This document shows, piece after piece, positions 1 through 64,000 of a stretch of DNA of 64,000 bases. Source of the stretch: Pseudomonadota bacterium (GTDB lineage Bacteria > Pseudomonadota > Gammaproteobacteria > Burkholderiales > Casimicrobiaceae); the NCBI GenBank assembly GCA_018241765.1, contig JAFEDD010000043.1:36667-100666 (forward strand), given 5' to 3'. The translations under genes were made by a program, and so were the position numbers. The notes beneath the pieces were generated by a model. The model was not told where the DNA came from, ran no database searches, and saw only the letters and a program-made list of their open reading frames with translations. Each line of letters starts with the position of its first letter. Position 1 is the first letter of the stretch.

Positions 1-155
1 GGTGGATGCAGTGACACCGAGCCGAAGGAGTTGGCCGTCATGCCGACCGGGGCACCATGTGCGTCGAGCGTGGTGATCACCGTGACGCCGGTGGTGAAGC
101 GTGCGAAGGCATGACGAAGCGTGAGAGGGTCGAGTGGTATGGGAGCGGGCTGCAT
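1..155 (-). CDS. Flavin reductase domain protein, N-terminal fragment (runs off left edge)
   Basis: Only the first 51 codons lie in the window, read leftwards from an ATG at 155. The peptide contains [13 protein letters not shown] followed by [13 protein letters not shown], the typical opening of the flavin reductase like family (HpaC/NtaB type), which binds FMN or FAD and supplies reduced flavin to two-component monooxygenases. The catalytic and dimer regions are outside the window, so the partner and substrate cannot be told. It is divergent from the aldo/keto reductase, with about 160 bases between them. Confidence 0.7.
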
Positions 156-317
156 GCAACGGTGATCGGGCTCACATACACTTGCGCGCAGTGCCCCTCG
201 CGTTTCGATCCGGAGGGTTCAATTATGAGCCCTGTGACAATGGCGCTCATGTCGGTCGGGCCGGTGGCGTGAACGGTGCGACAGGCACACCGCGCGATAC
301 ACCAGATGGGAGTGGTC

Positions 318-1322
318 ATGAAATACAACCGACTCGGGCGCAGCAACTTGCGGGTTTCTGCGCTGTGCCTTGGCGCGATGATGTTCGGCGATCAGAGCGA
401 CGCCATGGAGTCGATGCGCATCGTCGACTACGCGCGCGAACGCGGCATCAATTTCATCGACACGGCGGACATCTATGGTGGCGGACGCAGCGAGGAATTT
501 GCCGGCAGCGCCATCCGTGGCGACCGCGACTGGTGGGTGCTGGCGACGAAAGTTGGCCACCGCGTCGAGCCTGAGCGTGAGCTTCCCAACCGCTCGCGCT
601 ATTCCCGCAAGTGGCTGCTGCGCGAGTGCGATGCCTCGTTGAAGCGACTTGGCTGCGATTACATCGATATTTACTATCTGCATCGCGATTACGAAGAGGA
701 CGATCTCGCCGAGGCGGTCGCGGCGCTTGGCACACTGATCGCGAACGGGAAGATCCGCTATTTCGGGCTTTCGAACTTTCGCGCGTGGCGCATCGCCGAG
801 GTGCTGGCCGAGTGCGCGCGGCAGGGGGTTGCGCCGCCCATCGTGTGTCAACCGTACTACAACCTGTTGAACCGGATGCCCGAGGTGGAAGTGCTGCCGG
901 CGTGCGCCTTTCATGGGCTGGGTGTGGTGCCCTACAGCCCGCTTGCACGCGGTGTGCTCACCGGCAAATATCGCGCCGGTGACGAGCCGCCGGCAGACAG
1001 CCGGGCGGCGCGCGCCGATCGCCGCTTCATGCAGACCGAATGGCGACCGGAGTCGCTGGTCATTGCGCAGCAGCTCGACGCCCATGCGCGCGCGAAAGGC
1101 ATTTCACTGGTGCAGTTCGCCACCGCCTGGGTGCTGGCCAACCGCCACGTCGACAGCGTCATCGTCGGCCCGAAGTCGCTCGACCAGTTGGAGCCGTACT
1201 TCGGTGCGCTCGACTACGCCTGGGACGACGGCGACGAGCAGCGCGTCGATGCCCTGGTGCCGAAAGGGCATCCGTCGACGCCGGGGTATCTCGACCCGGC
1301 GTACCCGGTGACCGGGCGCTGA
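318..1322 (+). CDS. Aldo/keto reductase
   Basis: A 334-residue NADP-dependent (beta/alpha)8 oxidoreductase. The catalytic tetrad is visible: Asp in FIDTADIYGGGRSEE, Tyr four to five residues later, Lys in LATKVGH, and His in YYLHRDYEEDD. The late motif IVGPKSLDQL belongs to the cofactor-binding end of the family. The closest flavour is the YghZ/Tas-like AKR12-AKR14 group, so an aldehyde or ketone substrate is likely but unspecified. I chose the ATG at 318 because a GGGAG stretch at 308-312 lies just upstream and MKYNRLGRSNLRVS matches the family start; an in-frame ATG at 306 is possible. The exporter gene begins three bases after its stop, so the two are probably cotranscribed. Confidence 0.9.
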   Translation: MKYNRLGRSNLRVSALCLGAMMFGDQSDAMESMRIVDYARERGINFIDTADIYGGGRSEEFAGSAIRGDRDWWVLATKVGHRVEPERELPNRSRYSRKWLLRECDASLKRLGCDYIDIYYLHRDYEEDDLAEAVAALGTLIANGKIRYFGLSNFRAWRIAEVLAECARQGVAPPIVCQPYYNLLNRMPEVEVLPACAFHGLGVVPYSPLARGVLTGKYRAGDEPPADSRAARADRRFMQTEWRPESLVIAQQLDAHARAKGISLVQFATAWVLANRHVDSVIVGPKSLDQLEPYFGALDYAWDDGDEQRVDALVPKGHPSTPGYLDPAYPVTGR

Positions 1323-1324
1323 AC

Positions 1325-2332
1325 GTGGCGACGACGGATTCGGAGGGCGCAGCGAGCGAACTCTCGGCGACGGCTCCGGGCGCTGCGCTCGGTACGGCGC
1401 CGCCGGTGCGCCGCGAGCATCTCGATACGCTCGCGGTGTCGATCCTGCTTGCCTGCTGCTTGTTCTGGGGCTTCCAGCAGGTGCTGGTGAAAGCGACCAT
1501 TCCCGAGATTGCGCCGGTGTTGCAGGCGTCGCTGCGCTTCATCGGCGCGACGCTGTGCTTGTGGTTGTGGTGTCGCTGGCGCGGCGTGCCCCTGTTCGAG
1601 CGCGATGGATCACTGCGCGCCGGCCTGCTCGCCGGTACGTTGTTCGCGGCGGAGTTCGCGTTCCTGTTCGTCGCGTTGCAATACACGACGGCGTCGCGGG
1701 TGACGGTGTTTCTCTACACGTCACCGCTGTGGGTCGCCGCCCTGGTGCCGCTCATGGTGCGGGCCGAACGGATGCGTCCACTGCAATGGGCAGGCATTGC
1801 GCTGGCGTTTCTGGCGATCGTCTTCGCGCTCCACGAAAGCTTCTCGGGGTCGGCCAATGATCGCGACGCTGCGCTGTTGTGGCGCGGTGATCTGCTGGCC
1901 TTGATTGCCGGTGCGCTGTGGGGGCTTACGACGGTGATCATCCGTGTGACGCGGTTGATGCGGGTTTCGGCGGAAAAGCTGCTCTTCTATCAAGTGGCGG
2001 TGAGCGCGGTACTGCTGCCGTTCATTTCGTTGGCGCTTGGCGAGCGCTGGTCGTTCGCCTTCAGCGGTTTTGCGTGGCTGTCGCTCGTGCTGCAAACGTT
2101 GATCGGCGCGTTCCTGAGCTATCTCGCCTGGATGTGGCTCTTGGGCCGCTATCCGGCCACGCGCATTTCGGTGTTCGTGTTCCTGACGCCGCTCTTTGCC
2201 ATTCTCTTTGGCGCATGGTGGCTGAACGAGGCGGTCACGACGACGCTGCTGGTCGCGCTCGCCTTCGTTGCCGTCGGCATCGTGCTCGTGAACCGGAGAG
2301 CCGCACCGGCGCCGTCGCGCAGCGCCGACTGA
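1325..2332 (+). CDS. EamA-family (DMT) inner-membrane transporter
   Basis: A 335-residue protein with a roughly 35-residue cytoplasmic tail and about ten hydrophobic segments in two EamA repeats. The first repeat contains FWGFQQVLVKATIPEIAPV and the second LLALIAGALWGLTTVIIRV. The family exports small metabolites or amino acids; no substrate is apparent. I placed the start at the GTG at 1325, three bases after the aldo/keto reductase stop, because the upstream reading frame only shadows that gene. The tight spacing argues for translational coupling. Confidence 0.85.
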   Translation: MATTDSEGAASELSATAPGAALGTAPPVRREHLDTLAVSILLACCLFWGFQQVLVKATIPEIAPVLQASLRFIGATLCLWLWCRWRGVPLFERDGSLRAGLLAGTLFAAEFAFLFVALQYTTASRVTVFLYTSPLWVAALVPLMVRAERMRPLQWAGIALAFLAIVFALHESFSGSANDRDAALLWRGDLLALIAGALWGLTTVIIRVTRLMRVSAEKLLFYQVAVSAVLLPFISLALGERWSFAFSGFAWLSLVLQTLIGAFLSYLAWMWLLGRYPATRISVFVFLTPLFAILFGAWWLNEAVTTTLLVALAFVAVGIVLVNRRAAPAPSRSAD

Positions 2333-2377
2333 TACGTGTGCTGCGGCGGCGCTCGCGGGCCGCCTATGATTGCGGCC

Positions 2378-3139
2378 ATGAAACCACGCGTCTTGATTCC
2401 CTGCGACAACCGCATGTTCGGCGATGTGCCGATGGTGGTGCTCTACAACCGCTATTTCGAGGCGGTGCGCGATCAGGCGGAATGCCTGCCCATCCCGCTG
2501 CCCTGTACCGGCAAGGAGGACATCGAGGCGTATCTGGCGCTCGCCGATGGTGTCATGCTGACCGGGTCGCCCGCCAACGTCGATCCCGCGCATTTCGGGC
2601 AGAGCGTGCGCGACCCTTCGTTGCCGTTGGATCCGCTGCGTGACGCGACGACGCTGCCGTTGATCCGCCGCGTCATCGAACTCGGCATGCCGCTCTTTGC
2701 CATCTGTCGCGGCCTGCAGGAGATCAACGTGGCGCTGGGAGGAAGCCTGCATCAGGCGATTCAGGATCTCCCCGGTCGCGACGACCATCGCGGCGCGAAA
2801 GGGCGCACGAGCGCTCTGACGCCGGAACGTTATGCGCCGGCGCATCCGGTCACGGCGGTCGCGGGTGGGTGTCTGGCGGCGATCATCGGCGACGGGCCCG
2901 TCGTCGTCAATTCGGTGCATGGCCAGGGCATCGACCGTCTGGCGAACGCCGCGGTGGCGGAGGCCTATGCGCCCGACGGGCAGATCGAGGCGATTTCCAT
3001 TGCGTCGCACCCGGGTTTCGCGCTCGCCGTGCAGTGGCACCCCGAATGGCAGGCGCAGGGCAACGCGGCTTCGCGCCAGATTTTTGGGGCGTTCGGCCAG
3101 GCGTGCCGTGCGTGGCGCGGCCAACGCGGCACGCACTGA
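2378..3139 (+). CDS. Gamma-glutamyl-gamma-aminobutyrate hydrolase family protein (peptidase C26)
   Basis: A 253-residue class-I glutamine-amidotransferase-like hydrolase of the PuuD type. The nucleophile elbow AICRGLQEINVALGGSL supplies the Cys, VNSVHGQGIDRLA is the conserved His region, and AVQWHPEW supplies the His-Glu of the triad. PuuD cleaves gamma-glutamyl-GABA in putrescine breakdown, but no other puu gene is nearby, so the substrate is inferred only at family level. The ATG at 2378 (MKPRVLIPCDNR) fits the family start; an ATG at 2366 is also in frame. It follows the exporter by 45 bases on the same strand. Confidence 0.85.
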   Translation: MKPRVLIPCDNRMFGDVPMVVLYNRYFEAVRDQAECLPIPLPCTGKEDIEAYLALADGVMLTGSPANVDPAHFGQSVRDPSLPLDPLRDATTLPLIRRVIELGMPLFAICRGLQEINVALGGSLHQAIQDLPGRDDHRGAKGRTSALTPERYAPAHPVTAVAGGCLAAIIGDGPVVVNSVHGQGIDRLANAAVAEAYAPDGQIEAISIASHPGFALAVQWHPEWQAQGNAASRQIFGAFGQACRAWRGQRGTH

Positions 3140-3198
3140 TGGGCGGCGATCGGTTCGGCGGCAATCGTTGACGGTTCCACTTTTTCATCGTTGAATAT

Positions 3199-3227
3199 TT
3201 CCGACTGACCGGTCGGTCGGGTATACT
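3199..3227 (+). promoter_or_regulatory. Sigma-70-like promoter with a palindromic operator in its spacer
   Basis: A TTCCGA -35 (3199-3204), a 17-base spacer and a TATACT -10 (3222-3227) lie 50 bases before the diiron oxygenase start. The spacer region carries an 18-base inverted repeat at 3202-3219 (CGACTGACCGGTCGGTCG, one mismatched pair). Repeats of this GACCGGTC-centred form are typical of TetR-family repressors, and binding here would block polymerase. No regulator gene is adjacent, so the repressor would act from elsewhere. Confidence 0.6.
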
Positions 3228-3276
3228 GCCCTCACTGCGATGGATGGCTCGTCGCCTTTTTTTCAGGAGCAAGGGC

Positions 3277-4299
3277 ATGAACAAGGAGAAACTGGCCGGT
3301 GCGATGGAGTTTCCGCCGGCAATCGAACAGCCGAACGTGTACCCGCTGTCGTGGCACCAGCACACGAAGAAGCTCGAAGACATCTGGGACGCTTCGCAGC
3401 GCGAGGTGTGGGACCCGAAGAAACTGCCTTGGGACACGTTCAACGTCGGCAAATACAGTTGGGAGCAGCGCGAGGCGATCGCGTATTGGTGGACGTTGCT
3501 TTCGGTGTTCGATGCGTCGGCGCCGCCCGTGTTCGCCGCCGCGATGATCAAGACCTACGAGGCGCACGAGGAAGACGCCGTGCGCCGCTGCTTCTTCAGC
3601 GTGACGCGCGACGAGCAGAACCACGAGCAGATGTGCGGGATGGCCATCACGAAGTTTCTCGAACATCCCGATCCCTTGACCTACACGCCGAAAACCGAAC
3701 TTGGCAAGCGGTTGCAGAAGAACGCGAAGTGGCTCTACTTCAACGGTGGGCGCTACTGGACCGGCTACAAGTCCGCGGTGCCGAAGTACAGCCTTGCCGT
3801 GCTGTTCAGCTCGTTCCTGATGGGCGAGATCGCGGCCGCGACGATCTTTCACCAGATGGCGGCCGGTTGCACCGAGCCGGTGTTCAAGGAGGCGTTCCGC
3901 AACATCGGCAAGGACGAAGGGCGGCACATGGGCATTTGCCTTGCGCTGATGGAGCGCGACTATCCGAAGCTCGACGTGTCCGACCGCGGCCTCATCACCA
4001 AGCAGATCCGCGCGGGCTATCTCTTTCTGTCTGCGGTGCTGTTCGAGCCGCCGATGGACTTCTGGGATCTGCCCTCCGATTTCATCGCCAACCAGCGCGA
4101 GGGCGAAGAGATCGCGCGCAAGGCCGGCTTTGCGATTCCGGGCTATGAGGCGAAGAAGAACAACTGGCGAGCGGCGATCCTGAACCTGAAGGGGGCGCTC
4201 GACAAGTACGGCATTCCGTTCCCCGCCATTCCCGAGGTGGACATCACCGGGCAGGAGATCACGGACATCGATATGGAAGACATCATTCCGGTGTTCTGA
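3277..4299 (+). CDS. Ferritin-like diiron oxygenase (predicted hydroxylase component)
   Basis: A 340-residue soluble helical protein with two carboxylate/His metal motifs: RDEQNHE (Glu113, His116) and MGE plus KDEGRHM (Glu184, Glu214, His217), with further acidic residues at 96-99. This is the ligand pattern of R2-like diiron proteins. The start is the ATG at 3277, with CAGGAG eight bases upstream. The next gene encodes a ferredoxin-type reductase, so the pair can supply electrons to a substrate-oxidising diiron site. The substrate is unknown. I do not see the radical-transfer features needed to call it ribonucleotide reductase, and no large subunit is nearby. A strong hairpin terminator follows the stop codon. 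Confidence 0.75.
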   Translation: MNKEKLAGAMEFPPAIEQPNVYPLSWHQHTKKLEDIWDASQREVWDPKKLPWDTFNVGKYSWEQREAIAYWWTLLSVFDASAPPVFAAAMIKTYEAHEEDAVRRCFFSVTRDEQNHEQMCGMAITKFLEHPDPLTYTPKTELGKRLQKNAKWLYFNGGRYWTGYKSAVPKYSLAVLFSSFLMGEIAAATIFHQMAAGCTEPVFKEAFRNIGKDEGRHMGICLALMERDYPKLDVSDRGLITKQIRAGYLFLSAVLFEPPMDFWDLPSDFIANQREGEEIARKAGFAIPGYEAKKNNWRAAILNLKGALDKYGIPFPAIPEVDITGQEITDIDMEDIIPVF

Positions 4300-4315
4300 G
4301 TCACTGGTATAACCA

Positions 4316-4358
4316 CGGCACGCCGCATCCGTCGGAAGCGGCGTGCCGATTTTTTTTT
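4316..4358 (+). terminator. Rho-independent terminator between oxygenase and reductase genes
   Basis: An 11-bp perfect stem (CGGCACGCCGC at 4316-4326 with GCGGCGTGCCG at 4338-4348) is followed by nine T residues. It sits between two genes that seem to work together, so it probably limits readthrough and lowers reductase relative to hydroxylase. Confidence 0.85.
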
Positions 4359-4370
4359 GTTGCTCGTCGC

Positions 4371-5411
4371 ATGTCACATCAGATCAAGTTGTTTCCGTCC
4401 GGCCGTACCGTTGCCTGGCAGGAGGGCGACACGGCGCTCGAAGCGCTCGAGCGCGCCGGCTACGCGCTGCCCAACAACTGCCGTGCCGGGGCGTGCGGCG
4501 AGTGCAAGGTTCACGTTCGTTCGGGTGAGTTCGACCAGGGTTTCGTGCTCGACATGGCGCTGTCGCAAGATGAGCGCACGCAAGGCTTCGGCCTGATGTG
4601 CATGGCGAAACCGGTCTCCGAGGTGCTCGAGATCGAGTGGGGCACGGCGGATGCGAAACCGATCCTGTTTCCGCCTCGTGATTCGCAGTATGCGATTTTG
4701 GTCGACCGCATCGCGCGCACACCGCGCATCTCGGAATTCGTGCTGCGCCCGCTTGGCGAGCCGATGCGTTTCTGGCCCGGCCAATACGTGCAGTTGGGGG
4801 ATTCGACCCGGGGCATTCCGGTGCGTTCCTACTCGATTGCCAACGCGCCGCGTGCCGACGGTGAAATTCGCTTGCAGGTGACGCGCGTCGATGCCGGCTC
4901 GGCCGAGGCGGCCACCGCGGAGGGCCGCACCAGTCGCTGGCTGCACGATGAAGTGCAGCCGGGTGACACGCTGCGTTTTTCCGGCCCGCATGGCACGTTC
5001 ATCGGGGACCCTTCGGTCGACACGCCGGTGCTGTGTCTGGCCGCGGGCTCCGGGCTTGCGCCGATCCTGTCGCTCGCTGAGGCGGCGCTGCGGCGTGGCT
5101 TCAAGCAGCCGGTGACGTTGATGTTTTCGGCGCGTGACGCGAGCGAGCTCTACGACCGCGGTCTGATGCGCTATTGGGAGACGCGGTACCCGAACTTCCG
5201 CTATCTGCCGACGACGACGCGCTTGGCGTCGGCGGGCATCGCGCATGGCCGCATTCCGGCCATCCTCGGTGAGCACTTCCCCGATCTCTCCGGCTACAGC
5301 GTGTTCGTGGCCGGCACGCCTTCGTTCGTCGACGATTGCGTCGCGGCGGCTCGGGCGCTGGGTGCCACGGCGCCGCTCATCCACACCGAGGGATTCTTCG
5401 CGCAAGGCTGA
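4371..5411 (+). CDS. 2Fe-2S ferredoxin / FAD / NAD(P) reductase component
   Basis: A 346-residue electron-transfer protein with the BenC/MmoC order of domains. An N-terminal plant-type ferredoxin (CRAGACGEC at 37-45, fourth ligand Cys76) is followed by an FAD-binding barrel (RSYS at 151-154) and a NAD(P)-binding domain (LAAGSGLAPILSL, then VFVAGTPSFVDDC near the C-terminus). Such proteins carry electrons from NAD(P)H to a diiron or Rieske oxygenase. The diiron protein immediately upstream is the obvious partner. The gene lies behind a terminator and starts 12 bases after its T-tract. Confidence 0.88.
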   Translation: MSHQIKLFPSGRTVAWQEGDTALEALERAGYALPNNCRAGACGECKVHVRSGEFDQGFVLDMALSQDERTQGFGLMCMAKPVSEVLEIEWGTADAKPILFPPRDSQYAILVDRIARTPRISEFVLRPLGEPMRFWPGQYVQLGDSTRGIPVRSYSIANAPRADGEIRLQVTRVDAGSAEAATAEGRTSRWLHDEVQPGDTLRFSGPHGTFIGDPSVDTPVLCLAAGSGLAPILSLAEAALRRGFKQPVTLMFSARDASELYDRGLMRYWETRYPNFRYLPTTTRLASAGIAHGRIPAILGEHFPDLSGYSVFVAGTPSFVDDCVAAARALGATAPLIHTEGFFAQG

Positions 5412-5429
5412 TGGCGGCGCTGGCCGCGC

Positions 5430-6569
5430 TCAGGGCGTCGGCGGTTTCTTGCGTCGCAGGCCGAGGGCGGCGGGGTCGCCACCGGTGATGGCATCGAGGA
5501 AACGGGCGGCTTGCTTGTCGAGCACGTCGGCGGGCAGGCCGTCGCGGGTGAGCGCGGCGCGAATGGCGGTGGCCAGATCATCGCCGGCGCAGGCGCCGAA
5601 GCGAAAGCACGCCTCACGTGCCCACAGGCTCTCATGACCGCACCAGGCGCCGAGCTGGCACAGCGCGAGCTGCCACGCGAGCGGTGCCGTGACCTCGCCA
5701 AAGTAGCGCGCCTCGGCGACCGAGGGCGGGGCGGCGCCGATGGCGGCGTTGATGAGGGCGGGCTGCACGAGCTGGCCGAGCAGCGCGAGCGTCGTCGGGT
5801 CTTGTTCGGCCAGCGCGCGACGGATGGTTTCGAACTGCGCATCGGTCAGCGCCGAGAGGTTCAAGGTGCCGCCGATCAGGTTCATCAGCTCCGGCAATGC
5901 CGCGCCACGTTGCGCGAGCCGGGCGAGCGCGCTGTCGACATCGTCGCTGGCGCGCTTGGCGTCGAACTCGGCGCAGCCCGCGACGAGCGCGCGGTTGCTC
6001 TCCAGCATGCGGGTGCGCTCGGCCGGGCTCTTGAACAGATCGGGGGGGTCTTTCAGCGTGGGGGCTCGCATGCGACCCGGTGCGTAGCTCGAGTTGGATG
6101 CCTGTGCCTTCACCATGGGCGAGCCGTTGCGCAGGCAGTAGTCGAGCAGTTCGAGCGAGAAGGCGTTGATGGCGGCGTCGTCGGCGCCTGCGGCGTCGCG
6201 AATGGCGAGCGCGACCGACGGCTGCGCCTGCAAGGCGGCGAGCCGTTGGCGGCGCGTGGTGCGCGGGTCGGCGTTGCCGCGCGCGGCGTTGTCGGTGCGC
6301 TGCAATTGGCCGGGCACGGCCTCCGCCGTGGCGGGGTCGATGGCACGAATGGCGCTGACGGCACCACCACTTGCGGTCGATGGCGACGACGCGGCGGCTC
6401 CGGCGTTCGGCAGGGCGTTCGCCGCGGTGCCGCCCGCGCCGCCGTCAGCGTTGCCGAAACCGCCGTGCATCCAGCGCCAACCGAGCACGCCGAGAACGGC
6501 GAGTGCGAGCATGACGATCAACGGACGCAACGAGGCGCGCTCGCTGCGCGGGCCGGCATCGGGGCTCAT
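5430..6569 (-). CDS. Uncharacterised membrane-anchored protein
   Basis: I do not recognise this 379-residue protein. A short N-terminal tail is followed by one hydrophobic helix (LRPLIVMLALAVLGVLGW, about residues 15-32) and an Ala/Gly/Ser-rich linker. The remainder is a helical periplasmic domain with scattered Cys residues (LCQLGAWCGHESLWAREACF near the C-terminus), which could form disulfides. The positive-inside tail predicts an N-in, C-out anchor. The ATG at 6569 gives a short tail; an upstream ATG at 6611 is possible. It is convergent with the reductase gene, and a palindromic element (6630-6746) lies just upstream. Confidence 0.6.
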   Translation of the reverse strand: MSPDAGPRSERASLRPLIVMLALAVLGVLGWRWMHGGFGNADGGAGGTAANALPNAGAAASSPSTASGGAVSAIRAIDPATAEAVPGQLQRTDNAARGNADPRTTRRQRLAALQAQPSVALAIRDAAGADDAAINAFSLELLDYCLRNGSPMVKAQASNSSYAPGRMRAPTLKDPPDLFKSPAERTRMLESNRALVAGCAEFDAKRASDDVDSALARLAQRGAALPELMNLIGGTLNLSALTDAQFETIRRALAEQDPTTLALLGQLVQPALINAAIGAAPPSVAEARYFGEVTAPLAWQLALCQLGAWCGHESLWAREACFRFGACAGDDLATAIRAALTRDGLPADVLDKQAARFLDAITGGDPAALGLRRKKPPTP

Positions 6570-6629
6570 GAACGGGTCAGGCACGATGGGCGCACCGCAA
6601 CGCATCCGCAACCGACGACGGTTCGATAT

Positions 6630-6746
6630 GGCTTTTCAAAAAAATGGCGTCCATGACGGGCTTGGCGCCTGAAATCACCAAAACTCGACTTTGCCAGAAA
6701 TCGCGCTCCAAGCCCATTGTGAACGCCATTTGAACGAAAAGTTGTT
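6630..6746. repeat. Palindromic interspersed element, copy A (117 bp)
   Basis: Two imperfect inverted arms of about 36 bases (6630-6665 and 6708-6743) surround a 42-base centre. The arms share CTTTTC at the outer ends and GGGCTTGG at the inner ends. The same architecture occurs at 10939-11055, 39533-39650 and 60653-60773. The copy lies between the unknown protein gene and hemA. Confidence 0.75.
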
Positions 6747-6782
6747 ATCGGCGAAACCGGTGTCCGACGCGCTGGCGGGCAC

Positions 6783-8021
6783 TCAGGCGACGATGGCGGG
6801 CGCCGTGCGCATCAGTCCGAGCTCGCTCCACTCGGCATCGAGCGCGGCGACGAAGGCGTCGAGCATCGCCGCCGTGTGGCAAGGGCCGGGGGCGATGCGG
6901 ATGCGTTCGCTGCCGCGCGGCACGGTCGGGTAGTTGATCGGTTGCAGGTAGATGCCGTGGCGCTCCTGCAGTCGATCGGTGAGCGTCTTCACCTTGACCG
7001 GGTCGCCGACCAGCACCGGCACGATGTGCGACTGGCTGGGCATGACCGGCAGGCCGATGGCGGTGAGCCGGGACTTCATCGTCGCCACGCGCTCGCGCTG
7101 CAAACGCCGCTCTTCCGGCGATTGCATCAGGTGCGTGACGCTGGCGATGGCACCAGCGGCGAGCACCGGAGCGAGCGAGGTGGAGAAGATGAAGGAGGCG
7201 CCGAAGCTGCGAATGCAATCGACGACGGGGTCTTCGCCGGTGACGTATCCGCCCTGCATGCCAAAGGCTTTGCCGAGCGTGCCCTGAATGACGTCGATCT
7301 GGTCGGCCACGCCTCGCTCCTGCGCGACGCCACCACCACGTTCGCCGTACATGCCGACCGCGTGCACTTCGTCGAGGTAGGTCATGGCACCGTATTTGCG
7401 GGCGAGACGGGCGAATTCGCCGATCGGAGCGATGTTGCCGCTCATCGAATAGACGCTCTCGAACACGATCAGCTTCGGTCGACCGGGGTCGATCTCGGCG
7501 AGTTTCGCTTCAAGGGCGCGCGGGCTGTTGTGCTCGAAGATGATGCGCTCGCCCGTGGCGCGGCGAATGCCTTCGATCATCGAATTGTGGTTGTCGGCGT
7601 CGGAGAGGATGACGGTATCGGCCAGGAGCGAGCCGAGCACCGAGAGCGCGGCGAGGTTGGCGCTGTAGCCCGAGGTGAAGGTGAGCGCGGCGGCCTTGCC
7701 GTGCAGTTTGGCCAACAGCCGTTCGAGTTCGACGTGCAGCGCGTTGGTGCCACCGATGTTGCGGGTGCCGCCCGCGCCGGTGGCGCCTTCATCGATCGCC
7801 CGATGCATGGCGGCACGCACGAGCGGGTGGTGTCCCATGCCGAGGTAGTCGTTGGAGCACCACGTGATGACTTCGCGCACACCGCTCGGGCTCGCCCAGC
7901 GAACCCGCGGAAAGGCGCCAGCCGGTCGCGTGAGCTCTGCGAAAATGCGGTAGCGCCCCTCGCGCTTCAAGGCATCGAGCCGGGCGGCGAACAAGGCGGG
8001 GTATTCGGCAGAGCGGATCAA
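6783..8021 (-). CDS. hemA: 5-aminolevulinate synthase
   Basis: A 412-residue PLP enzyme of the alpha-oxoamine synthase family that joins glycine and succinyl-CoA to make 5-aminolevulinate, the first step of heme synthesis by the Shemin (C4) route. The ALAS-specific stretches are present: [42 protein letters not shown], the PLP lysine in GTLGKAFG (Lys251), and the C-terminal [17 protein letters not shown]. These separate it from BioF and Kbl. The start is a TTG at 8021, giving the family-typical EGRYR segment near residue 21; no better ATG exists. It is divergent from folP. Betaproteobacteria normally make ALA from glutamyl-tRNA, so this gene may be acquired. Confidence 0.93.
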
Positions 8022-8107
8022 GACATGCTTTCAGAGTCCACTCGTAATTTTACGACGCCACGGCGCCCGATGTGGTGCCGCGCCGTTCGCACCGCAAGGA
8101 AGCCTCG

Positions 8108-9007
8108 ATGATGCTCGCGTCAGGGATTTTCGCTGCCGGCCGTTTCCGATTGCGCTGGGGTGCCATGCATGGGGGCAACGCCGAACCGGCGCTGGTGATG
8201 GGCATCGTCAACGTCACGCCTGATTCCTTTTCCGACGGCGGTGTCCATTTCGACACGGCCGCGGCGATCGCGCACGGTGAACGCCTCATCGCCGAGGGCG
8301 CGCACATGCTCGACGTTGGTGGTGAATCGACGCGCCCCGGCGCGGCCGAGGTGTCGCTCGACGAGGAACGGCGGCGCGTGCTGCCGGTGATCGCGGCGCT
8401 CGCCGCGCGTGGCTACTGCGTGTCGGTCGACACGCGACACGCGGCGTTGATGCGCGAGGCGATCGATGCCGGCGCCAGCATCGTCAACGATGTGGCGGCG
8501 CTGCGCGGCCCGGGTGCCATCGAGGTTTGCGCGGCGAGCGACGTCGGCGTCGTGCTGATGCACATGCAGGGCGAACCGGGCACGATGCAGCGGGCTCCGA
8601 CGTACGACGACGTCGTGCAGGAGGTCGGGGACTTCCTCAGGGATCGCGCGAGGGCCTGTGAGGCGGCGGGCATTGCGCCAAACCGTATCGTGATCGATCC
8701 CGGCTTCGGGTTTGGCAAGACGGTCGAGCACAATCTCGAACTGACGCGCCGCCTCGACGAATTGGTGTCCACGCGTTACCCGCTGCTCGCCGGTTGGTCA
8801 CGCAAGCGAACACTCGGGGATTTGACCGGTCGCCAGATTCCCGCGCAGCGCGCGGCGGCGAGCATCGCTGCGGCCTGCGCGTGTGTCGAGCGCGGCGCGA
8901 GCATCGTGCGCGTGCATGATGTGGCCCCTACGGTGGATGCTCTGAAAGTCTGGCGGGCCATGAGGCCCGACTCCGAATACTTCGCGGTGGGCACTCCGCA
9001 GCGTTGA
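8108..9007 (+). CDS. folP: Dihydropteroate synthase
   Basis: A 299-residue TIM-barrel enzyme that condenses 4-aminobenzoate with dihydropterin pyrophosphate in folate synthesis; it is the target of sulfonamides. Visible motifs are MGIVNVTPDSFSDGG (pterin-binding loop 1), DVGGESTRPGA (loop 2), SVDT, NDVAAL, DPGFGFGKT and GWSRK, and the C-terminal VRVHDV closes the site. The start is the first of two adjacent ATGs, with AAGGA about seven bases upstream. In many proteobacteria folP is followed directly by glmM; here glmM lies 2.4 kb away, beyond an oppositely oriented dehydrogenase and a repeat field. Confidence 0.95.
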   Translation: MMLASGIFAAGRFRLRWGAMHGGNAEPALVMGIVNVTPDSFSDGGVHFDTAAAIAHGERLIAEGAHMLDVGGESTRPGAAEVSLDEERRRVLPVIAALAARGYCVSVDTRHAALMREAIDAGASIVNDVAALRGPGAIEVCAASDVGVVLMHMQGEPGTMQRAPTYDDVVQEVGDFLRDRARACEAAGIAPNRIVIDPGFGFGKTVEHNLELTRRLDELVSTRYPLLAGWSRKRTLGDLTGRQIPAQRAAASIAAACACVERGASIVRVHDVAPTVDALKVWRAMRPDSEYFAVGTPQR

Positions 9008-9025
9008 CGTGGCCGCCTCGGCCTC

Positions 9026-10438
9026 TTAGCCCGCGATTCGCCGCAGCGCCGCCAGCAGTCGTTCAAACGTCTTGCCATACGGCGGATAGAACAGCGCCGT
9101 GCCCGCAAACCGTGATTGGCGGAAGACCGGCTTCTCCTTGCTGAACGTGCGAAACCCCCACTCGCCGTGGTAGGCGCCGATGCCGCTCGCGCCGACGCCT
9201 CCGAACGGCTGCTCTTCCTGGCCGAGGTGCCAGATGCAATCGTTGGTGGTGACGCCGCCGGCATGCGTCTCGCGCAGGGCGCGCGACTCGGCGGCGCGGT
9301 CCTCGCCGAACCAGTACAGCGCGAGCGGCCGGTCGCGCTCGCGCACGAACGCGTAGGCATCGGCCTCCTGATCGTAGGGCACGAGCGGAAGCAGCGGGCC
9401 GAAGATTTCCTCCTGCATGACGCGCATGTCCGGTTTCACGTCGAGCAGCAAACGCGGTACGAACTTGCGTCCGGCGGGCACTTCTTCGTGCGTTGCGATG
9501 ATGCGCGCACCCTGCTGCTCGGCCTCGGTGATGATGGCTTGCAGGCGGTCGCGGTGGCGCTCGCTGACGATGGCGGTGTAGTCGGGGTTGCCATCCAGGC
9601 TCGGATAGAGTCGGCGCATGGCTTGCTTCAGCGCCGTGGCCAGCGCCTCTTGCTGTTGCCGCGGCACGAGCACATAGTCCGGGGCGACGCAGGTTTGCCC
9701 GGCATTGAGCAATTTGCCGAAGGCCAGGCGTTCCGCCGTCCGGGCAAGGTTCGCGCTCGGGTGCACGATGGCGGGCGACTTGCCGCCGAGTTCGAGCGTG
9801 ACCGGAGTCAGGTTCGCGGCGGCCGCCTTGGCCACCTCACGGCCCACCGCCGTGGAGCCGGTGAAGAAGAGGTGATCGAACGGCAGCGTCGAGAATGCGC
9901 GGCCGACGCTGGCGTCGCCGAGTACGACGTCCATCTCGTCGGGGCGGAAATACTCGGCGACCATGCGCGCGATCACGCTCGAGGTCTCGGGCGTAAGCTC
10001 CGAAGGCTTCAGCAGCACCCGATTGCCGGCCGCCAGGGCCGCGACGGCCGGCGCCATCGCAAGGTAATAGGGATAGTTCCACGGCGACAGGATGCCGACC
10101 ACGCCGAGCGGTTGCGGCAGCAGGCGGTTGCTGGCGGGCAGAAAATGCAGGGCCGTCGGCACCCGGCGCTCGCGCATCCAGCCACGCAGGTGGCGCTGCG
10201 CGTGGCGAGCGCCCGACTGCACCGTGAACAGGTCGGTCAATTCGGTTTCCTGGCGCGCGCGATGCTCGAAATCGGCCGACACGGCGGCCACCAACGGCTC
10301 GCTGTAGCGCGTGGTCATCGCGCGCACCCGCTCGATGCGATCGAGGCGCGTCGCGAGGCTCGGATAGGGTTCGCTGCGAAAGGCCGCGCGCTGCGCTTCG
10401 AAAGCGAGCCGCATGCGCTCGTCGACGGTGTTTTGCAT
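9026..10438 (-). CDS. Coniferyl-aldehyde-type aldehyde dehydrogenase
   Basis: A 470-residue NAD(P)-dependent aldehyde dehydrogenase. It shows GVVGILSPWNYPYYL at the cofactor site, FTGSTAVGR, the general base in LELGGKSP, the catalytic Cys in NAGQTCVAPDYVLVP, and QEEIFGPLLP. The lack of long N- and C-terminal extensions and the pattern GGVTTNDCIWHL resemble CalB, which oxidises coniferyl aldehyde to ferulate, but other hydrophobic aldehydes are possible. The ATG at 10438 has a GGAG site upstream; the longer frame to 10591 has no family similarity. It is convergent with folP and interrupts the usual folP-glmM order. Confidence 0.9.
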   Translation of the reverse strand: MQNTVDERMRLAFEAQRAAFRSEPYPSLATRLDRIERVRAMTTRYSEPLVAAVSADFEHRARQETELTDLFTVQSGARHAQRHLRGWMRERRVPTALHFLPASNRLLPQPLGVVGILSPWNYPYYLAMAPAVAALAAGNRVLLKPSELTPETSSVIARMVAEYFRPDEMDVVLGDASVGRAFSTLPFDHLFFTGSTAVGREVAKAAAANLTPVTLELGGKSPAIVHPSANLARTAERLAFGKLLNAGQTCVAPDYVLVPRQQQEALATALKQAMRRLYPSLDGNPDYTAIVSERHRDRLQAIITEAEQQGARIIATHEEVPAGRKFVPRLLLDVKPDMRVMQEEIFGPLLPLVPYDQEADAYAFVRERDRPLALYWFGEDRAAESRALRETHAGGVTTNDCIWHLGQEEQPFGGVGASGIGAYHGEWGFRTFSKEKPVFRQSRFAGTALFYPPYGKTFERLLAALRRIAG

Positions 10439-10784
10439 GGTGACTCCGAGAACAGAACGGATGGCGGAAACCGGTGTCCAGACACTAGCACAGCAAGGTG
10501 CGCTCGGCGTAGAGTGAAACGCCGATTCGCGGTTTCGGGCCGAAGTGGGCGCCGAAATGGTCTGGTGCTCTTCCAGTGCGCTGCTGAACAACCCCGTGCT
10601 CGCAGATTGACCGATGCCACGAAGTCAATTTGCCCTGCCTCGCGCTCTGGCGAGCGAGTAGGGCACCGAAAAAACGCGCATAAGCCGTAGTTCCGAGCGC
10701 ATCGAGCGGAGCGTGGTGCGATCGGCCCTTCCTTTGCCGCCGCCCGCGCCGCGCTCAACGCACGATCGGCTGGCAAGCCATGGT

Positions 10785-10811
10785 CCTCGATTCCACTTCG
10801 TTGCATCGAGG
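10785..10811. repeat. Short hairpin repeat, copy 1
   Basis: A 27-base unit beginning CCTCGAT and ending ATCGAGG, a 7-bp stem around a 13-base loop. The following ~45 bases, including GTTCGCGTCGGCGCGAGC, recur after copy 3. Confidence 0.75.
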
Positions 10812-10881
10812 CTACGCGCTCGGGTTCGTTCGCGTCGGCGCGAGCAGTGCTTGCGGGCGCCGCGTGCTTCATGTCCGTTGC

Positions 10882-10908
10882 CCTCGATTCCACTTCGTTG
10901 CATCGAGG
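10882..10908. repeat. Short hairpin repeat, copy 2
   Basis: Identical to copy 1 over all 27 bases; the starts of the two copies are 97 bases apart. Confidence 0.75.
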
Positions 10909-10938
10909 CTACGTGCTACGAGGCATTTTTGTGTGGTA

Positions 10939-11055
10939 CAGCTTGATCTTGGAAGGCGCATCCAAAGCAGGCTTGCGGTACGAAATGCGGCCAAAGTCGA
11001 CTTGAAAAACTGGAGAAATGCGACGCAACGCGATTAGGGAAAATTTGTGTTTGTT
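10939..11055. repeat. Palindromic interspersed element, copy D (degenerate, 117 bp)
   Basis: The left arm (CAGCTTGATCTTGGAAGG, then GCATCCAAAGCAGGCTTGCG) aligns with the arms of the copies at 39533 and 60653 with scattered mismatches. The centre carries AAAGTCGACTT as in the 60653 copy, and the right end AGGGAAAATTTGTGTTTG is a decayed form of GAGCGAAAAGTTGTT. Its 117-base span equals copy A, which supports the match. Confidence 0.55.
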
Positions 11056-11223
11056 AATCAATGGGTTGGATGAGTTACGCATCGAGCTTCGAGCAAGCCT
11101 GCGACGTGCCGATGGCGTCGGGACGTGAAAGTTGCCCTGCAAGCTGCGCCAATCAAGGAAACTCCCTGTTCAAACGCGGTCAGCACGAGCTCCGGACGGA
11201 TGGCGGGGGTGGTGCGCGCTTGC

Positions 11224-11250
11224 CCTCGATTCCACTGCGTTGCATCGAGG
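11224..11250. repeat. Short hairpin repeat, copy 3
   Basis: Same 27-base unit as copies 1 and 2 with one change in the loop (ACTGCG for ACTTCG). It is followed by the same GCGTTCGCGTCGGCGCGAGC context as copy 1. Confidence 0.72.
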
Positions 11251-11422
11251 CTACGTGCTCGGGCGCGTTCGCGTCGGCGCGAGCGCTCTTGCAAGTGACG
11301 CGTGCCCTGCTGTTGAACTCGGCGTCGGAGAAGCCGATCGGTTTCATCGTCCTTGGACGGTGACCTTGATCGTTGGCTCGAGGGTTTGGGGGTTGAGCAG
11401 TGATTCCCTAAAATCGCCGCCC

Positions 11423-12784
11423 ATGAGTGAACGCAAATACTTTGGAACCGATGGGGTGCGCGGCGAGGTCGGAACGCCGCCGATCACGCCGGACTTTGTC
11501 ATGCGGCTCGGCCACGCCACCGGTCGCCTGCTGCGCGAACAGCACCAGGGTGGCGGTCGGCTGTCGGTGCTGATCGGCAAGGACACGCGAATATCCGGGT
11601 ACATGCTGGAGGCCGCGCTGGAGGCGGGGCTTTCCGCCGCCGGGGTCGACACCGTGCTCACCGGGCCGCTGCCGACACCGGCCATCGCCTACCTGACGCG
11701 GGCGCTGCGGTTGCAGGCCGGGCTCGTCATTTCGGCCTCGCACAACCCGTTTGCCGACAATGGCATCAAGTTTTTCAATGGTGACGGCGACAAGATCTCC
11801 GACGCTGCGGAGTTGGGCATCGAAGCGCAGTTCGATCTCGGTCTGCGCTGCGTCGGTTCCGCCGAACTGGGCAAGGCGAAGCGCCTCAATGACGCGGCCG
11901 GCCGTTACATCGAGTTCTGCAAGCGGGCCTTTCCGTCGGAGCTGACGCTGCGCGGCTTGAAGATCGTGGTCGACAGCGCACACGGTGCGGCCTACCACGT
12001 GGCGCCAGCGGTGTTTCACGAACTGGGCGCCGAAGTGATCAGCATCGGCGCCTCCCCCGATGGCCTCAACATCAACCGGGGGGTTGGCGCGACTCACCCC
12101 CATTACGTGAGCGAGGCGGTGCGCAAGCATGAGGCGAGCGTTGGCATTGCCCTCGACGGTGACGGCGACCGCCTGCTGATGGTCGATGCGCAGGGGCGCT
12201 GCTACGACGGCGATCAACTCGTCTACATCATCGCCGCGCACCGCGCGGCACTTGGCGAACTCGGCGCGGCGAGCGATGCCGGCCGCGGCGTCGTCGGCAC
12301 CCAGATGACCAACTTCGGGCTCGAACGCGCCTTCGCCGAGCGCGGCATTCCGTTTGCACGCGCCAAGGTCGGTGACCGCTATGTGCTCGAGGTGCTGCGC
12401 GAGAAGCGATGGCTGCTCGGTGGCGAAAATTCGGGCCATATCCTGTGCCTTGACCGTCACTCGACCGGAGATGCGATCATCGCGGCGCTCGAAGTGCTCC
12501 GCGTGCTGGTGCAGCGTGGCGTGTCGCTCGGGGAAGCGGCTGCCGAAGTCACGCTGCTGCCACAGAAGCTGATCAATGTGCGCATCGACAAATCATCGGC
12601 ATGGGCCGAAAAGCCGCAGTTGAAAACGACGCTTGCGGATTGGGAGCGACGCCTCGCCGGGCACGGACGCATCCTGTTGCGCCCCTCGGGCACCGAGCCC
12701 TTCGTGCGGGTCATGGTGGAAGCCGAGGATGAGGCGCTCGCCGCACGCGGCGCCGAGGCGATTGCGGCGGCCGTCGCCGCGTGA
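11423..12784 (+). CDS. glmM: Phosphoglucosamine mutase
   Basis: A 453-residue cytoplasmic enzyme that converts glucosamine-6-phosphate to glucosamine-1-phosphate for peptidoglycan and LPS precursors. It opens with [10 protein letters not shown]. The phosphoserine loop [16 protein letters not shown] (phospho-Ser about 106), the metal loop DGDGDR, the sugar-binding GGENSGH and the phosphate-binding [14 protein letters not shown] are all present and in order. The length matches the family. The ATG at 11423 gives the standard [11 protein letters not shown] start. It lies far from folP, its usual neighbour, and 33 bases before the autotransporter gene. Confidence 0.96.
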
Positions 12785-12817
12785 TGGCTTGGCGCGGTTG
12801 ACCCTCGGGGCGGCGAC

Positions 12818-15064
12818 ATGCGGAGGCTGAAAGCGCTCGCGGTGGCGTTGCTTTGCTTTCCAGCGCTGGCTTGCGCCCAGGCGCCAGCGCAACCGGGTGA
12901 TTCGTCGGCGCCGGAGAAGGGCGCCCGCACGATGCGTCCGAAAATCGGACTGGTGTTGTCAGGCGGTGGCGCGCGCGGCCTCGCTCACGTCGGCGTGCTG
13001 AAGATTCTGGAAGAGGCGCGCGTCCCGATCGACTACGTCGCGGGAACCAGCATGGGCGCGATCGTCGGCGGTCTCTACGCGAGTGGCATGACGCCGGCCG
13101 AGCTCGAACGGCGCATCCTGGCGTTGGACTGGGACGCGATGTTCGCCGATCGACCGCCGCGCGATCAGCTCTCGCTTCGCCGCAAGGCCGATGACGCAAG
13201 GCTCTCGGTGCCGCTCGAGTTCGGTCTGCGTGATGGGACGTTGCGCGCTCCGCGCGCCGCCGTCGGCTCGTCGGGGTTGGAGACGATGCTCAAGCGATTG
13301 ACCGAAGGGGTGTCAGGGGAGGTCGACTTCGATCGCATGCCGATCCCCTATCGTGCCGTTGCCACTGATCTCGTCTCGGGGGAGCCGGTGGTGTTCGATC
13401 ACGGCGAGCTTGCCGCTGTCATGCGCGCGTCGATGAGCGTGCCGGCGGTGTTCGCTCCGGTCGACATCGGTGGCCGATTGCTGGTCGACGGAGGGCTCGT
13501 CGACAACCTTCCGGTCGACGTCGTGCGCCGGATGGGCGCAGACATCGTCATCGCGGTGAACATCGGCACGCCGTTGTTGCCGCGCGAGGAGCTTGGTTCG
13601 ATTCTCGGTATCGGCATGCAGATGCTCAATATCCTGACCGAACAGAATGTGCGCGTCTCGATCGCCTCGCTGCGGCCAAGCGATGTGTTGATCGTGCCCG
13701 ATCTCACCGCAGTCACGGCGATCGATTTCAAGCTGGGGCGCGAGGCCATTGCGCGCGGCGCCGAAGCGGCGCGCGGGGTGATGCCATTGCTTGAGGACTA
13801 CGGGTTGCCGAGCGATCAGTACCTGCAGCATCTGGCCGTCAAGCGACGCAGCGCGGTGCCAACACGCATCGACGAGATCCGCATCGAGGGCACCGAGTAC
13901 GCGACGGCCAACGTGTTGCGCGCGCAGCTTTCCGTGTCGCCAGGCGCACCGTTCAATCGGGCGCAGATCGAGCGCGATCTCGCCTGGCTGCAGGGACGCG
14001 GCGATTTCGAGCGGCTCGATTATCGGATGGTGACCGACCGAAGCCGCAACGTGCTGCTGATCCATGTTCAGGAAAAGCCGTGGGGACCGAACTATTTCCG
14101 TTTCGGCTTGAATCTCGGCACGGACTTTCGGGGCGAGGGCGCGTTCAATCTGGTCGGCAACCACACCCGCCGCTGGGTGACGGCCGACGGCGGCGAGTGG
14201 CGCAATGAAATCCAGATTGGACGCACACAGCGCGGCGCCACCGAGTTCTACCAACCGTTGCGTGCCGATGAGACGCTCTTCGCCAGCATCGGCGCACAGC
14301 GCGAACGCCGCGTCGCTGATCTCAGCGTGCAACTGCCGGATGGTTCCACCAGCCGCCCGATCGCCACGTTCGCAGGCGTCAACACGCGCTTGTGGCTCGA
14401 TCTGGGCGCGGCGTTCGGTCGTTATGGGGAATTGCGCATCGGGCCACACTATGAGCGGCTGAGCATTTCGCCGCTGGTTGCACCGCTCGATGCCAACACC
14501 GTGCGCACCATCGACTCCGGGTTCCATGCCGGCCTCGTCATCGATCAACGTGATGCCGCAGCGTTCGCCCGCAGCGGCTACCGCATCGAGGCGAATTTGC
14601 AGCGCTCGCTGCCGGCATTCGGCGCGACTGCGGGCTATACCCGCGTGCAATGGGCATCCGAATACGCCCGTTCGATTGGCGACAACACCTTTGATTTCGC
14701 GCTGAAGTACGGCACGGTCTTCAGTCGGGAGTCGGTGGTGTTTCCGTATTTCGAACTCGGCGGATTGCTGCAGATGTCGGGCCTGCGACCCGGCGAACTG
14801 CGCGGCGATCGTGTCGCGTTCGCGCGGATCACCGGCTTTCGCCGTATCGGCACCATGCCGGCATTCGGGCGCGGCATCTATGTTGGCGGTTCGCTCGAAG
14901 CGGGGCGTATCGAGTCCCCGAGCAGCCCGCTGCTGCCAGCCGTCACGCTGTATGGCGGCAGCGTCTTTCTCGGGCTCGACACCTCGCTCGGGCCGCTCTA
15001 CGTGGGCTACGGTCAGGCGAGCGGCAATCGGCGCAACGCGTATCTCTTTCTCGGGCGGCCATAG
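12818..15064 (+). CDS. PlpD-like patatin autotransporter (type Vd secretion)
   Basis: A 748-residue outer-membrane protein built in one chain. A signal peptide (1-20, cut near ACA-Q) is followed by a patatin phospholipase domain, with oxyanion loop GGGARGLAHVG at 49-59, nucleophile GTSMG with Ser78, and catalytic Asp224 in VDGGLVDN. A POTRA-like domain covers about 350-430, and the C-terminal Omp85-type beta-barrel has alternating aromatic strands and ends in FLGRP. This order matches PlpD of Pseudomonas aeruginosa, which exports its own lipase. Cytosolic RssA-type patatins lack the barrel and signal. It probably cotranscribes with glmM. Confidence 0.88.
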   Translation: MRRLKALAVALLCFPALACAQAPAQPGDSSAPEKGARTMRPKIGLVLSGGGARGLAHVGVLKILEEARVPIDYVAGTSMGAIVGGLYASGMTPAELERRILALDWDAMFADRPPRDQLSLRRKADDARLSVPLEFGLRDGTLRAPRAAVGSSGLETMLKRLTEGVSGEVDFDRMPIPYRAVATDLVSGEPVVFDHGELAAVMRASMSVPAVFAPVDIGGRLLVDGGLVDNLPVDVVRRMGADIVIAVNIGTPLLPREELGSILGIGMQMLNILTEQNVRVSIASLRPSDVLIVPDLTAVTAIDFKLGREAIARGAEAARGVMPLLEDYGLPSDQYLQHLAVKRRSAVPTRIDEIRIEGTEYATANVLRAQLSVSPGAPFNRAQIERDLAWLQGRGDFERLDYRMVTDRSRNVLLIHVQEKPWGPNYFRFGLNLGTDFRGEGAFNLVGNHTRRWVTADGGEWRNEIQIGRTQRGATEFYQPLRADETLFASIGAQRERRVADLSVQLPDGSTSRPIATFAGVNTRLWLDLGAAFGRYGELRIGPHYERLSISPLVAPLDANTVRTIDSGFHAGLVIDQRDAAAFARSGYRIEANLQRSLPAFGATAGYTRVQWASEYARSIGDNTFDFALKYGTVFSRESVVFPYFELGGLLQMSGLRPGELRGDRVAFARITGFRRIGTMPAFGRGIYVGGSLEAGRIESPSSPLLPAVTLYGGSVFLGLDTSLGPLYVGYGQASGNRRNAYLFLGRP

Positions 15065-15145
15065 CGGTCACGGCACGCTCGCTTCGCCCGTCGCTGCGTC
15101 TTCGTGCGGCGACCCAGATGCGGGGTATCGCTCGCGCGCACCGCA

Positions 15146-16318
15146 TCAGGGGTTGACGCTCGATGGTTCGGGGTCGCGCGAGGGCAAAAACGTGACCGCG
15201 AGCAGTGTGCCGGCCGCGATGCCAGCCATCGTGTAGAGCAGCGCCGAGAACCCGCTCGCCTTGACGAACGGCCCGAGCGCCCAGACCGCGAGTGACGAGA
15301 AGCCGAAGCTCACCGCAAGGCGCAAGCCGGCCACTCGCGATCGCATGCTGTCGTCGACGAAGCGCGCGATGATGGCGTCGGTGAACGGAATGGCGCCAAA
15401 CACGAACGTCATGTAGGCGATGGCAAAGGCGTAGAACCACCACCCGTCGGCACGCGCCGCCAGCAAAAAACAAACCACTTGCCCGGCGACGATGGGCGCG
15501 AAGATGCGCTTGATCGGATAACGATCGATCAATCGGCCGACGATCACTTGCGCGATCGACGCGAGCGCGTACACGATCGCAAGAAGAACGCCGAGCATCG
15601 CGGGGTCGCTCGTGATCTCTGATGTCCGTTCGCGCAGCAATTCGCCGTTGCCATTGGTGGTGAAGTTGAACAACATGCTGCCAAGTGTCGTCGTACAGGT
15701 GAGCACGGCAAACACGCGCACCGCCGTCCTGTGGTCGACGTGCAGCGCACGCGCGCCTCGACGCGCGGCCGGCGCGCCGCCCTCGCGCGGAACGACCCTC
15801 GCGAACGCCAACCCGACCATGATGGAGAGAGCGCCCGGAACGGCAAACGCGGCCCGCCATCCCGCCAGTTCGATCAGCACGCCCGTCAACAGGGCGGCGA
15901 AGGCGATGCCGAGATTTCCGATCAGTCCATTGACTCCGATGACGGCGCCGGCTTTCTTGCCTTGCTGGAACAGCATCGGAATGCCGACCGGGTGGTAGAT
16001 CGCGGAAAACGCCCCCATCACCGTCAGCGCGAGGGCCATCTGCCAAGGCGAACGCGTCAAGGCGACCACCAGCAGCGACAGGCCCATGCCGAAATAGAAG
16101 ATCAACATCATGGCGCGACGGCCCCAGAGGTCGCCGAGGTGTCCGGCCGGCAGCGACGCGATGCCGAACATCACGAACGCCCCGGTGGCATAGGGCATCA
16201 GGTCTTCCCAGCGCGCCATGCCGAAATCACGCGCGATGGCGCTGACGGCGGCGGCGAAGATCAACAGCGCCAGGTGATCGATGGCATGGGCAAGGTAGAG
16301 CAGGATGCGCGTGGTCAT
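15146..16318 (-). CDS. Major facilitator superfamily transporter
   Basis: A 390-residue protein with about 12 hydrophobic segments. The loop 2-3 motif appears as GHLGDLWGRRAMM, and a basic central loop (PREGGAPAARRGARAL) separates the two halves. The family exports drugs or metabolites, or imports sugars; nothing here fixes the substrate. The start ATG at 16318 overlaps the stop of the next upstream gene by four bases (ATGA), which indicates translational coupling to the large unknown membrane protein. Confidence 0.85.
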   Translation of the reverse strand: MTTRILLYLAHAIDHLALLIFAAAVSAIARDFGMARWEDLMPYATGAFVMFGIASLPAGHLGDLWGRRAMMLIFYFGMGLSLLVVALTRSPWQMALALTVMGAFSAIYHPVGIPMLFQQGKKAGAVIGVNGLIGNLGIAFAALLTGVLIELAGWRAAFAVPGALSIMVGLAFARVVPREGGAPAARRGARALHVDHRTAVRVFAVLTCTTTLGSMLFNFTTNGNGELLRERTSEITSDPAMLGVLLAIVYALASIAQVIVGRLIDRYPIKRIFAPIVAGQVVCFLLAARADGWWFYAFAIAYMTFVFGAIPFTDAIIARFVDDSMRSRVAGLRLAVSFGFSSLAVWALGPFVKASGFSALLYTMAGIAAGTLLAVTFLPSRDPEPSSVNP

Positions 16319-18543
16319 GGTGTGCTCGCGTGCGTTGCATTTGCGTCGGTGTCGATGGCCTGAACGCGCACCTGGAGCGGCCACAGAACCGGGTCGAGGC
16401 GCATTGCGAGCACCAGTCGCGCGCGGGCGCCACTGGAATTGAGCTGCCGCAGCATCGACTCGCCGAGCGCGGCATGCGCGACGCCGAGTTGAGGATGCCA
16501 TGTGGCGAGGCCACTGGCCGCGTCCGCGTAGTGCGAGCTCCCCGTGGCCCGCATGCCCAGCCGTGCGATGTAGGCCTCGCCCACGGGATTGTCGAGCGCG
16601 ATGCCGGTGCGATCGAGCGCGAGTTGAGCCGCAGTGACGTCATCGCGCAACAGGTGAAGTTCGACGATGTCGCGCGCAAGTTCCGCGACGTGCGGCGACG
16701 CGTCGAGCGTGGCCAGCGCGGCGTCGATGTCGCCGGACAAGGCGTGCGCGAGCGCAACGGCGCGGGCATTGCCGAGACCGGCCGACGCAAGCGGCGCGAG
16801 TTCGATGACACGGTTGTGTTCTCCGCGACGATGTGCCAGTTCCAGCAGCGCATCGGCCTCCCCGGAGCCGAGCGGTGTTCCTTCGCGCATCGCAGCGCCG
16901 GCGGCATCGGCCGCGCCCAGGTCGTCTTGCGCGAGGGCCACGCGAAGGCGTGCGAGCGCCGTGCGTCGTGCGGCGGGTGCCATGCGCTCCATTTGCGTCA
17001 GCGCGGTCTGTGCGGCACCGATATGGCCCGCTTCGAGGTTGTGCCGCACGCGCTCGCCATGCCCATCGAGCAGCGCAAGCGCGTCGGGCGAGAGGTCGGC
17101 TTCGGAGCGCTGTGGCGTCACGGGTACGGTGTCTTCGCTGCGCGCGGCGACCTCACGCAGACGCGGCAGCATCGCGAGCAGCAGGGTCGCGAGTGCCGGA
17201 AGCAACAATCCGATCGGGGCGCCCGTGGCATCCGGCAATCGCGACAGGCGGGGCATCGCAAGCACGCAGATCGCCGCGCTCGCGGCCCACGCCGTCGCCG
17301 CAGCGGCAGCGCCAGCCCAGCGCGGGGTCGTGGCCGGTGCCGGCCACAGTCGATGCAGTCCGAGCAAGCCGAGTGCCAGCGCAGGGAGTCCGGCGGCGCG
17401 CTGCACGATGGCGAGCAACGGTTGTGTGGGGTCGCGCAACGGCGCCACCGGGACCGGAGCGGGAAGTATTTGTTGCGCCGCTGCGGCGACGGCGAAGGCG
17501 GGCGCCAACGCCAGCAAACCCGCTGCGGTCGTCACCCGGCGCGGCAACCAGGGTGCGGCGAGCAGGATCATCAGCGGCACCGATGCGATCGCCGCCACCA
17601 ACGGTGCAAGCCAGACCGCGACGCAAGCGAAGAGCGCAACCCCACCCAAGGTCGCGGCACTCACCACCAGCGTGTGCTGTCGGCTCTGCGCCCACCACGG
17701 CCCACCGGCCAAGAGCAGCGCCAACGCGGCAGCGCTCGCACCGAGCAGTGCCGGAGTGAAGCCCGGCCACAATCGTGCGGCGACGGTGGTGGCGGCGAGC
17801 AATATCGCCAGCAGTCCCGCCAGCGCGGTCAGCGCGGATGCGCGCTGCGCGGGTTGGCGCCGCTCCATGAAGGCAACGAGAGCCATCGCGAACACGCTGA
17901 CGAACGTGAGCCATAACGGGAGGGCAAGCACGCGCACCGCCGCCCCCTGCGTGACGGCAAGATCGCGCGCGTCACCGAACCAGGTGGCGCGCAGCAAACG
18001 CAGCGCTCCGAGCGGGGTTGCGTGGACGAGTTCGACGCTCGAAATCCCAAGCACGCCACCCTCGCTGATCGACCCGGCGCGCCTGCCTTCGCTCGCCAGA
18101 GCCATTTGCAGAACGCTCCCTCGCCAACGGGCGTGCCCGACCAGCGGCACGAGTACCGTACGCGGCGCGCTGCCACGTTCGATGAACACCGAGGCACTCG
18201 CCGTACGACGGCTGTCTTCGCCCGTGCGCCACCCCAGTGCGAGTTGTTGCGCGCCGTCGCCTTCGGTGACATTGAGAACCAGCGCCAGTACGTCGGTGGC
18301 CGGAACGGTCGCGCTTCTGTGCTGCGCGATGGCAGGTCCGGTCGACGCGTCGAAGCGAAGGAAATCGGCGGAAGTCGACTTGACACGCTCGACGTTGGCA
18401 ACCGGTTGTAGATCGAGGCGATCGGGGGCGGCGCCGACGCCCCATGCGCCGAGCAGCGTCACTTGCAGCAGCAAGGCAGTCGCCGTGGCGACCAACAGGG
18501 CGAGCGACGCTCGGAGCAGCGCGCGCGGCGACAGGGCCGGCAT
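16315..18543 (-). CDS. Unknown polytopic membrane protein with C-terminal helical repeats
   Basis: I do not recognise this 742-residue protein. A first membrane helix (about 10-32) is followed by a beta-rich, probably periplasmic region of some 170 residues, then roughly eight Ala/Leu-rich membrane segments (about 205-470) and a cytoplasmic C-terminal domain of about 260 residues. That last domain is made of paired Ala-rich helices resembling tetratricopeptide repeats, for example HIGAAQTALTQMERMAPAAR. The architecture recalls envelope polysaccharide or cell-surface assembly proteins, but no catalytic motif is visible. The ATG at 18543 has GGAGA upstream; a TTG one codon earlier is possible. 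Its stop overlaps the MFS start. Confidence 0.6.
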   Translation of the reverse strand: MPALSPRALLRASLALLVATATALLLQVTLLGAWGVGAAPDRLDLQPVANVERVKSTSADFLRFDASTGPAIAQHRSATVPATDVLALVLNVTEGDGAQQLALGWRTGEDSRRTASASVFIERGSAPRTVLVPLVGHARWRGSVLQMALASEGRRAGSISEGGVLGISSVELVHATPLGALRLLRATWFGDARDLAVTQGAAVRVLALPLWLTFVSVFAMALVAFMERRQPAQRASALTALAGLLAILLAATTVAARLWPGFTPALLGASAAALALLLAGGPWWAQSRQHTLVVSAATLGGVALFACVAVWLAPLVAAIASVPLMILLAAPWLPRRVTTAAGLLALAPAFAVAAAAQQILPAPVPVAPLRDPTQPLLAIVQRAAGLPALALGLLGLHRLWPAPATTPRWAGAAAAATAWAASAAICVLAMPRLSRLPDATGAPIGLLLPALATLLLAMLPRLREVAARSEDTVPVTPQRSEADLSPDALALLDGHGERVRHNLEAGHIGAAQTALTQMERMAPAARRTALARLRVALAQDDLGAADAAGAAMREGTPLGSGEADALLELAHRRGEHNRVIELAPLASAGLGNARAVALAHALSGDIDAALATLDASPHVAELARDIVELHLLRDDVTAAQLALDRTGIALDNPVGEAYIARLGMRATGSSHYADAASGLATWHPQLGVAHAALGESMLRQLNSSGARARLVLAMRLDPVLWPLQVRVQAIDTDANATHASTP

Positions 18544-18649
18544 CAACGCGTCTCCGGCACGATGGAGGGATGGTGTTGGGCTCGAACGTCGATAATGCGT
18601 CCGCGAAACGTTGGTCTGCTTCGATTCATCCCGTCATTTTGTCATCAGC

Positions 18650-19954
18650 ATGAGCTTTGATCGTGATCACGGCTACCCCGCGCGTCCGGCGCGCCGCCGA
18701 GCGCTGCAGGCGGTGGCCACACTGAGCGTGGCGCATCTGGCCGACGCCTTGGCTGACACCGCCACCCCCGTGCTTGCGTTTTCGCCCGCCGCGTTTGACG
18801 TGCACGCAGACCACGCGCTGATCTGGGTGGCGACCACGGGACGCGCGAACGTGCACGTGCGCTTCGGGCGCTCGCCCGACGCGCTGAGCGAACACAGTGC
18901 GTCGATGGAACTGAACTCGGAGAACGGCCACTGTGCGGCGATTCGGCTGCGTGGTGTGCCGCAGGGTGTGGTGATCTACTACCGCGTGTTTGCAGGGGAT
19001 CAGGCGCTTGGCGATGTTGCCCGGTTTCACAGCGCCCGCCGCTCGGGACAGAGCCTGACCCTCGTGTTTTCTGGTGACATGGAGGAACGTTACCGTCCGT
19101 TTCGGCTGTTCGACATCATGGCGGCGCAACGCCCGGACGTGTTCGTGCATCTCGGCGACACGGTCTACGCCGACATCCCCAAACGCGAATTTTCGCCAAC
19201 CCTCGCCCATTACCGGCGCAAGCATGCACGCATTCGCGCCGACCTTCCGTTGCAGTCCTTTCTTGCGCAATGCGCCACCAGCGCGATCTGGGACGATCAC
19301 GAGATCGAAAACGACGCGAATGGATCCATGCCGCAACTCGCTGTCGCCGAGCAAGCGTTTCGGGAGTTCTGGCCGTGCGACACGGTGCAGCGAAGCGGGC
19401 TCTACCGGGCGCTTCGCTTGAGCCCGGACGTCGAATTGATGGTGCTCGACACGCGACGCTTTCGCAGCGTTCAGTCGCTGCCCGACGGGGCGCAGAAGAC
19501 GATGCTCGGGTCGGTCCAGAAGGCTTGGTTTCTCGATGTGCTTGCGCAATCGAAGGCACAGTGGAAGATCGTGGCGACGTCGGTCCCATTTCATGGCAGC
19601 AGCGCCGACGCATGGGGAAATTACAGGAGTGAGCGCGATGAGATCGTCGAGTTCATCAAGCGGCAGCGCATCACGGGGGTCGTCATGATCAGCGCCGACT
19701 ACCACTTCGCGCGTGAATGGAGCAACCGTCGCACCGGCATCCGCGAATTCATGGCTGGCCCCATTGCGACCTTTCGTACATTCGACCGGAAACCCGAAGC
19801 GCGGGAGCAACACAGCAAGGGCCCGCATTTCGTGTTTGGCGATGATCTCAATTTCGGACTGTTGCACTATGATGGGGCGCGCGGCACGCTTGGCGTGCGC
19901 TATCACGACAGCACGGGTGCTACGCGCTTCGACACGCTGCTGCCCGCTCCGTGA
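18650..19954 (+). CDS. PhoD-like alkaline phosphatase/phosphodiesterase, Tat-exported
   Basis: A 434-residue metallophosphoesterase. A twin-arginine leader (RRR at 15-17 then ALQAVATLSVAHLADALA) is followed by a PhoD N-terminal beta domain (ALIWVATTGRANV), and the metal-site motifs SGDMEER, HLGDTVYAD, WDDHEIEND and SADYHFAREW are in order. PhoD enzymes are periplasmic phosphodiesterases that release phosphate or act on teichoic-acid-like or lipid substrates. The start ATG at 18650 gives a standard-length leader. The next gene is a second Tat-exported phosphoesterase, so the two may act on the same extracellular phosphorus sources. Confidence 0.85.
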   Translation: MSFDRDHGYPARPARRRALQAVATLSVAHLADALADTATPVLAFSPAAFDVHADHALIWVATTGRANVHVRFGRSPDALSEHSASMELNSENGHCAAIRLRGVPQGVVIYYRVFAGDQALGDVARFHSARRSGQSLTLVFSGDMEERYRPFRLFDIMAAQRPDVFVHLGDTVYADIPKREFSPTLAHYRRKHARIRADLPLQSFLAQCATSAIWDDHEIENDANGSMPQLAVAEQAFREFWPCDTVQRSGLYRALRLSPDVELMVLDTRRFRSVQSLPDGAQKTMLGSVQKAWFLDVLAQSKAQWKIVATSVPFHGSSADAWGNYRSERDEIVEFIKRQRITGVVMISADYHFAREWSNRRTGIREFMAGPIATFRTFDRKPEAREQHSKGPHFVFGDDLNFGLLHYDGARGTLGVRYHDSTGATRFDTLLPAP

Positions 19955-20015
19955 TGGCCTCGTCCGAGCGTGCGGAAGCTGCGGCGCGTGGCAACGCAAG
20001 GCATGGGAGTGATGC

Positions 20016-21476
20016 ATGAACGACACCGACGATGACGAAGGCGCGACCTCCTTGACGCGACGCCGCTTTCTGAGCGGCAGCGCCGCACTGGCCGCCATGA
20101 CGGCGCTGGAGTTGATGCCTCCCAATTTGCGCCGGACGTTGGCCGCGGGCGTGCCAAAGCGGGGCTCGTTGCGCGACATCAAGCATGTCGTGCTTCTCAT
20201 GCAGGAGAACCGATCGTTCGACCACTACTTTGGCACGCTGTCCGGCGTTCGCGGGTTCGGTGATCCGGACGCACTGATGCTGGCCAACGGCAAGTCCGTG
20301 TTCCATCAACCCGACGAAGCGAATCCGCTGGGTTATCTGCTGCCGTTTCATTTCGATACGCGCCGCAGCAGCGCGCAGAAGATTCCGTCGACGAGCCACG
20401 CCTGGAAGGTGCAGCACGAAGCGTGGAACGCAGGGCGGATGGATAACTGGCTCGCTGCGCATCGCAGCGCGGAGGGAGCCAAGGCGCCCTACGTCATGGG
20501 TTACTACCGGCGGGAGGACATTCCCTTCCACTTTGCGCTCGCCGACATGTTCACGATCTGCGACGCCTATCACTGTTCGGTGCTTGGGCCGACGTGGCCG
20601 AACCGCATGTACTGGATGACCGCGAGCATCGACGCCGGCGGTGAGTACGGCGGACCGATGACGGGCAACAAGAAGATCAAGGGTGGTTACCGCTGGACGA
20701 CTTACGCCGAACGCCTGGAGAAGGCGGGCGTCAGTTGGAAGGTGTATCAGCAGCGGGACAACTATGGTTGCAACATGCTCGAGTACTTCCGCGCGTTCCA
20801 GCGCGCAGATCCCGACTCGACGCTGTTCCAGCGCGGCATGGTTCGTGAGGCGGAGGGGAAGTTCGAGGACGATGCGGTGAACGACCGGCTCCCCGCCGTG
20901 TCTTGGATCATGCCGACGAGCGTCGAGTCCGAGCACCCGGACCATCTACCCGCTGCCGGTGCCGCCTTCATCGCGCGAAAACTGAATGCTCTCGCCGCGC
21001 GGCCCGACGTCTGGGCCAAGACGGCGTTCATTCTCTGCTACGACGAGAACGACGGGTTGTTCGATCACGTGCCGCCTCCGGTGCCGCCCGACGGCACGGC
21101 GGGGGAGTACGTAGGGGGCGAGCCGATCGGTGCCGGCTTTCGCGTTCCCTGCCTCATCATTTCGCCGTGGACGACGGGTGGATGGATATGCAGCGAGCGC
21201 TTCGATCACACGTCCGTGTTGCGTTTTCTCGAACGCTGGACCGGCGTGACCGAGCCGAACATCAGCGAATGGCGACGGAGCACCTTTGGCGACTTGACGT
21301 CGGCCTTTCGTTTCGAAGAGGAGGGGGCGGCAGCGCCGCGCTACCCGGATGCCGCCGCGATGTACGCGAAGGTTCAGGACGAACTGCCAACGCTGCCGAA
21401 GCCCAAGCTGCCTACGGTCGATCAGGCGCGCCCGACGCAGGAACCGGGGCGCCGTCGCCAAGTCGGTTCACGCTGA
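20016..21476 (+). CDS. Phospholipase C / acid phosphatase family phosphoesterase, Tat-exported
   Basis: A 486-residue secreted phosphoesterase. The leader carries TRRRFLSG (Arg15-17), a clear twin-arginine signal. The mature part has LMQENRSFDHYFGTL (metal-binding Glu and nucleophile region), VLGPTWPNRMYWMT, ESEHPDHLPAAG and CYDENDGLFDHVPPP, all marks of the phosphoesterase family of PlcN/PlcH and AcpA. Classical PlcH/N are about 690 residues with C-terminal beta repeats; those repeats are missing, so it is nearer to the short acid-phosphatase-like members. It follows the PhoD-like gene by 61 bases. Confidence 0.85.
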   Translation: MNDTDDDEGATSLTRRRFLSGSAALAAMTALELMPPNLRRTLAAGVPKRGSLRDIKHVVLLMQENRSFDHYFGTLSGVRGFGDPDALMLANGKSVFHQPDEANPLGYLLPFHFDTRRSSAQKIPSTSHAWKVQHEAWNAGRMDNWLAAHRSAEGAKAPYVMGYYRREDIPFHFALADMFTICDAYHCSVLGPTWPNRMYWMTASIDAGGEYGGPMTGNKKIKGGYRWTTYAERLEKAGVSWKVYQQRDNYGCNMLEYFRAFQRADPDSTLFQRGMVREAEGKFEDDAVNDRLPAVSWIMPTSVESEHPDHLPAAGAAFIARKLNALAARPDVWAKTAFILCYDENDGLFDHVPPPVPPDGTAGEYVGGEPIGAGFRVPCLIISPWTTGGWICSERFDHTSVLRFLERWTGVTEPNISEWRRSTFGDLTSAFRFEEEGAAAPRYPDAAAMYAKVQDELPTLPKPKLPTVDQARPTQEPGRRRQVGSR

Positions 21477-21530
21477 TCGCGCCAAGCGGTTGGTCGCGAC
21501 ATCGCCTGCCGCAGCGATGGCTCGCCGATG

Positions 21531-23822
21531 TCAGAAACCGATGCTCCGAGCCCACTTCACGTCCGGTTTGACCTTGTGCTCCTGTTCGAGCTGGTCGAGA
21601 AACGCTTGGGCGTCCATGGTCTCATCGAGCAATGTGATTTGCCGCTTCACGGCAGCGAAGTCGCCGGGAGTCAACCATTCGAGTCGGTGCAAGCGTTGCT
21701 GCACGGCGGCGTCCAGGCGCTCTTTCGCGCCGTCCAGCGCTTCGGTGATGAACATGCGCTCCCGTTGTTCGCGGGTGAGCGGCTTGAACTGGATCTTGAA
21801 CGTGAAGCGTCGTAGCGCCGCTTCGTCGATGCGGTCGAAGAGGTTGGTGGTGCAGATGAAGACGCCGTTGAAGCGCTCCATGCCCTGCAACATTTCGTTG
21901 ACTTCGGTGACCTCGTAGCTGCGTTGCGCCAGCGCGCGGTTCTGCAGAAAACTGTCGGCCTCGTCGAGCAGCAGGACGGCCTTCTCCTGTTCGGCCTCCT
22001 TGAACATCGCCGCCATGTTCTGTTCGGTCTCCCCCACATATTTGCTCATCAGATCGCTCGCCTTCTTGATGATGAGCGGCTTTTCGATGGTTTTCGCGAT
22101 GTACTCGGCAAGTGCCGTCTTGCCGGTGCCCGGCATACCGAAGAAGCACAGCGTGCCGTGCCCACGGTTCTTGATCGCATTGACGATCTTTTCGACCGGA
22201 TGGCGCGTTTCGATGTTGAGCAGTGACAGGTCGTAGGCGGTCACCAAAGGGCGCAGACCGCCACGGTCCATCCCGTCGCGGTAGCCCAGCGCCTCGTCGC
22301 TGCGCTCGAGTTGCCGTAGAACCAGCGCTTCGACATCGTCGTCGACCATGCCATGCGTCAGTTGCGCGAAACGAGCGGCCGCGTGAATCTGCGCGGGCGT
22401 CAAGGTGCGCCGCGCCGCCAGTTTCTCGACGAATTCCGCGCTGACGTTGAGACCGGCGAGGTGCTTGCGCGTGATGTTCGCCCGGACGTTCTGTGGCGGG
22501 TTTTTCAATTCCAGGTGAAACTGGAAGCGCCGTCGGTACGCCGGATCGATCTGGCCGATGGCGTTGGAGATCCAGATCGTCGGCACCGGATTGGTTTCGA
22601 GCGTCTGATTGACCCATGCCTTGCCGTTCACGCTGCCGCGATGTTGCTCGTCGTTGAACAGGTTGTTGAGCATTTCGGAAGGATTGTTCGGAAATACGTC
22701 CTCGACTTCATCGAACAGCAGCACGGTGTTGGCGCGCCCCTTCAGGAATGACTGTGAAATCTGCAGCGAGCGGTAACGCTCCTTGCCCGGCATGCTCTGG
22801 CCGTCGCGATCGAAGCACTCGACCTCGTAGAGCTCCGCTTCGGCCAACGCCGTGATGACCTTGGCGAATTCGGTCTTGCCGGTGCCGGGTGCGCCGTAGA
22901 GCAGCACGTTCACACCGACCTCGCGGCGCTGCGTGGCCGCCTTCAGGAGCGCGGCCAGATAGCGGGCGTCGGCGTCGACGTGCGGATAGTCGGAGGCGGT
23001 GAGCGTGGAGGGTTTCGCCGGGTGCGTGAACGCCGCCATCATCGCGCCTTCCGACTCGTAGGCTTCGAGCAGGATGGGCAGCAGGCGATCGGATAGACGC
23101 ATCAGGTCACCGAGGTCGGTGACGTTGTGCTCGGCGATCGGCGCGTCGATCAAGGCGAGCGATTCGAGCCGCCCGCCAGGCTTCAAGGCCAATGCGATGT
23201 CGTTGGCGGCAACGCCCGTGACTTCGCCGAGCATCGCGTGCGCCTCGGCCGCACTGGCTGACTTGCAGTCGACGAGAATCGGGCGCAGATCCCGTGTGCA
23301 CTTGGCGAGCGCGGCACATTCGATGAGCGTTTGCTCCGCCAGCGTGAGCGAGAGCACGCGCGAGAGCATCGCGATGTTGTCGGTCAGGCGCATCGGTGCG
23401 TGCTGGGCGTCCTTGGTCAGCGCATCGACCGTACCCTGGAACAGCGCAAGCACGTCCTTTCCATTCTGCTTGCAGAATTCGTCGAGGTAATAGAACACCG
23501 TGGTGTCGTCGTAGGTGCCGTTCCACACAGCGTGGCGGGCGATGAATTCCTGTGGGGATAGTTTGCCGACGCCGGCCCATGCCGGCATTTCGATGCAGCG
23601 CCCCGACAGAAACTTCTGTAGCTTGATGGTGATCGACACCGGCCAAACCAGATGCCGCGCGGTCAACGTCATGACGTCACCGATGTCGCGCCGCAGATTG
23701 AACTTCGGTCCCAGCGCGAGCACGAGGCGCAGTGCGAAAAGGGCCGAACGACGGTCTACCGGCGCCGTCAGATGCGCCTGTGGGCAGGGAATCATCAGGC
23801 TGCTGTCGAATTCGTCGGACAT
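21531..23822 (-). CDS. Tandem AAA ATPase, uncharacterised
   Basis: A 763-residue protein with a ~300-residue unique N-terminal region and two AAA modules. Module 1 has Walker A GAPGTGKT (310-317) and Walker B VLLFDE (367-372). Module 2 has Walker A GMPGTGKT (562-569), Walker B VLLLDE (616-621) and SKYVGETEQN, a pore-loop-like segment. The N-terminal part is rich in short helices and has no motif I know. Two complete ATP sites suggest a hexameric remodeller or chaperone, possibly acting on membrane or protease substrates, but no partner gene is adjacent. The ATG at 23822 has GAGGGA upstream; the open frame continuing to 25037 is not coding. Confidence 0.8.
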   Translation of the reverse strand: MSDEFDSSLMIPCPQAHLTAPVDRRSALFALRLVLALGPKFNLRRDIGDVMTLTARHLVWPVSITIKLQKFLSGRCIEMPAWAGVGKLSPQEFIARHAVWNGTYDDTTVFYYLDEFCKQNGKDVLALFQGTVDALTKDAQHAPMRLTDNIAMLSRVLSLTLAEQTLIECAALAKCTRDLRPILVDCKSASAAEAHAMLGEVTGVAANDIALALKPGGRLESLALIDAPIAEHNVTDLGDLMRLSDRLLPILLEAYESEGAMMAAFTHPAKPSTLTASDYPHVDADARYLAALLKAATQRREVGVNVLLYGAPGTGKTEFAKVITALAEAELYEVECFDRDGQSMPGKERYRSLQISQSFLKGRANTVLLFDEVEDVFPNNPSEMLNNLFNDEQHRGSVNGKAWVNQTLETNPVPTIWISNAIGQIDPAYRRRFQFHLELKNPPQNVRANITRKHLAGLNVSAEFVEKLAARRTLTPAQIHAAARFAQLTHGMVDDDVEALVLRQLERSDEALGYRDGMDRGGLRPLVTAYDLSLLNIETRHPVEKIVNAIKNRGHGTLCFFGMPGTGKTALAEYIAKTIEKPLIIKKASDLMSKYVGETEQNMAAMFKEAEQEKAVLLLDEADSFLQNRALAQRSYEVTEVNEMLQGMERFNGVFICTTNLFDRIDEAALRRFTFKIQFKPLTREQRERMFITEALDGAKERLDAAVQQRLHRLEWLTPGDFAAVKRQITLLDETMDAQAFLDQLEQEHKVKPDVKWARSIGF

Positions 23823-23939
23823 GGCTTCCCTCTCGGCGTTGCTCGGTTTGCGGGCGTGACTGTAACGCAGGAACGGGTCCCCGGTTGACCGCAGGGCTAC
23901 AATCCGCGCGTTTTTTGCCGTCATCGGAAATCTCACGTC

Positions 23940-24896
23940 ATGCGAGCGTTGTCTGTCCTGGTTTTCACCGCGTTGCTGTCGGGGGCGGTGCTTGCGGACT
24001 ATCCGGTCCGTCCCATCAAACTGGTGGTGCCGTTTGCCGCTGGTGCCGGAACCGATGCCGTTGCTCGCTACATGGCGCAGAAACTCGAAGAGACGCTTCG
24101 GCAGCCGGTGGTCGTCGACAATCGCGTCGGCGCGAGCGGCGCGATCGGCACGCAGGCCGTGGCGCAGGCACCCGCCGACGGCTATACGCTGCTGTTCGTG
24201 GCGTCGCCGTTCACGACGGTGGCTGCCGCCACGCCAACGACCGCCGGCTACGACCCGATTCGCCAGTTCGAACCGGTTGCGCTCATTGCCACCGGCCCGC
24301 TGGTGTGGGTTTCCAATGCGCAGGCTCCGTTCTCGTCGCTGCGCGAGATGATCGGCTATGCGCGCGCGCACCCGGGTGCCCTGAGCTACGGCAGTGCCGG
24401 TGCCGGTGGCGTAAATCATCTGGCGCTCGAACTCTTCAAGGTGCGTACCGGGACCGACATGCTTCATGTGCCGTACAAGGGCATCGCGCCAGCCACGACC
24501 GATCTGTTGGGTGGCTCGATCATGACGTTGACCGGCACCGTGCCGGCCGTACTTCCGTATGTGAAATCCGGAAAATTGCGGGCGCTCGCGGTGACCGGCG
24601 ACAAGCGCTCGGTGCTGATGCCCGACGTTCCCACCGTGAAGGAAGCTGGCGCCAGCGGTACCGAGGTCTACAACTATTGGGGCATCGTCGCGCCGAGCGG
24701 CACGCCCGCCGCCATCGTTCATCGGTTGAATGCGGATGTTCAGAAAATCCTCGCCAAGAAGGAAGTTCAGGAGCGCCTGGCCGGTGATGGCGTTGACATC
24801 ACGCCCGGCGGGCCCGACCGGTTGGCGGCGTTCATCGCCAATGACTTCAACGGTTGGCGTGGCGTGGTGCGCGACGCACGGCTGAAGCTCGAGTAA
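23940..24896 (+). CDS. Bug/TctC-type extracytoplasmic solute receptor
   Basis: A 318-residue periplasmic binding protein. The signal peptide (MRALSVLVFTALLSGAVLA) is followed by YPVRPIKLVVPFAAGAGTD, the carboxylate-pinching loop, and by VVDNRVGASGAIGTQAVA, typical of the family that is greatly expanded in Burkholderiales. Ligands are usually di- or tricarboxylates or aromatic acids. No TctA/TctB membrane components lie nearby, so it is an orphan receptor. It is divergent from the tandem AAA gene across a 117-base gap and convergent with the exonuclease gene. Confidence 0.9.
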   Translation: MRALSVLVFTALLSGAVLADYPVRPIKLVVPFAAGAGTDAVARYMAQKLEETLRQPVVVDNRVGASGAIGTQAVAQAPADGYTLLFVASPFTTVAAATPTTAGYDPIRQFEPVALIATGPLVWVSNAQAPFSSLREMIGYARAHPGALSYGSAGAGGVNHLALELFKVRTGTDMLHVPYKGIAPATTDLLGGSIMTLTGTVPAVLPYVKSGKLRALAVTGDKRSVLMPDVPTVKEAGASGTEVYNYWGIVAPSGTPAAIVHRLNADVQKILAKKEVQERLAGDGVDITPGGPDRLAAFIANDFNGWRGVVRDARLKLE

Positions 24897-24928
24897 GAGA
24901 TCGATTCCGGTCGTGGCGGTACACAGGA

Positions 24929-26329
24929 TCAGGCGAACGGGCGGAACGCTTCGGGCGAGCGCTCGATGACCTGACGCAGCAGGCGGAAGACGTCGCCATC
25001 GAACGGCAGCCGGGCGCCGCCTGCCAGCGAACACCATTGGTCGAAAGCGAGCAGATCGACGCGATCATGTTCGATGTCGCGTTCCTCGAAGATGGTCGCA
25101 CCGGGAAATGGCCACGCCGGCAAACGCTTTGACGCCAAGGCGATTTGCAGTCGCTGTCGGTATCGATCGCGGCTTTCACTGTCTTCGCAGTAACCGTGGC
25201 AGCGCCCGATCTGACGCGCGAAACAGGGCTCACCGGCATGGCGCGGTCGCGAGAACCCGAGTTGGTGGTCGCACAGCCGATGCTCGCGTGCCGCCGCCAT
25301 CAGCCATCGTTTGGCCGCAGCCTGGTCGGTGAACGGCCCGTAGCGATCCGGCACGACGTCCTTCGCCTCCGACGCAGCGCACCACTCGAGATGCAAGCCA
25401 CGCTCATCGTCGGAGAGGTCAAGAAATCCCTGCCGTTCCCGCCTGCGAAGCGCGATGTTGCGCAGAGGCATCCGTTCCTTGATCAGCTCCGACTCCAGCA
25501 GCAAGGCGCTGAACTCGCCTGCTGTTGGCCGCCACTCGATGCGTCGCAATTCACGCGAGAGGCGGGCATCGTTCATCGTCATGTGATCGCTCGAAAAATG
25601 CGAGCGAATGCGCTCGCGCAGGTGCTTTGCCTTGCCGATGTAGATGGGGAGATCGTTGACGCCGAAAAACAGGTAGACGCCGGGCCCATCGGGGATGTTG
25701 GCCAGCGCGTCCGGTGGCAGATGCGGCGGCAGCGAAGGCGTGCGCAACAGGGCGCGAGCGGCGGCCGCCACGTTGGCGGGCGAATGCTCCTCGCTCGCGT
25801 GTTGCACGAATGCCGCCGTGGCTTCGCAATCGCCCATTGCGCGGTGACGCTCGAAATGACCCAGGCGATGACGGGAAACCAGCGCGTCGAGGCCGTGACC
25901 GCGTTCAGTCGGGTAGAGCCGCCGCGACAGCCGCACCGTGCACAGCAGATCGGCCGAAAACTGCTCCTGTACCCGGCGAAACTCGTTCTTGATGAAGCCG
26001 TAATCGAAGCGCGCGTTGTGGGCAACAAACACGGCGCCATCGAGCAGCGCGCACAACTCTTCGCGGATGGCGAAGAATTCTGGCGCGTCGCGAACCATCG
26101 CGTTGCTGATTCCCGTCAGTGTCTGAATCGCCGGTGGAATCGGCACACTCGGGTTGATCAGGGACTGCCAGCGTGTTTGGCGGCCGTCCGCGTGGAATCG
26201 GATGACGGCGATTTCGGTGACGCGGTCCGCGAGTGGGTTGCCACCGGTCGTCTCGACATCGATGAACGCGAATTCGCCGAGTGCGAGAAGCTCCGGAGGC
26301 AACGCCAGCGGCTGGCGCGACGGATGCAT
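24929..26329 (-). CDS. DnaQ-like exonuclease fused to GIY-YIG nuclease
   Basis: A 466-residue two-domain nuclease. Residues about 18-180 form a DEDD 3'-5' exonuclease (FIDVETTG, then FVAHNARFDYGF, then HRAMGDCEATA). Residues about 213-290 form a GIY-YIG domain of the UvrC/Cho type (GPGVYLFFGVNDLPIYIGK). The Cys-rich PCFARQIGRCHGYC further on is also seen in Cho, the UvrC homologue that makes the 3' incision in nucleotide excision repair. It may therefore incise and trim damaged DNA. It starts ten bases after the stop of the CBS-domain gene on the same strand, so the two form a short operon. Confidence 0.88.
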   Translation of the reverse strand: MHPSRQPLALPPELLALGEFAFIDVETTGGNPLADRVTEIAVIRFHADGRQTRWQSLINPSVPIPPAIQTLTGISNAMVRDAPEFFAIREELCALLDGAVFVAHNARFDYGFIKNEFRRVQEQFSADLLCTVRLSRRLYPTERGHGLDALVSRHRLGHFERHRAMGDCEATAAFVQHASEEHSPANVAAAARALLRTPSLPPHLPPDALANIPDGPGVYLFFGVNDLPIYIGKAKHLRERIRSHFSSDHMTMNDARLSRELRRIEWRPTAGEFSALLLESELIKERMPLRNIALRRRERQGFLDLSDDERGLHLEWCAASEAKDVVPDRYGPFTDQAAAKRWLMAAAREHRLCDHQLGFSRPRHAGEPCFARQIGRCHGYCEDSESRDRYRQRLQIALASKRLPAWPFPGATIFEERDIEHDRVDLLAFDQWCSLAGGARLPFDGDVFRLLRQVIERSPEAFRPFA

Positions 26330-26338
26330 GGCGGCGGC

Positions 26339-27640
26339 TCAGACGCCGGTGTCGTTGCGAGGTGGCACGAGCAGGAGCTTGTCGATGCGACGGCCATCCA
26401 TGTCGACGACTTCGAGTCGATACTCGCCGTGCATCGTGATGTCCGCGACCATCGCGATGCGCCCGAGTTCGGCCATGACGAAACCGCCGAGCGTGCGGTA
26501 GTCGCCGCTGCGCTCGCCAGCAAAGCCCGGTGCATCGGGGAACAATTCGCGAAAGCGTTCGAGCGACACGGAGCCGTCGAGCAGCCAACTGCCGTCGGCG
26601 CGTCGCACTGCGTCGGAATTCGCGGCCTCTCCCTCGTCGCCGAGGTCTCCGACCAACGCTTCCAGCACGTCGGTATGGGTGACCATGCCGAGCACTTCGC
26701 CGTGCTCGTCGACGACCAGAGCCAGCGACTCGCGTGTGCGCTTGAAGGTTTCGAGCGCTTCGAGCACGGAGATCGTCTCCGGGATGAAAACGGCTTCCTT
26801 GCGGACACGCTCGGGCATCAGCTTGCCGCTCTTCAGGTAATGCGCCAAGAGGTCACCCGAATCGATGACGCCGATGACGTTGGAGACGTCGCCGCGGACC
26901 ACCGGATAGCGCGTGTGATGGCTCTGCTTGAGCAGTTCGAGCGTCGCCGCCGGGTCGGCCTCGACGTCGATGACCGTCAGGTCAGCGCGTGGCGTCATGA
27001 TGTGATCGACGCTGTGTTCGTCGAGGTTGAACACTCGCGAGACGATGTGTGACTCGTTGGCGTCGAAGACACCGGCACTGGCCCCTTCGCGCATCAATCC
27101 CTTGATGTCTTCCTCGGTAACCGACGGGTCATCGGCCTTGCGGCGCCCGATCAGATGTACCAGCGCGTCCGTCGTGAGCGCGAGCAAGCGAACGAGCGGC
27201 TTGGCACCGACGGCGAGCCAGAGCATCGGTCGCGCGCTCCATCGCGCGATGGTTTCCGGAAACAGCAGGCCGATGCGCTTGGGTACCAGTTCGCCGAAAA
27301 TCAGGGAGGCGAGCCCGATCGCGGCGACGACGGTGACCACCGAAAGTTGCCGCGCATAAGGCGCCAGCCACGGCCACTGCCCGAGCCATTGTTCGACGCC
27401 CACCGTGAAGGCGCTTTCGCCGAACGCGCCTTGAGCGAGCGTGATCAGCGTGATGCCGACCTGAACGGTGGACAACAGCCGTGTCGGCTCACCGGCGAGC
27501 GCAACGGCGGCGGCCGCGCCACGGTCGCCTTGGGCGGCCGCGTGTTCGAGGCGGATTTTCTTGGCGGACACCAGAGCGATTTCGCTCATGGCGAAGAGCG
27601 CATTCAGCAGAATGAGCCCGATGATGATGAAGACGTCCAA
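26339..27640 (-). CDS. CNNM/CorC-family membrane protein with CBS domains (hemolysin-like)
   Basis: A 433-residue protein with an N-terminal CNNM membrane domain (LILLNALFAMSEIALVSA and GELVPKRIGLLFPE), a CBS pair (MTPRADLTVIDVEADPAATL and FIPETISVLEAL) and a C-terminal CorC_HlyC domain (WLLDGSVSLERF). The family is linked to magnesium efflux and metal resistance; the haemolysin name is historical. I prefer the TTG at 27640 because it gives the family-like start (DVFIIIGLILLN). An in-frame ATG at 27724 would add 28 unrelated residues and place the start across the divergent promoter region. Confidence 0.85.
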   Translation of the reverse strand: MDVFIIIGLILLNALFAMSEIALVSAKKIRLEHAAAQGDRGAAAAVALAGEPTRLLSTVQVGITLITLAQGAFGESAFTVGVEQWLGQWPWLAPYARQLSVVTVVAAIGLASLIFGELVPKRIGLLFPETIARWSARPMLWLAVGAKPLVRLLALTTDALVHLIGRRKADDPSVTEEDIKGLMREGASAGVFDANESHIVSRVFNLDEHSVDHIMTPRADLTVIDVEADPAATLELLKQSHHTRYPVVRGDVSNVIGVIDSGDLLAHYLKSGKLMPERVRKEAVFIPETISVLEALETFKRTRESLALVVDEHGEVLGMVTHTDVLEALVGDLGDEGEAANSDAVRRADGSWLLDGSVSLERFRELFPDAPGFAGERSGDYRTLGGFVMAELGRIAMVADITMHGEYRLEVVDMDGRRIDKLLLVPPRNDTGV

Positions 27641-27741
27641 TGCGAGCGTGACGTGGTGCGCACGGTCGGCGCGGCAGACGCTACTATACCCGACGGCCTC
27701 GGCCGCGTTTCCCGGTCGCCACATTAGGAATGTTGTTGCGT

Positions 27742-28914
27742 ATGACTGTGCCCGTCCTGAGCAGTCGCCTGCCGCATGTCGGCACGACGATCTTCACCGT
27801 CATGTCCGCCCTTGCGAACGAGCACGGCGCGATCAATCTCGGTCAGGGATTCCCGGATTTCGACTGCGACGTTCGCCTGATCGACGCGGTGACCGACGCG
27901 ATGCGAGGAGGTCATAACCAATACCCGCCGATGGCTGGCGTTGGTCTGTTACGCGAACGGGTCGCCGCGAAGCTCGCGGATCTGCAGGGAGTGCGTTACG
28001 ACCCGATCACGGAAATCACGGTGACGTCGGGGGCCACTCAGGGGCTGCTTTGTTGCATCCTTGCCGCGGCGCGTCCCGGCGACGAAGTGATCGTGCTCGA
28101 ACCGTGCTACGACAGTTACCTGCCCAATATCGAACTGGCCGGCGCCCGAGCGGTTGCGGTGCCGCTGGTGCGCGGCAGCTTCGAGCCCGACTTCGAGGCC
28201 ATCGCGCGTGCCATTGGGCCGGCAACCCGCATGATCATCGTCAACACCCCGCACAACCCGACCGGCCGCATCTGGTCGGCACGCGATTGGGATCGCTTGG
28301 CCGATCTCCTCGAAGGGCGCGACATTTTCGTCGTCAGCGATGAAGTGTATGAACACATGGTGTACGACGGTCTGACCCACGTCGGAGCCGCCATGAATCC
28401 GCGTCTTCGCGAGCGCAGCTTCATCGTCTCCTCGTTCGGCAAGACCTTTCATGTCACCGGATGGAAGGTGGGCACGGTCTGCGCTCCCGCTGCGTTGACG
28501 GTCGAGTTCCGCAAGATCCACCAGTTCACGGTGTTCACGACCAATACGCCGATGCAGCATGGCATCGCGGCGTATCTCGCCGACGCCCGCCCGTACCGTG
28601 AACTCTCCGCGTTCTACCAGGCAAAGCGCGATCGCTTCGCGCAGGGGCTTGCCGAGACGCCGCTACGCGCGCTGACCACCGAGGGGAGCTACTTTCAGTG
28701 CGCGAGCTACGCCGACATCCGCGAGCTTCGTGATCTCGACGAACGGGCGTGCTGTGAGTGGATGACGCGAGAAATCGGCGTGACCCCGATTCCCGTTTCG
28801 GCGTTTTATTCGACGCCGACGGAGCAGCGCATCCTGCGCTTCTGTTTCGCCAAGCGCGAGACCACGCTCGACGCCGCGCTGGTGCGTCTGGCCGGGTTGC
28901 GCCGGATGGCGTGA
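27742..28914 (+). CDS. Methionine aminotransferase-like PLP enzyme (YbdL/MccB type)
   Basis: A 390-residue class-I aminotransferase. It shows SRLPHVGTTIFTVMSALA at the start, NLGQGFPDFDC, NTPHNPTGRIWS, VSDEVYEHMVYDG and the PLP lysine in SSFGKTFHVTGWKVG. The opening closely follows E. coli YbdL, which transaminates methionine, and plant/animal kynurenine aminotransferases, so a hydrophobic or aromatic amino acid is the likely substrate. The ATG at 27742 matches the YbdL start; an ATG at 27730 and intervening TTGs are alternatives, with AGGA at 27726. It is divergent from the CBS-domain gene. Confidence 0.9.
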   Translation: MTVPVLSSRLPHVGTTIFTVMSALANEHGAINLGQGFPDFDCDVRLIDAVTDAMRGGHNQYPPMAGVGLLRERVAAKLADLQGVRYDPITEITVTSGATQGLLCCILAAARPGDEVIVLEPCYDSYLPNIELAGARAVAVPLVRGSFEPDFEAIARAIGPATRMIIVNTPHNPTGRIWSARDWDRLADLLEGRDIFVVSDEVYEHMVYDGLTHVGAAMNPRLRERSFIVSSFGKTFHVTGWKVGTVCAPAALTVEFRKIHQFTVFTTNTPMQHGIAAYLADARPYRELSAFYQAKRDRFAQGLAETPLRALTTEGSYFQCASYADIRELRDLDERACCEWMTREIGVTPIPVSAFYSTPTEQRILRFCFAKRETTLDAALVRLAGLRRMA

Positions 28915-28997
28915 CCTGAAGCCGCGCGCGGCCATGTGCCGAGCCGCGAACGGCTACACTCTCACCCTTCGACCGCACTCATTGCACTTCCCGAACG

Positions 28998-30380
28998 ATG
29001 GTTTCGCTGCGTCCTGCCGCCTCCCGGCACCTCGTCTTGTTCGCCGCTCTCGGCGCGTTGCTGCTCTCCGGGTGCGGCGGATCGAAGTCGTCGACACCGA
29101 CGCCACCGAGTTCGTCGCTCACCGCGTCGCCGGCGACGTTCGTCGCTTTTGGCAGTACCCCGAACACGGTCGGCATCACCGGCGGCACGGGGCCGTTTAC
29201 CGTGAAATCGAGCGACGCCACACTGATACCGGTGCCGACCACCGTCAGTGGCGCGTCGTTCGTCATCGTTCCGAAGAACGTGCTGACCGCAGCGCCGGTG
29301 ACGCTCACGGTCACCGATTCACTCGGCGCGACCTCCGCCGTGGTGGCGACGGTGACGCCGGCGACCATCCCGTCAGGACGGATGCAGGTCACGCCGGCCG
29401 CGACCTCGCGTTGCGCGGCCGAAAACAACCCCGCGATCACCGCGGCCACCCTATGCTCGGGCGAAAGCAGTACGGCATCGGTCACGCTGAAAGACGCCAA
29501 CGGTGCGCCGCTGGCGGGGCGCGACGTTCGCTTCGAGGTGCTGACATTCGGCGCCTCGATGGCGGCAGCGGCCGACAGGCAGTTCTATTCGCGCATCGTC
29601 ACGGTCAAGAGTGACAGCAACGGCGTCGCCAACGTCGTGCTGCGCGCCGACGTCGAGGCAAGCTCCGAAGCGGCTTTCCTGCGCGCCACCGACACCGTCA
29701 GCACGCACCGTGTCGACACCTGGGTTACCGTGCTCAAGCAGACCGATGGCAAGTCTGCGCTGAGCATCGTGCCCGCGACGGGAGGGCAGTTCAGCTACTA
29801 CAGCAACGAGTGCCCCGCCGTGACGCGCGATTACGGCATCAATGGCGGCACGGCACCGTATGCCGTTACGTTGGCGGCCAACAGCAAGCTCATGCTGGGC
29901 GATGGCACCACCATGGCAGCACCCGGCGCCGGCGTGACGGTCGCCAACGCCGGTGGACGCTTCACGGTCAACAACAGCGCCAGCACGACTTGCGCTGCCA
30001 CCAGCGAGATCGTCACCGTCACCGATGCGACCGGCGTCACGACGACGCTGTCGCACGCCATCACGCCGGGCAGCAACGCTCGCCCGGCTGCAAGCGCTGA
30101 TCTCGCGCTGTCGCCGCCGTCGCTGAGCATGTCGGCCGACCTGATCAGTACCTACTGCAGCAGCAGTCAGGGGCGCTACACCATCAGTGGCGGGACACCG
30201 CCCTACATCGCCTCGGGTTCGATTCCGCAGCTTCGCACGGCCATCGCGGCCGATGGCGTGAGTCTCGATGTGGGCTTCGCCTCCGACGCGAAGTGGAAGA
30301 TGCTGAAGGGACAATCGGCGAGCATCCTGGTGCTCGACAGCGCCGGCAAGGTCGTCACCGCAACGCTGAACTGTTCCTGA
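28998..30380 (+). CDS. Predicted lipoprotein with Ig-like beta repeats
   Basis: A 460-residue envelope protein with a lipoprotein signal (LGALLLSGCGG, lipobox Cys about 27), a Thr/Ser/Pro linker and a beta-rich body with at least three related segments. The segments ITGGTGPF, INGGTAPYAVT and ISGGTPPYIA are each followed by sandwich-like strands and paired Cys residues. The central part (LKDANGAPLAGRDVRFEV) resembles bacterial Ig-like (Big_1) folds. It is probably anchored to the outer membrane; its role is unknown. It stands alone, 83 bases after the aminotransferase stop. Confidence 0.75.
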   Translation: MVSLRPAASRHLVLFAALGALLLSGCGGSKSSTPTPPSSSLTASPATFVAFGSTPNTVGITGGTGPFTVKSSDATLIPVPTTVSGASFVIVPKNVLTAAPVTLTVTDSLGATSAVVATVTPATIPSGRMQVTPAATSRCAAENNPAITAATLCSGESSTASVTLKDANGAPLAGRDVRFEVLTFGASMAAAADRQFYSRIVTVKSDSNGVANVVLRADVEASSEAAFLRATDTVSTHRVDTWVTVLKQTDGKSALSIVPATGGQFSYYSNECPAVTRDYGINGGTAPYAVTLAANSKLMLGDGTTMAAPGAGVTVANAGGRFTVNNSASTTCAATSEIVTVTDATGVTTTLSHAITPGSNARPAASADLALSPPSLSMSADLISTYCSSSQGRYTISGGTPPYIASGSIPQLRTAIAADGVSLDVGFASDAKWKMLKGQSASILVLDSAGKVVTATLNCS

Positions 30381-30441
30381 GCTTCAGAGGCGCCGCTTTC
30401 GGCGCGCGCCGGGCGTTTCGCGCGGCGGCGCGTGATCATGC

Positions 30442-30852
30442 TCAGCGCCGAGGCTCGGTGATGAATCCGATTTTCTTCAGGCCCGCCTGTTGCGCAGCGG
30501 CCATCGCTTCGGCCACGCGTTCGTAGCGCACGGCGCGGTCACCGCGAATGTGCAGGTCGGGTTGCGGGCTCTTCGCTGCCGCTTCCCGCAGCAACGTGAC
30601 CAACGCCTCGTCGGCGACGGGGCGTTCGTTCCAGTAATACGCACCCTGTGCGTCGACACCGAGGCGCACCGACTCCGGTTTGGTGTCCTGGGGCTTTGCC
30701 GTCGCACGCGGCAGATCGACGTTGACTGCGTGTTTCATCACCGGCACCGTGATGATGAAAATGATCAGCAGCACGAGCATGACATCGACGAGCGGCGTCA
30801 TGTTGATCTCATTCATCACGTCATCGATGTCGTCCTGGGTTCCGAAAGACAT
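30442..30852 (-). CDS. exbD: ExbD biopolymer transport protein
   Basis: A 136-residue inner-membrane protein with one N-terminal membrane helix (TPLVDVMLVLLIIFIITV) carrying the essential Asp, and a periplasmic C-terminal domain. With ExbB it uses the proton gradient to drive TonB. It is the last gene of the iron operon and starts ten bases after the exbB stop. Confidence 0.93.
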   Translation of the reverse strand: MSFGTQDDIDDVMNEINMTPLVDVMLVLLIIFIITVPVMKHAVNVDLPRATAKPQDTKPESVRLGVDAQGAYYWNERPVADEALVTLLREAAAKSPQPDLHIRGDRAVRYERVAEAMAAAQQAGLKKIGFITEPRR

Positions 30853-30862
30853 GTCCGATGCC

Positions 30863-31594
30863 TCAGGCTTGTTTCATCGTCACGACGGTCGGCGCGGTCG
30901 CGCCGGAACCCGTCCGCGCCGCCTGCACCCGTGCTCCGGTCACGAAATGCGCATGCAGATCATGCGCGAAACTGCTCAGTCGGGCGAGAATGGCCTTGTT
31001 GCCGCGCACCAGCGCGTTGTAGCCGAGCACGGCGGGAATGGCGACGGCGAGGCCGAGTGCCGTCATGATCAGCGCTTCACCGACCGGGCCTGCGACGCGG
31101 TCGATAGTGGCCTGACCACTGTCACCAATCGAGATCAACGCGTGATAGATGCCCCAGACGGTGCCGAACAGCCCGACGAAGGGGGCCGTCGACCCCACCG
31201 AGGCGAGGATGGCGAGGCCCGACTGCAATCGCGCCGTGAACTCGTCGAGCGTGTTTTTCAGGCAGCGCGTCACCCAGTCGGACAGATCGAGCGTGTCGTG
31301 CAGTTGCGGCATCGATTTGCGATGATGGGCCGTGGCCTCCTGTCCCTCCAGTGCGAGCATGCGCAGAGGGTTGTCAGTGGGCACACCAAGTGCCGCGACA
31401 CCGGCGGTGAAGTTGTCGGAATGCCAGAACGCATTGACGTTGCGCGTGAGGCGCTTGTACCGGCGGATCGCCAGCCCCTTGACGATGATGACGATCCACG
31501 ACGCCATCGACATCGCAAGCAGAAAGAGCGCCACGGCGCGGGTGACCAGGTCGCCCTGGTTCCACATGTGCAGAAGGCCGAATTGAGATTCCAT
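30863..31594 (-). CDS. exbB: ExbB/MotA-TolQ proton channel protein
   Basis: A 243-residue protein with three membrane helices: one near residues 18-38 (AVALFLLAMSMASWIVIIV) and two after the cytoplasmic loop (LAILASVGSTAPFVGLFGTVWGIYHAL and IMTALGLAVAIPAVLGYNAL). TAPFVGLFGTVWG is the conserved MotA/TolQ/ExbB segment. I use the ATG at 31594 (MESQFGLLHMW); the open frame extends further upstream into the tonB gap without similarity. It powers TonB together with ExbD. Confidence 0.92.
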   Translation of the reverse strand: MESQFGLLHMWNQGDLVTRAVALFLLAMSMASWIVIIVKGLAIRRYKRLTRNVNAFWHSDNFTAGVAALGVPTDNPLRMLALEGQEATAHHRKSMPQLHDTLDLSDWVTRCLKNTLDEFTARLQSGLAILASVGSTAPFVGLFGTVWGIYHALISIGDSGQATIDRVAGPVGEALIMTALGLAVAIPAVLGYNALVRGNKAILARLSSFAHDLHAHFVTGARVQAARTGSGATAPTVVTMKQA

Positions 31595-31626
31595 GAGGGT
31601 GACGATGAAGGAAGTTGAAAGACGGG

Positions 31627-32322
31627 TTATTGCAGGACAAAGCTGATCGGGACGTTGAACCACATGGCTTCGGGCACGCCGGCGCGTTTGCCCGGCACGT
31701 AACGCCACTTCATGACGGTTTCGGCAGCCGCAGCATCGAGGCGTTCATAGCCGCTCGATTGGTGAATTTCGGCTTTCTGCGGCAGTCCATCGACACCGAT
31801 CAGAACTCGCATGACGACGCGGCCTTGCTCATTGCGCCGCTTGCTCAGCGGTGGGTAGGCCGGCTTCGGGTTTTGCAGGTAGTCCGCGTCGCTCGACGGC
31901 AGTTCGACGCGCGGCGGGGCCGGTGCTGCCGTCGTCGGCGCCGGCGCCGGTGGGGCGGTCGGCGCCACCGCGGCGGTGAGGGGCGGCAGCGGTGCCGGTG
32001 GGTCGGCGACGCCGGCGGGCGCTGCGGGCGCTGGGGTCGCGTCAGCGATCGCAATGGGTTGCGGTGCCGCGACCACCGTGGGCTTCACGGGCGAGCGCAC
32101 TTCGGACGGCGGTGGCGGCGGCGGGGGCGGCGGTTCGTCCTTCGGGCGCGGTGGTTCCACCCATTCGGCAATCAGCTCGGCGGGAATCACCGTCTCCACG
32201 GCGCGGCGCAGAAGCCCGCTTTGCAGCAGCCACAACGCGACGCCGTGCAACGCGATGACGGCCACCACGACGGCGACGACGCGCTTTGAGGCGCTGGCGG
32301 ACGAGGTTTCCCAGGTGGACAT
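31627..32322 (-). CDS. tonB: TonB energy-transducing protein
   Basis: A 231-residue protein with an N-terminal membrane anchor (RVVAVVVAVIALHGVALWLL), a proline-rich periplasmic spacer (EPPRPKDEPPPPPPPPP and later APAP runs) and a C-terminal TonB domain (PAYPPLSKRRNEQGRVVMRV, then AETVMKWRYVPGKR). It spans the periplasm and pulls on TonB boxes of outer-membrane receptors. It sits between the hydroxy-acid oxidase and exbB in the iron operon, so it probably serves the receptor encoded upstream. Confidence 0.93.
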   Translation of the reverse strand: MSTWETSSASASKRVVAVVVAVIALHGVALWLLQSGLLRRAVETVIPAELIAEWVEPPRPKDEPPPPPPPPPSEVRSPVKPTVVAAPQPIAIADATPAPAAPAGVADPPAPLPPLTAAVAPTAPPAPAPTTAAPAPPRVELPSSDADYLQNPKPAYPPLSKRRNEQGRVVMRVLIGVDGLPQKAEIHQSSGYERLDAAAAETVMKWRYVPGKRAGVPEAMWFNVPISFVLQ

Positions 32323-32333
32323 GCGGTGCGGCG

Positions 32334-33455
32334 TCAGGCTTGCAGCAGGACGTCGGCGCTGAGGTCGGCCACCGTGCGGCAGCCGCACAGCGCCATCGCG
32401 ATCTCGAACTCGTCGCGCAGCAGGCGAAGCACGTGGGCGACGCCGATGGCGCCCGCGTTGGCAAGTCCATAGATCACCGGCCGCCCGATCAGCACGGCGG
32501 ACGCGCCGAGCGCGAGAGCCTTGGCGACATCCGTGCCACGCCGGATGCCGCCGTCGACCAAGAGCGGAACGGCACCACCGACCGCGTCCGCCAGGCGCGG
32601 CAACACCGTCGCCGTCGCCGGCGTCGTGTCGAGCGTGCGACCTCCGTGGTTCGATACGATGATGGCGGCCGCGCCTTCATGCACGGCTTGGCGCGCATCG
32701 GCTTCGTGCAGGATGCCCTTGAGCACGATCGGCAGCCGAGTGATCGAGCGCAGCCAGGCGATATCGGACCACGTTGGCGCGCCCTCGGGGAGTCGCGTGA
32801 ACAGACCGCTGTCGCCGGGCGTCGGCGCGCTGGTGGTCGGCGCCGGCTTCAGATTCACGGCCGTGATGCCGGGCGGCAACTGAAATCCGGCACGGCGCTC
32901 GCGGTCGCGAGCGCCGCTGCTCGACGCATCGACGGTGAGCACGATGGCCTCATAGCCGGCCGCTTCGGCGCGCGCCACCAGTTGTCGTACCGCATCGCGC
33001 GCGCGCTGCCAATAGAGCTGAAACCAGAGCGGTCCGCGCGTCGCATCGGCGCCGATGGCGGTGGCGACGGATTCCAGCGTCACCGTCGCCTGCGCGCTGA
33101 GCACGAGCCCCGCGCCCTGAGCGGCGGCGGCGTACGCGGTGGCGAGCTCGCCATCGGGGTGCACCAGCCGGTGGAAGGCGGTGGGCGCGATCAGGATCGG
33201 GTGGGCGAGCGTGCGGCCGAGCAACGTGGTGCGCGTGTGGCCGCCCGTGAGATCGCGCAGTACACGCGGCACGAGCGATCGCGCCTGCCACGCCTGGCGA
33301 TTGCGTCCGGCCGTGAGTTCGTCGCCGGCTCCACCATGCACATAGGCCCAGGTGGCCGCATCGAGCCGCGCTTGGGCGGCGCGTTCGTGGTCATCGAGCG
33401 TGACGACGCCGGGCGGCAGTGCGCTGAGTGCGGGTACGGCAGAGCTCTCGGGCAC
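32334..33455 (-). CDS. FMN-dependent alpha-hydroxy-acid dehydrogenase/oxidase
   Basis: A 373-residue TIM-barrel flavoenzyme of the lactate dehydrogenase (LldD)/glycolate oxidase family. It shows PTAFHRLVHPDGE near the FMN site, the catalytic base in IIVSNHGGRTLD, LPIVLKGILHEADA with the FMN lysine, and the phosphate-binding LLVDGGIRRGTDVAKALALGA. It oxidises a 2-hydroxy acid; the substrate is unspecified. The GTG start directly follows the piuC stop (TGAGTG) with GGAG upstream. Its place inside an iron-uptake operon is unusual and suggests a role with hydroxycarboxylate ligands, which is inference. Confidence 0.88.
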   Translation of the reverse strand: MPESSAVPALSALPPGVVTLDDHERAAQARLDAATWAYVHGGAGDELTAGRNRQAWQARSLVPRVLRDLTGGHTRTTLLGRTLAHPILIAPTAFHRLVHPDGELATAYAAAAQGAGLVLSAQATVTLESVATAIGADATRGPLWFQLYWQRARDAVRQLVARAEAAGYEAIVLTVDASSSGARDRERRAGFQLPPGITAVNLKPAPTTSAPTPGDSGLFTRLPEGAPTWSDIAWLRSITRLPIVLKGILHEADARQAVHEGAAAIIVSNHGGRTLDTTPATATVLPRLADAVGGAVPLLVDGGIRRGTDVAKALALGASAVLIGRPVIYGLANAGAIGVAHVLRLLRDEFEIAMALCGCRTVADLSADVLLQA

Positions 33456-34142
33456 TCAGAGCTCCATCCACTGGCGCAGCAGGTTGTGATAGGTGCCGGT
33501 CAACCCGACGACGCCGGGGTCGGTTTCGCCGAGGGTGCTGCGCAGATGGCGCAGATGATTGTCCATGTCGAAGAGCAGGCGTCGCTGCTCGTCGCTGCGC
33601 ACCATGCTTTGCACCCAGAAAAAGCAGGCGATGCGTTCCCCGCGCGTGACCGGTTCGACGCGGTGCACGCTGGTTCCGGGGTAGACCACGAGGTGCCCGG
33701 CTGGCAGCTTCACGCGGCGATGTCCGAACGTGTCCTCGATGACGAGCTCGCCGCCGTCGTAGCTCGAAGGATCACGCAGAAAGAGCGTGCAGGAAATGTC
33801 CGTGCGCACCCGCGCGCCCGTCGCCGGCACGTAGCGGATCGCGCTGTCGACGTGGTTGCCGAAGGTGTTGTTGGCGCCAGCGTAGCGGTTGAAGAGCGGC
33901 GGGGAGATCTCGCGCGCGAGCGTCGCCGAAAAGAGCGTCGTGTTGCGTTCGATGGCCGCCAGCACGAGGGCCTGCAGGCGACGACACGGGGCGCTGCGTT
34001 CGTCGAGCTGCTGGTTGTTCTTCGCGATAACCGCTTGCTCGCCAGCCGTGCGGCGGCCGTCCTGCCACGTCGCGGCGTCGAGAATGCGCTCGGCTTGTGC
34101 GAGTTCGGTTGCGCTCAGGACATCGGGGACGTGCAGCAGCAT
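33456..34142 (-). CDS. piuC: PKHD-type Fe(II)/2-oxoglutarate hydroxylase PiuC
   Basis: A 228-residue dioxygenase with iron ligands His97 and Asp99 (NHVDSAIRY) and His160 (SVHRVEPV), and the 2-oxoglutarate arginine at about 170. The C-terminal [15 protein letters not shown] is a PiuC hallmark. PiuC genes normally accompany the PiuA/Fiu TonB receptor, and here the receptor lies 19 bases upstream. The hydroxylation target is not established; the association with siderophore or catecholate uptake is known. Confidence 0.92.
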
Positions 34143-34161
34143 GCGTGGCCTCCTCGTTGGC

Positions 34162-36489
34162 TCAGAATCGCTTGGTCAGCGTCAGGCGGAAGCTGCGCGG
34201 ATCGCCCAGCACGACGAAGCCGGGGTAGAGCTGATCGCCATAGGTGCGATTGCCGATGTTGGTGGCGTTGAACTGCGCCTGTAGCGTGTCGCTGAACTGG
34301 TACTCGGCCATCAGATCCACGGCGGCGTATCCCGGGGCCTTGTTGGTGGCCATGGCAGCGCCGGTCATCCCGGAAAGCGGACGGTTTTCGCTGACCGCGC
34401 GCAGACCACCGGCGATGCGCAGCTTGGGCATTGCCTGATAGCTGAGCCACACGCTGCCCGTGTGTTTCGGGGTCAGGCCCACCCGCTGTCCGACCGAGGC
34501 CTGCGCGGTCGCGCTGCTGCCGGCGCGGTCGATGCGTGCGACCGGGATGTAGCTGTACGAAACATAGACTTCGAGAGCCGGTGTGACGCGGCCGACGACG
34601 TCCAACTCGAGCCCCTGCGAGTGACGCTTGCCGGAGAGCAGAAATGCGGTGCCCGCGAAGTCGGCGTCGGTGGTGCGTTCGTTGGTCTTTTCGCTACGGT
34701 AGATCGCGGCGCGGGTGGAGAGGTTGCCGTCGAGCCAGTCGAGTTTGGCGCCAAGTTCGACGTTGCGACTTTTCTCGGCTGGCGTGTTCGCCGTCTGCTG
34801 CGTCGTGTACTGGTAGGTATCGACGGAGGTGTTGAACGACGTGCCGTAGGAGAGGTGAAACGACGCGGTGGACGTGGGTTGAAAGAGCAGGCCACCCCGA
34901 TAGCTGAAGAGCGAGGGATAGGAGAGCCGGCTGCCGGGCGTGGTGGCGATGTTGCCGTCGGTGCCGTAGGTGATCTGCCCGACGGTCGCACGGAACGAGT
35001 CGAGCCGCCCGCCGAGCAGGAGTTTCCACGCCGGTGCCACCTGCATCAGGTCCTGCGCATAGATGCCGCCGGAGCGGCCTGAATAGTGGCTCGTGCGTCG
35101 ATAGAGCGGCGACGCCGGCGTGTAGGTGCCATCGTCGGGCGTGCCGACCGTCGTGTTGCCCTTGTTGTAGTTGGTCCAGTTGGTGACGCCGTTGCCGTAG
35201 CCCGATAGGCGGTTGGCCTTCTCCTCGGCGACGTCGACGCCGGCGAGAATCTGATGTTCGAAGCCGAACGCGCTGCGCTTGGCACTGTAGTCGCTTTGCA
35301 GGTAAGTGCCCTGGTAGCGATCCTTCCGCGGTGACAGGCCCGAGCGCGTGAGGATCGTCGCATCGCTCAGGTTGTCCTGCGTGGTCGGGGCGCCGTCGGT
35401 GGTGCCGAAGCCTGCGGTCGTGCTCCACTGCGAGCGTTCGAAGATGCCGCTGCGGAACTGGGTCTTCAGCTCGCTGCGGTCATCGAAGCGGTGGATCCAC
35501 GATGCGTTGGCATAGGTGGCGTGTCCGAGCAGGTAGTCGCTCGCCTTGCCATAGAAATTGCCGGGGTCGAGCTTGGTGGCGACCGAGCCACCCAGGTAGC
35601 GCACGCCGTTCTTCGGCACGTTGTCGACGTCGAGGTCGAATGCACCGATGCTGAACTCGTTGCGCTCGCCGATGCCGAAGCGGTAGGTCGGCGCGATGCC
35701 GCGCTTGTTGATCTCGGCGCCGCCATTGTGCGCGCGGTTGCCCATCAGGTTCACCCGCAGTGCGGCGTCTTCGCCGGTGCGCTTGTTGAGGTCGGCCGTT
35801 GCGCGGAACGCTCGCTGCGTGGCGGCGCTGCCTTCGATTTCGTATTGGTCGAAGAGGAAGGGTTGCTTGTTGACCTGGTTGATGACGCCGCCGGTCGAGC
35901 CGCGCCCGTAGATCATCGAGGCGGAGCCGCGCATGACTTCGATGCGGTCGTAGTTGAAGGTGTCGCGGTCGTACTGCGAGGGGTCGCGCATGCCGTCGAT
36001 CAGCAGGTCGCCGGTCGTCGCGACCGGAAATCCGCGCATCCGGATGTCCTGGTCGGTGCCATTTTCGGTGGCGGCGAACGTGATTCCGGCCGTGTAGTGG
36101 AGCGCCTGCTTCAGGGTGTCGAGCTTGGCGTCGTCGATCAGCTTCTCGGTGATGATGTTCACCGACTGCGGAATGTCGCGAATGTCCTGTGTGCCTTTGC
36201 CGACCGTCGTCTGTTTCGTCTGGATCACGTCCTTGCCAAGCGGCGCTTCGGCCTTGTCGGTGACGGTGACGGTCTTCAGTGTCTTGCCTTCGGTGGCCGG
36301 TGTCGGTGCGGTGGCCGGGGCAGGCGCAGGCGCCGGTGGTGGCGGCGGAGGCGGCGTTTGCGCCCAGGCGTTGATCGAGGCGGCGAACATCAACGCCGCG
36401 AGCGGAAGCAGCGGCACGTTGTGGTCGTCAGTGGTGTGGGCGCTGCGGCGAAGCGGCGCGATCGGTTGCGTGTCGTCGTGGGAAGCCAA
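34162..36489 (-). CDS. TonB-dependent siderophore receptor (PiuA/Fiu-like)
   Basis: A 775-residue outer-membrane receptor. A signal peptide (about 1-43, ending SINAWA) is followed by a proline-rich segment, a TonB-box region ([11 protein letters not shown]), a plug domain ([39 protein letters not shown]) and a 22-strand barrel ending in LRLTLTKRF with terminal Phe. The pairing with PiuC points to a catecholate-type receptor. The best start is a TTG at 36489, preceded by GGAGA at a good distance; no ATG lies nearer. It heads the operon that continues through exbD. Confidence 0.9.
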
Positions 36490-36632
36490 AGAGATCTCCG
36501 GGAATCTTCGATAAGGCCGGCCGCGCGGTGCGCGGCAAGCAAGGGATAGACGGGCGGTGACGGCTGGCTGGCGCCGAAGTCCGTTGCGTCGTGGCGCCCG
36601 GAGTGACGGAGGTGGCTTGCCTGAGGTTGCGG

Positions 36633-36661
36633 ATTGTATAGAGAATGCGAATTGTTCGCAA
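36633..36661 (-). promoter_or_regulatory. Promoter with Fur-box-like sequence for the iron operon
   Basis: On the minus strand a TTGCGA -35 (36661-36656), a 17-base spacer and a TACAAT -10 (36638-36633) point at the receptor gene, about 145 bases away. The spacer and -35 together form TTGCGAACAATTCGCATTC, a partial palindrome like the GATAATGATAATCATTATC Fur consensus. Iron-dependent repression is therefore likely. The rest of the 362-base gap (36490-36851) shows no gene. Confidence 0.55.
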
Positions 36662-36851
36662 CGCGATTCATGATTCTCCCTTGCGACTCAGCGTTTGCGT
36701 GTCGCATGGCGACTGCGGAGTTTCTTTGGGTTGCGCGTCGCGATGGCTGGCAACTGTCCGGCGTCTGCCCGCGACCGCGATCGCGTTGGTGCGACGGCGG
36801 AGGTTCTGGCGGACAGCGCGCAGGCCGCCGCTGGCGCTACACTGCCTGGCG

Positions 36852-37301
36852 ATGACGACGAAGCACAACCCCGATGTCCCGCCCGGCTTTCATCCCTTCG
36901 CGGCGGGCGGCGCGTTCATGGCGGGCAATGGGCCGCTCTATCTGCGGCGCCTCGAGGGGCAGGCGCGCTTTGGTTTTCGCGTGGAGGCACGGCACTGCAA
37001 CCCGATGGGTGTGCTGCACGGTGGCATGACGGCGAGTTTTTGCGACATGCTCTTGCCGCTGGCGGTGCATGTACAGCATGAGCCGCTGTCGCGTCGCTTT
37101 CTGCCGACCATCAGTTTGCAGGTCGACTATCTGGCGCCCGCCGCCCTCGGCGCCTGGGTCGAGGGCACGGCCGAACTGCTGCGTGCAACGCGCTCGCTGG
37201 TGTTCGCGCAAGGTTTCGTCACCACCGACGGCGAGCCGTGTGCCCGCGCCAGCGGTGTATTCAAGATCGGGCCGGAGTTTCCTGCGGATTTTCGCGGCTG
37301 A
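36852..37301 (+). CDS. PaaI/YdiI-type hotdog thioesterase
   Basis: A 149-residue hotdog-fold acyl-CoA thioesterase. It has the PaaI-type active site in RHCNPMGVLHGGMTASFCDM, followed by the central strand ISLQVDYLAPAALGAWVEG. Such proteins form tetramers and hydrolyse aryl- or acyl-CoA. The length is typical. It stands alone, divergent from the iron operon and convergent with the exporter downstream. Confidence 0.87.
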   Translation: MTTKHNPDVPPGFHPFAAGGAFMAGNGPLYLRRLEGQARFGFRVEARHCNPMGVLHGGMTASFCDMLLPLAVHVQHEPLSRRFLPTISLQVDYLAPAALGAWVEGTAELLRATRSLVFAQGFVTTDGEPCARASGVFKIGPEFPADFRG

Positions 37302-37342
37302 GCCGCGTACGCCACGCCGCGCAGCGGGGCTTTGCCGGGCCG

Positions 37343-38239
37343 TCAGGCGCTTCGGCGCGCGCCGAAGCGGTTGGCCAGCAACTCGTTGGCTGCGAGGGCG
37401 ACGAGCACGATGGCGCCGCCACCCACGGTGGCCGCACCCGGCGTCTCACCGGCTCCGAGCCACGCCCAGAGCGGGCCCATCAAGACTTCGAGCAGCCCGA
37501 GCAGGGCGACCTCAGGGGCGCTCAGGTGCTCCGCCGCGCGGACCATCATCACGCACGGAATGCCGAGCTGAAAGATGCCGAGCGTGGCGAGCAGCGCGAT
37601 GTCTTTCGCCGTCGCCGCGAAGGGTAGCGCGAGCGGCAGTGTGACGGCGGCCGACAGCAGCGCGCCAAGCAGCACGGCCGGCGCAAGGTCGACGTGCGCG
37701 CCCGAGTGTTTCAGCGTCACGATGTTGATCGCCGAGGCGACCGGCACGCCGAATGCGACGAGCATGCCGAGGAGCGCCGTCCCCTCCGTGCTGGCTTGGT
37801 TGGCGAACATGAGCATCATGCCGGCAAAGGCAGCGGCGATGGCAAGCCAGGTGCGCAGCGCGACCGGGGTTTTCAGGGCGAACCACGCGAGCAGCGTCGC
37901 GAACAACGGCGACAGGGCGTTCACGATCAACGTGTTGGCGGTCGACGTCAGCGTCAGCGCGATCATGAAGCAGGTGAACATGGTCGCCCAGCAAAGGCCG
38001 GAGACGAGCCCCGCGCGGCCGCTGCTGCGGACATAGACGAGGGCAGGACGGGCTCCGCGGCTGGCGATGAACCATACGATCAGCGTCAGCGCGCAAAAGA
38101 GACTGCGCCAGAACGTCACCTCGAAACTGCGCGCATGATCGAGATGGCGCGTGAAGACGCCGGCGATGCTCCACAGAAAGGTGGCGCCGATCATGGTCAG
38201 GATGGCGCGTCGGTGTTGTTCGGGGGTTCGCGTGGTCAT
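37343..38239 (-). CDS. EamA-family (DMT) transporter
   Basis: A 298-residue protein with ten hydrophobic segments in two EamA repeats (ATFLWSIAGVFTRHLDHARS in the first, LLEVLMGPLWAWLGAGETPG in the second). It is a predicted inner-membrane metabolite exporter with unknown substrate. It follows the MFS gene on the same strand by 34 bases and probably shares its transcript. Confidence 0.87.
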   Translation of the reverse strand: MTTRTPEQHRRAILTMIGATFLWSIAGVFTRHLDHARSFEVTFWRSLFCALTLIVWFIASRGARPALVYVRSSGRAGLVSGLCWATMFTCFMIALTLTSTANTLIVNALSPLFATLLAWFALKTPVALRTWLAIAAAFAGMMLMFANQASTEGTALLGMLVAFGVPVASAINIVTLKHSGAHVDLAPAVLLGALLSAAVTLPLALPFAATAKDIALLATLGIFQLGIPCVMMVRAAEHLSAPEVALLGLLEVLMGPLWAWLGAGETPGAATVGGGAIVLVALAANELLANRFGARRSA

Positions 38240-38273
38240 GCGCGGGTGCTGCCAGGGGTGGGTGGTGGTTGCA

Positions 38274-39482
38274 TCAGGCGCCTTCCGGTTGGGCCGTGCC
38301 GCGCACCTCGGGCACCAGCAGGCAGCAGAGCGCGGCGATCGTCATCAGTGCGCTGCAGGCGACGAGCGTGGTGGCGATGCCGTGGCGTTCGATCATCATG
38401 CCGCCCGCCCAGAAGCCGACGCCGAGGCCGATCATGAAGAGCGTCGTGCTCCAGGTGAAGGCTTCGGTCGAGTATTCGCTCGGCGCGAGCTTGCCCAGTT
38501 GCAGCGACAGCGCCGTCATCATCGGGCCGAAGGCGAGGCCGGTCAGCGCGCAGCCGAGCATGAAGGCCCACGTCTGCGTGCTCGCCGCCATCAGCAACGA
38601 GCCGCCGGCGAGCCACAACCCGCTCAGCATGATCTGCCGGTTCAGCGGCCAGCGCAGCCGCCACGAACCGTAGGCCACGCCCATGATCGCCGAGGGCACG
38701 CTCATCGCAGCATAGAACCACCCCACACGGGCCGGATAGCCGCTCGCGTTGGCGAACGCGGGCAGCGTGATTTCGTTCAGTCCGATGCCCATCGACAGAC
38801 ACAGCGACAGCAGCAGCGCGCGGCGCACGCCGAACGACTGCAACGGGCCGAGCCAGTGTCGCTGTGCCACGTACTCCACGCGCCCCCAGCGGACGAGGGC
38901 GCCGGAGCGCGCGAAGTGCCAGGTGCCGACCGAGGCGAGCAGCGCCGCCGCCAGCACGGCGAAGGCGGGTGACGCGGCAAGCATGGTCAGGCTGACCAGG
39001 AGCGGGCCGATGATGAAGCAGCCCTCCATGATTGCCGCCTCGACCGCGAACGCGCTTTGCTTGAGCGCATCGTTCATGTCCGACTTCCGGTACATCGCGC
39101 GGATCGTCATCGAGATCGGCGGAAAGACGATCCCTGCCGCGAAGGCCGACACCAGCACGACCGCGAGCGGCGCGCGCTGCGTCACCGCCAAGGTCAGCAG
39201 CAGCAGCGCCAGCGCATGCAGCATGCCCAGCGGCAGCATCACGCCGCGCGGCCCGTTCTGGTCGACGACGCGCCCGATGACCGGAGCCTGCACGGCGAGC
39301 GCGCCCATGTACGCTGCGCTGACCAGCCCGGCGTGGGCAAAGGAGCCGCTTTGCGACTGCACCAGGAGCGTCAGGCCGAGCGCATTCATGCCGATCGGCA
39401 ATCGTGGCGCCACGGAGGCGAGCACGATGCGCCGCAGTTCGTGGTCGGCGAACAGGGCGCGGTAGGTGGTCAGATCGAGCAA
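38274..39482 (-). CDS. Major facilitator superfamily transporter
   Basis: A 402-residue protein with about 12 hydrophobic segments and a modified loop motif GRVVDQNGPRGVML after the second helix. The substrate is unknown; the closest general type is the drug or sugar efflux group. The start is a TTG at 39482 with GAGGA a few bases upstream. A palindromic element (39533-39650) lies about 50 bases before the start, where it could affect the promoter. Confidence 0.83.
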   Translation of the reverse strand: MLDLTTYRALFADHELRRIVLASVAPRLPIGMNALGLTLLVQSQSGSFAHAGLVSAAYMGALAVQAPVIGRVVDQNGPRGVMLPLGMLHALALLLLTLAVTQRAPLAVVLVSAFAAGIVFPPISMTIRAMYRKSDMNDALKQSAFAVEAAIMEGCFIIGPLLVSLTMLAASPAFAVLAAALLASVGTWHFARSGALVRWGRVEYVAQRHWLGPLQSFGVRRALLLSLCLSMGIGLNEITLPAFANASGYPARVGWFYAAMSVPSAIMGVAYGSWRLRWPLNRQIMLSGLWLAGGSLLMAASTQTWAFMLGCALTGLAFGPMMTALSLQLGKLAPSEYSTEAFTWSTTLFMIGLGVGFWAGGMMIERHGIATTLVACSALMTIAALCCLLVPEVRGTAQPEGA

Positions 39483-39532
39483 ACGGTCCTCGACGCCGGC
39501 GATCGGCGAAAAAATACGACGAAAACATCAAG

Positions 39533-39650
39533 CAACTTTTCGCGCTAACCCGCATCCATAACGGGCTTGCGGCGAAAAATCACGTTATGTCGATAATCGA
39601 CAAAATCGAGCTGTGAGCCCGTTATGGATGCGGCTTCAACGAAAAAGCTG
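39533..39650. repeat. Palindromic interspersed element, copy B (118 bp)
   Basis: The inverted arms contain a perfect 18-base match, CCGCATCCATAACGGGCT on the left (from 39550) and its complement on the right (39617-39634). Outer ends are CAACTTTTCG and CGAAAAAGCTG. The centre (CGATAATCGACAAAATCG) is itself partly palindromic. The gap from 39651 to the IS remnant holds nothing else I recognise. Confidence 0.8.
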
Positions 39651-39853
39651 ATTCCCATCGTCGGCCGTCCTCGCCCGCACCGAAGGCGTTCGTGCGTATC
39701 GGGAGCAACCCTGCGAGCGTACCGGAAACGGCGCACACCATTCCAGCAAAGCGCGCAGGGCAGGCTGCGCGCCGCGCAGGGAGGCCGTGGGCGTTGGTGC
39801 GATGGGATGGGGTTGATCCGTGGTTCCCTGCGGTAGCGTTTCACAAACAAGCA

Positions 39854-40273
39854 TCAAAAGGTCTCGGCAGCAGCTCGCGCTACGGACGCGAGGATGGTAT
39901 CGGCGCTCTTGTGCCGGACGAAAGGCTTCGGGTTCTCGTTACGGCGATCAAGGTAATCGCGGATCGCCTGTTCCAGATCGGCAATGCGGGTAGGGGCGCT
40001 GCGCTTGATCCACTGCTCGCTGATCTCGCGAAAGAAGCGCTCAACCAGGTTGAGTCACGAGGTAGACGTGGGCGTGACGTGGACGTGGTAGCGAGGATGG
40101 GCAGCCAACCATGCGCGCAGCTTCTGAGTCTTGTGCGTGCCAGAGCCGTCCATGATCAGGTCGATCTCAGCGGCGCGGCCGCCAATGCTGTCTACGCACT
40201 CGCAACGCCATCGGTGGCATCGTCGATCCAGCACATTGCAACGATCGGCCGTGGAGGTTGCAGGTGTGTTCAT
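39854..40273 (-). pseudogene. IS630-family transposase remnant
   Basis: On the minus strand the C-terminal part of a DDE transposase is readable: DLIMDGSGTHKTQKLRAWL, HVTPTSTS, a TGA at 40057-40055, then in the same frame LNLVERFFREISEQWIKR and NENPKPFVRHKSADTILA up to a stop at 39854. The TGA stands where the family has Trp (TSxSWLNLVER), so it is a single nonsense change. The N-terminal two thirds are missing. The remnant abuts the 3' end of the PhyH gene. Confidence 0.8.
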
Positions 40274-40962
40274 TTGGGGTCAAACCGTTCGCTGGTGTCC
40301 ATGCGCACGTTGCGCAGCTTCGCCGTGGCCATGTGCGACGCATAAGCTGACTCGGCACGGTAGGAAATCAGGATCGTTCGCCGGCGCGCACCGGATGGAT
40401 TGATCGTCGCCGCGTGCAACAGATCGGCATCGAAAACGAGAATGTCGCCCGCGTGTCCCGCGATCTGCATGGCCACGCTTTCCGCTTCCGGGGGTACCGG
40501 CGTGTGTGGGTCTTCTGGCCGGTGCGTGCCGGGCACCAGCCGCGTCGCACCGTTGTGTGGGCCGAAGTCGTCGAAGTACGCCAGCGCCTGCACGGTATCG
40601 CCCGCGCGGTGAGCCGAGAGGTCGCGATGCAGGTCCTGATGGCCGTGTCCTGCGAGTGGCTCTCGGCCCTCTACCTGCGCCAGAAAGTAGCGATTCCCGA
40701 TCATGGCGCCAACGACATCGAGCATCGCAGGCAAGCGGCAAACCGCCTGCACCTTGGCGTCCAGATCCAGCAGCGAATGCCGCCAGCCAAAGCCGCGCGG
40801 CACCGGCCATTTCTCGGACGGCTGAATGTTCTCGTCGAACGCGGCGCGGAGCGAGTCGAGCCACTCGCGCGGAATGGCGCTGCGCAGCAGGACGTACCCA
40901 TCGCGGGCCAGTGCATCGCGATCAACGATCGTCCCGTGAGTATCGGTCGCATGGCTTTGCAT
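40270..40962 (-). CDS. Phytanoyl-CoA dioxygenase family protein
   Basis: A 230-residue Fe(II)/2-oxoglutarate oxygenase. Metal ligands are in HQDLHRDLS (His112, Asp114) and LLHAATINPS (His183), with the co-substrate arginine in GARRRT. The family hydroxylates small molecules or natural products. Its last codons touch the IS630 remnant (stop at 40270), so the original C-terminus may have been slightly altered by that insertion. It is divergent from the Bug receptor. Confidence 0.85.
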   Translation of the reverse strand: MQSHATDTHGTIVDRDALARDGYVLLRSAIPREWLDSLRAAFDENIQPSEKWPVPRGFGWRHSLLDLDAKVQAVCRLPAMLDVVGAMIGNRYFLAQVEGREPLAGHGHQDLHRDLSAHRAGDTVQALAYFDDFGPHNGATRLVPGTHRPEDPHTPVPPEAESVAMQIAGHAGDILVFDADLLHAATINPSGARRRTILISYRAESAYASHMATAKLRNVRMDTSERFDPK

Positions 40963-41157
40963 GATCTTCGCAATGGTAAGTCGTGTGCGTCAAATTGCGC
41001 AAATTGACAGCGCGGCGCAGGAAAGGCCAATCTTGCGCGGGGCATGAGCGAGCGCAACCCACCGCCGAGACAACTCTGCGCGCGCCGGACCCGGCCGTGA
41101 TTGAATCGACGCCCCGTCATCGGTTCGCCCCGAGCGACTCCCAACCCAACACGCGCC

Positions 41158-42135
41158 ATGAAACCATCCCTTCGCCCCGCCTTCGCGCTCCCGCTTCTGC
41201 TCGCCGCCACGTTCGCCGCGACGAGCATCGCCCAAGCCCAGAGCTGGCCCGCCAGGCCGATCCGCTTCGTCGTACCGTTCACCGCCGGCGGCGCCAACGA
41301 CCTGATGGCGCGCTCCGCCGCCGAAGGCGCGGCCAAGGTGCTCGGGCAGCCCGTCGTCATCGAGAACAAGCCCGGCGCTGGCGGCACGCTCGGCGCCGAG
41401 GTCGTCGCCAAGAGCGCGCCCGATGGGTACACCTTCCTGATCAGTGCGGCAGGCGTCATCTCCAACCACATGATCAAGAAATCCATGCCATTCAAGGAGA
41501 GCGATCTGGTGCCGGTGGCCATGATCGCGCTCGCCCCCTCGATCATCATCGCACCACCGAACGCGCCGTACAACAATCTGCGCGAATTCGTCGACGCCTC
41601 GAAGAAGAGTCCCGATGGCTTCAACTTCGCCACGGCGGGTACCGGAAGCACGCCGCACTTCGTCGCCGAAATCCTGCGCAGCAAATACGGCGCCAAATTG
41701 CAGATCATTCCCTACAAGAGTGGCAACGAAAGCGCCACCGCCATCATGGCCGGGCAGGTCCAGGCCACGAGCGAGGCGAGCATCGTCGCCGTGCCCAAGA
41801 TCACCGGCGGCAAGATGAAAGCGCTGGCCGACACCTGGACCAGCCGCATCTCGTCCTACCCGCAACTGAGCACGGCGATCGAGCAGGGCTTCCCCGACAT
41901 CAAGATCGCGCATTGGGCCGGCGTGCACGCACCCGCCGGCGTCGCGCCGGAGATCATGGACAGGCTCGCCGCCGCGGTCGACGCCGCGATGAAGATGCCC
42001 GACATTGCAGCCCGCCTCAAGGCCGCCGGCATCGAGCCGATCGGCGGCACCCGAGCCTCGTTCAACCAGTTCGTCGCCGAGGAGAGGGCGCGTCTCGCCG
42101 CCGTCGTCAAAGTCTCGGGCATGAAGGAGGACTGA
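41158..42135 (+). CDS. Bug/TctC-type extracytoplasmic solute receptor
   Basis: A 325-residue periplasmic binding protein with signal peptide ending ATSIAQAQ, then WPARPIRFVVPFTAGGAND and VVIENKPGAGGTLGAEVVA. The ligand is probably a carboxylate. The ATG at 41158 gives a normal leader. No TctAB genes are present. Its last codons carry the AGGAGG ribosome-binding site of the LOG gene, which begins four bases later. Confidence 0.9.
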   Translation: MKPSLRPAFALPLLLAATFAATSIAQAQSWPARPIRFVVPFTAGGANDLMARSAAEGAAKVLGQPVVIENKPGAGGTLGAEVVAKSAPDGYTFLISAAGVISNHMIKKSMPFKESDLVPVAMIALAPSIIIAPPNAPYNNLREFVDASKKSPDGFNFATAGTGSTPHFVAEILRSKYGAKLQIIPYKSGNESATAIMAGQVQATSEASIVAVPKITGGKMKALADTWTSRISSYPQLSTAIEQGFPDIKIAHWAGVHAPAGVAPEIMDRLAAAVDAAMKMPDIAARLKAAGIEPIGGTRASFNQFVAEERARLAAVVKVSGMKED

Positions 42136-42139
42136 GCTC

Positions 42140-42724
42140 TTGGCCAACCCATTGCAGCGCGTCGTCGTCTACTGCGGCGCCAACGTCGGCAACCGGCCGG
42201 AGTACCGCGAAGCGGCCATCGAACTCGGACGCACGCTCGCAGCCGAGCGGATCGGCGTGGTCTACGGCGGTGGCGGCATCGGGCTCATGGGGGTGCTCGC
42301 CGATGCGACGCTCGAGGCGGGCGGCGAGGTCATCGGCGTCATCCCCGAGGCACTGAAGGCGCTCGAGGTCGAACACAAGCGCCTCACCGCGATGCACGTC
42401 GTCCCCGACATGCACAGCCGCAAGGCCATGATGCTGGGGCTGGCCGATGCCGTCATCGCGATGCCGGGCGGTTTTGGCACGCTCGATGAATTGTTCGAGG
42501 CGTTGACCTGGAGCCAGCTCGACTATCACCGAAAGCTCTGTGGCCTGCTCAATGTCGCCGGGTTCTATGACCCGCTCATCGACTGGATCAACCATGCCGT
42601 CGAGGCGGGGCTGCTGAAGGCGGTCAACCGTGACCTCATCGTGCACGGCTCGCGGGTCGACGATGTGCTGCACGGTCTGCGCACGCGGCCCTTTCCGCTC
42701 GCCACCAAGTGGATGGGGCGCTGA
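42140..42724 (+). CDS. LOG-family nucleoside 5'-monophosphate phosphoribohydrolase
   Basis: A 194-residue Rossmann-like protein of the TIGR00730 group. The signature PGGFGTLDELFEALTW (PGGxGTxxE) and the earlier RKAMMLGLADAVIA are both present. Members cleave ribose-5-phosphate from AMP or cytokinin nucleotides. The start is a TTG at 42140 with AGGAGG (42125-42130) upstream inside the preceding gene, so translation is probably coupled to the Bug receptor. Confidence 0.9.
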   Translation: MANPLQRVVVYCGANVGNRPEYREAAIELGRTLAAERIGVVYGGGGIGLMGVLADATLEAGGEVIGVIPEALKALEVEHKRLTAMHVVPDMHSRKAMMLGLADAVIAMPGGFGTLDELFEALTWSQLDYHRKLCGLLNVAGFYDPLIDWINHAVEAGLLKAVNRDLIVHGSRVDDVLHGLRTRPFPLATKWMGR

Positions 42725-42755
42725 CGACGGCCGCATGGCATGCCAAAATGGCAGC

Positions 42756-43358
42756 ATGCAGCTCAACATCCCGACCACGCTGACCTGGATTCGCATCGCG
42801 CTGATTCCGGCCTTCGTCGGGGTGTACTACCTGCCGCACGACTGGCTCACGCCGACGCAGCAAAACTGGACCGGCGCCTGGATCTTCACGATTGCGGCGA
42901 TCACCGACTGGGCGGATGGCTTTGCCGCGCGCCGGCTCGGCCAGACCAGCGCGTTCGGTGCCTTCCTCGACCCGGTCGCCGACAAGCTCATGGTGGCCGC
43001 CGCCTTGCTGTTGCTCGTGCAGATGAAGCGCGCCGATGCGGTGCTCGCCTTCATCATCGTCGGCCGGGAAATCGCCATCTCCGCGCTGCGCGAGTGGATG
43101 GCGCGCATCGGTCAATCGCGCAGCGTCGCCGTCAACACGGTCGGCAAACTGAAGACGACCGCGCAACTCACCGCGCTGATCGCGCTCTTGCTCTACGAAC
43201 CGTTCTTTCCCGGCATTCCGACACCACTGCTCGGCACCGTCGCGCTCTGGCTCGCGGCCGGACTCACGCTGTGGTCGATGTTCTACTACCTGCGTCGCGC
43301 CTGGCCCTATCTCAGCAAACCCCAACGGCTGCTCGATGAGCGCGACGACGTGCGTTGA
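42756..43358 (+). CDS. pgsA: CDP-diacylglycerol-glycerol-3-phosphate 3-phosphatidyltransferase
   Basis: A 200-residue integral membrane enzyme that makes phosphatidylglycerol phosphate, the first committed step to phosphatidylglycerol and cardiolipin. The CDP-alcohol phosphotransferase motif runs as DWADGFAARR followed by FGAFLDPVADK, with all catalytic Asp residues. Several hydrophobic helices surround it. The ATG at 42756 (MQLNIPTTLTWIRIALIP) fits the family. The tRNA-Asn gene follows. Confidence 0.94.
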   Translation: MQLNIPTTLTWIRIALIPAFVGVYYLPHDWLTPTQQNWTGAWIFTIAAITDWADGFAARRLGQTSAFGAFLDPVADKLMVAAALLLLVQMKRADAVLAFIIVGREIAISALREWMARIGQSRSVAVNTVGKLKTTAQLTALIALLLYEPFFPGIPTPLLGTVALWLAAGLTLWSMFYYLRRAWPYLSKPQRLLDERDDVR

Positions 43359-43394
43359 ATCGACACCGTCCGGCCACGTTCATACGACCCGAAT

Positions 43395-43424
43395 TTGCGT
43401 GATCGCGTCGCTTGTGTCTATAAT
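43395..43424 (+). promoter_or_regulatory. Promoter of tRNA-Asn
   Basis: TTGCGT (43395-43400), an 18-base spacer and a consensus TATAAT (43419-43424) lie 12 bases before the tRNA. GCGAGG after the -10 is a GC-rich discriminator, as usual for stringently controlled stable RNA genes. Confidence 0.75.
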
Positions 43425-43436
43425 GCGAGGCTTGAT

Positions 43437-43512
43437 TCCCCGATAGCTCAGTCGGTAGAGCGCCGGACTGTTAATCCGTAGGTCCCTGGTTCGAGCCCAG
43501 GTCGGGGAGCCA
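43437..43512 (+). tRNA. tRNA-Asn (anticodon GTT)
   Basis: A 76-base cloverleaf. The acceptor stem TCCCCGA (43437-43443) pairs with TCGGGGA (43502-43508), and the discriminator G and encoded CCA follow. The D arm is GCTCAGTCGGTAGAGC, the anticodon loop CTGTTAA has GTT at 43470-43472, and the T arm has the invariant GGTTCGAGCC. The anticodon reads Asn codons AAC and AAU. Confidence 0.97.
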
Positions 43513-43525
43513 ACACCATGATGCT

Positions 43526-43553
43526 GCGCCACCCTCGGGTGGCGCTCGCTTTT
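43526..43553 (+). terminator. Rho-independent terminator after tRNA-Asn
   Basis: GCGCCACC and GGTGGCGC form an 8-bp stem around a CTCG loop, followed by TCGCTTTT. It lies 14 bases after the tRNA. Confidence 0.7.
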
Positions 43554-43617
43554 CCGCCTGTTTTGTTGTGCCTTCGCGCGGTCGCGGCAATGCTTCGCAA
43601 CCGCCCCAAGTCGACTT

Positions 43618-43641
43618 TTTTGTCTAACGCGTTAGACAAAA
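43618..43641. promoter_or_regulatory. Perfect 24-bp palindrome (candidate operator)
   Basis: TTTTGTCTAACGCGTTAGAC continued by AAAA reads the same on both strands. It lies between the tRNA-Asn terminator and the convergent end of the fic gene, not before any gene start I can identify. It could bind a dimeric regulator or be a remnant of an integration or replication-related site. Confidence 0.45.
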
Positions 43642-43780
43642 TCCCGCCCGAGGCACCCTCCGCGCACCGCGATTGCGACCCGATGAAGACGGGTCCGCAA
43701 CCCCCGCCTCCCACACGGCCAGACGCTCCTCATCCGCCACATAACGGTCACGGCCGCGTTCCTTGAACTTGCGGTCGCGG

Positions 43781-44905
43781 CTACTGCGGCAGATCGCTGA
43801 GCTCGTAACGGGTGCTACGCCCGCCCGCATCCAGCTTCCGCAGTACGCCTCGCGCCAGCAGGTCGTTGATGTCGCGCAGCGCCGTATCCGGCGAGCAGTT
43901 GGCGATGGACGCCCACTTGCTACTGGTGAGCTTGCCTTCGAACCCGTCGAGCAGCTTGTTCAGCAACTTCACCTGCCGTTCGTTCAGTGGTGTCGTCGCC
44001 CAGCGCTGCCAAAACCGCGCTTTGGTCAGCACTGCGTCGAGTATGTACTGCGCCTGATCGACGGCGCGATGCAGCGTGGCGAGGAACCAGGCGAGCCACT
44101 CGGTGACGTCCATCGACCGTTTCTGCGTCCGCTCAAGGATCTCGTAATAGGCCTTGCGTTCGCGCTGGATCTGCGCCGACAAACTGTAGAACCGCTGTGA
44201 ACTGCCGTCGGCGCGAGCCAGCAGCAGATCACCGATGGCACGGGCGATACGACCGTTGCCGTCGTCGAAGGGGTGCAACGTAACGAACCCCAGGTGGCCG
44301 AGGCCAGCCTTGAGCAGCGGCGCTTCGTTCGACCCTCCATTCAGCCAGTCGAGGAAGCGGCTGGTTTCGGCCTCGAGGCGATCGGCAGGCGGCGCTTCGA
44401 AATGCACACGCTGGCGGCCGATGGGGCCCGACACCACTTGCATCGGGCCGGTGGCATCGTCGCGCCAGCCGCCGACCTTGATCCTGGAAAGGCCGGAATA
44501 GCCGGTGGGAAACAGTGCGGCATGCCAACCGAACAGCCGCTCCGGCGTGACCGACGCCTCGCAGTTGCCCGTGGCATCCAGCACCATCTCGACCACGCCC
44601 TCAACGTGCCGATCGACCGGTGCCAGGGCCCCGATGTCCACGCCCAGCCTGCGCGCGATGGACGAGCGCACGGATGCGACATTGAGTCGCTCGCCCTCGA
44701 TCTCGCTGGTCTTGACCACGTCCTCGGTGAGCGTCGCAAGACTCGCCTGGTCGCGCAGCGCCATGCCCACGTCGGACAGACGCCCCATCAAGAGGCCCTG
44801 GGCGCGGCTCACCTCGGCCATCGACCCGGCCAGAGCAGCGAGGTCGAAGCGCCAGTTCGGCCAGTCACCCGCCTGCCAGATGTATTTGTAATTACCGCTA
44901 TCCAT
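43781..44905 (-). CDS. Fic-domain protein with N-terminal inhibitory helix
   Basis: A 374-residue Fic protein. The active site HPFDDGNGRIAR (211-222) is intact, with the His, acidic residue and Arg needed for AMP transfer from ATP to hydroxyl groups of target proteins. TSEIEGE (66-72) fits the (S/T)xxxE(G/N) inhibitory motif, so this is a self-inhibited class-II Fic. The C-terminal part (SSKWASIANCSPDTALRDIN) is a winged-helix-like DNA-binding module, which may allow autoregulation. The ATG at 44905 gives the family-typical YIWQAGDWPNWRF start. No separate antitoxin gene is adjacent. Confidence 0.92.
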   Translation of the reverse strand: MDSGNYKYIWQAGDWPNWRFDLAALAGSMAEVSRAQGLLMGRLSDVGMALRDQASLATLTEDVVKTSEIEGERLNVASVRSSIARRLGVDIGALAPVDRHVEGVVEMVLDATGNCEASVTPERLFGWHAALFPTGYSGLSRIKVGGWRDDATGPMQVVSGPIGRQRVHFEAPPADRLEAETSRFLDWLNGGSNEAPLLKAGLGHLGFVTLHPFDDGNGRIARAIGDLLLARADGSSQRFYSLSAQIQRERKAYYEILERTQKRSMDVTEWLAWFLATLHRAVDQAQYILDAVLTKARFWQRWATTPLNERQVKLLNKLLDGFEGKLTSSKWASIANCSPDTALRDINDLLARGVLRKLDAGGRSTRYELSDLPQ

Positions 44906-45111
44906 GCGGAGATTATGAGGCGCAATCGCCGCACACGCAAGTTGTTCTCCGCACGATACACGGTAATTACGCGCGCCATTCATCGCACGGCAGGCCTCGT
45001 CTATGCTCTGCGAATACGACGTCGGCGCGGCTGATTGTCTGTCTCGTCGAACGCTCGATGCGGGTTGACCGCCATCGGTACGATAGCTCCGCGCTTCTGC
45101 CTTGATCGACC

Positions 45112-45975
45112 ATGAATGCTTCCCCGTTACGTTCGTTCGCAACCGTTCAAGGGATCGCTCTCACCGTCGGTGCCATCGCGTGGGTCGGATGGGCAAGGGG
45201 GGTGAGTCTCACCGAGGGCGTGATCGGATTGGGTGTGCTGGGCGCTGCGTTCGCGGCGTGGCTCGCGTGGCGCAAGGGATGGATCGGCGCGTGGGAGGTG
45301 CTGATGCTCGAGGCGGGCGCGGCGGCGACAGCGACCAGCGCACTCGGCATGCAGCACGCCCACTGGGTGGCGAAGCCGCTGGCCATGGTGTTCGCGCTGG
45401 CTGCGGTCGCCGAAGGCGCGCGCCGGGCAATCCCAGGCGATCGAGGTGACCGGCATCGGCCGTTCCGATGGCTGGCCGCAGCGCTCGCCGCTTCGCTGGC
45501 TGGCGACGTGTTCCTGATGCTGCGTGGTCTTTTCATTCCGGGGCTGATCAGTTTCCTTGTTGCGCACCTGTGCTATCTCGTGCTTCTGCGGCGTGGCGTG
45601 CCATGGTTCGGCCACCGTCCGGCGCTGTTCGCTACGCTTGCGCTGGCCGTGGCGATGTACACCTGGCTGTGGCTAGCGGGGCTGCCAACGATGCTGCGCG
45701 CGCCGGTGGCCGCCTACGTGCTTGTCATTGCCGCGATGGCCGCGCAGGCGTGGAGTCGGCAGCGCGCGTTGGCGACGCGTTCGGCGCTGCTGGTGGCGTT
45801 GGGGGCGTGCAGTTTCATGGCGAGCGATTCGCTGCTTGCGATCAACCGCTTCGTCACGCCGTTGCCGTGGTCGCCGCTGCTGATTCTGCCGACCTACTAC
45901 GCCGCTCAGGCATTGATCGTGCATGGCATGCTGAACGAGGGCTCACGCCCGGCCAGCGCATCGACATCGGGTTGA
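45112..45975 (+). CDS. YhhN family membrane protein (lysoplasmalogenase-like)
   Basis: A 287-residue polytopic inner-membrane protein. The conserved acidic motifs of the TMEM86/YhhN family are present: KPLAMVFAL, SLAGDVFLM, and SFMASDSLLAINRF followed by LILPTYYAAQALI. Animal TMEM86B cleaves the vinyl-ether bond of lysoplasmalogen; the bacterial role is less certain. An extra two N-terminal helices precede the core. It is divergent from fic and convergent with the acyl-CoA ligase. Confidence 0.87.
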   Translation: MNASPLRSFATVQGIALTVGAIAWVGWARGVSLTEGVIGLGVLGAAFAAWLAWRKGWIGAWEVLMLEAGAAATATSALGMQHAHWVAKPLAMVFALAAVAEGARRAIPGDRGDRHRPFRWLAAALAASLAGDVFLMLRGLFIPGLISFLVAHLCYLVLLRRGVPWFGHRPALFATLALAVAMYTWLWLAGLPTMLRAPVAAYVLVIAAMAAQAWSRQRALATRSALLVALGACSFMASDSLLAINRFVTPLPWSPLLILPTYYAAQALIVHGMLNEGSRPASASTSG

Positions 45976-45993
45976 CGGGCGCGGTGCTGCCCA

Positions 45994-47637
45994 CTACACG
46001 TCGATCGCTCCGGCGGAATCGGCGCGCTTTCGCAATTCGAACTTCTGGATCTTGCCGGTGCTGGTCTTCGGCAATTCACCGAACACGATGGCGCGTGGCA
46101 CCTTGAAGCCGGCAAGGTGCTGCTTGCAGTGGGCGATGATGTCGGCCTCGCGGACCTCCGCACCCGACTTCAGTTCGATGAAGGCGCACGGCGTTTCGCC
46201 CCACTTTGCGTCGGGTTTGGCGACGACGGCGGCGGCGAGCACGGCAGGGTGACGGTACAGCACGTCCTCGACTTCGATCGAGGAGATGTTCTCACCGCCC
46301 GAGATGATGATGTCCTTGCTGCGATCCTTGATGCGGATGTAGCCGTCGGGATATTGAACCGCCAGATCGCCGGAATGGAACCAGCCGCCGGCGAAGGCCT
46401 CGGTGCTTGCCTGCGGGTTCTTCAGATAGCCCTTCATCGTGATGTTGCCACGGAACATGATCTCGCCCATCGTCTCGCCGTCCATCGGCACCGGCTGCAT
46501 GGTGTTCGGATCGAGTACGCGGGCGTCGCGCTGCAGGTGATAGCGCACGCCTTGGCGCGCGTTCAACCGTGCCCGCTCACCGATGTCGAGCGGTGCCCAG
46601 CCATCGTGCTTGGCGCAGACCGTCGCCGGCCCGTAAACCTCGGTCAGTCCGTACACGTGCGTCAGATCGAAGCCCAGCCGCTCCATGCCTTCGATCATCG
46701 CGGCGGGAGGTGCCGCGCCAGCCACCATGCACTTGATGCCGCGCGGCAGTCCGGCCTTCATGTCGTCGGGCGCGTTGACGAGCAGGCTGTGCACGATCGG
46801 CGCACCGCAGTAGTGGGTGACGCCGTGGTTGCGGATCGCCTCGATGATCGCGCCTGCCTCGACCCTGCGCAGGCAGACGTTGACGCCGGCGCGCGCCGCG
46901 ATGGTCCAGGGAAAGCACCAGCCGTTGCAGTGAAACATCGGCAGGGTCCACAGATACACGGCGTGCTTGGGCATGTCCCATTCGAGCACGTTGCTGACGG
47001 CGTTGGTGGCGGCGCCGCGATGGTGGTAGACGACGCCTTTCGGGTTGCCCGTCGTGCCGCTCGTGTAGTTGAGCGCGATGGCATCCCACTCGTCCTCGGG
47101 CAACTGCCATTCGAAAGCGGGGTCGCCCTCGGCAAGCAGCGCCTCGTAGCTCAGTTCGCCCAGGCGCTCGCCCGGTCCGAACAGCGCATCCTCGACGTCG
47201 ATGACGAGCAGCGGGCTGCTGCGCGTGCGCAGCGTCAACGCTTTGCGAATGGTCGGTGCGAACTCCGCGTCGACGAGGATCGCCTTGGCTTCCCCGTGGT
47301 CGAGCATGAAGGCGATCGTCTCCGCATCGAGCCGTGTGTTCATCGTGTTGAGCACGGCGCCCGCCATCGGTATGCCGAAGTGTGCTTCGACCATCGGGGG
47401 TGTGTTCGGCAGCATGACGGCGACCGTGTCGTTGCGGGCGACGCCGCGACGCCGCAAGGCGCTGGCGAGGCGACGACAGCGAGCGTAGGTGTCCTCCCAG
47501 CTCTGGCGCAGCGCCCCGTGCACGATCGCCAGTTGGCTGGGGTACACCTCCGCTGTGCGTTGAATGAACGACAGGGGTGTCATTGGCGCGAAATTGGCGC
47601 CATTGCGTGGCAGATCGGTGTCGAAGATGCTGGGCAT
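45994..47637 (-). CDS. Medium/long-chain acyl-CoA ligase (AMP-forming)
   Basis: A 547-residue ANL-superfamily enzyme that activates a carboxylate through an acyl-AMP and transfers it to CoA. Motifs in order are NYTSGTTGNPKGVVYHHRGA (P-loop), VYGLTEVYGP, GWFHSGDLAVQYPDGYIRI, KDRSKDIIISGGENI (hinge) and the catalytic Lys in PKTSTGKIQKFELR. The pattern MFHCNGWCFPW is common in medium-chain and acyl-activating ligases of this clade. The ATG at 47637 fits; the frame upstream does not. It is divergent from a Bug receptor gene. Confidence 0.9.
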   Translation of the reverse strand: MPSIFDTDLPRNGANFAPMTPLSFIQRTAEVYPSQLAIVHGALRQSWEDTYARCRRLASALRRRGVARNDTVAVMLPNTPPMVEAHFGIPMAGAVLNTMNTRLDAETIAFMLDHGEAKAILVDAEFAPTIRKALTLRTRSSPLLVIDVEDALFGPGERLGELSYEALLAEGDPAFEWQLPEDEWDAIALNYTSGTTGNPKGVVYHHRGAATNAVSNVLEWDMPKHAVYLWTLPMFHCNGWCFPWTIAARAGVNVCLRRVEAGAIIEAIRNHGVTHYCGAPIVHSLLVNAPDDMKAGLPRGIKCMVAGAAPPAAMIEGMERLGFDLTHVYGLTEVYGPATVCAKHDGWAPLDIGERARLNARQGVRYHLQRDARVLDPNTMQPVPMDGETMGEIMFRGNITMKGYLKNPQASTEAFAGGWFHSGDLAVQYPDGYIRIKDRSKDIIISGGENISSIEVEDVLYRHPAVLAAAVVAKPDAKWGETPCAFIELKSGAEVREADIIAHCKQHLAGFKVPRAIVFGELPKTSTGKIQKFELRKRADSAGAIDV

Positions 47638-47810
47638 GGATCGAATTCTCCCGACAGGGGGGCGCGCGTGGTCGCCATCGGCGGCATCATAGTCCGGGTG
47701 CGCCGCATCATGCACGTCGGTTTCGGTTCCGATTTCGCCATGGGTGAGCCGGCATCGGCGCGGCGATGCGGCACGATACGGCGATCGAAACAACGGAAGG
47801 AGCAAAGCTC

Positions 47811-48770
47811 ATGTGGCGTCGAATGTCAGGCTCTTTGGTGCTCGTTGCCAGTCTGCTGTTGTCACAGTGGACGATGGCGCAGAGCGATTTTCCGAGCCAG
47901 CCGATCACGATCATCGTTCCCTACGCGCCGGGTGGCACCACCGATGTGCTCGGACGCGCGCTGGCGGCCAGCATGGGCAAGCAGCTCAAGCAGTCGGTCA
48001 TCGTCGAGAACAAGGCAGGTGCAGGCGGCACGCTTGGCGTCGTGGAGATGCTGCGCACGAAGCCCGACGGCTATCGACTGACGTTGGTGCCGGTCAGCGT
48101 GTTCCGGCAGCCCTACGTGCAAAAGACGGCCTACGATCCACTGCGCGATCTGACCTACATCGCGTCGTTTTCGGCCTATGACTTCATTCTCGCCGTCGCT
48201 GCCGATTCACCGTTCAAGAGCGTGAAGGATGTCGTGGAGCAGGCGCGGCGGCAGAAGGACAGCGTCGATTTCGGCACGCCGGGCAAGTTCACCGGCAATC
48301 AGGTCGCGATGGCGATGCTCGGCCGAACAGCCGGCGTTCGCTTCGTGCATCTGCCCTACAAGGGCGATTCGGAAGCGACGACCGCGCTGCTCGGCGGCCA
48401 TGTCAAGACGATCGTCAGCACCAACGGGGTATTGACCTTCATGGAGTCGGGCAAGGTGCGGGCATTGGCGGTGGCGGCGGAAACACGGCCACCTGCCTTT
48501 GCCCAGGTGCCGACGTTCCGCGAGGCGGGTTACGACGTGGTGGTTCCGTCGCCGCTGGGTCTTGCCGGCCCGCGCGATCTGCCGCTGCCGATCGTGCAGA
48601 AACTCGATGCGGCGGTGCGCGCCGCGCTCGATGATCCGGAGATGCAACGCGTCATCAAGACCTACGGCGTGCGCACGGACTATCGCAACCATCAGGCCTA
48701 TACCGAGTTTGCGCGCAAGAACTTCGAAGCCGAAAAATCGATCGTGCAGTCGCTCGACCTCAATGATTGA
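47811..48770 (+). CDS. Bug/TctC-type extracytoplasmic solute receptor
   Basis: A 319-residue periplasmic receptor with signal peptide ending QWTMAQS, followed by FPSQPITIIVPYAPGGTTD and VIVENKAGAGGTLGVVEML. GGAAGGAG lies just upstream of the ATG at 47811. The CoA-ligase gene begins 21 bases after the stop, so the receptor may capture the acid that the ligase activates. Confidence 0.9.
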   Translation: MWRRMSGSLVLVASLLLSQWTMAQSDFPSQPITIIVPYAPGGTTDVLGRALAASMGKQLKQSVIVENKAGAGGTLGVVEMLRTKPDGYRLTLVPVSVFRQPYVQKTAYDPLRDLTYIASFSAYDFILAVAADSPFKSVKDVVEQARRQKDSVDFGTPGKFTGNQVAMAMLGRTAGVRFVHLPYKGDSEATTALLGGHVKTIVSTNGVLTFMESGKVRALAVAAETRPPAFAQVPTFREAGYDVVVPSPLGLAGPRDLPLPIVQKLDAAVRAALDDPEMQRVIKTYGVRTDYRNHQAYTEFARKNFEAEKSIVQSLDLND

Positions 48771-48791
48771 TCGACGCGAGGAACCGGGCGG

Positions 48792-50342
48792 GTGAGTGGT
48801 GCCGCCTCGATGGGTGCCCTGATCGACGCCGACACGGCATTCATCAGCATGCCCGACTGCATCCGTGCGCACGCACGGATGGCGCCGGAGCGCGTCGCGC
48901 TTCGGGATGAGGCAGGCTCGATCAGCTACGCCGAACTGGATGCGTTGATGGACCGGGTGGCGGCGGCGTTGCAGCGCGATGGCGTGGGCGCTGGCGAGGT
49001 CATCGCGGTGGGGGCGCTCAATTGCGTTCGTTATGTCGTGCTGTTTCTCGGCGCTCTGCGTGCCGGCGTCGTCGTCGCGCCCCTTGCGCCGTCGGTCACG
49101 GCGGAGGACTTCGGCGCGATGGTGGCCGATGCCGAAGCGAGGTTGCTTTTCGTCGATGCCGCAACACCTGCCGATCGGGCGCGCGGCGTGCCGCGAGTCG
49201 CACTCGGCGCGGGCGTCGGTGACCGCGCCTTCGACGACTGGCTGGCCCCGCCGGGCGCTGCGCCCGCGCCCGTGGTCATCTCCCCCGAGATGCCGTTCAA
49301 CATCATCTATTCATCCGGCACCACGGGCACGCCCAAAGGCATCGTGCAATCGCATGGCATGCGCTGGGCCCATGTTCGACGCGGCACGCAATACGACTAT
49401 GGACCCGACGGCGCGACGTTGATCGCCACGCCGCTCTACTCGAACACGACACTCGTCGTGCTGTTTCCGACCCTCGGGTTTGGCGGCGCGCTCGTGCTGA
49501 TGGCGAAGTTCGACGCCCGGCACTTTCTGCAACTGGCCGAACGCTGGCGCGTGACGCACACGATGCTGGTGCCTGTGCAGTACCAGCGCATCATGGCACA
49601 CGATGCCTTCGCCGCGTTCGACCTCTCGTCGTTTCGCATGAAGTTCTGCACCAGCGCGCCGTTTCGCGCCGAACTCAAGTCCGATGTGCTGGCACGCTGG
49701 CCGGGGGGATTGACCGAGTTCTATGGCATGACCGAGGGCGGCGGTACCTGCATCCTCGAGGCGCATCGCCATCGTGACAAATTGCACACGGTGGGCAGGC
49801 CGGCGCCAGGGCATGACATCCGTCTCATCGACGAGGAGGGGAACGAGGTTGCACGCGGCGCGGCGGGTGAGGTGGTCGGGCATTCGCCGGCCATGATGAC
49901 CGCCTACCACCGGCAACCCGACAAAACCCGCGAGGTGCTCTGGTTCGACGCAACGGGCAAACGCTTCATCCGCACTGGCGACGTTGGCCGCTTCGACGAG
50001 GACGGGTTCCTGACGTTGATCGACCGTCGCAAGGACATGATCATCAGCGGCGGCTTCAATCTGTATCCGAGTGAACTTGAAGCGGTGCTGCTGCGGCACC
50101 CGGCGGTGCAGGAGGCGGCCGTCGTCGGCATCGCGAGCGAACACTGGGGCGAGACGCCGGTGGCCTTCGTCGTGCTTCGCGCGGGGGTGGGCGTGCCGCC
50201 CGAGGAGCTTCGCGCCTGGTTCAACGAGCGCGTCGGCAAGACCCAGCGCCTGGCCGATCTGCGGCTTGTCGAAGCGTTGCCGCGCAGCGCGATCGGCAAG
50301 GTGCTGAAGCGCTCGCTGCGCGACGCCTACACGGCGATCTGA
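48792..50342 (+). CDS. AMP-dependent acyl-CoA synthetase/ligase
   Basis: A 516-residue ANL enzyme. Visible are IIYSSGTTGTPKGIVQSHG (P-loop), EFYGMTEGGGTC, FIRTGDVGRFDEDGFL, DRRKDMIISGGFNLYPSE and the catalytic Lys region LPRSAIGKVLKRSLRD. The GTG at 48792 is the best start. It probably forms an operon with the Bug receptor, suggesting uptake and CoA activation of the same carboxylate, perhaps an aromatic or acyl acid. The substrate pocket cannot be read with confidence. Confidence 0.88.
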   Translation: MSGAASMGALIDADTAFISMPDCIRAHARMAPERVALRDEAGSISYAELDALMDRVAAALQRDGVGAGEVIAVGALNCVRYVVLFLGALRAGVVVAPLAPSVTAEDFGAMVADAEARLLFVDAATPADRARGVPRVALGAGVGDRAFDDWLAPPGAAPAPVVISPEMPFNIIYSSGTTGTPKGIVQSHGMRWAHVRRGTQYDYGPDGATLIATPLYSNTTLVVLFPTLGFGGALVLMAKFDARHFLQLAERWRVTHTMLVPVQYQRIMAHDAFAAFDLSSFRMKFCTSAPFRAELKSDVLARWPGGLTEFYGMTEGGGTCILEAHRHRDKLHTVGRPAPGHDIRLIDEEGNEVARGAAGEVVGHSPAMMTAYHRQPDKTREVLWFDATGKRFIRTGDVGRFDEDGFLTLIDRRKDMIISGGFNLYPSELEAVLLRHPAVQEAAVVGIASEHWGETPVAFVVLRAGVGVPPEELRAWFNERVGKTQRLADLRLVEALPRSAIGKVLKRSLRDAYTAI

Positions 50343-50355
50343 GGAACGCGGGCAT

Positions 50356-50388
50356 GGCGGCCCGCGCCCACGGCTCTCAGGGGCCGCC
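50356..50388. terminator. Hairpin between convergent ligase and lpd genes
   Basis: An 8-bp perfect stem, GGCGGCCC (50356-50363) with GGGCCGCC (50381-50388), lies in the 52-base gap between convergent genes. No long T-tract follows on either strand, so termination may be partial. Confidence 0.45.
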
Positions 50389-50394
50389 GCGCTC

Positions 50395-51792
50395 TCAAAT
50401 GTGCAGCGCTTGGCCGAGGGCCCGCAGCGCGGCCTCCTGCACGGCCTCGCCGAGCGTCGGATGGGCGTGGATGGTGTGCGCGACGTCTTCCAGTCGCGCG
50501 CCCATCTCGATCGATTGCGAAAACGCCGCCGCCAGTTCGGCCACGCCGCGTCCGACCGCCTGCCAGCCGACGATCAAGTGATTGTCGCGACGGGCGACGA
50601 CGCGAACGAAGCCGTCGTTCGCTTCGATCGTCATCGCACGTCCGTTGGCGAGGAACGGGAACGACGCGTGCAGGCAGTCGAGCCCTGCCTTGGCTGCGTC
50701 CTGTGGCGACTGGCCGACGCTGACCACTTCCGGGTCGGTAAAGCAGATTGCGGGGATGGAGGCGGGATGGAATCGACGGTGCTTGCCGGCGATGATTTCG
50801 GCGACCATTTCGCCCTGCGCCATGGCGCGATGGGCGAGCATCGGCTCCCCGGTCAGGTCGCCGATGGCCCAGACGTTGCGCATCGATGTGCGGCACTGGT
50901 CGTCAACCTTCACCGCGCGTCCGGCCATGTCCAGTTGCAGGCTTTCCAGCCCGAAGCCCTCGCTGCGTGGGCGCCGACCCACCGACACCAGCACTTGATC
51001 GGCGGAGAGCGTGAATTCGTCGGCCGTGGCCGTGCGCACGCGCACGCCACCGCCCTGCGCCGCAGGGCCCAGCACCGAAGAGTTCAGGTAGAGGTCGACG
51101 CCGAGTTTTTTCAGCGCCGAATGCACCGGCTTGGTCAATTCGTCGTCATAGGCCGGCAGGATGCGCTCGGTGGCTTCGACCACGGCAACCTCGGAGCCGA
51201 GCTTGCGATAAGCGATGCCGAGTTCGAGTCCGATGTAGCCGGCGCCGACCACGACGAGCCGTTTGGGTAGCTTCGTCGGCGACAGCGCTTCGGTCGAGGA
51301 GAGGATGTTGCCGGCAAACGGCAGGAACGAGAGTTCGGTGGCCACCGAGCCGGTCGCGAGCAGCAGGTGCTCGCACTGGATGCGTTGCGTGCTGCCGTCG
51401 GCGGAGACGACGTCGACGCTCTTGCCGTCGACGATGGTGGCGCGACCTTCGATCACTTGCACGTTGTGCTTTTTCAGCAACGAGGCGACGCCCGTGGTGA
51501 GGCGGCCGACGATGCCGTCTTTCCAGCGCACCGTCTGTGCGATGTCGATGGAGGGCTGTTCGGCGCGGATGCCGAGCGCCGAGTGGCCGTCGAAGTGGCG
51601 CAGCTTGTCGAATTCTTCCGCAGCGTGAATCAGCGCCTTCGAGGGAATGCAGCCGATGGTCAGGCAGGTGCCGCCGGGGCGCGCGGCCTCGACCAGCACG
51701 GTCGGGATGCCGAGTTGGCCGGCGCGAATGGCCGCGACGTATCCGCCGGGACCGCCGCCGATGACGAGTAGCGTGGTGGAGTGCGTTTTCAT
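50395..51792 (-). CDS. lpdV: Dihydrolipoyl dehydrogenase, E3 of branched-chain keto-acid dehydrogenase
   Basis: A 465-residue FAD/NAD disulfide oxidoreductase that re-oxidises dihydrolipoyl groups on E2. It has [19 protein letters not shown] (FAD), the redox-active [36 protein letters not shown] (NAD), [17 protein letters not shown] and the C-terminal [13 protein letters not shown] with the catalytic His. The ATG at 51792 is the correct start although the frame stays open further. It is the last gene of the bkd operon, nine bases after E2. Confidence 0.94.
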
Positions 51793-51800
51793 GGAGCTAC

Positions 51801-53126
51801 CTACTGCACGAACAGCATCGCCGGCGCTTCCAGCAGGGCGCGGATGGCCTGCACGAATTCGGCGGCATCCATGCCGTCTACGACGCGATGATCGAAGGAT
51901 GAAGAGAGGTTCATCAACTGCCGGGCAACGACCTGGCCGCCGCGCAGCATGGGCCGCTCGACGATGCGGTTGACGCCGATGATGGCGACCTCGGGTTGGT
52001 TGATGATCGGCGTGGTGACGATGCCACCCAGCGGGCCGAGGCTGGTGATCGTGATGGTCGAGCCCGAGAGCTCTTCTCGCGCGGCTTTGCCGTTGCGCGC
52101 GGCGTCCGCGAGTCGCACGACTTCGCGCGCCGTTGCCCACAGGTCGAGGGTTTCGGCATGCGTCAGCACCGGTACCATGAGGCCCGAAGGAGTCTGCGCA
52201 GCGATGCCCAGATGCACGGCACCATAGCGCGTCACGACGCCGGCTTCATCGTCATAGCGGGCATTCATTTGCGGGAAATCGCGCAGCGCGAGGATGACGG
52301 CGCGAGCGATGAACGGCAGCAGCGTGAGTTTGCCGCGGCTGGCGCCGTATTTCGCGTTCATGCGCTGGCGCAACGCTTCGAGTTCGGTGACGTCACATTC
52401 TTCGACGTAACTGAAGTGCGGGATGCGCCGCTTGGCGTCCTGCATTTTCTGCGCGATCTTGCGACGCAAGCCGATGACTGCGATTGCCTCTTCGTCGGTG
52501 CGTGCCTCATAGCCGCTGGCGACGGTCGTCGCGAGCGCTTTCGTGGCACCCGCCGCGTACGTCGCGAGATCCTCGTGGGTGATGCGGCCCGCCGGCCCGC
52601 TGCCGTGAACGTATTGCAGCTCGATGCCGAGGTCCCATGCGCGTCGGCGCACGGCCGGCGAGGCGAGCGGCTTGTCGCCGAGCGCGCGCAGTGGCACACC
52701 CCGGCGAGCGTCCGACGGGGCGGCGGCTGGTACGGGTGCGGCCGCTGGCGACGGTGCCGGTGCGGCAGCGGGTGGCACTTTCGCTGCGGGCACGGCCGGT
52801 GCGGTCGGTGGCACAGCGACAGGCGCCGGTGGCGCGGCGGCGGCTGCCGCCGCCGCTGCGCTGCCTTCCTTCACGTTGCCGGCGCCTTCGACCTCGAGGC
52901 GGATCAGTTCGGAGCCGACGGCGCGCATTTCGCCGACCTTGCCGCCCAGCGCCAGCACTCGACCGGCGACCGGTGAAGGAATTTCGACGTTGGCCTTGTC
53001 GGTCATGACGTCGGCGAGGGGCTGGTCTTCCGCGACCATGTCGCCCACCGCGACGCGCCAGCCGACGAGTTCGACCTCGGCGATACCTTCGCCGATGTCG
53101 GGCATTTTGATGATGTAGAGTCCCAT
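51801..53126 (-). CDS. bkdB: Dihydrolipoamide acyltransferase, E2 of branched-chain keto-acid dehydrogenase
   Basis: A 441-residue core subunit. The N-terminal lipoyl domain carries the lipoylation lysine in [16 protein letters not shown], followed by an Ala/Pro linker, an E1/E3-binding domain ([29 protein letters not shown]) and the acyltransferase domain with [14 protein letters not shown], where His and Asp are catalytic. It transfers branched acyl groups to CoA. The length and the single lipoyl domain match bacterial BkdB. It lies three bases after E1beta. Confidence 0.94.
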
Positions 53127-53129
53127 CGC

Positions 53130-54202
53130 TCAGGCCTCCATTGCGCGCTTCATGGCCGCACCGACGCGGGCGGGAACGGGGAAGTAGAGCCATTCCTGCG
53201 CGTGCGGATAGGGCGTGTCCCAGCCGGTCACGCGCTCGATCGGCGCTTCGAGGTGGTAGAAGCAGTGCTCCTGGATCAGCGCCGCGAGTTCGGCGCCGAA
53301 CCCGCTGGTGCGGGTTGCCTCGTGCACGACGAGGCAACGCCCGGTTTTCTTGACCGAGTCGACGATCGTTTCGAGATCGAGTGGCCACAGTGAGCGCAGA
53401 TCGATGATCTCGGCATCGACGCCGGCTTCGCGGGCGGCGCATTCGCTGACCCAGACCATGGTGCCGTAGGTGAGCACGGTCAACTCGCGGCCGGGGCGGA
53501 AGACGGCCGCCTTTTCGAGCGGAATGCTGTAGTAGCCCTCGGGTACGTTACCCAAGGCATGTTTGCTCCACGGCACGACGGGCTTGTCGTGGTGTCCGTC
53601 GAAGGGGCCGTTGTAGAGGCGCTTGGGTTCGAGGAAGATCACCGGATCGTTGCATTCGATCGAGGCGATCAGCAGTCCCTTGGCGTCGTAAGGATTGGAC
53701 GGCATCACCGTGCGCAGTCCGCAGACGTGGGTGAAGAACGCCTCCGGGCTTTGGCTGTGGGTTTGTCCGCCGTAGATGCCACCGCCGCAGGGCATGCGGA
53801 TCGTCAGTGGTGCCGTGAAGTCGCCGACCGTGCGAAACCGCAGCCGCGCCGCTTCCGAGACGATCTGGTCGGTCGCGGGATAGAAATAGTCGGCAAACTG
53901 GATTTCGACCACCGGGCGCAACCCGTAGGCGCCCATGCCGATGGCGGCGCCCACGATGCCACCTTCGTTGATCGGTGCATCGAAGCAGCGGTTCCGGCCG
54001 TACTTCGCTTGCAGCCCCTCGGTGACGCGGAACACGCCGCCGAAGTAGCCCACGTCTTCGCCGAACAGCACGACGTCGTCGTCGCGCCCCATCATGACGT
54101 CGAGCCCCGAGCGCAACGCCTGGATCATCGTCATCGGCGATGTTTTGGTGCCGTCCGACGAAGGCGTCGCGGCCTGCTTTTTATCTGTGGTCATGGCGTT
54201 CA

Positions 54203-54203
<1 letters not shown>
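53130..54203 (-). CDS. bkdA2: E1 beta subunit of branched-chain keto-acid dehydrogenase
   Basis: A 357-residue transketolase-like subunit that helps bind thiamine diphosphate. It has VVLFGEDVGYFGGVFRVTEG, APINEGGIVGAAIGMGAYG, EIQFADYFYPATDQIVSEAA and RMPCGGGIYGGQTHSQSPEA, all conserved in 2-oxoisovalerate E1beta. Its ATG overlaps the last base of the E1alpha stop (TGATG), so the subunits are translationally coupled and made in equal amounts. Confidence 0.95.
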
Positions 54204-55716
<1,513 letters not shown>

Positions 55717-56856
55717 ATGAAGAAGGTTCTTGCCGTCGCGGTGTCGGCGATGCTTTGCGCGGCCGCGGCTCAGGCACAGATCAAGGTCGGCATCACGGTG
55801 TCGGCGACGGGGCCGGCGGCATCGCTCGGCATTCCCGAGAAAAACACGTTCGATCTGGTGCCCCGCACCATCGGCGGGCAGAACGTCACCTACATCGTGC
55901 TCGATGATGCGTCGGACACGACCAAGGCGGTGACCAACGCCAAGAAGCTGATTGCCGAAGACAAGGTCGACGTGATCATCGGTTCCACCACCACGCCCAC
56001 GAGCCTCGCCATCATCGATGTCGTGGCCGAAGCGGAAACGCCGATGCTGTCGATGGCGGCGTCGGCCAAGATCGTCGACCCGGCCAACCCGAAGACGAAG
56101 TGGGTGTTCAAGACCCCGCAGAATGACTCGCTGATGGCCGATGCCATCGTCGAGAACATGAAGGCCAACGGCGTCACGACGATGGGCTACATCGGTTTCT
56201 CCGATGCCTATGGCGAGAGCTGGTTGCACGAGATGCGTCGCGCAGCGGCGGCCGCCGGCATCAAGATCGTCGCCGACGAACGCTACAACCGCACCGACGC
56301 CAGCACGATGGGGCAGGTGGTGAAGCTCATGAGCCTCAACCCGCAGGCAATTCTGGTGGCGGGTTCCGGCACGCCGGCCGCAACGCCGCACAAGGAGCTC
56401 GTCGCCCGTGGCTACAAGGGCAAGATCTATCAGACGCATGGCGTGGCCAACAACGATTGGCTGCGGGTGATGGGCAAGGATGCCGAGGGCACGTTGCTGC
56501 CGGCCGGTCCGATGCTGGTGTGGGAGCAGCTGCCCGACAGCAATCCGGTCAAGAAGGTGGCGCGCGAGTACGTCACGGCCTATGAGGCGAAGTTCGGGCC
56601 GCGCTCGACCTTCGGTGGCCACGCGCAGGATGCGTTCCTGCTGGTCAATGCCGCGATTCCCGAGGCGCTGAAGGCGGGCAAGCCGGGTACCAAGGAATTC
56701 CGCGCCGCGCTGCGTGCCGCGCTCGAATCGGGCCGCGAGGTGGTCGGTGTCAATGGCGTCTTCAAGATCACGCCGCAGGACCACAACGGCATGGATGCGC
56801 GCGCCCGTCAGATGCTGACCGTCAAGGACGGCAAGTGGCTGGTGGTCACGAAGTAG
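55717..56856 (+). CDS. livK: Branched-chain amino acid ABC transporter substrate-binding protein
   Basis: A 379-residue periplasmic binding protein of the LivJ/LivK (Peripla_BP_6) family. The signal peptide ends ALCAAAAQA-Q, then IKVGITVSATGPAASLGIPE and the hinge-proximal VDVIIGSTTTPTSLAI follow. A strong AAGGAGG precedes the ATG. The membrane and ATPase genes follow after a terminator, and the bkd operon lies divergently, which supports a branched-chain ligand, although the family also binds amides and aromatic acids. Confidence 0.9.
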   Translation: MKKVLAVAVSAMLCAAAAQAQIKVGITVSATGPAASLGIPEKNTFDLVPRTIGGQNVTYIVLDDASDTTKAVTNAKKLIAEDKVDVIIGSTTTPTSLAIIDVVAEAETPMLSMAASAKIVDPANPKTKWVFKTPQNDSLMADAIVENMKANGVTTMGYIGFSDAYGESWLHEMRRAAAAAGIKIVADERYNRTDASTMGQVVKLMSLNPQAILVAGSGTPAATPHKELVARGYKGKIYQTHGVANNDWLRVMGKDAEGTLLPAGPMLVWEQLPDSNPVKKVAREYVTAYEAKFGPRSTFGGHAQDAFLLVNAAIPEALKAGKPGTKEFRAALRAALESGREVVGVNGVFKITPQDHNGMDARARQMLTVKDGKWLVVTK

Positions 56857-56877
56857 GCGATACTGTCGCTGGCACCT

Positions 56878-56959
56878 CGTGAGTTCGATGCCGCGGGCGC
56901 TGTGCGTGCGCGCGGCGAACTCACGATACGGGGAGCCGCCTGCGGGTGGCTCTTTCTTT
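56878..56959 (+). terminator. Tandem hairpins with T-tract after livK
   Basis: A 10-bp perfect stem (CGTGAGTTCG at 56878-56887, CGAACTCACG at 56916-56925) is followed by a second hairpin (GAGCCGCC/GGTGGCTC, 56933-56952, one G-T pair, TGCG loop) and TTTCTTT. It probably ends most transcripts after livK, giving excess binding protein over the membrane genes. Confidence 0.7.
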
Positions 56960-57017
56960 GACTTCGCGCCGCGCGTGGTGCGTCCGGCACCGCGCGTGGC
57001 GACAGGAAGCGATCGTC

Positions 57018-58049
57018 GTGGATAGCACCATCGTCGCGCTGTTGGCGCAGGACGGCCTCACCAACGGCAGCATCTACTGCCTGCTCGCGCTGGCGCTCGT
57101 GCTGGTGTTTGCGGTCACGCGGGTCATTTTCGTGCCCCAGGGCGAGTTCGTCGTCTACGCGGCGCTGACCATGGCGTCGTTCGACGGGGCGCGCACGCCG
57201 GGCACGGTGTGGTTGCTGCTCGCGCTCGGCGGTGCCGCGTGGTTGGCCGACACCGTGAAGCTTCGCCGCGAGCCGCGACGCATGGCGCTCGCGTGGCTTG
57301 CCACCGCGGCTCCGTGTGTGGCGGCGGCGGGGCTCGTGGCGTGGGTGGCCGCCAGCAAGGCACCGTTCGTCGTGCAGGCGCTGACGACCGTGCTCGCGGT
57401 GACCGCGATGGGCCCCGCGGTCTATCGGCTCGCGTTCCAGCCGGTGGCGAGCGCGAGCGTGCTGGTGCTGCTGATCGTCGCGGTGGCGTTGCACTTCGTG
57501 CTGACCGGCCTCGCGCTGCTCTTTTTCGGCGCCGAAGGTGTGCGCACGCCGGCGTTCACCTCGGCGTCGTTTTCGTTCGGCAACATCACGGTGTCGGGGC
57601 AGAGTCTGCTGGTCTATGCGTTCACCGCCGTGTTGATCGTCGTGATGGCCGTGTTCTTCCGCTATGCGCTCTTTGGCAAGGCGTTGCGCGCAACCGCCGC
57701 GAACCGCACGGGGGCGCGGCTGGTGGGCATCAGCCCGGACTTTGCGGGGCGCCTGTGTTTCACGCTGGCGGCGGCCATCGGCGCGGTGTCGGGGTTGCTG
57801 ATCGGGCCGATCACGACGGTGTATTACGACTCGGGCTTCCTGATCGGGCTCAAGGGCTTCGTGGGGGCCATCGTCGGCGGGCTGGTGAGCTACCCGATCG
57901 CCGCCGGCGGAGCGCTCTTCGTGGGGCTGGTCGAATCGTTCTCCTCGTTCTGGGCGAGTGCCTACAAGGAGGTGCTGGTCTTCACACTGATCATTCCGGT
58001 GCTGCTGTGGCGTTCGCTCAGTACCACGCACAGCGACGAGGAGGAGTGA
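57018..58049 (+). CDS. livH: Branched-chain amino acid ABC transporter permease (LivH)
   Basis: A 343-residue inner-membrane permease. It shows DGLTNGSIYCLLALALVLVF at the start and the cytoplasmic coupling segment ALRATAANRTGARLVGISPD, followed by FLIGLKGFVGAIVGGLVSYP. It is longer than E. coli LivH because of an insertion between the early helices (about residues 68-105, KLRREPRRMALAWLATAAP). The GTG at 57018 has AGGAAG upstream. It starts 58 bases after the terminator and ends just before livM-livG. Confidence 0.9.
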   Translation: MDSTIVALLAQDGLTNGSIYCLLALALVLVFAVTRVIFVPQGEFVVYAALTMASFDGARTPGTVWLLLALGGAAWLADTVKLRREPRRMALAWLATAAPCVAAAGLVAWVAASKAPFVVQALTTVLAVTAMGPAVYRLAFQPVASASVLVLLIVAVALHFVLTGLALLFFGAEGVRTPAFTSASFSFGNITVSGQSLLVYAFTAVLIVVMAVFFRYALFGKALRATAANRTGARLVGISPDFAGRLCFTLAAAIGAVSGLLIGPITTVYYDSGFLIGLKGFVGAIVGGLVSYPIAAGGALFVGLVESFSSFWASAYKEVLVFTLIIPVLLWRSLSTTHSDEEE

Positions 58050-58051
58050 CG

Positions 58052-59857
58052 ATGGCCGCTCCGCTCCCCAATCCCGCTGCGGTGACCGGCCCGGCGCGGG
58101 GCCTCTCGCCGGTGCATGCCGTCGCCGCCGTCGCGCTCGTTGCCGTGGCGCTGGCGCCGCTCCTCGCGCCGGCGTTCTACGTCACGCTGCTCAATTACAT
58201 CGGGCTCTACAGCCTGGCCACGCTCGGGCTCGTGCTGCTCACCGGCGTGGCCGGACAGACCAGCTTCGGGCAAGCGGCGTTTGTCGGCATCGGCGCCTAC
58301 ACGACCGGCGTGCTGACCACGCAATTTGCGCTGTCGCCGTGGCTCACGCTGCTCTTGGCGCTGGCGCTGACGCTGGCGCTCGGGTATCTGATTGGCCGCA
58401 TCACGCTGTCGATGGGCGGGCACTATCTGCCCGTGGCGACCATCGCCTGGGGGCTGTCGATCTACTTCCTGATGGGCACGATCGAGCGCTTCGGTGGCTT
58501 CACCGGCATCACCGGCATCCCCGCCGTGTCGCTGTTCGGGTTCACGCTCGATCGCGAGCGGCATTTCTATTACTTCATCTGGGTCGTCGTGCTGGGCGCG
58601 CTGTGGCTGTGCGCCAATCTGCTCGATTCGCGGCCGGGGCGCGCGATTCGCGGACTGAAGCAGGGCAGTGGCATGGTGGAGGCGTTCGGAGTGCACACGA
58701 CGAACACGAAGACGGCGGTGTTCGTGCTGGCGGCGCTTCTGGCCTGTCTGTCGGGGTGGCTCTACGCCCATTTGCAGCGCTTCGTGAACCCGACGCCCTT
58801 CGGCATCAATCAGGGCATCGAATACCTCTTCATGGCGGTCGTCGGCGGTGCCACCAGCGTCTGGGGCGCGGTGCTCGGCGCGACGCTGATCACGCTGCTG
58901 AAGACGTGGTTGCAGGATTTGCTGCCGAAACTGCTCGGACAGGCGGGGCAGTTCGAGATGATCGTGTTTGGCATTCTGATGATCGTGCTGCTGCAACATG
59001 CGCGCGAGGGGCTGCTGCCGTTCCTGCAGCGCTGGTTGCCGCGGCGTCCGCGCGCGCTGCCGCCGGCGGAGGTGCCGCTCGCACGACGCACGATGCCATC
59101 GCCGGGCAGCGCCGTGCTGCGCGTGGAGGGCGCGCGAAAGACCTTCGGCGGGCTGATCGCCGTCAACGAGGTGAGCTTCGAGGTCGCCGCCCACGAGGTG
59201 GTCGGCCTGATCGGCCCCAACGGCGCGGGCAAGAGCACCTGCTTCAACCTGATTTCCGGCGCCTTGCCACTGACTTCGGGCGGCATTCGATTTCTTGAGC
59301 AAGATGTCAGTGCGATGAGCGCGAGCGCGATCGCGCGGCTCGGACTCGGTCGCACCTTCCAGCACGTGAAGCTGGTGGCGGCGATGAGCGTGGTCGAGAA
59401 TGTCGCGCTCGGGGCCTACCTGCGCGGCCGCACGGGATTCATTCGCTCGGCGCTGCGACTGAACGGCCAGGAGGAGCGTGCCGCGTTCGCCGAGGCGATG
59501 CGCCAGCTCGAGCGGGTGGGGCTCGCGGCACACGCCCACGATGCGGCGGGCAGCCTTCCGCTCGGCAAACAGCGCATCGTGGAAATTGCGCGTGCGCTGG
59601 CGGCCGATCCGATCCTGCTTTTGCTCGATGAGCCGGCGGCGGGTTTGCGCTACGCCGAAAAGCAGCAGCTCGCCGCGCTGATCAAGGCGCTGAAGACGGA
59701 TGGCCTGACCGTGCTTCTGGTCGAGCACGACATGGAATTCGTCATGGGTCTGGTCGATCGGCTGGTCGTGCTCAATTTCGGGCAGAAGCTCGCGCAGGGG
59801 TTGCCCGAGGAGGTTCAGGCGAACCCTGCCGTGCGTGAAGCCTATCTGGGAGCGTGA
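58052..59857 (+). CDS. Fused permease-ATPase (LivM-LivG) of branched-chain ABC transporter
   Basis: A 601-residue fusion. Residues about 1-335 are a LivM permease with signature [20 protein letters not shown] and coupling segment [20 protein letters not shown]. After a basic/proline linker, residues about 350-601 are a LivG-type ATPase with Walker [10 protein letters not shown] (about 388-396), [11 protein letters not shown], signature GSLPLGKQR and Walker [12 protein letters not shown]. The signature departs from LSYGQQR and lacks its second Gly, and the D-loop region reads [20 protein letters not shown] precedes the ATG. Confidence 0.9.
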
Positions 59858-59859
59858 GC

Positions 59860-60588
59860 ATGGCGGAAGCGCTGTTGCAGGTCGAGGAACTCAGCGTGGC
59901 CTATGGTCAGGTCGAAGCCGTGCGCGGTGTGTCGCTGCATGTTGCGCGCGGGCAAATCGCCACGGTCATCGGGCCCAATGGGGCCGGCAAGACGACGCTC
60001 TTGGGCGCCATCATGGGGCTCTTGCCTTCGCGCGGGGCGATCCGTTTTGCCGGTGATCGCATCGACGGGCGCGACACCGAGGCGCTCGTGCGCCGTGGCA
60101 TCTCGCTGGTGCCCGAGCGGCGCGAACTGTTCGCCGACATGACGGTGCAGGAGAACCTCGAGCTCGGTGGCTTTTCGCGCCGCCGGGCGGGCGAGTCCCG
60201 TGCCGCGCTCGCCAACACGATGGAGGAAGTGTTCGCGCTGTTCCCGCGTCTGAAGGAGCGTTTGCCGCAGCTCGCCGGCACGCTCTCGGGCGGCGAGCGG
60301 CAGATGCTCGCGGTCGGGCGCGCGCTGATGGGCAAGCCGAAACTGTTGCTGCTCGATGAGCCGAGCCTCGGGCTTGCGCCGTTGATCACGCGCGACATCC
60401 TGCACACGATCTCGCGGCTGCGCGAAAGCGGTCTGTCAGTGCTGCTGATCGAGCAGAACGCCCGCGCTGCGTTGCAGACCGCCGACTACGGCTACGTGCT
60501 CGAGACGGGCGAACTGAGCCTCGAAGGTGAGGCCGATCGTCTGCTGCACGACGAACGGGTCATCGCGACGTATCTCGGGCGGCACTGA
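59860..60588 (+). CDS. livF: Branched-chain amino acid ABC transporter ATP-binding protein (LivF)
   Basis: A 242-residue ATPase with Walker A GPNGAGKTTL, Q-loop LVPERRELFADMTVQENLEL, a canonical signature LSGGERQMLAVGRALM and Walker B LLLLDEPSLGL, then LIEQNARAAL. It pairs with the LivG half of the preceding fusion. I use the ATG at 59860; a GTG at 59854 overlapping the previous stop is possible. A palindromic element lies downstream. Confidence 0.94.
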   Translation: MAEALLQVEELSVAYGQVEAVRGVSLHVARGQIATVIGPNGAGKTTLLGAIMGLLPSRGAIRFAGDRIDGRDTEALVRRGISLVPERRELFADMTVQENLELGGFSRRRAGESRAALANTMEEVFALFPRLKERLPQLAGTLSGGERQMLAVGRALMGKPKLLLLDEPSLGLAPLITRDILHTISRLRESGLSVLLIEQNARAALQTADYGYVLETGELSLEGEADRLLHDERVIATYLGRH

Positions 60589-60652
60589 GCCGACGGCGCC
60601 AATGCGGGCGCAGAAAGCGGCTCGTTCGGCAATTCCGCCGCCTTGCTGGCGT

Positions 60653-60773
60653 AACAACTTTTCTCGCAAAGCCGCATCCATGACGGGCTTGCGGCGATAT
60701 TTCCGTTGAAGTCGACTTTCTACATTTTACTTCTGGAAGCCCGTTATGAACGTCATTTGAGCGAAAAGTTGTT
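60653..60773. repeat. Palindromic interspersed element, copy C (121 bp)
   Basis: This copy shows the outer ends best: AACAACTTTTCTCGC on the left and GCGAAAAGTTGTTTG on the right are nearly exact inverted complements. Inner arms carry CCATGACGGGCTTGCGG and AAGCCCGTTATGAACG. The centre has AAGTCGACTTT. It sits 64 bases after livF; nothing else is seen between 60589 and 60901. Confidence 0.82.
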
Positions 60774-60901
60774 TGCCCTGCATGCGTCGTGTGCGCGCCC
60801 GAGCGCGCGGGCGGCTGTGCTACCCTCGCGCGCCGCGACGGCTTCCCGTCGTGCCTTCTCTTTTCGCGGTTGCCATGCCGTCCGTGCCGATGTCTGTTTC
60901 G

Positions 60902-62341
60902 ATGCCCGACTCCTCTCTCGCCACCGCGCAATCCCTGTTGCTCGCCCCCGCCGGTCTTTCGCTCGATCAACTCTCCGACACGCTCGGCACGCTCGTGCGG
61001 CGTGGCGTTGCGTTTGCCGATCTCTACTTCGAGCATCACCGCAGCGAAAGCTGGGTGCTGGAGGAGGGCATCGTCAAAAGTGGCAGCTTCGGCATCGAGG
61101 CGGGTGTCGGCGTGCGTGCGGTCAACGGTGAGCAGACCGCGTTTGCCTATTCCGGCGACATCGGGCGGCAATCGATCATCGAGGCGGTGAACACCGTCGC
61201 CGCCATCGGGCGCATGGGCCAGAGCGCGGCCGTGCCGATGGCTGCACGGGCGTCGGGCAGGCCGCTCTATGGTGCGGCCGATCCGCTCGCCTCGATCAGC
61301 GACGAGGCGAAGATTGCGCTCTTGCAAGAGACCGAGCGCATCGCGCGTGCGCGTGACCCGAGGGTGACGCAGGTCGTGGTCAATCTCGCCGCCGAGCACG
61401 TGGTCATGCTCGTGCTGCGCAGCGATGGCGTCGTTGCCGCCGATCTGCGGCCGCTCGTGCGGCTCAGTGTCTCGGCCATCGTCGAGCGTGATGGTCGCCG
61501 CGAGCAAGGCCGCTCGGGGGGTGGCGGTCGCTACGGCTACGAGCGGCTCGACCAAGCGTTCCTCACGCGGCGCGCGCACGAGGCGGTCGACATGGCGCTG
61601 CTCAATCTCGACGCGCGGCCGGCGCCGGCCGGCGTGATGCCGGTCGTCTGTGGTCCCGGCTGGCCGGGCGTGCTGTTGCACGAGGCAGTCGGTCACGGCC
61701 TCGAGGGTGACTTCAATCGCAAGGGTTCGTCGGCGTTCACCGGCCGCATCGGCGAGCGTGTGGCCGCGCCGGGCGTCACCGTGCTCGACGACGGCACGCT
61801 GCCCGACCGGCGCGGTTCGCTCACCGTGGATGACGAAGGCACGCCGACGCAGGCGACGGTGCTGATCGAGGACGGCATCCTGAAGGGCTACATGCAGGAC
61901 ACCCTCAATGCGCGGCTGATGGGCGTCGCCGCAACCGGCAACGGCCGCCGCGAGAGCTACGCGCATCTGCCGATGCCGCGCATGACCAACACCTACATGC
62001 TCGCCGGCGCGCACGACCCCGAAGAAATCATCGCCAGCGTCGACAACGGCATCTACGCCGTGAATTTCGGCGGCGGCCAGGTCGACATCACCAATGGCAA
62101 ATTCGTCTTCACGATGGACGAGGCGTGGAAGATCGAGAACGGGCGTCTCGCCTATCCGGTCAAGGGCGCCACGCTGATCGGCAACGGGCCGGACGCGCTG
62201 ACCCGCGTCACGATGATCGGGCGCGACATGCGTCTCGACGAAGGCGTCGGCACCTGCGGCAAGGAGGGGCAGAGCGTGCCCGTCGGTATCGGGCAGCCGA
62301 CGCTGCGAATCGAGGGCCTGACGGTCGGCGGAACGGCCTGA
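60902..62341 (+). CDS. tldD: TldD metalloprotease subunit
   Basis: A 479-residue protein of the TldD/TldE family. The zinc motif HEAVGHGLEGDFNRK (HExxxH at 260-265) is intact, as is the C-terminal GTCGKEGQSVPVGIGQPTLRI. With TldE it forms a cytoplasmic protease that degrades leader peptides and unfolded peptides. I chose the ATG at 60902 since MPDSSLATAQSLLLAPAGL aligns with the E. coli start; in-frame ATGs at 60875 and 60890 are possible and none has a strong ribosome site. No tldE gene is in the window. Confidence 0.94.
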   Translation: MPDSSLATAQSLLLAPAGLSLDQLSDTLGTLVRRGVAFADLYFEHHRSESWVLEEGIVKSGSFGIEAGVGVRAVNGEQTAFAYSGDIGRQSIIEAVNTVAAIGRMGQSAAVPMAARASGRPLYGAADPLASISDEAKIALLQETERIARARDPRVTQVVVNLAAEHVVMLVLRSDGVVAADLRPLVRLSVSAIVERDGRREQGRSGGGGRYGYERLDQAFLTRRAHEAVDMALLNLDARPAPAGVMPVVCGPGWPGVLLHEAVGHGLEGDFNRKGSSAFTGRIGERVAAPGVTVLDDGTLPDRRGSLTVDDEGTPTQATVLIEDGILKGYMQDTLNARLMGVAATGNGRRESYAHLPMPRMTNTYMLAGAHDPEEIIASVDNGIYAVNFGGGQVDITNGKFVFTMDEAWKIENGRLAYPVKGATLIGNGPDALTRVTMIGRDMRLDEGVGTCGKEGQSVPVGIGQPTLRIEGLTVGGTA

Positions 62342-62474
62342 GCGATGGAGCGTCTGGTGCCCATGGCCGTCTTGCACACCAAAACGTCCTGTCTCTGACG
62401 CGCCCGGCACCGGCGTTCCGTCTTACGGTTATCATCGCCACGACTTCGTTGGCGTCACACTGCGGAGGTTCGTC

Positions 62475-63182
62475 ATGACACATCAACGCTACCGTTCGTT
62501 CGTCGCCGCGCTGGGCGCCGTCGCATTACTCGCCGCCTGCGGGCCAAGTCCCGAGGAGGTGGCACGGCAGGAGGCGATGAAGAAGCTCGATCAGGCCGCC
62601 AAGGAAATGGAAGCCGCCGGCAAACGCGCCGAAGCGGCCGCAGCCAAGGGGGACGTCGGCGCCGCCATGGGTGAGGCCATGAAGGCGCTCGGCGGCCTCG
62701 CCGGCGCTGCCGGTGGTTTCGATCCCGTCGATTTCCGCAAGCTGAAGGAAGTGCTGCCGCAGGAGCTGCCGGGCTTCGAAAAGGGAGAGAGTTCGGGCGA
62801 AAAGAACAACGCCTTTGGCATCTCGGTGTCGGAAGCGAAGCAGTCGTTTCGCACGCCGGATGGCAGCAAGCGCGTTCGCTTCGAAGTGACCGATCCGGGC
62901 TCGCTCAGCGGCCCCTTTGCGCTCGCCAACGCGTGGATCAACGTCGAGGTCGACAAGGAATCGAGCGAAGGCTATGAAAAGACGTCGACCGTCGGTGGCC
63001 GCAAGATCCACGAAAAATGGGACAAGAACGACAAGCGCGGCGAAGTGCAGGCCGTGGTCGGAAATCGTTTCCTGGTCGAGATCAGCGCCCATGGCATCGA
63101 GATGACCGATGTGAAAGCGCTGCTCGGCAAGATCGACCTCGCCAAGCTCGAAGCGATGAAGGGCGAAGGCAAGAAGAGCTGA
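62475..63182 (+). CDS. Predicted lipoprotein of unknown function
   Basis: A 235-residue protein with a lipoprotein signal (VALLAACGPSPEEV, lipobox Cys about 22). A charged coiled-coil-like helix (EVARQEAMKKLDQAAKEMEAAGKRAEAAAAKGD, about 27-59) and an alpha/beta body (LPQELPGFEKGESSGEKNN and SVSEAKQSFRTPDGSKRV) follow. No catalytic motif is visible. CGGAGG precedes the ATG at 62475. It lies 133 bases after tldD on the same strand. Confidence 0.75.
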   Translation: MTHQRYRSFVAALGAVALLAACGPSPEEVARQEAMKKLDQAAKEMEAAGKRAEAAAAKGDVGAAMGEAMKALGGLAGAAGGFDPVDFRKLKEVLPQELPGFEKGESSGEKNNAFGISVSEAKQSFRTPDGSKRVRFEVTDPGSLSGPFALANAWINVEVDKESSEGYEKTSTVGGRKIHEKWDKNDKRGEVQAVVGNRFLVEISAHGIEMTDVKALLGKIDLAKLEAMKGEGKKS

Positions 63183-63337
63183 GCGCCCGAAAAAAATAAC
63201 CGGACTTGATCGATTGGTTCACAGGCTCTGAGCCGAACCAAAACTTCCGACCCTGTCCCATCGGGCGTCGGTTTTCCGTCCATCCTCGAATGCGCGCCAC
63301 GGCCTCGTCCGCCCGTGCGCGGATGCCGCACGCCTGT

Positions 63338-63900
63338 GCCGAACCCCTTCGAGGAAGCCCATCGCCATCACCCCTCCCGACATCGCCCTCGCCATGCGCC
63401 GCATGGGCTGGAACAACGCCTCCGCCCTGATGGCCCGATGGGTGAATGGCAACGCATGGACGATGACGGAGGCCATCAAGGACGGAAAGACCGATCCCAC
63501 CACCCTGCCCGCCACGCAAGTCGACACTTCGACCATCACGATGGCATGGCTCAAAGGTTTCCCAGGCCCGCGAGTCGCCTACGACGATCTCTGCGCGCCA
63601 ATGCGTTGAGTGTTCCGGGGCAGGACCTCTTGCGCGCACGCCTGCGGAAGGCCGGATGGGCTCGCGGCGCTTCCGTGCTCGGCTCAACCCGATTGACCGC
63701 GCCGCAACTTGACGCGCTCGGGTATGTGAACTCCCGATCCTTCGGCAGAAAAGCGGACACCCTCAATGACCTCTACGGCGCCATTGGCGAGGGCATGTTG
63801 CACGCGGCCGCCGTCGGTCGCGTCGAAGCCCGTGACAAGGGGCGCGATCAACCCTGCGAAAGCGACGTCAAGCCGTCGCCTACAACCCGTAGGCGCGGGC
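63338..63900 (+). pseudogene. DUF6402-like protein remnant, frameshifted
   Basis: Two stretches in different frames look like one protein. The first, in the frame of the ORF ending at 63609, contains AMRRMGWNNASALMARW and ITMAWLKGFPGPRVAYDDL. The second, one frame over, continues with LLRARLRKAGW, LGSTRLTAPQLDALGYVNSR and KADTLNDLYGAIGEG before running into palindromic repeats. I recall this order from DUF6402 proteins of Burkholderiales, often linked to phage or type-VI-related loci, but the family call is from memory. The 3' part is missing. Confidence 0.5.
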
Positions 63901-63906
63901 TTGACC
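63860..63906. repeat. Palindromic 47-bp repeat, copy 1
   Basis: The unit starts AAGCGACGTCAAGCC and ends GGCTTGACC. GTCAAGCC pairs with GGCTTGAC, and inside these CGCCTAC pairs with GTAGGCG around an AACCC loop, so it folds into a long hairpin. It marks the 3' end of the broken DUF6402-like gene. Confidence 0.8.
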
Positions 63907-63953
63907 GCGCTTGGCTGCATTCGATGACCGATGACGATGACTCGACCCCACGC

Positions 63954-64000
63954 AAGCGACGTCAAGCCGTCGCCTACAACCCGTAGGCGCGGGCTTGACC
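63954..64000. repeat. Palindromic 47-bp repeat, copy 2 (at window edge)
   Basis: Identical to copy 1 over 47 bases, starting 94 bases later, with 47 bases of unrelated sequence between. The window ends inside or at the end of this copy, so the array may continue. Confidence 0.8.

Follow-up and report, generated by a model that had tools for sequence, protein, structure and literature searches.

Intergenic dyads of 116–118 bp with species-specific arms in a genus of the Casimicrobiaceae: candidate sites for a putative chromosome-organising protein

Described intergenic palindromes and the dyads of the window

Short intergenic palindromes of bacteria are usually classed as mobile DNA. ERIC elements are palindromic, and matS and parS are dispersed dyads of ~13–16 bp that are kept by a trans-acting protein. 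The dyads described here differ from matS and parS in being ~117 bp long, in their near-strict length and in having arms that are specific to the species.

In the available sections of PMC2759123 and PMC2229807, ERIC elements and intergenic repeat units are small, mobile and MITE-like, ~100–130 bp long, multi-copy and intergenic. Our dyads share this size range, multiplicity and intergenic position, but differ from ERIC as described there in having a near-exact length, random spacers, species-wide arm types and no copied pairs that we could find. REPINs, as presented in the accessible part of PMC3116915, are inverted doublets of fixed spacing, intergenic and present in hundreds per genome, with the spacer conserved in length and not in sequence, and in all of this they resemble the dyads. 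Unlike REPINs, the dyads carry no GTAG tag, do not flank the RAYT genes examined and show no compensatory changes, and GTAG-tagged repeats exist apart from the dyads in the same genomes. A further comparison is with DNA gyrase, for which the accessible part of PMC6379681 gives an Escherichia coli motif that is symmetric, 130 bp long and flanked by a GC content oscillating at 10.75 bp. The gyrase sites Mu SGS and BIME-2 of that source are, like the dyads, symmetric over ~130 bp with phased GC, and BIME-2 is also intergenic; unlike these two, the dyads have specific conserved words, a shorter period and a weak profile match to the Mu site. No description of the dyad family was found among the open full-text papers searched, including the accessible parts of PMC12393610 and PMC12324340.

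The window is the whole 64,000-nt stretch analysed here (contig JAFEDD010000043.1). An initial annotation had described four copies of one palindromic family in it. Three of them stand, at 6629–6744, 39533–39650 and 60655–60771, whereas the interval 10939–11055 reached only 16.5 bits (E=0.32) with the covariance model R1, and its left half alone matches. The features are as follows, with window scores from cmsearch with R1, filters off:

60655..60771, minus strand: dyad copy 4, 117 nt, A half on the right and B half on the left (114.5 bits with R1, whose training set contains this copy; ends from alignment A2)
60655..60662, plus strand: left outer box of copy 4, CAACTTTT (from the sequence; conserved in A2)
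60668..60691, plus strand: left arm of copy 4, B type, AAAGCCGCATCCATGACGGGCTTG (from the sequence; B half consensus)
60708..60719, no strand: central dyad of copy 4, GAAGTCGACTTT (half-site junction at 60713/60714)
60736..60758, minus strand: right arm of copy 4, A type, GAAGCCCGTTATGAACGTCATTT (from the sequence; A half consensus)
60764..60771, minus strand: right outer box of copy 4, AAAAGTTG (from the sequence)
6629..6744, no strand: dyad copy 1, 116 nt, AA (R1 96.4 bits on one strand and 95.7 on the other)
39533..39650, no strand: dyad copy 3, 118 nt, BB (R1 93.5 bits on one strand and 88 on the other)
10937..11151, plus strand: member of a second family, not a dyad, with one B half-site at 10939–10997 (E=7.1e-28, 73%; half-site PWM match; alignment)
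L091:14408–14640, and L099 near 3850–4085 and 4595–4832: other places of the second family

All three dyads lie between genes, as the initial annotation had it, by the calls of a simple purpose-made gene caller; copy 1 is 38 bp from the stop of a gene called at 6783–8021 on the minus strand. The inner arms reported there, ACGGGCTTG/CAAGCCCGT, are as described, whereas the outer ends had been placed a few bases off, the boxes being CARCTTTT/AAAAGYTG. With copy 3 as a BLAST query against its own genome, 53 matches came from the best 40 of 188 candidates, the best other place having E=9.2e-21; together with at least 114 places found by covariance model (below), this excludes chance similarity among the window dyads.

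Members of the second family are ~215–230 bp long and combine one B half-site with conserved TTAATCAATG and ACGTGAAAGTTGCCCTGCAAGC segments. Besides the query, 20 matches of 215–234 bp at 69–77% identity, including the one in the window, were found in the own genome among the best 40 of 228 candidates. The half-site at 10939–10997 scores 26.6 with the PWM, whereas B halves have a median of 73.6. The two L099 elements are adjoined by a 77-aa fragment (L099:3479–3712) that resembles the start of the neighbouring GTPase-like gene (5001–6098; YchF-like by eye), as if the start of the gene had been duplicated.

Architecture, number and range

Twenty-nine copies from the own genome (G000) were aligned in 118 nearly gap-free columns (A2, from which L020 was left out as its extracted row was incomplete). 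The consensus has terminal inverted repeats, namely the outer boxes CARCTTTT and AAAAGYTG with about two further A/T-rich bases beyond them, a GGGCTT arm on each side, the centre AAAGTCGACTTT with a nearly invariant TCGA, and spacers without consensus. Arms are of two types, A (AAATGACGTCCATAACGGGCTTG) and B (AAAGCCGCATCCATAACGGGCTTG), the latter one base longer, so that half-sites of 58 nt (A) and 59 nt (B) yield dyads of 116 (AA), 117 (AB) or 118 (BB) nt. This length rule fits 55 of 57 own copies (seven AA of 116, 36 AB of 117 and 12 BB of 118), and the two exceptions are AB copies that deviate by one base. The constant length of ~117–121 bp claimed at the outset is thus near-constant at 116–118 bp. 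In the related genome G005 the rule is weaker, with 27 of 39 copies fitting and 12 not under approximate typing; all 15 copies fetched from G015 measure 116 nt, and 27 of the 28 fetched from G013 measure 118 nt.

The A/T content is helically phased. Positions 12 and 13 from the centre (counted from 0) are A or T in 114/114 own and 78/78 G005 half-sites, and A/T peaks follow at ~10 bp from the centre outward. The best period was 9.75–10 bp in six of seven species and 7.75 bp in G012, and block permutation gave p values of 0.0003–0.013 in all seven. Such phasing recalls DNA wrapped around a protein.

In the own genome (3.24 Mb in 76 contigs), R1 gave at least 150 matches at no fewer than 114 distinct places, each match spanning the full model at 116–118 nt. 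In a 389 kb sample consisting of contig C22 and the window, which was not picked for dyads, scores were bimodal: 20 places had 67–122 bits (four of them among the 29 copies behind R1), and the next had 25 bits and below. Extrapolated, this corresponds to ~167 (~170) copies genome-wide. By the orientation of neighbouring genes, the 57 own copies divide into 15 convergent, 14 divergent, 24 tandem, one with a neighbour missing and three within ORF calls, and the 39 G005 copies into nine convergent, six divergent and 24 tandem. Several copies overlap the predicted end of a gene as called by the same simple tool. The ORFs that span three own copies (L095, L101, L025) are taken as doubtful calls because they matched no Pfam family.

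With the multi-species model R2 (E<=1e-4), under the stricter filters that apply to searches of more than 40 genomes, 14 of the genus's 17 genomes were positive, against 0/47 genomes from six other genera of the same family. Ten of the 17 had 55–57 of 57 scored matches (both strands counted); few were found in G009 (13), G011 (8), G014 (3) and G007 (3), and none in G002, G010 and G016. The multi-species alignment A3 left out L073 of G014, a different repeat of 70 nt, and L082. Plain BLAST over 40 genomes (own and relatives) had returned, among the relatives, a single match of 34–36 nt each in G012 and G015; covariance models thus recovered the family in relatives where BLAST had missed it. The expected further copies in the genome and its relatives were therefore found, which bears out the view of the dyads as an intergenic palindromic family that has many members and varies little in length. 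A search of plasmids and phages with a 121-bp copy gave no match, nor did one of viral contigs with a single degenerate 20-base arm pattern. On the single-contig chromosome of G005, neither regular spacing nor an origin or terminus bias was found (Rayleigh p 0.51) for 46 positions, namely the best-scoring places listed and an approximate tldD site, not the full set of copies.

Copying, pairing and orthologous loci

The initial annotation had suggested a mobilised MITE or REP/BIME-type unit or, alternatively, a structured RNA. Its check for target-site duplications gave none for k=2–12 at 56 own and 39 G005 copies, the nearest to an excess being k=2 in G005 (10 observed vs 6.2 expected). Among 208 copies from seven species (57, 46, 28, 42, 10, 15 and 10 per species), no pair had a spacer identity beyond the range of 40 column shuffles, although the best identity equalled the top of that range in G000, G013 and G001; the best whole-element identity between two copies of one species was 0.83. 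The 389 kb sample holds few decayed copies and only four lone half-sites, all belonging to the ~215–230 bp family; apart from these four, it showed nothing with the same ends that might be an autonomous element. With no target duplications, no recently copied pair, positions shared across species (below) and eight examined RAYT genes that have repeats of their own, the mobilised unit in that form was not upheld.

Arm-arm complementarity in the own genome was 28.4 of 46 positions within an element and 29.5 between different elements (z -2.8), a value lower than expected because A-B pairs are favoured, and in G005 it was 23.6 vs 23.2 (z 0.8). Covariation of the arms, another check proposed, was thus absent from both genomes, and no consistent pairing partners were found within half-sites. 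At gathering score, Rfam found only a tRNA in the window and no family at the dyads. Arm changes show no relation to pairing, one of the outcomes that the initial annotation had itself named as refuting, and a structured RNA was not supported. Because there is no pairing covariation between or within arms, the palindrome would arise from each half following one consensus, as expected of a protein-bound dyad.

The dyads are partially retained at orthologous loci. Of the 39 G005 copies, five have the same genes on both sides as one of the 57 own copies (for one of the five, a second-neighbour gene was used on one side). In the 389 kb sample, under strict synteny, a dyad is present at three of four junctions whose two immediate neighbours flank a dyad in another species (4/5 pairs); against a background of 20 elements per 315 genes, three of four gives p ~0.001 by our own arithmetic. 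With one gene between allowed, the figures are 4/8 pairs and 3/7 junctions. Of the 16 genomes that have grpE, 10 carry a dyad upstream of it, and for alaS the figure is 7 of 16, counts that are not an unbiased sample, as both genes were chosen because G005 already shared them. The grpE dyads end 18–22 nt before a conserved CTTGAAA segment in 10/10 (GTTGAAA in G001). For tldD, a neighbour in the window, a dyad is directly upstream in G000, G005 and G013, of 14 upstream sequences examined, and more than 1 kb upstream in G012 and G015. By eye, diverged copies at one or more of grpE, alaS and tldD are suggested in G007, G010 and G011.

At these loci the sequence between the conserved parts has largely been replaced. 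Spacer identity in 19 orthologous pairs is close to that of random pairs (0.39 vs 0.36), as is that of most flanks, and intergenic flanks are mostly saturated at these species distances. Whole-element identity exceeded that of 95% of random cross-species pairs in 6/19 orthologous pairs, and 2/19 fell in the lowest 3%. Hypermutation of dyads relative to flanks had been suspected where alignments stop at the element, and was dropped, as most of the flanking sequence is saturated as well. Many loci seem unshared even between close species: leaving out alaS and grpE, G005 and G012 (46 and 42 copies) share two pairs by flanking genes and at most five by flanking DNA, whereas full sharing of ~170 sites would give ~11 by our own arithmetic, so that sites appear to be gained and lost.

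Arm types and competing explanations

At shared loci, the arms carry the arm-type group of their own species. We compared 22 orthologous elements at grpE, alaS and tldD, minus three (G006, G004, G014) lacking a species matrix and keeping the tldD rows of G012 and G015, where the element is more than 1 kb upstream. The arm-type group was assigned correctly in 19/19 and the own species in 14/19, with all five misses within the same group. G005 and G012 have GGGCT arms, whereas those of G013 and G008 are interchangeable and palindromic in themselves (CGACC-N7-GGTCG). In a three-gene tree of 17 genomes, in which some nodes near G013 are poorly supported, G013 stands beside G005 and G012, and G008 falls in another subclade; the GGTCG type also occurs in G003 (two copies, read by eye). 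As a single arm type is thus found in species that are not a clade, the arm type seems to have switched in entire site populations. A switch of at least 74 sites to one new arm sequence on the short G013 branch is demanding for site-by-site selection.

From these patterns we consider it slightly more probable than not that the dyads are ancient double-stranded DNA sites, bound by a putative protein for which outer boxes, arms and centre, set at fixed distances, would be the recognised features, and which would probably bend or wrap ~120 bp symmetrically around the central TCGA. Purifying selection would then act on the boxes, helical phase and length, while the trans-acting protein would hold each species to a single type of arm sequence; where its specificity switched, the sites would have followed. 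Because sites occur between genes of every relative orientation (convergent, divergent or tandem), we infer a role in the organisation of the chromosome or its topology, and not in the control of particular genes. More tentatively, and below an even chance in our view, the dyads may form a genus-wide chromosome code, in which dozens to ~170 docking sites per genome (116–118 bp) have a shared centre and end boxes and arms of at least two alternative specificities, and in which whole site populations, orthologous ones included, switched more than once (GGTCG in G013, G008 and G003, which form no clade), perhaps after exchange of the putative cognate protein. A single locus can be traced through up to 10 species with its interior rewritten to the species type at nearly constant length, which would make the family a rare natural record of joint change in a putative DNA-binding protein and more than 100 of its sites. 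Finding the bound protein would add a chromosome-organising system to what is known of this genus, most of which comes from metagenomes, and would allow tests of how the specificity of global regulators changes.

The inverted ends, the intergenic spread and the many loci apparently unshared between close species would also be expected of a very old MITE-like family, dispersed long ago by a putative recombinase and perhaps replaced in place by cassette exchange at identical ends, with slow gain and loss. Arm replacement across a whole population at fixed loci would fit this reading, and so would the presence in the own genome of the related ~215–230 bp element and its one half-site. Genes with a Y1 domain (PF01797) occur in 15 of the 17 genomes, and the two without them, G009 and G016, have few dyads and none, respectively, which would fit a link to a transposase. 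Against this, Y1 genes are also present in G002 and G010, where no dyads were detected, and in G007, G011 and G014, where dyads are few; the missing target-site duplications in either species, the lack of a recently copied pair among the 208 copies and, in the 389 kb sample, the scarcity of decayed copies and the restriction of lone half-sites to the four second-family ones argue in the same direction, and we regard a MITE-like origin as doubtful. Association with a RAYT gene having the same ends, as initially proposed, was not observed: eight of 30 Y1 loci were examined by eye, and all were flanked by their own GTAG-tagged palindromes and not by dyads. R2 matches occur in nine of the 30 loci, in eight of them at a distance from the Y1 match that exceeds 1 kb; neither of the two Y1 matches in the own genome falls in the YRR clade, and no GTAG or CGTC tag was seen at dyad ends by inspection of copies. 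We do not class the dyads as REPINs, given the other GTAG repeats of the RAYT genes examined and the distance of most R2 matches from Y1. A hairpin of DNA or a structured RNA, with a new REPIN class among the options, would account for the long fold-back potential of the three window dyads and for the self-palindromic arms of G013 and G008; since the arms of one element match no better than those of different elements, with no consistent partners within halves, no Rfam family, no GTAG tag and other repeats at the RAYT genes, we consider it very improbable.

The conserved features could also be read in terms of a known enzyme or of recombination. Gyrase is a possible bound factor: the dyads would then be strong gyrase sites, in which the C-terminal domains of GyrA would wrap the ~120 bp about a staggered cut of four bases in the middle, at TCGA. 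The E. coli motif in the accessible part of PMC6379681 is symmetric, 130 bp long and phased at 10.75 bp; the dyads are symmetric, ~120 bp long and phased. When phage Mu was scanned with the dyad A/T profile, a local maximum (z 1.7) centred on 17882 adjoined the gyrase cut annotated at 17879–17880, but with the mean profile this cut, the single known site tried, ranks just 1818 of 36601. The dyad period (9.75–10 bp; 7.75 bp in G012) is also shorter than 10.75 bp, species-specific arm words such as GGGCT and GGTCG would be needless, and the sites are spread uniformly on the single-contig chromosome of G005 (46 positions), so dyads that are simply strong gyrase sites appear unlikely. Short-tract ectopic gene conversion, without a protein, might have homogenised the arms, which are the longest shared segment and homogeneous within species, unlike the spacers. 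The A/T-only positions, the centre and the length are equally kept though they lie outside the arms, and an identity of ~20 bp is short for homologous recombination; this is the explanation to which we give least credence. Two other candidates were rejected: a transcription terminator, because divergent, convergent and tandem contexts are all seen and the sides on which the T and A tracts lie do not suit one, and an attC-like integron site, because the copies are dispersed and the core-site motif also speaks against it.

Several other repeats and gene positions were noted. Three copies of a GTAG-tagged REP-like palindrome, CCTCGATTCCACTTCGTTGCATCGAGGCTAC, lie around the second-family element of the window (10785–10811, 10882–10908 and 11224–11250); its core pattern has nine occurrences in the 389 kb sample, a number open to double counting as the pieces overlap, and a similar palindrome flanks a RAYT gene beside alaS in G005. 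Around the own Y1 genes L338 (C6) and L339 (C24), repeats of two further GTAG families, GTAGGAGCGGCTTCAGCCGCGA and GTAGGCGCGGGCTTGACCGCGC, are densely arrayed. In G001, a weak R2 match of 103 nt (L320, 1265–1367; 27.8 bits) lies 134 bp from a TnpA-type gene (131 bits) and is possibly an IS200/IS605 end that resembles a dyad. Y1/RAYT genes recur near alaS, and a few kb from grpE, in several species (L331 in G005, L336 in G010 and L337 in G013; L330 in G005, L334 in G002 and L335 in G008), and these repeated positions suggest long vertical inheritance of the RAYT genes.
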